Shown: one piece after another, positions 1 to 64,000 of the stretch
Layout: the number at the start of each line of letters is the position of its first letter
Numbering within the stretch: position 1 is the first letter of the stretch
NCBI RefSeq assembly: GCF_008831285.2
Contig: NC_045147.1
Span: forward strand, 24,700,981 to 24,764,980
DNA from: Nymphaea colorata
Taxonomy: Eukaryota > Streptophyta > Magnoliopsida > Nymphaeales > Nymphaeaceae
Length of the DNA: 64,000 nt
Reading direction: 5' to 3'
Translations under genes and position numbers: made by a program
The notes under the pieces: generated by a model
Databases searched by the model: none
What the model was told of the DNA's origin: nothing
What the model saw: only the letters and a program-made list of their open reading frames with translations

Positions 1-1210
1 AGCAATTAAATGTGTCTTTAGTCCATCTTTACTTCGTACTTTTCCTGTTGTAATTCAGATATTCTAGCAAGTCCTTGGCATTGTCTATTATGTTTCATCA
101 CTTTGACTGAGTTGATAATATATTCATATAGCATGAGGACCATTTTGTAGCTTCTCTTTGGAAAAAATAAACAAGGAAGGAGCCATTGTATGGTGTCACC
201 ATGTTTTCTTTAATGAAGCATGTTATCCGCCTCCATTATGATCACTTGATCCATGTCAAATTGGAACATTGTTTATCTTCTAAAAAGAGAAACTGTAGCA
301 GTTTAACAAATTGCATCATCAAATGGCCTGCAAGTTTCATGCTAAGAACACTATGCTTTAAAGTTTAAACCTGTGAATTTTATGCTCGTGGTTCTTAAAC
401 TACTTTTCAGGGCTGCAGAATATCAAGCAGTTGAGGGCTAACCAATGATGTTGGGTAGACTGCCTTTGTTTCTCAGGAAAATGAAGATGAATTTAGCAAT
501 GATACTTGCCTTTCTTCTTTCTCAGACAACCGGATCTAAAACTGACTTTGTTTCTTCTTTTTTTTTTTTTTGTACCAAAATTATTTGAAAATTTTACCTG
601 CATATCGGAAACTCCTTTCTTTGGAAAACTGTATCTGAAATCTAAGCTTTTGTTTCCGTTACTTCTAAATTTCTAATCATATGGAAGATTGTTTCTTTTG
701 TTTGTAGAAACATTTGAATTACACGATCCTCTAAAACTTTTTATTCTATAATTTGTCTAAAAGTATTTGATACATGTTTGGAATGTTAAATTGTTAATAA
801 GGTGAACTTATGCCAGTTTGTCTCTTGACGTACATGTAAATTTCGAATCCTAATTGTATTTGAACACATTATTTGGAGGCCCTGGGACTAGCCCAAGTAG
901 TTGTTTGAAGTTTGAATATATGTTATTGTCCCATAGTTGCCACCAACGGTGGAGCTACAGCCTTGGCCCTCCTCTATTTTCTAAAAGTTTTTTTTTTGGT
1001 ATAAAGTTCTTATGCAAGCCCCCATGTGGAAGAGGGAAAACATTTGTAACCAACATCCCTCCAAAAGAATTCTCTGACTTCACTGGTTGCAAGGAATACA
1101 TTACATTAACAATTGGAGTTCCATCAGTACTTTGATAACTAATGGAATTATGGAAGTTTGTTAAATCAGTAAATGTTTCCTACATATAGTATGCTATTTC
1201 CCATTCCACG
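1..1210. other. AT-rich non-coding stretch, no gene recognised
   Basis: This stretch is AT-rich, with T-runs and only short ORFs that resemble no family I know. It could be intergenic DNA or a large intron of the HIT-type gene whose last two exons lie at 2.5-2.8 kb. I looked for the preceding FHIT exon, which should end in a sequence like SLTLAIQ, and did not find it. Confidence 0.5.
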
Positions 1211-1676
1211 TGTAATATCCCACTTTAAGAAGTTTATTCTCATATTGAAGATTATAAGAAATTTTCAAAGGCTTATGAGGAGGTTGGCTAAGTGATCTGT
1301 TGCCCTAGTCTCTAACCCTGTTTAAGCTGGAATAAAAGCTGTTAGGGGGGAACCACCACGCCCATTTTGTGAGTGGGCTGGGTTGTTACATTTGGTATTA
1401 GAGCTGATTCAATATTCAGCCGTGGAGTCTCACACATGTAGATGCATGTACCTTAAAGGGAGTGGAATTGGATTCTAGTACCCCACTATGAGAAGTTTAG
1501 TCTTATATTAAAGATTTATGAAAATTTTTCAAGGGCTACGAAGGGTTTGGTTAAGTGATCGGTCATTCTGGTTCCTGATCTTTTTGGGGGGCGGAACTGA
1601 AGCTACTAAGAGGTGGGTTTAGGTCCACCCAACCAGGAGCCAAAGCCTGATATTGGAAGTGGGCCGGGTTGTTATA
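1211..1676 (+). mobile_element. TRIM-like miniature LTR retrotransposon, copy 1
   Basis: Two diverged direct repeats of about 180-200 bp (1211-1390 and about 1473-1676) start TGTAA or similar and end GTTGTTACA or GTTGTTATA. Just after the first repeat, at 1393-1404, TGGTATTAGAGC is a one-base variant of the initiator-methionine tRNA primer-binding site TGGTATCAGAGC. The roughly 80 bp interior has no coding potential and ends in a purine-rich tract (AAAGGGAGTGG) before the second repeat. This is the layout of a terminal-repeat retrotransposon in miniature, which depends on proteins from other elements. I could not find a clean target duplication. Confidence 0.75.
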
Positions 1677-2541
1677 ACGTGAGCTTGAAAGATCCTGTTT
1701 TCTGGTTCTCACGGTCAACAAAATAAAAGGTGTGAGCTTCCAATTTCACTGTTCATTTCCTGAAAACATCCGAGGATCTACCTCTGTCAATTATGGGAGG
1801 CATGATGCTTTTACTGCATATATATATGACAGTAAACCAATTGCTGTCTGTGTTGCAGATAAAATTTTTAGTAATCTAATGCAAAAATTGTACTTTTTAG
1901 CTTGGTGACTTGGTAGAAAGTTGTTATCGTTGGGAAGATCAAAGTCAAATTGCACAAGTTTTCTGCACTGTTCAGTACTTCAGCCTGCTCCATTTTCTGA
2001 GTTACCAGCTTCAACTCTTCTTTGTGCGGTTTGACACATTTTTCCATGCCTTGCATGTAGTAACTGTTCTCACGTCCAATAATTGCATGTGAGAGAGATC
2101 TGTGGTGTCTTTGGTTGTGTATGAAGGATTGTCTGTTATGCAGCAAACAGATATGAAGGTTGCACTCCTGATTTTCACTCCAAGTTATCTGTTGTGTCTC
2201 TGTAAGGGGACGAATGAAACTTTCTTCCGAGATCATGACCCAGCTGTCAGTGTCCTTGAATAAATTGGGCCTATAAGAATGGGAAGCTGATTATTGGTTA
2301 GGTGAACCTTTTGATGCAACAACATTTGCATAGTTCCTAAATTAGTTCGTCTATTGAGATTTGAGAGCAGGTATGCATGATCTGAGTTGTTGACATGCTT
2401 CTTCACTATATTAGCTCATGCACTGAATTCATTACACATTTTGAGTGTGTTATGGTATAAATTTGCATGTGTTGTTTGATTCATTAGATCTACATTTTCT
2501 CAATCCATACTGTATTACTGCATGTATTTATTTTATGTCAG

Positions 2542-2841
2542 GATGGGCCAGAGGCAGGACAATCTGTTCCTCATGTGCATGTTCATATTGTGCCAAGGAA
2601 GAAAGGTGATTTTGAGAACAACGATGAGATATATGATGCGGTAAGCTGTTATTTTTTCAAATATCTTGGGAAAAGAAATGTGCTTTTTGTCCTATGACAA
2701 CTTTTTGACTCTTCAAATCTACAGATAGATGAGAATGAGACGAAACTGAAAAAGAAGCTTGACTTGGACAAGAATAGGAGAGACAGAAGCCTCGAGGAAA
2801 GGACTCAAGAAGCGGATGAGCTCCGTGCCCTTTTCATATAG
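2542..2841 (+). CDS. FHIT: FHIT-type HIT-family dinucleoside polyphosphate hydrolase, last two exons
   Basis: Two exons can be joined: 2542-2640 (after TATGTCAG, before GTAAGC) and 2725-2841 (after ACAG, ending in TAG). They encode 71 residues that read as the C-terminal half of a fragile-histidine-triad protein. The signature [10 protein letters not shown] carries the histidine triad; in this family the middle histidine is the catalytic nucleophile that cleaves diadenosine tri- or tetraphosphate. It is followed by [12 protein letters not shown] and a charged helix ending in LRALFI, as in plant FHIT proteins. The N-terminal half, including the nucleotide-binding strands, was not found in the first 2.5 kb, so the gene probably begins before the window. 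The intervening DNA includes a TRIM copy at 1.2-1.7 kb. Splice sites are canonical and the frame is open, so this end looks functional. Confidence 0.85.
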
Positions 2842-3964
2842 ACCACGCACAGCCAATTTTATGATGCTAGGTTGAAAAACTATGTGTTCCATGTCCTACC
2901 CCAACTTAACCTAGCTTGATTTACCATGAAATACTGTTGATCTATGATTTGTCATTCAGCATGTTGAGTACAAGTGGATTGTGTAGCCTTGTTATTTTCC
3001 GTCTAATCTTGTTGAACAGATTCCACTGGACTTTTAAGCGCTCTTTAAGGCGCACTTTTCTTACGTAGTATCTACCTGCCGTTGTGATAATTAAAAACCT
3101 GCTGAAGAATCCACCGTCTGACTATGCATTGTGGAGACGAATTTATTTTTGCTCCATGTGGTGCGAGGAAAATAATTTGAAACTGCAGCAAAAGAATAGG
3201 AATTGGTGAAAGAAATAATTAGCAAATGACAGATTCAACTGGAATTTAACAAGGTTCTGGCCCTTGTCATTTTATTTGTATACAAGACAGGGAAAGAGTC
3301 ATGATTTAGGTGAAAAGATGATGAGGCTCTGGAGCAACTAATGGGGGTTGAAGAAGAAGGTGGCCCTTTTTCCTTTTTCAACATGTGAAGAAAACAGAGC
3401 TGCATTTCGTGTTTAAAAGAAAGCGGTCTACGGAAATATCTATTAAAGCAATTCAGGTTTCAAGTTTCAACTTTCAACAATGCAATTTGAGCTGGCGCAT
3501 TATGAGCAAACTTTCGGTTACTGCAGTAGATATGAGAGACGGAGACTCTCTGACAAGTTCCAATTTGGGTTGTATATTACTAAACGCGCCAAGTCCGGCA
3601 GTGCCTGGTACCTTTTCCACGTGCAAGATAACGTCGTGAGCTTTTACTTACACCCATCACTATCATCCTTTGACATGAGCTGCACTGAGGACAGGATTTT
3701 ATGGAGTAGCACGGATTTCGCTCCTTTAGTCGAGTCACGCCTTTGAACTTTTAGCTCTTTTGTAACCAAATCCCAGGCCAACAGTTTCACACATTAGGTA
3801 AGCACCTGTGATCATTTTTTAACTTAGCGGTGGAGAAACCGATGAAACACATGGCATCGCCCTTATTTTTTCATTGTTAATGAATAATCGGAACAGAACT
3901 GTACAAGGGTTTCACACTACAAGTTATTTGGGCATCCCTTGGAGTATGCTAGTTTCGGCATCCC
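2842..3964. other. Region between the converging HIT and LOR genes
   Basis: This holds the 3' flank of the HIT gene and that of the opposite-strand LOR gene. Two overlapping ORFs of 84-88 codons lie at 3385-3746, but their composition and the lack of any recognisable motif argue against a gene. Nothing else is seen. Confidence 0.4.
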
Positions 3965-5856
3965 TCAGTAGCATAAGGCTGGGATGAACAAGGGCTTCCG
4001 GCTCATTCTGTCCATGACAATGATAAAGGCCATCATCATTTCGTTGTCAAAGTCTGGCCGAACGATCAAGCTGAAGACATCGCTCCCCAGCATAATGGCA
4101 GGGTTCACCTGTTTTCTGCGTATCTCAGCCGCCACTTCTCTTGTTGCCGCGAGCCTGATCTTACAAGACCTCTTGTTGTAGTCTCCTTCGACGTAGAAAG
4201 CCGGAACCGGGAAGTTTTCGCCGATAAAGACCACGGCTTGGCCCTTGTTCCGAACCGCGTACCGTTTCTTGATTGAGAACAGGTGCCTCGCCTGGATCCC
4301 CCTAGAGTCGGTCTCGCCTTTGAATCCATCCCATCGTTCGTGCATGCTCAAAATCTGGGGCAGGACAATTTGATGGGAGAGAGGCAACCAGACTTTAGAT
4401 AAGGAATTTCAAACTGAAGCCTTGAAACGTACGTACGCCCTGAACATCAGACTTTAGATTTGCTAATTGGGCTCCATTAATTGTTAGGCCAGATGACCCG
4501 AGGAGGCTTGTGCAGTGGGGCGGACATTTGACGAAGAGGCAACTCGATTATATTAAGTAATGCCCAAGCGACCACAAACCCTGCTCTCAGCCAGGCTCGG
4601 GTTTTAGGCTGTGCACCTTATATCCCCACCTACCCTCCCCCACTAGTCATTTTAGAAAAAAATAAAGTGTTCTCACATGGCAGTCTTTGCGTTATACTAA
4701 TGCGTTGCTTTTTATGTTCTCCAAATTCAACGGCTCCTATTTGATTCCATGGCCAGAGAAAACAGTTGGTTAAAGGGCGAAAGAAGAAGAATTTCTGACG
4801 AAAGAGTTCCTAACTCCCAAGTAACAGAATCCATTGAGTTGTTTAAAGGGCAAAAGAAGAAGGATTTCTCTCGAATGAGTTCCTAAGTAAAAGAATCCAT
4901 TCCCGCCACTGAAAAATTTGTTTCTCTTTTGCTGTATTGAGAAACCTCTTTGTGAAGTAGCGGTCCAAATCAGTTCTTGAGATCAAATTTATAGATTGAA
5001 AGTTGACATTTTTCCGTCTTTGAATGAGATCATAAGACGAGCATTCTAAGAAAAGGAACGGATTATAAGAGTCACTTCAAGGTAAGTATTTACCTATTTG
5101 GTAAGTACGTGACTTTCTCTATGCAAATATACAACAATAAGCTCGTCTTCAGGACGCAACAGCAGGGATGAATTGGTCAATTATAACTAAGCGAGAATGA
5201 ATCTGTTAATTGCCCCGACGGTGACGCGAAGGCAATTAAGCTTCATGAGCTGATCCCAAATTCCCTTGAATGTTGAACAGATAAGTGCCGTGAATGCTTA
5301 TCTTTTCACATACAAGAAATCACGAGCTCCAATCAACTGGGATCAAGACCTAAGCGCCTAACGATCGATTTAGCTTTCATGCATGTATTTGCGAAGACAA
5401 CGGTGAACGGATTTTGGAGCACATGCAGGAGTCTACTTCGTCGTGTTAATTTGATGTTCCAGTATCTGCAGTACGTAAAAATTTTATTTTCATCCGCATT
5501 TGGTTTAAAAAACATTTCCAGTAAAGCTTGGTGTTTGAGAAGATAAAAAAGAGTAGCTGTCGTCATGGGATCAGATAAGTACCTGGCGCCTGCGGCGTAG
5601 AGTGAACAAGGGCGTCCCCTTGCCGTCCATGAGCACGAGTGAGACATGGGCAGCCACTCTGGTAGTTGTCCACCCTGAACACCAGCCTGCCGCTGCTATC
5701 CAACACCGTGAAACCGTCCATGCAATCGAAAGACATGCTCGATTTCTTCCAGACGGTGAAAGAGGAGGGGCCAGAAATTCGTCTTGCGCTTGTTGCTGAC
5801 GGTGATGGAAGTAAAGGCGGGAGCTCGTTTTCAGCTCCTGGGAAGATGCGAGGCAT
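3965..5856 (-). pseudogene. LURP-one-related (LOR/DUF567) gene, two exons, frameshifted in exon 1
   Basis: Exon 1 (5856-5583) starts with ATG (MPRIFPGAEN) and exon 2 (4354-3965) ends with a stop; the intron runs 5582-4355 with GT and AG ends. Together they show the LOR layout: TVWKKSSMSF, DGFTVLDSSGRLVFRVDNY, then LVLMDGKGTPLFTLRRR, then ILSMHERWDGFKGE and a C-terminal beta-rich half. LOR proteins fold like the Tubby C-terminal domain; Arabidopsis LURP1 contributes to basal defence against oomycetes, but the biochemical role is unknown. The problem is in exon 1: residues up to DNYQ read in one frame and VAAHVSLVLMDG onward in the next, so the product breaks near 5670-5680. The remaining GT-AG signals there are too close together to hide an intron. 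It is either a recent pseudogene or an assembly error, since the rest is well kept. Confidence 0.75.
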
Positions 5857-6037
5857 GAATCCCTTGACTGACCGGTATATACAATATTCGACGCGGAATG
5901 CGCCGCACAGAAAAAGGGAGGCTCGAATATCGATCGGTAAATTCTTCGAGTACAGGTCTGATGGGAAAGCCTGAGGACGCAGGCAACATCCGGAGGGTTT
6001 CTTCTTGAAATGGCTGAGACCAAGGCTACAAGCTACA

Positions 6038-6047
6038 TTTATATATA
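6038..6047 (-). promoter_or_regulatory. TATA box of the LOR gene
   Basis: On the minus strand the sequence reads CTATATATAAATG, a strong plant TATA box, about 180 bp upstream of the LOR start codon at 5856. Transcription would start near 6010. Only about 35 bp separate it from the end of the TIR transposon at 6083, so anything further upstream of the core promoter is transposon DNA. Confidence 0.6.
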
Positions 6048-6218
6048 GCTAGCGAGAAGAGAAAGGAGAACCTACTAAATAAGGCCACGTTTGATGCACA
6101 GGGATTTCACTGTGCATCAGGGTAAATTTTCCAAATCTGTACGGCTTTTCCTGATACAATCAAACGCAGGTTTTTTTCCCCGGGTAAAAGGTTGGATCCA
6201 GGGGAATTTTCCCCTGGA

Positions 6219-6250
6219 AAAAAGTCGGACCCTGGAGGGTCCGACTTTTT
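6219..6250. repeat. Perfect 15 bp palindrome with a 2 base centre
   Basis: AAAAAGTCGGACCCT at 6219-6233 is followed by GG and then its exact reverse complement at 6236-6250. A second perfect palindrome (9 bp arms) lies at 6198-6217 and a third (9 bp arms, GATGCACAG) at 6093-6118. All three are in the left subterminal part of the TIR transposon. Confidence 0.9.
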
Positions 6251-6312
6251 GGCGGAGACAAATTTTTTGCCCGTTAGGGCTTCTCATCACTCGTTTCTTC
6301 GCTCTCGTTCCG

Positions 6313-6420
6313 GCCTCCAGCCATCGTCCGCTCGCCGTGCTCTCCACCACCGCCGCTGCTCTGCCTCCAGTCGTCGTCCGCTCGCCATGCTCTCCACCAC
6401 AGCCGCTGCTCTGCCTCCAG
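6313..6420 (+). repeat. Tandem repeat, 50 bp unit, about 2.2 copies
   Basis: Copies start at 6313, 6363 and 6413 with GCCTCCAG; the first two differ at a handful of bases. The segment is CT- and CCG-rich, resembling the 5' UTR of a plant gene, and ends near a possible splice donor (GAG|GTACGCC at about 6450). It lies inside the TIR transposon, about 0.7 kb before the GH17 fragment. Confidence 0.8.
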
Positions 6421-7131
6421 CCGTTGTGGTATTTCGAAGAAGTTGAGGTACGCCATTCCTGCGTTCTGTCTTTTTTTCTATTCATCGCCATATGTTTTTT
6501 TCCTTCCGCTGCTTCATGGGTGATCCTTGCCTTCTTACGTCCTCAATCTCAATGGCCTGAACAACCGTTTCTTTTTATCTTTTTGGTTACTATGTGCTAT
6601 TAAAGCTATCTTATGCATATTCTTTTATCAGCGCCTGTCAATCTTGTTTTAGTCCTTTATAACATAGTGGATATTGCTGTAAGTGTTCTTTTTTTTTCCC
6701 AGCTCAAAAATGCAAGGTATACATGTCTTCAGTTTTGACAGCTACCATGTTCGTCTGCTTCCTCTTTACTGGACGCCGTACCAACCTTCCCTTCTTGTCC
6801 GTCTGAAGTTTTCATGCTTCTCCAAGATCTCCGTTTTAGTGGCATTTTCTTCCAAAGCTAGTATTTGCTAGATCTTTGTTCTTTGGCATGATTGAAACAT
6901 GTTCTGGATCTTGGTGAAAGAACTTTAGAAGAACTTCGTTGAAGTTTAGTATTTTTGGGTATCTTATTATACCCAAATCATTTTCTGTTTTCTGAAAGTT
7001 TCTGTCTTCTGCAACATCCTGTTCTTAATCCCGTTTATGTATTCCTGGAGTTTTCTGTCCTTTCCAAAAACTTGATTTTACTTACATTTTATTTCAGAAC
7101 TTGTTGTTTGAAGATCAGGCTTTGGACTAAA

Positions 7132-7254
7132 ATGGGATTGCCTTACCTGATTCTGGGCTTAGTCTTTGGTTCCATGCCATTGGTTTTTGTGAGAGGGATT
7201 GGTGCTAATTGGGGAACATCTACTGTTTTTGAACCAATCAAAGTAAAACTGTAA
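7132..7254 (+). pseudogene. GH17 glucan endo-1,3-beta-glucosidase fragment (signal peptide and mature N-terminus)
   Basis: A 40-codon ORF starts with ATG and encodes a hydrophobic leader (MGLPYLILGLVFGSM) followed by VRGIGANWGTS. Plant GH17 beta-1,3-glucanases begin their mature domain with G(I/L)G(A/V)NWGT directly after the signal peptide. The usual continuation, a helix leading to IQKVKLFDAD, seems shortened to IKVKL and is then stopped by TAA. So the piece matches the first coding exon of a GH17 gene with an internal deletion. It sits in the TIR transposon and is best explained as a captured host gene fragment. The call rests on the NWGT motif and the leader, so it is moderate. Confidence 0.5.
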
Positions 7255-7617
7255 AAGAGTTATGTAAATAGCTTGCTTCAAGCTATTTCCCTTGTGAGTT
7301 CTTTGTACTTGGCATTGTAAAACAAGGAACATTGTTTTTGCCCCAATTGGAAGTGTTCATCATTTTGATACTGATTGTGATTGTATGTGCCTCTATAGCT
7401 CATTCAGTTATGTTTATTTTCTTGTTCATGTGTTAATTCAATCACGCTTAGGCAAATGTAGCAAGCATGCACCTTTGTGTATAAGTGAGTATATGCAACT
7501 AGGTCAGTAGGTGTCAATTTGTATTTGTGGGTATGAATGAAACTCTGAGGTGAATTGTCATGTGCTTGAATTCCTAAAATTGTTAATTGCAAAAGAGAGC
7601 ATATCTGCCTCTGTTTA

Positions 7618-7789
7618 GGGTTGCCTTTGACTGCGTCATCTTAATAAGGTTTTGAATCTAGTTTACATTTTCGATACTGCTAATTCTACAAAGTTATGGG
7701 CTCAATTATTCAAGGATTTCTGTGGGTTGCAGTTTACCATTGGCCTCTCCTTTTTGTTGTTCAACATTGTGAGCTTTTTATCCATCTTT

Positions 7790-7827
<38 letters not shown>

Positions 7828-7863
7828 GAAACCTTATTAAGATCACACAGTCAAAGGCAATCC
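7618..7863. mobile_element. Nested foldback MITE-like element, about 246 bp
   Basis: About 37 bp at 7618-7655 (starting GGGTTGCCTTTGACTG) recurs as an imperfect reverse complement at 7826-7863, with most positions paired. The interior includes a CT microsatellite at 7795-7823. I see no clear target duplication. It lies within the larger TIR transposon, so it was either inserted later or is part of its foldback structure. Confidence 0.5.
7795..7823 (+). repeat. (CT)n microsatellite
   Basis: A nearly pure run of CT dinucleotides inside the foldback element. Confidence 0.9.
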
Positions 7864-8773
7864 ATGAACTGAGCCTAAGTCCATTTGCTACTGAACAAAT
7901 TGATTCAACTCAAGTGTTGAAGTATGCATCATATTTGTTCTGACCATTTGGGAAGGAAAAGTTGGTACAGTTTTGTTATTCATGTTGGCCTCTTGAGATT
8001 TGTTTCTGTTCTTTTGTTTAATTCATCAGATGGAACTGTATGCACGTGGTTACTTGAGGTTGGAAGCACGAACAATGTCCAGCCCACAGAATCAACCGTC
8101 TACTTTCAAAGCTATGCATCCTATGTTTGTTGTACAGAATGGGTTATAAATGTGACAAGTTTGTCATCCTTTTATAGTTTCAGTTTCATTTTCCTTGTAG
8201 TTCAAGTGGATCAATTCTTGTTGCAGCAGGATGTAGCCTCAATAATGCAAATGTGGTTGTTTGAGATACATTAGGAGGCACTAGACTTGCCAAATAGGCC
8301 CACAGCATTGGCTAGGGTGCAGGACTCGTGTTAAGTTCTGGTAAGAAAAATGGGACTGACAGACAGAGAGAATGTCTTCTTGGCACTCATTGGGGCTGGA
8401 GGTAACGTACCAAGTAACTTGTAGATGATTTCAGTGGCTTTGAACGATGTAGCGTTTATGTTGTACATTACACAGGGTTTTATTGAATGGCTTTAAATAT
8501 TTTTTCCAGGCTGAATTGCATGATGTGTGTAGGTGGTGCACGGTTAGTTGCAGTTTTTTACCATGACAAAAAAACGGTCAAAAAATTTTTTCTTGAAAAA
8601 ATTTTCCTGCCTATCAAACTAGACATTTTTTCCCATTCAAAAAAGTTCCAGACCATCAAACATGGTCTGAAACAAGAAGAAGGGAATTTTACCCTTCTGA
8701 CATTTTTCCATGGAGATTTTCCCCTAGAAAAAGTTCCCCCTCTAAAAAATCGGTGCCATCAAACGTGGCCTAA

Positions 8774-10457
8774 GGAAGGATGGGGGAAGAGGAGAACAAA
8801 CCAAGATGGAGATGCGCCGTCTCGATCGACGTGGAAAGGTTCACGAGCATGTGGGCGTCAAGAATGTTTTGGTTTTGAATTTTAACCCCCACCACTGCTT
8901 TTCAGAACTTAAAACAAGTGGTATTCAATACATGTCATGCCTACGTGGGAGATGGCAACTGCAACGCATGTCTATATATATATATATACCGACGAAGTTG
9001 GTTATTTATAAGGAAGAATTAAAGAGAATTCGCTGGCTTTGAAGGGGGGAAGGCAAAGCAGCGGATGTTCAGCTCTTTTGATCGTTTCAAACAAACAGCA
9101 GGAACGGTAACCGGGGAGACCCGCCTCCGTCGTGCTAATATATCTTCTAAATCACGCGGCTATAATTAATGCTGGAGGAGTTAAAAAAGGAATGTTCATG
9201 TCTAACTTAATTATTGTCTTAATTTATTGGTTGCAGCTGATGTTGCTAGCCGCCACTCCGTCACACCAAAGCCCTTCCTCCTCCCCCTCTTAATTTTGCA
9301 GGAAAATGCAAAGCCCCAGAGAAAGTAGCTAGCTAGGCTCAGCCAACTGCAGATTCCGATCGTGCAGGCAATAAAAGGATGGCTTGTTGCCGTCACACTT
9401 AGCGTATGTCTCATGCCAGCGACAGGCTGGTTACCCCGTCACATGAAGATTGGCTAGCCCCATTGACCTGCCTGTGCTTTCAGTTTCCGGTGGAAGTGGG
9501 ACATGACTCATTCGCATGTCAAACCTTTAAGGCCTAAGTTTTGATTCTACAGGGGTGAAAGTGGGGGCGCCGCGGCACGAGTTCTCCTGCTTGCTTAGCT
9601 AAGCCTTTCAGAAGCCCCGCTCGTATCGTATTTGAACTGTCGCTATTCAAGGCCGAGTGCGTTATTATATTAAGGATAATAATATTGAACCGACTGCGTC
9701 AGCTCCCACTACGATCAGACCATCGTCCGCACGCCACCCCTCCAGCCACTGCAGGTTTGGAGCTACTACCAAATGCATTCTTGTCACCTGCTTCCACGAA
9801 TGCTTTGTCGTCGTCACCTCCTTCTCACTGCGACTGCGGCTGACTGTAAAAATGGAGACTGGCGGGCGGGCTGGTGCTGGCCAGCCGGCCGGCCGACAGG
9901 CTAGTTTGGTAATTGGCCCAACTGGGCACATTCTGAGAAAATGCGTCTTCCAGAGCCTCTTCTCCAAGTGGCTCTTCAGTATTTTTTAACACCAGCGCTT
10001 TCATTTCGTGTAGGTGAGTACTACGAGTCGCCGAGGGGGTCCCCTAGGCCGTGGCCGTTCGTTCCAACTAGCTGAAAAAAAAAAATTACATTAAAAATAT
10101 TTACAGTTTAACGTATTTTTTTTTTTTATTTAGGTTCAGTTTTGACCCTACCCAAATTTAAGGTTGAATTATTTAGTCTGTCTCTAAATGAAATCCTAAC
10201 TCCGCAGTCTACGAGCACCGTAAATTTGAGTCCTCACCAAATGACACCACCAATCAGCCCTTCTCTTTTCTTTTTCTTTTAATAAGTTCAGTCGTTGATG
10301 CCATGGGCACAACAAAGTTTGAGGGATTTTAGGTACTCACTGTTCTTATGTTTAATTTTGACACTGTTCTCTTGTTAAGCGAGCTTTCCCCATTTACAAA
10401 CATGAAAGTGTTATTTTACATACTATTAAGTCATTTATTAAGAAAAGATTAAAATTA
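8774..10457. other. Intergenic stretch, no gene recognised
   Basis: Only short ORFs are present, the longest 110 codons at 9657-9989, overlapped by a 100-codon ORF on the other strand. Neither has a recognisable motif, and both derive from a GC-richer patch with GGCGGGCGGG- and CCGGCCGG-type runs. A short TA repeat lies at about 8973-8988. I see no regulatory element that I can name. Confidence 0.4.
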
Positions 10458-10866
10458 TAACGACCTAGCTAGCATATTCCAACCAATCCCTTAACGACTT
10501 CAGTTTTAGCTTCAGAAAGGATAAGAGCCAGAAAAACCAAATACTTAACAACCTTGTTTTATAATTTTTTTCAAGATTCTTCATAATTTTAAATATGAAA
10601 CTAAACTTTTAGAATATTACAATCCACTTTTTTAAACCATACATATCCACGTATGTGGGACCATGTGTACGAGTGTTGAATTAACTCTAATATCACTATA
10701 ATTACCCAATTGTTGGATCCCAACCTGCCCTAACATCTTTTGTTTTAACTCCAAAAAACTAAAAACCAGGACAACCAATCACTTCACAACCCTTTTCATA
10801 AGTTTCTTAAAATTTTCTATAATGTTATACATGAGACTAAACTTTTGAAGCGTTAAATTATAAATC
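10458..10866 (-). mobile_element. TRIM-like element, copy 2, strongly decayed
   Basis: Reading the minus strand, two worn copies of the family LTR flank a short interior. Recognisable landmarks on the plus strand are AACCAGGACAACCAATCACTT, the shared 'GAGACTAAACTTTTGAA' and, between the repeats, CATACATATCCACGTATGTGGGACC with a degraded primer-binding site (CTCTAATATCACT for GCTCTGATACCACT). The boundaries are approximate. Confidence 0.55.
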
Positions 10867-11182
10867 AAAATATCTATCAAGAGAATTCGTGGTCTCAAAA
10901 TTAATGTTGTCATGCAGTCATTGTGGCTTACTGTTCTTAAAAGCAAGGGAAAAAATTGCAGCAATTATATTACAGACAAATTCAAAGGGGAACATTTCTC
11001 TTTATGTCTGTAACCAGCTACTTCAAAAATGCTTCTTTATGCAAGTAACGCTACGTCCTTCCTACTGTAGGCGATTCATGTGGACGGAAACCAAGCACAA
11101 AAAAATCCTAACGAAAAAAGTAAACATTTAAATCAAGACAAACAAAATCACAATGATTAAACCCTATCCTTGGCCTTCTCCA

Positions 11183-12080
<898 letters not shown>

Positions 12081-12099
12081 GTTTTCTCTGTTATATTTA

Positions 12100-13080
12100 A
12101 ATGGTATTAAAGCATCCGGCAAATAGCATCATGGCAACAGTCTCCTCTACCCAATGGAAGGCAATCATGAGTCTTGTATTCGCGAAGTTAAATAGAGACC
12201 ATGACCTATTGTGGAGAAGTCAATTAGAATATGTGATGATCTCCCAATATCTGCTAAAATTTGCTGACGACACTTCCTCTTCACCAGTTGAGTTCGTTAC
12301 AAAGGATGGAAAGTAGGAACCCAACACAGATCTTGCAACTTGGAGAAAGTTGGATTGGATTAGTTAGCTCTGTTGTGGATCAAAGACGCCAGATTGAAAG
12401 CAATATTTGGTTAAATTATAAGGTTACATACACTATTCGCCCGATGCCTGGACCCCCACTCTTGAAAAAAGGCATGTTTCTCAATCCCCTCTCTGAAGTA
12501 TATATGCTTTAGAAAAAGGATTTAATATTCACAAAAAAGATAATATGAATATGATAGCAGAGTTAAAGAAGGTAAATTTTCATCTGATGCACTAGATGCT
12601 ACTTGATGTCATGTAGCAGAGGAGGACTTGATTCAAATAATGTTGGATGGTCTATCTACAGGACATAAAAGTTTTGTTACAATCGTTGTGATATCGCCTA
12701 ATTCACTTCACTAAACTTTCTCAACCGTGAAAGCTGACTGCTGTTATGAAACCAATTAACCAAGTACAAGTTGACGCCACCAAATTTGTAGCTCATACTA
12801 CATTCAACACCATCCACAGGCATGGACAGGACATGATTACATCGTAGTCGTGACCGCAGTGAATATGAAAATGGTCAAGGTAATAATCAATAATCAACTG
12901 GAACTCACGAATCAAGTTCGTCCATTATTTGTCAATATTGTGGCCGAAAGGGCCACTAGTCCCGAACTCGTTATGACATTCCAAGATCCTTCTGAGCTAT
13001 GATAAAGGAAGAATCAGACGATGAGGATTGCTACCCCAATATAGGGGCATGTTCCTAAAATTTGTAAGCAAATTGATTTA
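12100..13080 (+). mobile_element. Degenerate Ty1-copia retrotransposon, gag region
   Basis: TGGTATTAAAGC (near 12102) resembles the tRNA-iMet primer-binding site. It is followed by an ATG at 12133 and a broken gag: KLNRDHDLLWRSQLEYVM, then after a frameshift EPNTDLATWRKLDWIS. Further on come VAEEDLIQIMLDGLSTGHKS (about 12618-12675) and a CCHC zinc-knuckle remnant, CQYCGRKGH followed by a stop (about 12930-12960). These are the UBN2-type gag helices and nucleocapsid knuckle in the right order. Frameshifts and stops throughout show it is long dead. I could not follow protease or polymerase. Confidence 0.6.
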
Positions 13081-14100
13081 CGTGCGGCGTTCCATATATA
13101 CCAAATACTGATTGTGCTTTTAAGTTCTCTTTTTCTAAATTTGTGGTAAAGGCTGTTGGACATAAGAATTCTTTTGACAAGACCCAAAACTTGTGATGGA
13201 TTTTATGAAGTTCACTTTAAAATAGCACTTAGGTTTAAGGTCTGACATTCCCCTCTCTACTCTACTCTGACCTTAAATCCATCTACTCTGACCTTAAATC
13301 CATGGTTTTTAACGTATAGCATCAGCTTAAAATTAATGTTACAGATATCCCAAAACACATAAGAATCCAAATGGCTATCTAACACAACCTTAAGGAAGGA
13401 GCAAAGAAGGCATTTTGCCTTGCCAAACGAATGTAGTTAGTGGAACATGTGGTGGATGGCAATCATGGCATGGGAGGTTTGGTCATGTAAATAACATGTG
13501 GCACCCTTGTGTTAGAAATTGTTAGTGAATATGTTACGAGTTCCATGAAGGTTTAAATATGTTACAATTCATGGTATGTGTGCATGATAGTTGTACATGA
13601 TCATGATCAGCTTCAAGAATGAAACACTTTCAAATCAAATGTTTTAGACAATATATTATATAAAGGAAGGGATTCTCGTGTGACAGAATTATAAACTAAT
13701 GTTTGGTTAATATTATTAGACCCGAATACGGTTTTAGATATAAAGAATTCTCTGTTGTAGGAAACCGTAATGAAATTTGCAACAACTCATTTGTCCTTGT
13801 GCCCGAACGTATGCCACAAGTATTAGCAGTAACAAGAGCCATCAAACGCATGAAGAAAAAAGGGAGTTAGGAGCCGAGGGCTCGTTTCCTTTTTTCCCCA
13901 CCTCCCCCAGAACTCGAACGGCATTCCAAAAAGACGCGGTTGCAGGCCACGGTTTCTGGTTCCTTCTCCTTCTTCCTTGCCGCCAAAACGCCAAGTATGA
14001 ATGCACTAAGAAGCATCGAGGGAAGCAGCGGGATCATGGAGTCTACTCTTAAGGTGAACTTGAGTAGCTTAATCTTCCGACGCGCCTTTGCAGGAAAAGT

Positions 14101-14137
<37 letters not shown>

Positions 14138-14465
14138 AAAAACCCGATGGAAAGCGGCGGCGAGGAAGCAGCCGGCGTGGAGTCGATGCCTTGCATTGTC
14201 TCTCCATCCATTGCCTTCGGCTCTCTCGACCGTCTGTATCTGTAGCTATCGCGCATTTATGGTTCGACCTCGCTTTTTTATTCATTTTGTTATTGGTCCC
14301 TTTCTCTTTCTTCTCCGAAGGATCAAAGGTGGCCGCTAATCCGGTTAGCGATTTCAGCAGGGGAAATTGTCCGGCCTGTTTCTTTCCCGGACTTGTTTTT
14401 TATTTTATTATTTTTTTTTAAAAAATCATAGCGCTTTACAGTGATGGTTTATTTTTCAACATGAA
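13081..14465. other. Upstream region of the RecQ gene
   Basis: The first part is AT-rich and holds a 21 bp tandem repeat (TCTACTCTGACCTTAAATCCA, about 13,258-13,302). From about 13,860 to 14,350 the base composition rises in GC and includes a GA microsatellite at 14,106-14,134, typical of a plant promoter or 5' UTR. Several 80-130 codon ORFs cross this part on both strands without recognisable motifs. The RecQ transcript probably starts here. Confidence 0.4.
14106..14134 (+). repeat. (GA)n microsatellite
   Basis: A nearly pure run of GA dinucleotides in the likely 5' region of the RecQ gene. GA runs are common in plant promoters and 5' UTRs. Confidence 0.9.
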
Positions 14466-14486
14466 ATGCTCAAGCTACTTTCCAAG
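14466..14486 (+). CDS. Candidate first coding exon of the RecQ gene
   Basis: ATG followed by codons for MLKLLSK ends at AAG|GTCGTG, phase 0, as needed to join the exon starting at 14,868 (KYFGFSHFRPY). Related plant RecQ proteins start with a short segment ending in a LKKYFGF-like string, so the fit is good. The donor GTCGTG is weak and no transcript evidence is available. Another candidate start is the 32-codon ORF from 14,144, so this is tentative. Confidence 0.35.
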
Positions 14487-14867
14487 GTCGTGCATTTGTT
14501 CCTTAAGAAGCACGAACTATTCGATTCGATCATCTGAAATTCCGATCGTTAAGCCTAGAAGGCGTTTTTCTTTCTACACAACCAATTATGAAGCGATCGC
14601 TCCTCCCTTGTATGAAGAGGTTAAGGAGAACCTCAGCCCCGTTCTTTGGTTTCTCCTCGTTTCCTGCTCGTCCGTTTAGTACCCTCATTGCATGTTCCAT
14701 GATTCGTTCTTTCGAGTGCATAAGAGGCATGCGCTATTACCCTCATTTTATATTTCATGAAGCATTTTTTGACGGCATAAGAAACTTGTGCGAACCATTG
14801 CCGGTAATCCATGATCAAGCTCCCATGACAAGTATCTGATGCTTCTATTTTTGTGAACTGTGAACAG

Positions 14868-39821
<24,954 letters not shown>

Positions 39822-41047
39822 TTCCAGGTTAATGTGAGGCTGCCACGCAACAACTATGATAAACTTGCAAATCCTCTCCGGAAGCACCGATCTATGTAGA
39901 AAGGACGAACGTTTCCTGGCCTCCCAGTTTAACGTCTCTTATTCGGCACCTAGTATGTGAGCTCCTGTTTTCTTAGTTCGAGCTCTATCAGCAGCGGTTG
40001 CTGCTGGAATCTCACTGCTTTGCTTTGATCAGAATGTAAATAATCAATATGAGAGTATTTACTGTCCATGAAGGTATGAAATTATTGAAATGGAAATGTA
40101 GCGTCTAAATATTGAAAAGATATAAAAAAATGGTCCATTCAGTGATTCGTGTCTTACAACCGAACTTTTGCCCGATAAGTTACAGTCCTGAGATTGTGTC
40201 CCCTTGTTTCATTTCCATTCAGCCGGTCATCTGCTTCCAGCAACCAGGAATGCAAATATCATAAAATAAACTTGAGATGTTGGGCACCATAACCGAGAGG
40301 TCTAATGCTGAGGCAAGTGGAACACCTTATTGTACTTGCCTTCCTCAGACCCACTCGTCATCCTCCCAAGTCCTAGTAATCTTGAAAACTCGTTGTTGGG
40401 TCGGCAAGTGGAAGGAACAGAAGTATTTGTCACGAATGTGAGACTAGTCTCAAAACGAGGAAAGGGTCTAACCATAGACTGGAATCCTGGGTCAAATTGC
40501 ACAGAGAACGAGGGAGGACCTGAGGTTCTTCAACACGAGCTCAAAAGCCCCAGTGCAATCTCCTGAAGGTCCTCCCCTCTGCACGGCATATGACTGTTTC
40601 CGGGATTCTGTGTTCTTATTTCCTCACCTTTACGAAAGTCAAAAGAGCCCGTGTTGGCAAGCCTGCTTCCTCGTGTTATGCGCTGGTCATCGTAGGTTGT
40701 TTTTCACAGCACAAGCTGATATTAGGAACATTCAAAAGGCAAGTTTTGCTTTATAAGGATGTACATTAGGGAATAAAGGATATTTGGACTACGAAAGGTG
40801 AGACTCTGTTGAACGAAAGTCAAATGTCTTTCTCCATACAAAAAGATTTGCAAATGTCTACCAGTTGCACAGACTCTTTTGGGGCATTCCTTGGCTTTAC
40901 CCGAAGCACATTAGGGTAAATGATGATAACGAGTTTCTGTATCCCCCTGCGCAGCTGGTAGCTTAGTGGTCCGCCAGAGGCAAGGAGGGAAAGGTGATTC
41001 ATAGGGCTAAGGATGCAGGCAGCAGAGTGACCTGAGATCTACTGGAA
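39822..41047. other. Region between the converging RecQ and FolD genes
   Basis: It holds the 3' UTRs of two tail-to-tail genes. Two ORFs of 66-78 codons on opposite strands overlap at 40302-40566; neither has a recognisable motif. No terminator-like or RNA structure stands out. Confidence 0.45.
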
Positions 41048-44000
41048 TCAAATGAACCCGTAGGCCCTCTTAGCTGAATCCAGGGTGTTCGAAAGAAGCA
41101 TGGCTACTGTCATTGGGCCAACACCTCCAGGCACGGGCGTTATAGCTGACACCAAACCTAGTGCTTCTTCATAGCAAACGTCACCAATCAAGCGGTAGCC
41201 TCTCTCACTGTCGGGATCCTGTTGCACAACCACAAACAGGTCTATCCATGTAGTTATTGCCCCCTATCGTAGGATTCACTAGGAAGGTAGCTCTAGAAAG
41301 TACTTGAAGATCAATGTTTGGCAAAAGGAGCTCACCTCCACTGGATTGGTCCCTACATCAAGTACCACTGCACCAGGCTTCAGCCATCTTCTGCGCACCA
41401 AGTTGCCTACTCCCGCGGCAGAGATCAAGATATCAGCCTCGCGTGTCACTTCTTCCGGATTTTCAGTGAAAGCATGTACAATGCTAACTGTTGCATGGTG
41501 CCGCTGCCAACAGCAAGCACAGGTATTAAGCAAAAAATGAGAGGGGGGAGGGCAGAGAAAGAGAAGGAGAGGGGTTAGAAAAGGCGTGGGGGGGGATGAT
41601 ATGGGATATCAACCTGCAGTAACAAGAAAGTTGGCAATCCAACAACATTGCTTCGTCCAATCACAACTGCTTTCTTCCCCATGATCTCAATTCCAGAGCG
41701 AAGCAACAACTCAATACAACCTTTTGGAGTGCAAGGAATGAAAAGTGGTTCCCTGCCTCTCATGGCAAGGTAACCTATGTTCAGGGGATGGAACCCATCA
41801 ACATCTTTCTCTATTCTAATAGCACTCAAGATATTCTCTTCATCCATATGCTGTATCATTTCAAGTTAGTCTCAATAAATGAGATAAGGCACCAGGTTAT
41901 GTCGTCTACTCTTTCCAAATTTATAGAAAATGTCACAAGAAACTTGATGAGTTCTATCAGAAACAAAAAACATGCAAACACGTTTCTGACATACTGAAGT
42001 TGCTTTTGGATGTACTCAGCAATGCCACAAATGTTCAACCAGAAAACAATTATAAAGTGTATGTAAGGCATAGAAGTGCAAGTAGCATCAGGTAAACTTT
42101 ACCAAGAATTCGGTCATGAGAAGGAGAATCTGAGGTAGTAGCTCCATGATTTAATTTCACTAATCAACTTTAGTATCCTTGTTCATCAAGAGCAATGGGA
42201 GGAGAATGTTGCCATGGAAACACAATAACAGTGCAATCTGTTTAAGACCAAGAGGTATCATGTGTGACAGACACACAACAAGAAAAGGCCAATACACCTG
42301 TTGGACACAGCCAGACATAAGTGAAGCACCAAACATAGTTGTGGTCAGGGCCATATAAGAGCACTCTGTGAATTGTTTTAAAATTTCTCAAAACTTGATC
42401 TAAGTCGACAAAGACCAACGTTGTCCAAATTCTCTACTCTCACTTCTTTGACTCAACGTTATTATTGTTCGTCAATTTCATTTAGCATCCCCAACAAATC
42501 ATCAGGTTTTAGTCTTTTATTTGATTCATCAATTATGACATTTTTATATTGATTATCAAGCAGCAAAATTAAGTGACAACTGCTAACTTGGCAAAATGTG
42601 CACTTGTTGACAAATCCTTTTGTTTCATGACATACAAATTTACGCTTGTGTGGGACCTAAGGCTTTCGAAATTGCTCTTAGATATTTCATACCCACTCAA
42701 AAACCTTGTGACTGGATATCAATGAACTATCAATGGATGTTTTTGTATGCTTCATGTACAAATGCCAGGCAAGACGAAAAAAATCCATGCACACTCCAAA
42801 TTGCTCAATTTTCTGTTCATTAATTTATTATGCACAGGGTAAAAAGTTGAAACAATGAAAGGAGACATTAATAATAATTAGTCAAGTTCGTTGGCTGAAT
42901 TGGCTTAAGCAGAGCAAACACCAGAACATCTGAGATATATAATAAAGGATTCAGAATACATCATATTGGAAAATGTAGAAGGAATACAAAGATAGGTTTT
43001 GAATCACAGTACTGGGTTTTATAGGAATAATCACAAGTCAAAAAGATTATGGCCCACAGTAGACATCTCCACGTACAGAATATTGTAATTTTTGTGACTA
43101 AGTGACTAAAATCAGAAAGTTGCAATAACCAACATACAAAGTTAGACACACATCTATCTGGATATACACATAGACACACAAAAATAAGCCTTTTCTGCAT
43201 ACACAAATAAACATTAGGAATATGGTAGGTCATCGGCCATCTAGAGTTCCATCTTTTCCAATGCCTATTAGACTCTTTTGATTCAGAATATCTTATTTGA
43301 TTAAAGACTGTTTCTTCTTGAGCATACTGGCCGATGGTTGCTGTCAAGCTAATGTTGTCTATTCGTTATGATATTTTTGTTCATTCTGACATCCCTATGC
43401 TCCTGTTTGGTTATTCTCTTTTACCGTTGAACAGGGAGGAGAATAAGGGAAATCATGGAAATTAATTTCCTGAATAATAATAACATAAACAAGTGGTTTT
43501 GTGACCCTTTTTGCCTCTCATAATTGTCCTTTTTGAATTTCAAAATACAGGACTTGTATGCAGTATGCACTTAGCACATTTTTTTGGTCATCACATTTTT
43601 CCTCTTTCACTTAATATAGATCATATTAATTACTAGCCTACCTCTTCGTTAAGCCTGTGAGATAGTTTTTCAGTACCTAGCTTACCCACCATGTTATATT
43701 CAACAAATAAATGAGAGATAAATTGAAAATGGAAAGCAAAACTCTAACATACATGTACATCACTAAATTCAACAAGGTTTTGCATTATAATGAACACACA
43801 CATAGATACAAATAAATACCACATATGCCTAATACACAAAGTGCCACCATACGTTCAGTGGCATGAAAAGGAATAAGATGATTTTGCACATTCACAATAG
43901 AACAGTGGAAACGTTGCATGGGAGCAGAAAGGATTGCTGTGCACTTCCTTGATTGCATCCGCCAAGAAAAGTTTGCATTCATTTTATCAAAAAGGATGAA

Positions 44001-45533
44001 TGAACATGCTCTAATTTTGGCATCCATTTTGGCCACTCATTAATTTAAGAATGTGCACCAGTGCCAAAACTAACCTTTGGTAGAGGAAGCTGCACAAGAA
44101 CACCATGAACTGATGGATCATCATTGAATCTTGATACAACGCTAAAAACTTCCTTTTCTGTGCAATCTTCATGCAATTCTGCTGTATAAGATCTGATTCC
44201 AACTTCACCACAGGCCTTTATCTTATTACGAACATAAGTTTCAGAATCCTTTCTCGAGCCAACCAAAACTACCGCTAAACCAGGTACTTTACCAATAGAA
44301 TCCTTCATTTTGCACACCTCATCAGCTATTTCTGATCTTATTTCCTCTGCAATTGAACTGCCATCAATTACTCTGGTGTGAAGCAACGTATTTGCTGCAT
44401 GCAAGCGACAGAGTTTTTATGCAACTGAGAAAGAAAATTAAACAGAAGTCATTGAAAACAGGGGCTAATGAACATGAAATATTTCTCCACAAAAATACAC
44501 AGGCTGCAAAGGAGACAATGCTAAAATGAACAAGAATATTTTGGACTAGTTGCCTAGCCAGAGGTTTATAACCATTACACAAGGAAAAGAAGGTTGTATT
44601 TGGATAAGCAAATGGATATAGCCAAGCAGTTTCGACCTACGTCACATGGAAAGGACTAAAAGGGAGCAGCAGCTGTGTCAATACTTCAGGACAAGGTTGC
44701 GGACATGGAACATGCATCAGACATAGTCAATGCATTCTATGCCAACTCTTGTCTGGTTTCGAATTTAGCCAACTTTCAATAAGGACATAGAAAATGAGAA
44801 ACCCACCTCCACTATGAGAAGAAAGAGGGGCCATAATCTGGATGCTCATATTCCAGACGCTAATTGAAATTTTTGGACATCTGACATGGAGGATCATTCA
44901 CAGGATAACAAATAGGAAGGTGGTTGTTTATAGCCTCTAGAACAATACATGGTACAAGCTCTTAATAGATTTATGAAGGAAATTGTCTCCTTCCTGCAAA
45001 CGGTCGAACATGGTGACTGACCTGCTACAGATGATAAGGTCATTGGCTTCACCCTATGGAACGGTGCTCTTTAGCATCAACATGTTCTTGATAATCATTC
45101 AACAAATTATTATTCGTTGAGACTCTTTTACCGACCCCACCGTACCATTTATGGGTGGGGGAAACTGCGTTAAGAAGAAAGGCTCAGTCACAAGTTAAGA
45201 AGGAAAACAATGTGGAGAAGATAAAAAGAGGCCGCTTGGCGGACAAGAAGCAAGAGAAAAGATATAACTGCAAAAGAGCATGAGGGAGAGGTTGCCAATA
45301 CCATCATCGTGTCGTTGGCAGGAAGAAGCGGGTGCATCCTTCCGAGGTGTCCATACGTCCGGAAGGTCCAAGCCAAGAACAGGCGGCCGATTATACTGCT
45401 TGCTGCGGGTGGCGGCCGAATGAAAATAGGAGGAGGGGATTTGGGGCCTCGTCGTCGAGACAACAGCCATTATGGGCTCAGCGACGGCTCTTATAGTCCT
45501 GAGCAAGAAAGTGTGCATCATCATCTTCCTCAT
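41048..45533 (-). CDS. FOLD: Bifunctional methylenetetrahydrofolate dehydrogenase/cyclohydrolase (FolD), organelle-type
   Basis: Five exons: 45533-45302, 44394-44075, 41850-41614, 41503-41336, 41218-41048, all with GT-AG borders and matching phases, 375 aa. FolD oxidises 5,10-methylene-THF with NADP+ and then hydrolyses methenyl-THF to 10-formyl-THF, feeding purine, formyl-Met-tRNA and serine/glycine metabolism. The core starts at [12 protein letters not shown] (about residue 86). YVRNKIKAC holds the catalytic lysine (K135); [25 protein letters not shown] (about 223), the NADP-site GRSNVVG (about 249), DVGTNPVE and [12 protein letters not shown] all follow in order. About 85 extra N-terminal residues, rich in Arg, Ser and Ala ([19 protein letters not shown]) and with [11 protein letters not shown], fit a mitochondrial form rather than the cytosolic one, though a plastid is possible. 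Two further in-frame ATGs lie within the first six codons. The gene appears intact. Confidence 0.92.
42625..42672 (-). repeat. Small TRIM-interior fragment in FolD intron 2
   Basis: ACAAATTTACGCTTGTGTGG followed by GACCTAAGGC and GAAATTGCTCTTA matches the TRIM interior (CGTCTGCGCGTGTGGGACCTCAGG ... AACTGCTCTGATACC) in antisense orientation. No LTR is left. Confidence 0.45.
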
Positions 45534-48500
45534 CCTCTGGTCTTCTTATCCTTGTTCTTCTTGGATGGGATGAAACCATCACTCAATCTCTGACATGTTG
45601 GGCGCAGAGAAGAATCGATGGTGGAGGCTACGCTGCTTCTTGAAGAACATCCTAAAGCCCCAGACTGGAAAACAATCTGCGACATACAAAAATAGTTAAA
45701 AATTTCGAAGAGCATAGAAGACGGTGACTGGAAGGGCGCGGGGCACCGATATTTTTATTAAATTTTTACAGTTACTTCTCAGAAATTTTCAAGCAGAAGA
45801 CACCCGTCGGAAATAAAAAAGCACGGTGGACTAACTTTTCATACTAATTTTTCTTAATAAAGGACGAAAGAATACGTCCCAGCAACTTTCCATTGGAGCT
45901 TTTCCATATTAATTTATTCAAAAGACACGTATACTTTTCTGTAGTTAACTAAAAAATAATAATTTAATGAGTCAAGACAATTGTTGAACTACGTAAAAAC
46001 ATTGTAATTTACCTTTATAATAAACGATTCATACTGTTGAAAGTATATGTAAGATTTTCATACTTAAAAAAATTATAATTTTAATTGGGTCAACTTCAAG
46101 GTGACCGGGCCGTCGCCTCTTTTCAGGCCGGGCCCAGGCTTTGATCCAGTGATGTCGATGGCCCGACAAGCTCGGCAACTTTTTATATATATATATATAT
46201 ATATTAAATGAACTTAGGTTTTCTGGTAACTTCCTTAGAATCCTCTCCTATGACCTTGACCTGGCCGACTGTGAATGCTTCATTGTCCTCATCGGCTCGT
46301 CCTCCCTGACGCCGATCCCCATCATCTCTGCCAGAAAAAGGAAAAGCGTGGCAAGAGGGATTAGGGTTTCTGAGCGATCTAGAATTCGTAGGGAGTGGTA
46401 CAGTGTTTTTAAGGAAAGCAGAGTCGTGGACTTCTTGCATGGCCAAGAAAACAGGCTTTGCATCGGAAGCACTCCGCGGTGCCACATGATCAAAATCAGC
46501 AGCCACTGCTGAACGGCTTCATGCTGTGCTTGTTCATATGTTTTGGAAGTTATACCTATTTGACACGTCCTTTGGTGGTAACTAAACAAAGGGGAAAAAA
46601 GGCTAGGCGTTAAGCCCTTGACAAAATAGGAAAAGTCTTTTGGAACAGAGAGGGAGAGAGGAATGCTTACAAAAAGTCATGATGGCAACTCATTCATGAT
46701 GACAAAAGCAACAAACATTGACAAAAGCAACAAACATATCTCAGAGGGATTAGGATTTCTTTGTATACTTTGTTAATAGTACTCGAAAAAACTTGGCTGG
46801 CTTGACCATAATAGGTCGGGCCTTGGGCATACAATAGCTCGAGGCCCAATAATACAAAAGCTCGGCCCAACTCGATTAGAAACAAGTCCGATCTTAAGCT
46901 GACCCTAACCCGACAGCCTTTTTCAAGCTTGCATTTGAGAACTTTTTTGGGCCCAACTGAACCCGATGCCGAGCCTTAATCAACGGCACCCTTGAATTAG
47001 TGGAGATTACGGTTTTTCCATTTTTTAAAATGACATGAAAAAATGCGAGTTTATGTTATAAATATGGACAACAATGTCTTTTTTATTTTTTTCAGCGGTC
47101 GCAATTTTAGAATTTCTATATTTATTTTTTTGAAAAAACTGATGCCGCGGCCACTTCTCGTTTGTTTTTGCCATGAGCCGTTATTTCATGATATCCACGT
47201 CTGCTGACGTTGTTTTTTGTTTTCCTTTTTTAACATTACTGAAAGCAAAAAAGCTTATACCGGCCAGCACCCCAAATAAAGTAGTGAAGGATGCAGTTGA
47301 AGCCACAGAAAACGAGGGCTGAAGGCTTAAAAGGGAGAGCCAACACAAGGGCAAAGACTCAAACGTCAAGGCTTGACAAGCATAATGCTACCTGTGAAGG
47401 AGAGAAGTCTCACTTTGAAGCGATACTCGATGGCAGACCAGAAGGAGGTTAGTGGCGAATATGGTGCCCAAAGTAATCGAAAGGGAGCACAGAAGCTTTG
47501 CTTACATTAAAATGGTGACAAGTGAAGATTGAGGCAACTCATATACGCAGTTAAGAGTAGGAAAACATTTTGGTAATTTAAAAAAAATGTTCTTTGGGGA
47601 CAAAAAAATTCTCTTCTTGTGTAAACTAGAGGTATTTCCACCGTACTGATGCACAAAAATTTAATACACCAGTATAGCAAATATAACCAGATTAGGGGCA
47701 GATAAGCACATAGAACACACTCGCCGAAATTAATGGATAAACTAGTAGGAGAGGCAGGTGTAAGCCGGTATGAGTTATTTCCCTCACCAGCCCACAAAAA
47801 TGTTTTACTTGTACATTTGATTTTCCTTAATTTTTATTTATTTATACATAAAGGCTTGTTAAAGTTTAAAAACTTAAATAATTAGTGTCCCTTAACCAGA
47901 ATTTGGTAACTCTGTTACTGAGATAAAGTAGACAAGACTTTGAAAAGCTTGTGCAGTAGGGGTATGAGATAAGTGTGGGCCATTGCCTACATATACCCAA
48001 AACTTATTTTATTTTCATATGGATGTTTTAGGGTCATTTTTTTATTTACATATTCGTGCCTCTCAAAAAATTAAAATTTTATGCTTAGTGCTACTTACCA
48101 AAATTTTCTAGCTCTATACCCCTATTGTGCAGTCGTTACACTCTAGATAGCATTCGAAACTGTCTCAAATATGAGGAAGTCATCCCCGAATTGTAGTACA
48201 TAAAAGAGAATTTGGGGGAGGAGAAACAACTGCAAGTTGTTGAAGAAGAGTGGCTGATGCAAAATGAACGATCATAAAGGATGCCTTGTTGCGGCAACAA
48301 GGTTGAAAAGAAGGTGGAAGTAAGGGCAACCCTTGCTAAAGTAACAAGACCGTTGACAGAGGCAGCAAGCTACGAAAAATGAGGGCATGGATCCCAATGT
48401 AAGAAGAAGCCTTCCAACTGTTGGAGTCAATGGCTTAGGAACGAAGATACGGTGAATGCGGCTTAAGTGGGTGCACACCTCATCGTCAAGAAGCACAACA

Positions 48501-50538
48501 TCCTGGTGGCAGCGAGGTGGGGTGAAAGTGAGCTGACATGGGCTCCAGAGGGTAGACAGGAAGGGGCTAAGACACAAGGAGAGTAGCCTAAATCAAGGCC
48601 AGCTTGGTACGGGTGCCAGGGGTGGAGACTGGTCTGAAGTCCCCAATGTAAGGGGGATGTGGCTTCATTGAGATCACGACACAAACAAAACTAACCAGTT
48701 TTTGGTTCTCCAATACCCAATTGACTGGAGTTGAGTAGTATAGCTTCGCATTTGTTATGACTTGGACCTTTTATGGCCGATATCGGTGCGCAGAAGTGAT
48801 GTGTATTATTCAAGGATCAAAGTGTTAGTAGAAATAGGGAACGAAATAACCAGAAGGGTTTTTATAATACCCTGCCTCTAGAGGGATCAGAACTTTTAAA
48901 TGACATAAATAATATAGATTTCTACTAAAGAGGATAGGTAAAGAAGTCCTTTCTTTGAATTCCCCCAATCAAAGATCCTTCAATCTGATGAGGATTGGAT
49001 TTATAAGTGAGCATCTCTTGTAAAATATGAGCAACACGTTCAGGGTTTCAAACTCATGGTGACACCTAAACACAAGGGTTGCGCTCAATGCGGGATCTTC
49101 TCCAAATCATTGGTATGGCTATCAAAATAGTGAACATTAGCATGTTGGTTGTAGATCCAAGTGGTAGTATCAGGGCCCTTAGCTATTGTCCTTGAGAAAT
49201 GAAATGAAACACCAAAAAAGAGTTGACTACCGAGCTCTCACTCGGTTATTATTCATCATCGAGAAGTCAGAAATGGGGATCAAACCCATGGAACTTAAGA
49301 AACGATGGAAGGGAATAAAAGAAAATGAAAATGAAAGAAAAGAAACCAGGTTCCAAATGAACGCTGTTGAAATAGGTTTGGCATTTGGCACTAGATCACA
49401 AAATCTTGGCGATCTTTTCTATTTAATGAATGGAAGAGCCCGAGATTTTACAAAACCTTTGTCACTTAATTTTCGACCCATATTTCAACCTGAACGTTTT
49501 TGGTATGCCATTGAGCAAAGATAAGTTGTAATTGTATAGCTGTATCTAAAACATATCTTGAGGACCACCCAAACAATAAAAGTATCATTTCAAAAATTTT
49601 GCCGATATGCCTTATTGCAAGATGGAACACCTATTGATATATTCAATCCGAGTACCTTCTCCAAACAGATAAGAGAAGAATGCTCAACAAACTCCTAGAA
49701 GAACGCGAAGATCTCTTTGCGATAACTCTCAAAAGCGGCAAAAGAGCTCGGGCAAGAAACGAACGACTCTCGAAGACTCACCAGCCTTGATTGGGTACAT
49801 AATAGGAGGCAAACTAGGATACCGACAAGCGTAGGGACAGAAATGATGATAGAGGGAGTGAAAATGGGCCGGTCAGAGCAGGCAAGATATCCTCATCGGA
49901 GACCAGGCGGTCATGGACGGAAAGCACTGTGGGAGACAGTGAGGTGGAATGGGTCAGTGTTTTTGGTCCTCTCAAGAGGGCCAAGAGAGGCGAGACCGCT
50001 ACTACCATTGGATAGAATCCCTAATGCGCCATTCCTAGCAAGATACTGGTGTGCAAGGAGTTGCACAGCTTCAGAGTCGGAGATAAAAGGTGGTGGACTA
50101 GAGGCATGGTAGCTATGATCCCAGAAAGAGATATCGGCAAACTTATGCTGCCAGCGGAAGGATTGCCAACGAATGGCGAGTTTCCTATTGGCATACGATT
50201 GCATGATAGCCCAAAAGCTGCCCAACGGCGGGAGGGAGAGCGAGGATAGCATTATTAGATCCAACGACCTAGGATTCAGATCAAGATTACCACCTTGGAA
50301 CATAATTTGGAAGTGTAATTATGTAGGTTTGGTCAAGAGGTTGCAAAGGACTACCTTTGTTTGAAACAGGACTCAAAGACTTGTGGCCATATTAACATTG
50401 TGGTTTTTCGCCGTTCAATTAAGCTGAATCAATCTAGTTTATTTTGTTCAAGAAGTTGGCATCCGTTCAATTTAAGATTTGGCGCTCCATAAAGATGTCG
50501 AATGGCATGATTTTCTGCATTCAAAAGCGTGGTGGTAG
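45534..50538. other. Five kb without a recognised gene
   Basis: The first 200 bp is the FolD promoter and 5' UTR. Beyond lie AT-rich DNA, a TA microsatellite at 46179-46204, a 19 bp tandem repeat near 46700-46738 (GACAAAAGCAACAAACAT), and two patches rich in GGGCCCGGCC-like and CTCGGCCCAA-like words (46,100-46,170 and 46,790-46,990) that suggest old repeats. ORFs of about 100-130 codons lie at 46204-46506 (-), 49186-49524 (+) and 49911-50303 (-). The second is Lys/Glu/Arg-rich and ends in FRPIFQPERFWYAIEQR. I recognise none of them and would not call them genes. Confidence 0.45.
50534..50538. repeat. Target-site duplication, left
   Basis: GGTAG directly before the left LTR; identical to 55562-55566 directly after the right LTR. 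Confidence 0.9.
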
Positions 50539-50988
50539 TGATAAAAGTTAATGCAAAATTAATGCAGCTGCCTTTATGAAGAAGGTGAACGGTTTAACTT
50601 TTGGGTTCTCCAAAAGTTCCATCGTTCCAAGACATGTGCCCTATTTTAAATTTCAGTTTTTTGTTTTTAATATGGTCATTATATTTTCAGTTTTCTGTTT
50701 TTAATATGTCCATAATGACCATAGTGGAGTTACCAAGAGTCAATGTCATTTATTTTTCAGTTTTTTCTTACATGTATATATATGGCCCTTTGGGTTGGCT
50801 AAAGGTGTGAAAGAAAAAGCATTTCAAGTGTGCTCCAAACTTTTAGTGTTGTGTGCTCTTATCACATGTCATGCCTTTGTGATCACTTGTAGAAACAAGT
50901 GCTCGATTAGTGTGTTGTTTTCTTGTGTTGTGTCATTCACAGGAGCATAAGAAGAGGAAGTGCAGACAGGTCATTCCTTTTGCTAACA
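50539..50988 (+). repeat. Left LTR of the copia element
   Basis: 450 bp, starting TGATAAAAGTTAATGC and ending TTTTGCTAACA. A TATATATATGGCC-like motif near 50776 may serve as the TATA box of the element. Confidence 0.95.
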
Positions 50989-50989
50989 G

Positions 50990-51003
50990 TGGTATCAGAG
51001 CCA
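50990..51003 (+). other. Primer-binding site of the copia element
   Basis: TGGTATCAGAGCCA, complementary to the 3' end of initiator methionine tRNA, one base after the left LTR. Confidence 0.93.
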
Positions 51004-51113
51004 GGTCGATTGTGTTGTCGTGATTGTTGGTAAAAGTGCAAAAGAGAGGCCTGCAAGGTAAAGTCTGCACATAACTTGTTCGACAAAATTTCTGTGAGAA
51101 ATTTTTGTTCATT

Positions 51114-54100
51114 ATGGCTAATGGCATGTCCACTTCAAATGTTTTTCAATCGCTCATACCGGTATTTAGTGGTGATAATTATAGTTTTTGGAGCATAAAA
51201 ATGAAGACCTTCTTTTTGTCACAAGATCTTTGGGATTTAGTTGAAAATGGTTATATAGAAAGTGCAGAGAGCTCAAAACAAGGAGAAAAGACAGTTGAAT
51301 CAAGAGAGCAACGGAAGAAGGATTCAAAAGCCTTGCTTGTTCTTCAACAAGCTGTAAGTGAGACTATCTTTCCTCGAATTGCTGGTGCTACTAGTTCAAA
51401 TGAAGCTTGGACTATTCTCAAGCAAGAATATCATGGTGATAAGAAGGTAATGACAGTGAAACTCCAAATCCTCCGTAAAGAGTTTGAGACATTGTTTATG
51501 AAAAACAATGAATCAGTCCAAGATTTTTTTTCAAGAGCTTTCATAATTATAAATGAGATGAAAACCTTTGGAGAGGTTGTTAGCAACCAGAAAATTGTAG
51601 AAAAAATATTGAGGAGCTTACCGCCTAAATTTGATCATGTGGTTACGGCTATAGAAGAGTCTAAGGATTTGACTGCATACTCTGCTAATGAATTATTGGG
51701 TTCTCTTTTAGCCCATGAACAAAGAATGAACAGGTCAATTGAGAAAAGTGTTGAACAAGCATTCCAAGCTCAAGTCAAGTTGGATGACTTTAGCAAAGAG
51801 AGAAAGGGAGCAACTGTACGAAAGAATGCATATCGCGGGCGAGGTAGAGGTAACTATCGTGGACGTGGACAAGGAAGATTTGAGGCAGTCCGAAATAAGT
51901 CAGAAGGAGGTGATACTAACAATCAAAAACATGCCCACAAAAACAAGTATTGTGTTTTTTGCAAAAGAAATGGTCATACTGAAGCGTATTGTTGGGATAA
52001 AGCAAAACAACAAGCTAATGTAGTGGAAGAGAAAGTAGAAGATGGTAACTTATTTTTTACTCATACAGAGTCAAATGAAAATATTGATCATGTATGGTTT
52101 TTAGATAGTGGATGCAGTAATCATATGACAGGAAAGAGAGACTTGTTTTGTGACATTGATGAATCAGTGAAGCAACAAGTTCGACTTGGAGACAACAAAA
52201 AGGTGCAAATTGATGGTAAAGGCACAATTGAGATATCAATTAACGGTGGTACTAAAAGGTTGGTACATGAAGTTTATTATATACCTGGATTAGCATATAA
52301 CTTACTAAGCGTTGGACAGTTAGCACAAAAAGGATATTTGATTTCATTTCATGATGATGTATGTGAAATCAAAAAGAAATGTTCTACCATGCCACCTATA
52401 ATAGTGCACATGACAAAGAACAAAATGTTTCCAATCGAGCTTTCACACTTTGATGCATATGCCTTAGTAGCAGACATGAATAAAGTGTCTAAGTTATGGT
52501 ACTTAAGATATGGACACTTGCACTACAATGGACTGAAGTTATTGGGGCAGAAAAAATTAGTTGTTGGTTTACCTCATCTTACCAATAATGAAGATATTTG
52601 TGAAGCATGTGTGTATGGAAAACAACACCGTCTTCCATTTCCAGTTGGGAAAGCATGGAGAGCAAAAACTCCTTTAGAATTAGTGCATGCTGACATTTGT
52701 GGACCAACAAGAACTCCATCTCTGAATAATAGTAGATATTTTTTACTATTCACTGACGATTTTTCTCGCATGAGTTGGGTGTTTTTTCTTGTTGAAAAAT
52801 CCGAAGCCTTTGACAAATTCAAGGAATTTAAAGTGTTTGCAGAAAAAGAATGTGGGCGACCTATAAAAAAATTTCGTACTGATAGAGGGGGAGAATTTTT
52901 GTCAAATGATTTTGACAATTTTTGCAAATTACATGGCATACATAGACAGTTGACAGTAAGAAAAACTCCTCAACAAAATGGAGTAGCTGAAAGAAAAAAC
53001 CGTACAGTGGTAGAGATGGCTCGTAGCATGTTGAATGAGAAGCATCTTCCAAATGAGTTTTGGGCTGAAGCAGTAGCTACAGCTGTGTATCTTCTCAACA
53101 TATCACCAACCAAAGCAGTCTGCAATATGACTCCATATGAAGCATGGTGGAATAAAAAACCTGATGTAAGTAATTTGAAAGTTTTTAGATGCATTGCCTA
53201 CTCTCTGCTTGATTCTAGTAGTCGAGACAAAATGGATAAAAAGAGTGAGAAATGTATTTTTGTGGGTTATAGTAATAACTCAAAAGGTTATAGACTATAC
53301 AATCCAGTAACAAAGTCTTTAATTATTCGGCGTGATATCATTTTTGATGAGAATGGATCATGGGAGTGGACAACAATAGAAGATCAACATATTCCATTTG
53401 TTGATTCAACTTCTCACTCAAATGCATCAACGTCAAGTGCTACTCATTCAAAAGAGACCAATTCAGATCATGAAGAAGATGTCGAAATAATTACAGATGA
53501 GTCTTCTCCACCAAGAAAGGTACGATCTCTAGATGATATATATGCTTCTTGTTCATTTGCTTTTATGGTAATTGAACCATCATGTTATGAGGAAGCATGT
53601 GGTAAAGAAGAATGGGAAAAAGCAATGCAAGAAGAGATCGATACAATTAAGAGAAATGATACATGGCAGCTAGTAGATTTACCACAAGGAAAGGAACCTA
53701 TAAGTGTGAAATGGGTTTACAAATTGAAATATAATGTTGATGGAGATGTGCAAAAATACAAGGCCAGACTAGTCGTCAGAGGGTATGTACAAAAATATGG
53801 CATTGATTATTTCGAAACTTTTTCTCCTGTTGCTCGTTTTGAGACTATTAGGCTAGTATTGGCACTTGCAGCTCACTTAAAATGGAAGGTATTTCAATTT
53901 GATGTCAAATCTGCTTTTTTGAATGGTGCTTTAGAAGAAGATGTATATGTACATCAACCACAGGGCTTTGTCATAAGTGGACATGAGAAGAAAGTGTATA
54001 AGTTGAAGAAGGCCCTTTATGGCCTCAAGCAAGCACCAAGAGCATGGTATGGGAGACTTGACACATATCTTCACAAAAATGGGTTTCGACGTTGTGAGAG

Positions 54101-55124
54101 TGAACCCACATTATACTTAAAAAATGAAGGCATTGATATGCTTGTGGTATGTGTTTATGTAGATGACATTATCTACATGGGATCAAGTGATGTGCTCATT
54201 CAAAAATTCAAGGACAGTATGATAAGTGAGTTTGAAATGACAGATTTGGGTTTATTGCATTTCTTTCTTGGTCTTCAAGTTGTCCAAACAAATAATGGTA
54301 TTTTTATCTCTCAAGAAAAATATGCATTAAGCCTACTTAAGAAGTATAAAATGTTAGATTGCAAGTCGTGCTCTACTCCTATGAATGCAGGTGAAAAGTT
54401 GACTTTGTCAGATGGGACTGCTAAAGCCAATGAAACATTGTTTAGAGGTCTAGTTGGTGGCTTGTTATATTTGACTCATACACGACCAGATATTTTATTT
54501 GCTGTCAGCTTGGTATCCAGATTCATGCACAATCCATCATTACACCATTTGGGGGCAGCAAAACGTGTTTTGCGTTACATCCGTGAAACTACTAAATATG
54601 GAATTTGGTATAAATCAGATGTTTGTTTTAACTTACTTGGTTACACTGATAGTGATTGGGCAGGAGCTATAGATGATCGAAGGAGCACAAGCGGTTATGT
54701 CTTTACATTTGGATCAGGTGCTATATCATGGTGTTCAAAGAAGCAAAGTACGACAGCATTATCATCTTCAGAAGCGGAGTATATTGCTGCATCTGCAGCT
54801 ACTTGTCAGGCAATTTGGATGCGTCGAGTTTCGGAAGATCTTGGTCAAAGTCAAACTGAAGGGACACCAATTCATTGTGACAACAAGGCAACTATAACAA
54901 TGACAAGAAATCCGATTTACCACGGACGGACAAAACATATTGAACTTCGTCATCATTTCATTCGTGAGATTGTTGGTAAAGGTCAAATTGTGTTGAAGTA
55001 TTGCTCAACCAATGAACAAGTTGCAGATGGATTTACAAAGGCACTTTCATACCCAAAATTTGTGAAGTTTCGGTCTCACCTTGGTGTTTCAGACTTTGCA
55101 TTAAGGGGGAGTGATGAAAGTTAA
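51114..55124 (+). CDS. Copia gag-pol polyprotein, intact, 1336 aa
   Basis: ATG at 51114 (MANGMSTSN) is the first in frame; upstream codons TTG TTC ATT are not needed. Gag (about residues 1-260, UBN2 type, VFSGDNYSFW near the start) is followed by an Arg/Gly-rich tract and a CCHC zinc knuckle at about 280 (CVFCKRNGHTEAYC). The aspartic protease has WFLDSGCSNH (about 328). The integrase has RYGHL, then D, D and E in VHADICGP (about 526), TDRGGEF (about 589) and PQQNGVAERKNR (about 620). The reverse transcriptase starts near 864 and holds YVDD at about 1014. RNase H has YTDSDWAG, SSSEAEYIA and HCDNKATI. No stop or frameshift occurs, so the product is plausibly functional. Its stop codon lies ten bases inside the right LTR. 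Confidence 0.96.
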   Translation: MANGMSTSNVFQSLIPVFSGDNYSFWSIKMKTFFLSQDLWDLVENGYIESAESSKQGEKTVESREQRKKDSKALLVLQQAVSETIFPRIAGATSSNEAWTILKQEYHGDKKVMTVKLQILRKEFETLFMKNNESVQDFFSRAFIIINEMKTFGEVVSNQKIVEKILRSLPPKFDHVVTAIEESKDLTAYSANELLGSLLAHEQRMNRSIEKSVEQAFQAQVKLDDFSKERKGATVRKNAYRGRGRGNYRGRGQGRFEAVRNKSEGGDTNNQKHAHKNKYCVFCKRNGHTEAYCWDKAKQQANVVEEKVEDGNLFFTHTESNENIDHVWFLDSGCSNHMTGKRDLFCDIDESVKQQVRLGDNKKVQIDGKGTIEISINGGTKRLVHEVYYIPGLAYNLLSVGQLAQKGYLISFHDDVCEIKKKCSTMPPIIVHMTKNKMFPIELSHFDAYALVADMNKVSKLWYLRYGHLHYNGLKLLGQKKLVVGLPHLTNNEDICEACVYGKQHRLPFPVGKAWRAKTPLELVHADICGPTRTPSLNNSRYFLLFTDDFSRMSWVFFLVEKSEAFDKFKEFKVFAEKECGRPIKKFRTDRGGEFLSNDFDNFCKLHGIHRQLTVRKTPQQNGVAERKNRTVVEMARSMLNEKHLPNEFWAEAVATAVYLLNISPTKAVCNMTPYEAWWNKKPDVSNLKVFRCIAYSLLDSSSRDKMDKKSEKCIFVGYSNNSKGYRLYNPVTKSLIIRRDIIFDENGSWEWTTIEDQHIPFVDSTSHSNASTSSATHSKETNSDHEEDVEIITDESSPPRKVRSLDDIYASCSFAFMVIEPSCYEEACGKEEWEKAMQEEIDTIKRNDTWQLVDLPQGKEPISVKWVYKLKYNVDGDVQKYKARLVVRGYVQKYGIDYFETFSPVARFETIRLVLALAAHLKWKVFQFDVKSAFLNGALEEDVYVHQPQGFVISGHEKKVYKLKKALYGLKQAPRAWYGRLDTYLHKNGFRRCESEPTLYLKNEGIDMLVVCVYVDDIIYMGSSDVLIQKFKDSMISEFEMTDLGLLHFFLGLQVVQTNNGIFISQEKYALSLLKKYKMLDCKSCSTPMNAGEKLTLSDGTAKANETLFRGLVGGLLYLTHTRPDILFAVSLVSRFMHNPSLHHLGAAKRVLRYIRETTKYGIWYKSDVCFNLLGYTDSDWAGAIDDRRSTSGYVFTFGSGAISWCSKKQSTTALSSSEAEYIAASAATCQAIWMRRVSEDLGQSQTEGTPIHCDNKATITMTRNPIYHGRTKHIELRHHFIREIVGKGQIVLKYCSTNEQVADGFTKALSYPKFVKFRSHLGVSDFALRGSDES
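55103..55111 (+). other. Polypurine tract of the copia element
   Basis: AAGGGGGAG immediately before the right LTR, the priming site for plus-strand DNA synthesis. It is also translated as part of the last codons of gag-pol. Confidence 0.9.
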
Positions 55125-55561
55125 TGCAAAATTAATGCAGCTGCCTTTATGAAGAAGGTGAACGGTTTAACTTTTGGGTTCTCCAAAAGTTCCATCGTTC
55201 CAAGACATGTGCCTTATTTTAAATTTCAGTTTTTTGTTTTTAATATGGTCATTATATTTTCAGTTTTCTGTTTTTAATATGTCCATAATGACCATAGTGG
55301 AGTTACCAAGAGTCAATGTCATTTATTTTTCAGTTTTTTCTTACATGTATATATATGGCCCTTTGAGTTGGCTAAAGGTGTGAAAGAAAAAGCATTTCAA
55401 GTGTGCTCCAAACTTTTAGTGTTGTGTGCTCTTATCACATGTCATGTCTTTGTGATCACTTGTAGAAACAAGTGCTCGATTAGTGTGTTGTTTTCTTGTG
55501 TTGTGTCATTCACAGGAGCATAAGAAGAGGAAGTGCAGACAGGTCATTCCTTTTGCTAACA
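55112..55561 (+). repeat. Right LTR of the copia element
   Basis: 450 bp, starting TGATGAAAGTTAATGC and ending TTTTGCTAACA; 446 of 450 positions equal the left LTR. Followed by the GGTAG target duplication. Confidence 0.95.
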
Positions 55562-55566
55562 GGTAG

Positions 55567-56580
55567 TTGTTCCTTCGTGATGAAAGGGTTAGCTTGCAAG
55601 GCTTAGAATCTACTTTATCAAATCGAACACTCCACAGATCACAATTCTATTCAATTGGACAAGAAAATTTCTGTGAAATTCACGTCAGCCTCCTGATCAG
55701 TTTGTAGTTACGTCCTTACGGGATTGTTCCAGAAATCAAACAATATCTAGGGTGTGGGGAATGAAACAGTAGTCAATGGGTGTCATGAAAATGTGAAGGT
55801 TCGTTGTTACACGCCCCATCCGCTGAGATTTAGTACAAGTCCCTCCCCCCTCCCTCGCTTGTCGTTTGTAGTCTGTACGCATGCTCATGCACCAAAGAGT
55901 GTCACTGCCAAAGAGAGGATCTACTGATTTCTTTTAAAGTGGCAATCGCTTCATATAAATGCAAGACCACAACAAGGGTGCAACATCGAAGCTGGAAGTT
56001 TACTGCCAAAAAGGAGAGCCACATTCCCGTTTCAAAAAGCGAGCACCACCTGAAAATTCAGAATCCAATTTTCCCTGTGAAACATTCTACCTGGACAGGT
56101 CTGTTGCAGATGTAGCTGACAATACGTACGAGAAACTTTCGCAATCAAACCATGAGCAAGGTTTACCACAGTAACGTTCCCCTCTCTCTTCCTCTCTTCC
56201 CCTGTGCGCTCTCAGAGCTTTGTCTATAATATTTTTTGCATTATTATCTATACAAAACTTTTTCATTACTACGACATATGTTGATGCCTAACTGAGGAAT
56301 GCACAAAGGAATAAGGAGGGCCATCTCGTTGACAGAAAATGAGCAGAATTTGAACAACTAAAGAAAAGCGAAACCACCAATCTGGTTTAGATTTAATTAC
56401 AATAAACATCAACGCCACTAAGAGGAAGCAGCGAAAGGTTCTGATGATATATAGTAGAGCTCTTCACGGCAGCCTTTCACTACAGTACCTCGTGTTGCCT
56501 CTCCGGATACATACCACAACAATACTCTTGGCGTTTGCAGCGTCCCAAAAGAAAACAAAATTATGGATCAGGATTACAAG
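55567..56580. other. Flank between the copia element and the SNF7 relic
   Basis: No gene recognised. The last few hundred bases are the 3' flank of the minus-strand SNF7 relic. A short ORF at 55959-56174 has no known motif. Confidence 0.4.
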
Positions 56581-59500
56581 TTACAGTGCCATTTCAGGAT
56601 GGGGAGCGGCCAGTGCATCAGCATCACTAGACCGCCTTGTAGCTGTTCTAGCGGTGACTACTGCCGCAGGCACCGGTGATACAGGAATTCGATTGGATAC
56701 TTGCAGGAGTTCCCCTTCCAGAACCGCTCCTTCAAGTTCCGCTTCTAGCTCATCCTGTCAGACAAATCAAAACCATGCTAAGTTTTGGAGCTCGGTTTGA
56801 AGCTCCACTTGTGGCAGCGTGCTTGATATACACGAACTGAGGAATGCATATATATATGTGTGTGTATGATTTCAGAATCGAGTACCGGTCAGGCGCACAA
56901 TGGCATAAACTCTTCCATAATAAAGCTAGGATACGATGATGTACAGTATAAATACCTTAGGATATGCAAATACTTACCTCATTCATATCTGCAGCAGCAC
57001 CTGAAGGTACTGCTAGAGCCTCTTGAATTTGCTTCATATTCTCTGAGTGCTCATTCACCTCCTCAATGTTCTTCTCAATATCATCAACGTTCCTTCAGTA
57101 AAACCATAAAATGGGACCATTGGTTCATTACATTCGCGATCTAATGAAAAGTAGACAAGGTAAAACAGCATTTCAAAATGCCCAAGAAACGGGAAGAGCA
57201 CATGGCAGAAGCAAGCAAAGTTAGAACTCTAGTCAAGACAAGGTAGCGAGTACAACGCAAATGGGAGAGGGATCCACAAGAAAATGACTGGTCGCATGAA
57301 AATTATGAACCAAGATATTTAGAGGGATGCTAACAATGAAGATCGGCTTTTGGGATTTGCGTTTTCTTTGTGTACCAAATTTGAGTGAATATGGTTAACC
57401 CAGAGTTCATCGATGCACTAAACAACTCATAAGAGAGTGCAGCTTTACAAAATACACACTCATAAAGTGATTATTGTCCCACATCGTTCCAAACAAAATC
57501 TCCTTAGAAGGCTCACATTTTATGAGTTCAAATCGCAGATTAAGTTTCATAAAACACAAAGAACTTCAAACGTTATTTGTAGTCACATTCAAATCGGTTC
57601 ACCCTCTATATTAATTACTAGGGAAACTTCGTACATCATGCTATATCAACTTTAAGTGTAAAGTCCTGCTATTAGTTCGAGAAAGATACTGACCGTTACT
57701 CCTTTTTTTAAATATACGAAAGACAAGGCAAAACAATTATTAGAAACCGAAATACGACAAAGCAAACTCCAAAATAAGCATAAGATGTTTTGTCACTCAA
57801 TATTAGCTTAGATAGATCGTTGAATGGATTTCAACGCTGACGCACTTTTCCTCAGAACATCCACAATGTCAGTTGTGGCTTTTGCACCCTCTATCATAGT
57901 TATCTGTAAAAATTTGAAGTTAGACATAATCTCAGAAGCCTAGGCACTTTTCTAGATGAAAGCAGATACAAGAACCGTTACTGGTTCTAGGTAAAGTTTA
58001 ATTTCTTTAAACCTCTGGATGTGAACTACACTTATCAGTTCAGGAAAGGAACCTGATCGTGTATTTGCAGTTCAAAATTTCTAAGCTGCTCCATTTGTGC
58101 TTCATACGGTTTCTTTTTTTTCATGCACTCAATTGCAGCTGGAATGAAACAAAACATCTTATGAAATTTATAGGAGTTGCTAGCAAATAAAACAACAAAG
58201 CAAACATATGCACGGAAAGAAATAAGAAAACGCTTATGACAGTAATAATGGCCATTAAAACCCAGGGGACTATCTTGCAGAGGTTGCCAAAAAGAAAAGG
58301 GACTATCTCAGAAAAGAATACAAGGACCATTTTGCAATGTGACAAATAACTGAATAAGGCCAAGCCTATTTAGGTGGAGAGGTCTTTTCACATGCTGGAC
58401 ATCGGCATCAATTCGCCATGACCAATATGATTTGCGGAATGTTTGAGTAGAATATCCTACTCACTTGAAACTATTGTGGACTCTGTAAGACCCTGATAGG
58501 GCCAAGTTCAAATGTACAAATTCAGCCAACCGTGCACTATTATAAGCCATATCCATTCAACGGTGCCCACAATTAATGGAATCCATCTGATGCACGAGAG
58601 GAAAGAAGAGAAGGGAGGCCAGCAGCTGCTTCAACGGAAAAGTAAAAGTGACTTTGAGAAGGCCAGGCCCAGCAATCAGGTTGATACGAATGATATGCTG
58701 CAGAGATTTTCTTAATTTACTTACCTCTTTTGTTTTTTAATCTGCTGAAGTGCTTGGCTTTCTCAAGTTCGGCTGAAACTTTCTTTTGCAGTACTTTTTC
58801 TCTTTTCTCCAAAAGGTCTAGCGTCTGCAAATAAGATTCAGAAAGGACGCTCATGACGGAACAGGAAAAAGAGTCCATAAAATAGAAGCCATCAACAACA
58901 TTTATGACGTAGTAAGACAAGATGATTTCTGTTGTCCGTGCATGAGGTACTACGCCCCCAACGAGCAAAGCAAAGTAGTCCTCCATTCGCGTGATTAGAG
59001 CCAAAAAGAAAGATTGCAGAGACTCTAAGAAGTTTGCACACAATATTCTACGCTTATCTTTTTCTCCCTCTCGAATGTGCCGCTATCGTACTTTAAAAAT
59101 TCAGACATGGAACCGTTGTTCATACAATATCAAAACTACGACGAGACTACGTGCCGCTAGAAAATTCTCAAGACGTCCGCAGTTTATTATGACCGTGTGT
59201 GGGTGGGCGATGAACTAACTCATAAGCGCACACGAGCACCTGTTTTAATTTTCCTATCTATGCACTTGAAGGCTTCATATAAGTTTCTAAAGTACTGTTT
59301 TCTGAAGATCCTCTTCTGGTCACAATTACTAGTCTGTGTTTCATGTTAAATATATCCTCCTGCGGACGCGATTAAGATTCCTGTTTTGTTTTCAGAGTAG
59401 CCCTTGAGAAGTGTGATAAAGTAAAAGAGCCAGACCTTGACAGCACTTTTGAAGCAGCAGAAAGCATCATGTTGGTAATTACACGAGAAAAGACCTTAAG

Positions 59501-59864
59501 TTCTAAGAGACACAAATTAGGACTAGGGGAGGCTGTGGTTGAAGAATCAGGAGTAAAAGCCGTAGCCTCAAGTTAAATTTGTACGCGAACATCGGCGTCA
59601 ATATGTCAACTGTAAAGCAAGTCTACCGCCGTGAAAATAGAAAAAAAAAAACAGAAAAGAGGGTGCAGGGGGGCGGTTTGTTTCTCAACGTTGGATGTGT
59701 GAGTTGTGTAGAGACGTAGTGTGCGTTTACAGCGACCCCATTTAACAAAATTGAGTTCAAGTAAAGAGAGGGTGTATTGGTGAGAGTGCTGCTTCGTTGA
59801 GTTTGTCCAAAGAGGAGAGAATTGAAGGAGCCTCCTTGGATCGTTTCGGGAACAATCGCTCTTT
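56581..59864 (-). pseudogene. VPS32/SNF7-like ESCRT-III subunit gene, apparently inactivated
   Basis: Six segments in order match plant VPS32 (CHMP4/SNF7): 59864-59793 (ERLFPKRSKEAPS, SLDKLNE), 58824-58725 (TLDLLEKREKVLQKKVSAE), 58138-58053 (AIECMKKKKPYEAQMEQLR), 57903-57812 (MIEGAKATTDIVDVLRKSA), 57092-56978 (NVDDIEKNIEEVNEHSENMK) and 56754-56581 (DELEAELEGAVLEGELL, stop). About 213 codons in total, the family's usual length. SNF7 polymerises into the filament that drives budding of vesicles into multivesicular bodies. Three defects: the first segment has no ATG, with an in-frame TGA before KERLF; its 3' border is GAA|GCAGCA rather than GT; and the fourth segment's border, fixed by phase at 57812, reads CTAAGC where GTAAGC is expected, so read-through hits a stop. 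The other splice sites are canonical and the frames open, so the loss is recent. A functional gene using an exon I missed is possible. Confidence 0.8.
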
Positions 59865-59884
59865 TCAAGAGAGAAAGAGAGTCA

Positions 59885-60910
59885 AATAATGCCGATAAAA
59901 TGAGAATTTATAGTAAAATTTGGGGACAAGAAGTCCCCTAAATATAAGAACAAACCGCAAAAATAAAAATAAAATACGAATATACAAGATAACCGCACAG
60001 TAAAACGAAAATAAGAATAGGTGGAGAGAGAATGGAAGATGGCGCAGCACAGTCATCCAACTGTAGACGGAGGACGGCGTCATAGCCGAAAAGCAAAATG
60101 GACATCCCCCTGCACTAGACGAGCCACAGCATCCGGTGATGAAAAGGTGCCCCAGAAGACCCTCTTGTTGCACTCCTCCTAAATGAGCCACCAAGAAGAA
60201 ATGAGCCACAACCTCCAGGGAGGTTATGCAGAGACAAGAACACTCATGAAGAAAGGGCAAGCAGTAAAAAAGTGGACCTGATACTCAACCGCGGCAAGAC
60301 AGAGGAGACATTGGTTAGCTAAACTGATGTCAAGGCACTGTTAGTGGTCAAAAGTGTTGACGTAACCAACAAGAAGAAAGCAGACAAAAGCAATGGCACA
60401 AGGAAAAGAGCTTGGAGACTAAAGGGACCGGGGTGGGAGAGACGCAACAGAAGAACCAAAGGAGGCCAAGCCATGCAGCAAGAAAAAAAAAGTGAATCAC
60501 AGGCCAAGATGGGGGTGCAAATGAAGGGAAGTTAGCAAGCCAGAGTAAAAGAGGAAGGGCAGAAAGAAGGTCGCACCAAAAGTGGGAGGGAGAGGTGTTG
60601 GAGATGGAACTATTCCAAACACTAGGGGAAGACAGGTCAAATTTGAAACAAATGAATAGGGTGATAGGAGAATACTCAGTTGTCAAACACTACCACCAAG
60701 AACACAGGAAAGACTCACATGTCCAACTAAGGTTGGTAACCCCAGCACTCAAGAAGACACGGAAGGGTAACCATATCCCAACGCACTAGGCAATTCGAAG
60801 GTCGATCACCATCCCAGATAAATTTACGAATAATCCTATCAAACTTTTTCAGAACAGCCACATGAGGTCGAATGACCGTCAAAGCATGAAGAGAGTCTAG
60901 TCATGGAGTA
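59885..60910 (-). mobile_element. LINE remnant, 3' end of ORF2, next to SNF7 exon 1
   Basis: On the minus strand, from about 60,900 down, LDSLHALTVIRPHVAVLKKF is followed by DRIIRKFIWDGDRP and LVRWDMVTLPCLLE, the conserved stretch after the LINE polymerase core (P..vlkkld...r.FlW.g...W..v..P). Near 60,320-60,235 comes QCLLCLAAVE..VHFFTACPFF, the zf-RVT zinc motif (C-x2-C ... H-x5-C) at the end of plant L1-type ORF2. Frameshifts and stops show it is inactive. The 3' tail ends within about 20-100 bp of the SNF7 exon-1-like segment, on the same strand. Confidence 0.65.
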
Positions 60911-63900
60911 GCTCCACTCCACTTACCTGTTGACTTATGTGGGGTAGCTCCACTTACAAAAAGTTGACGTTAGGGACGAGGGTGTTGTGGAGTCACTGTG
61001 TGCATTAGTTGGTGGTGCGCATCGCAATCATCAAATAAGGCCGTCATCAAATGTAGTTGCTTATTGTCGGCCTCCTTCCAACCTTTTCATCCGCAAGCCA
61101 GAATGCTCGACCTGCCTGTACAAACAAGAGGAAGTTAGAAATTTGATATAAACAAGAGCAAGTTAGAAATTTTTTATGAAGGGGTAGAATTATAGTTTAG
61201 TCAAAATATAATTTTTTAAAAAAAATAAATATGATAAATAATTTTTTTAATTTAGATGTAATTTTTTCAATAAAAAATTTAGGGGAGCGGTGGGGCCCTG
61301 GCAGCCCCACTTCATTCTTCCCCTGCCGACAGATCCTACAGGCTCCAAAGGAATTTTTCTCTCAAGTTCCTGTGGACACTACCCTCTGAAGAGTGGTAAG
61401 AGTTATGATGAAGGGCTGTGTTCACTAGTTCGGTTGCAATTGTTTGTCCCCCTCCCCCTTCTCTCTCTATCTCAAATGGATAATGCAAATGGTCGAACCC
61501 CACGGCATTTAAAGGGGCATGGTGTTGCATCTTCTCTCTTTCTCTGGCTCTCTCTCTCCTCTAAAACGATGGCTAAAGCTTTCTTTTTTCAACCGGTTGG
61601 AAGAGTTTCGAGCCCTTTTTTATGGAACCTGCCAACTAGGGATGTCGAAAAGGCTCTCAAAGCCGTATATTCCAAAGAAAAAGTGAGCTTCAAAAGTCCT
61701 CCGAGCCCTCATTTTCCAATAACATTGAAGGGTTTCAAGCTATCCTTTTCTAAGAAAACTGAAGGAAGATGTGTGAGAGAGAAAAGAAGACTTAAGCTGT
61801 CTTTTCTCTGCTTGGCTTGATCTCTAATCTTAAGATCAATACTACTCCTCATCACCACCTTTCAGGAATCCATCTGAGAACATGACTATAATAAGCAACC
61901 AACCCAATTGGTTGGGCTACCCGGAGAAAAAGAAAGAGGAGCTAAGGACGTAATGGACAAGGAAATCCTATGACAAACCTGTCCCCCAAAGAGGCGTTTG
62001 GTATAGATTACGCATTGTTCCAAAAACACACCACTGTCGCAATTTTATTATAACACCACTAAACACCACACAGAAAAACCACGGAGGACATAGCGTTCTT
62101 GTGTTGTCTAGTAACTAAAAAATGTGTTGTTCCTTGAAACAACGCCACCCTTGAACGCGAGAGATACTCTTTTTGTCTTTTGGAAAATCCACTCGCTTGA
62201 AACTCTGCGTCGCTTCTCGCGAGTCTCTCTGCATCACCGGATGCAAGTAACCATCTCTCTCTCTCTCTGATCGCTGTTCATGTGCCACAAAGACCATCTC
62301 TATCTTCTTATTCATATTGTTCGTCTTCATTGTCGCCCTTCTTCTTCTTCGTCATTTACCTTCCTCCTTTTTTACTTCATTATTTTTTGTTTTTTTCTTC
62401 TTCATTTATATCATTTCCCTCTTTCTTGTCAATGGCGACTCAATCATCTGAGTTCTGATTGAAGCTCGTGCCGAATCCATGGAGGAATCCAATGGCAGTT
62501 GGAGCAAACGAGGAACGAGAGTGTTCGTCTTCCTCGTCACGGAATCATTCAAAATGAAGAAGATCTAGGGTTCCCATGCTCCAAGGCTAGGACAATGTGT
62601 CTCAGTTCTCGTGCGTATTGCAAGGAGATTCCATTGCTCTTCGTTTTCTATGGAGAAGCATTGAAGATAAAGGCTGGGAGATACAAGTTTTCTCGCCATT
62701 GTCTCAGCAAGTTTTCTCGCCATTGTCTCAGCTGAAGAGGGCTACATTTCAGGCTTCGATTTGTCAACGAGAAGGAGAAACTATTGATTTTAGAAATTAA
62801 ACGAAAAGATTCTTCGGTTTTTCTCTTTTAGTTATTTCTTGAGAGTAATGAAATCATCTCCATTTTTAGACCTCGGTTCTTTTATGTGCATGAAAAGGCG
62901 ATTGAGGTTTTTCCCCTTTTTCGCTCCTTTTTTCCTCTTGGCTCTCAGATATAAGGAGGCAGGTGCCTGTATTGCCCTTTTGGATTTTTTTAATTTAAGA
63001 AACATGGAACCTTTGGTTTTGTCCATGCTGCTTTTTGAACTTACATTGAAAAGTATGTTGTTTTATCTCAGCAGCTTAATGCATTGCCAGCTTTCTGTTG
63101 TCAATTTCTTGTTCCACTTCAGGCTGCTGTCATATATTTACCTCTGTATTTTATTTTAAGTCTTTCGCTTAGTAGCTGAACTAGATACTAGATCTAAAGG
63201 AAACATGAATGTAAGACATAGTAATATTGAGCTTAGCAATTTGATCTTGATGTTCTATGTAGGCTTAAGTGTGCAAAGTAGTGCAGACTATTCATAAGGA
63301 AAGAAGCGAAACTCTCTGTACAGAAACACAATTTTGTCCGGGCGTTCGAGGAATTCAGAAATTAACCACCTCAAAGGAAAGAAAGAGTTAGCATAATATG
63401 TGACCCTGTTGATCCTTGGCTGCCCAAGTGGTGGAATTTGCCGCCATTCTTACTCAACTAAACAAGATTAACTTCAAAAACCACAGGAACAAGGATTTGG
63501 CAAACTGGAATTAATTATCACAGTACGGTTACTAAACTGCACCAGACAGTGTCAAACCTAGTGACTGCAGTTTACAATCATTTAAATGAATTATCATATA
63601 TGTAATTACAAGTTAAATTCATTCGATGAACTGACTTAAATAATCAAATGGCTTAAATCCCTACTGAAGACACAATAACAATTCTACTATCATAAGACTA
63701 ACATGATTGCACAATATCCTAGCTCATGGTAGATGGGGATAGCAATGCACGAACTCCATTTTTTTTTTCTAAAAAAAAAAAAAAAGGAAGAATGGAAATG
63801 GGGCTCTCATCCACTGGACTTTTCATCCTTTCCAAGAAGACCAAAAGAATATCATGGCAATGGAAATGTCACACAAGCAAAACTCAAAGGTAAACAGAAC

Positions 63901-64000
63901 ATCAGAGGTAAGATCCACAAAATAAAATGCTGGACTTGTATCAAAGAAGGTTGGTATATCAGCACTCTTGCACCCCCAGAAGCAGCAAACATTGCGATCA
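60911..64000. other. Three kb without a recognised gene
   Basis: ORFs of 106-176 codons occur (61290-61820 starts with GTG; 62839-63159 with ATG) but I recognise no domain in them. From about 62,200 to 62,600 there is CT-rich sequence with short upstream ATGs (MATQSSEF at 62,432; MEESNGSWSKRG at 62,478) like the 5' end of a plant gene, but the frames close quickly. A 24 bp direct repeat lies at 62684-62731. From 63,200 on the DNA is AT-rich with a T/A run at 63,760-63,785. Confidence 0.4.
62684..62731 (+). repeat. Direct repeat, 24 bp unit, two copies
   Basis: CAAGTTTTCTCGCCATTGTC plus TCAG occurs twice in direct succession without differences. Confidence 0.95.

Follow-up and report, generated by a model that had tools for sequence, protein, structure and literature searches.

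A probable multi-donor Pack-PIF element of Nymphaea colorata carrying the start of a GH17 glucanase gene

Pack-PIF elements carrying pieces of host genes are described from maize and rice, with terminal inverted repeats (TIRs) of 15 nt and mostly TTA/TAA target sites (PMC8903248). In the parts of that paper considered here, one cluster combines pieces from two genes (163 and 58 bp), and its Pack members average 535 bp. For Pack-CACTA elements, capture by fusion of elements is given as a route in the excerpts used (PMC8903248, PMC13317346). The PIF elements Pifvine-3 of grapevine, which according to the sections consulted were detected via transposase searches, contain sequence of exons as well as introns, within a region that reaches 3.5 kb (PMC2528002). 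A beta-1,3-glucanase is among the three host genes of which pieces are found in the maize retrotransposon Bs1, as summarised in an excerpt of PMC13317346.

As far as these partial sources allow a comparison, the element described here resembles the Pack-PIFs of maize and rice in its short TIRs, its TAA flanks and its host-gene pieces, whereas it differs from the cluster with the 535 bp average in its length of 2.7 kb, its three source loci and its intron-like sequence. With Pifvine-3 it shares the PIF type and the presence of exon and intron-like sequence, but the copy in the window shows no transposase, unlike the transposase-detected grapevine elements. Like Bs1, it contains pieces of three host loci with a glucanase among them, but it is a TIR DNA element and not a retrotransposon. 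A sequence-only reading of the window had suggested a Pack-like case of a rarely described kind. The possible Pack-like nature stands, whereas the hint of rarity is weakened, since capture by Pack-PIFs is in print in the parts seen of PMC8903248 and PMC2528002; Pack-PIF gene capture is already described in plants and the element is nothing new in kind. Among the reports listed in literature searches, none mentions a GH17 fragment inside a PIF element in its title or abstract opening. Ends, transposase relatives, sister copies and probable donors are found in one genome with readable junctions, so that the family offers a good case for examining how fragments of genes come to be collected by TIR elements.

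The window, a stretch of 64,000 nucleotides of the N. colorata genome (NC_045147.1), contains at 6083-8770 what is very probably (about 93%) a non-autonomous multi-donor Pack-PIF, belonging to a family with transposase-bearing members in the same genome. The features of the element and its surroundings are listed in Table 1.

Table 1. Features of the element and of the adjacent gene (positions in the window).
Feature	Position	Strand	Remarks
LURP-one-related gene	3968..5856	-	two pieces match PF04525 (2e-07 and 4.4e-18); putative extent
TATA-like box of LURP-one-related gene	6037..6047	-	putative; 35 bp from insertion
Target-site duplication TAA, left	6080..6082	.	
Left TIR, 14 bp	6083..6096	+	exact match to right end
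Left arm, ~200 bp	6083..6282	.	common to other family members; three palindromes within
Element's own leader	6283..6517	+	CT/CCG tandem repeat; in part common to L010/L011 and L057
Captured GH17 fragment	6518..7217	+	DNA match to C2 gene, ~90%
ORF	7132..7254	+	signal-peptide-like leader (by eye), GIGANWGTS, 10 residues, stop
Fragment of C7 SPIRAL1-like locus	7212..7248	+	94.6% over 37 bp
Further C7 fragment	7260..7644	+	92.9% over 340 columns, 96.3% over 54
Inverted repeat, 35 bp	7618..7863	.	91%, loop 176 bp
WD40-repeat gene blocks	8022..8568	+	five, collinear, 81-96%; gene on C10:15.56 Mb
Right arm, 199 bp	8572..8770	.	element 2490-2688; common to several family members
Right TIR, 14 bp	8757..8770	-	exact match to left end
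Target-site duplication TAA, right	8771..8773	.	

The exact 14-bp inverted ends with TAA on either side, noted in the sequence-only reading, were verified. They form the sole perfect 14-bp TIR pair inside identical TAA/TTA in the 64-kb window at a spacing of 60-6000 bp, and in 200 dinucleotide shuffles no such pair with a GG start and one with any start occurred. Members matching the left arm (element 1-200) include L018, L020 and L021. Hairpins are not restricted to the left arm, as had been considered; the right arm also has three. An inner pair matching at 15 of 16 positions (6260-6275 / 8573-8588) is located near the arm ends; in a test run after the pair had been seen, 0 of 300 Markov arms reached 15 matches and 3 of 300 reached 14. 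A single payload bounded by this pair (6276-8572) was rejected, as the element's own leader falls inside it. The gapped alignment of the two arms (score 107) was not significant against shuffles (mean 65.6, maximum 112.6, n = 200). Rfam gave 0 matches, the plasmid and viral contig collections yielded nothing of use, and no paper with a transposon in its title was found with the first 11 bases of the end motif.

A search of the host's 408-Mb genome (783 contigs) for the end motif detected 108 exact occurrences (58 forward, 50 reverse), versus 0 forward and 0 reverse for the reversed motif as a control. From the 100 occurrences with listed positions, 20 convergent pairs of 1.0-7.7 kb were fetched. 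Identical 3-bp flanks are present in 19 of the 20 (TAA/TTA in 17, TGA in two), and the remaining pair has unequal flanks (GTA/TTA). The 3-bp TTA/TAA duplication of PIF/Harbinger elements is thus found at the window copy (TAA/TAA) and at 17 of 20 family pairs. Large members of 6.3-7.7 kb are L009, L010 and L011. Pieces of L009 match DDE_Tnp_4 (E = 4.6e-15 and 2.9e-05, the second just under the Pfam cut-off), Plant_tran (8.2e-11) and Myb_DNA-bind_3 (2e-15), and a fourth piece has no Pfam match. The ORFs of L010 are closely similar to those of L009 by ORF comparison, the Pfam scan having been carried out on L009. The window copy thus has its ends in common with a relative whose ORFs specify a transposase of PIF type along with a Myb-like protein, and on this basis the family is assigned to PIF/Harbinger. 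No transposase family was matched in the window copy (three plus frames and three minus segments), where one unrelated weak match appeared (E = 0.24). Both genome checks proposed along with the sequence-only reading, for other elements with these ends and for a transposase-encoding relative, were thus positive, and the Harbinger-like assignment and the lack of a visible transposase within the element held in the frames and segments scanned.

As expected for a Pack-TYPE element, the chimera is present elsewhere, in five further full-length copies (L013, L014, L015, L017 and a C5 copy in L043). Identity to the window copy, counted on aligned columns without gaps, amounts to 98.5% for L013, 98.4% for L014, 97.5% for L015 and 99.93% for L017; the C5 copy is bordered by TAA at either side and shows a single end mismatch. 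L017 and the window copy differ in 2 of 2,688 aligned bases, apart from a gap of about 50 bp, so they separated recently; L017 is flanked by TGA and not by TAA/TTA. The reading from ATG to GIGANWGTS is kept in 5 of 5 translated copies (the C5 copy left out), one of them with an altered tail. Since the GH17-bearing element is present at several unrelated places of the host genome, it is not a local pseudogene.

The start of a GH17 glucanase gene within the element, previously recognised by its motif, was borne out by the alignment to host genes that had been recommended. The fragment aligns at about 90% with an intact gene on contig C2 over two main blocks, to which a short block of 24 bp is added. 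It appears to comprise the 3′ part of a leader intron, with the acceptor TTTCAG (7097), and the first coding exon up to NWGT. The C2 gene reads MGLPSLILGLVFGSMLVVSVRGIGANWGTQSSHS... and encodes GH17 (PF00332, E = 1.6e-10 and 6.1e-47) followed by X8 (1.4e-10), inside which the fetched stretch stops. Between gene and element, the coding start shows 7 base differences in 87 and 4 residue differences in 29, with no indication that the peptide is under selection. The GH17 frame of the element stops 10 residues after GTS and hence no glucanase is encoded. PF00332, the GH17 catalytic domain, was not matched in the three plus frames of the window copy, and the ORF alone had no Pfam and no PDB match. 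As an N-terminal stub, the fragment produces no enzyme.

The strict GH17 start motif occurs once in the window and in none of 100 Markov windows, and the loose motif twice, versus a Markov mean of 0.14. A 66-residue GH17 consensus matches 8 of 8 residues over GIGANWGT, which is not independent evidence because the consensus was written after the window had been read. A full-length GH17 probe reached 8 of 10 at the same site (window E = 1.7), below some chance matches. Proof of GH17 identity comes from the alignment with the host gene at the DNA level, which replaces the argument from the consensus. A literature search with NWGT strings found nothing.

The CT/CCG-rich stretch upstream had been described as a 5′UTR-like tandem repeat. 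The repeat could be confirmed (6313-6424, 50 bp x 2.2), whereas its reading as the 5′UTR of GH17 was rejected, as the stretch is part of the leader of the element family. Leader blocks match L010/L011 at about 90% and 82-84%. A putative splice donor, GAG|GTACGCC, is located in the leader at 6447/6448, and a further donor-like sequence, AAA|GTAAAA, at 7243.

Downstream of the GH17 fragment, pieces of two other host loci could be identified, so that host fragments with matching host loci are available for GH17 (C2), C7 and WD40 (C10), as in Pack-TYPE elements. The ORF of the C7 locus, which we take to start like SPIRAL1, matched 0 Pfam families. The GH17 and C7 matches have the 3 bp AAC in common at their junction. 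Part of the C7 piece is also present in L009 (95%), and 7665-7939 is common to the window copy and L009 (91%). The WD40 blocks are spaced more closely in the element than in the C10 gene, and the reading frames in the element are decayed. The WD40-like repeats of the C10 gene reach best E-values of 0.00026 and 3.5e-05, below Pfam's cut-off, and a piece of the gene has no PDB match. A reading of 8030-8142 and 8201-8340 as two exon-like pieces, joined in frames 1 and 2, was rejected, as the C10 gene gives frame 3 for the first. Weak matches to eIF6, to a coronavirus spike chain (E = 0.037) and several others, in one case with a best E of 0.0067, below cut-off, were judged to be chance. Among the relatives, L055 (378-4059) and L056 (1022-4307), both flanked by TTA or TAA, contain the piece of the WD40 gene wholly or in part but lack the GH17 piece, and the large relative L057 has the junction of leader and GH17 with only 39 bp of GH17.

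The matches to host loci, the relatives with the same ends and the sister copies support the gene capture that had been deduced from the window. Intron-like sequence inside the element points to capture at the DNA level. The pieces would have been collected stepwise from genomic DNA, and the composition of L055, L056 and L057 suggests that they were probably both gained and lost in steps. Since part of the C7 piece is also found in L009, some capture may have occurred in a larger element. Movement would take place in trans by the transposase of larger relatives, and the window copy may later have moved into the promoter-proximal region of the LURP-one-related gene. Most likely, the element would have acquired its pieces by template switching while being repaired; discontinuous pieces from three contigs and the shared 3-bp junction favour this route, which we consider moderately probable. 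Fusion of neighbouring elements enclosing the DNA between them, the route in the excerpts of PMC8903248 and PMC13317346, would yield otherwise the same element. A second TIR-like copy in the right arm (8654-8667) and the distance of about 149 kb between the C2 gene and the transposase-bearing L009 on the same contig are consistent with it, the latter of which could reflect local capture or chance. However, three donor loci on different contigs, discontinuous blocks and the short shared junction speak against fusion, which we regard as possible but rather unlikely.

With donor matches of only about 90%, the named loci may be paralogues of the true donors. For GH17, the identity to C2 is well below the 97.5-99.93% between the window copy and the compared sister copies, as expected if the true donor were lost or unassembled; however, C2 is, among the matches listed, the only non-element place broadly covering the GH17 stretch at E ≤ 0.001, and a lost donor is considered unlikely, at odds of about one in four. 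Shared sequence by itself carries no direction, so the start of the GH17 gene might in principle derive from the element. This is scarcely credible, because the C2 gene extends further, through a full-length-like GH17 to an X8 domain, and the 7.5 kb fetched from this locus contain no end motif with up to 2 mismatches. The same search gave none in any of the three source stretches fetched (L041, L042 and L054).

The multi-donor Pack-PIF is positioned upstream of the TATA-like box of the LURP-one-related gene. It is very unlikely, although conceivable, that it acts as a mobile secretion-signal cassette for splicing onto downstream exons. The leader exon with its splice donor would then be linked to GH17 sequence consisting of the end of the intron, the acceptor site and the exon for the signal peptide, and AAA|GTAAAA would be the donor for splicing to exons downstream. 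The ATG-to-NWGT reading kept in all translated copies is consistent with this, and if it were true, an element 35 bp from a promoter could supply host exons with a signal peptide.

Further repeats were observed in the window. A TRIM-like retroelement (16686-17158) consists of two repeats of about 200 bp (88.7% identical) with GCTCTGATACCA between them, presumably the complement of the initiator-Met primer site. It is surrounded by a perfect, TAA-flanked 13-bp inverted repeat, AATCATTGTCACA, 798 bp apart (16372-17169), and related pieces are located at 1230-1276, 22700-22854, 26695-26954, 29314-29544 and 35057-35269. A Copia-type LTR retrotransposon (50534-55562) has one long ORF (51105-55124), and its LTRs are 98.9% identical over 456 bp, indicating a young insertion. 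At 23586-23990, a 202-bp unit is present in two tandem copies (99%).
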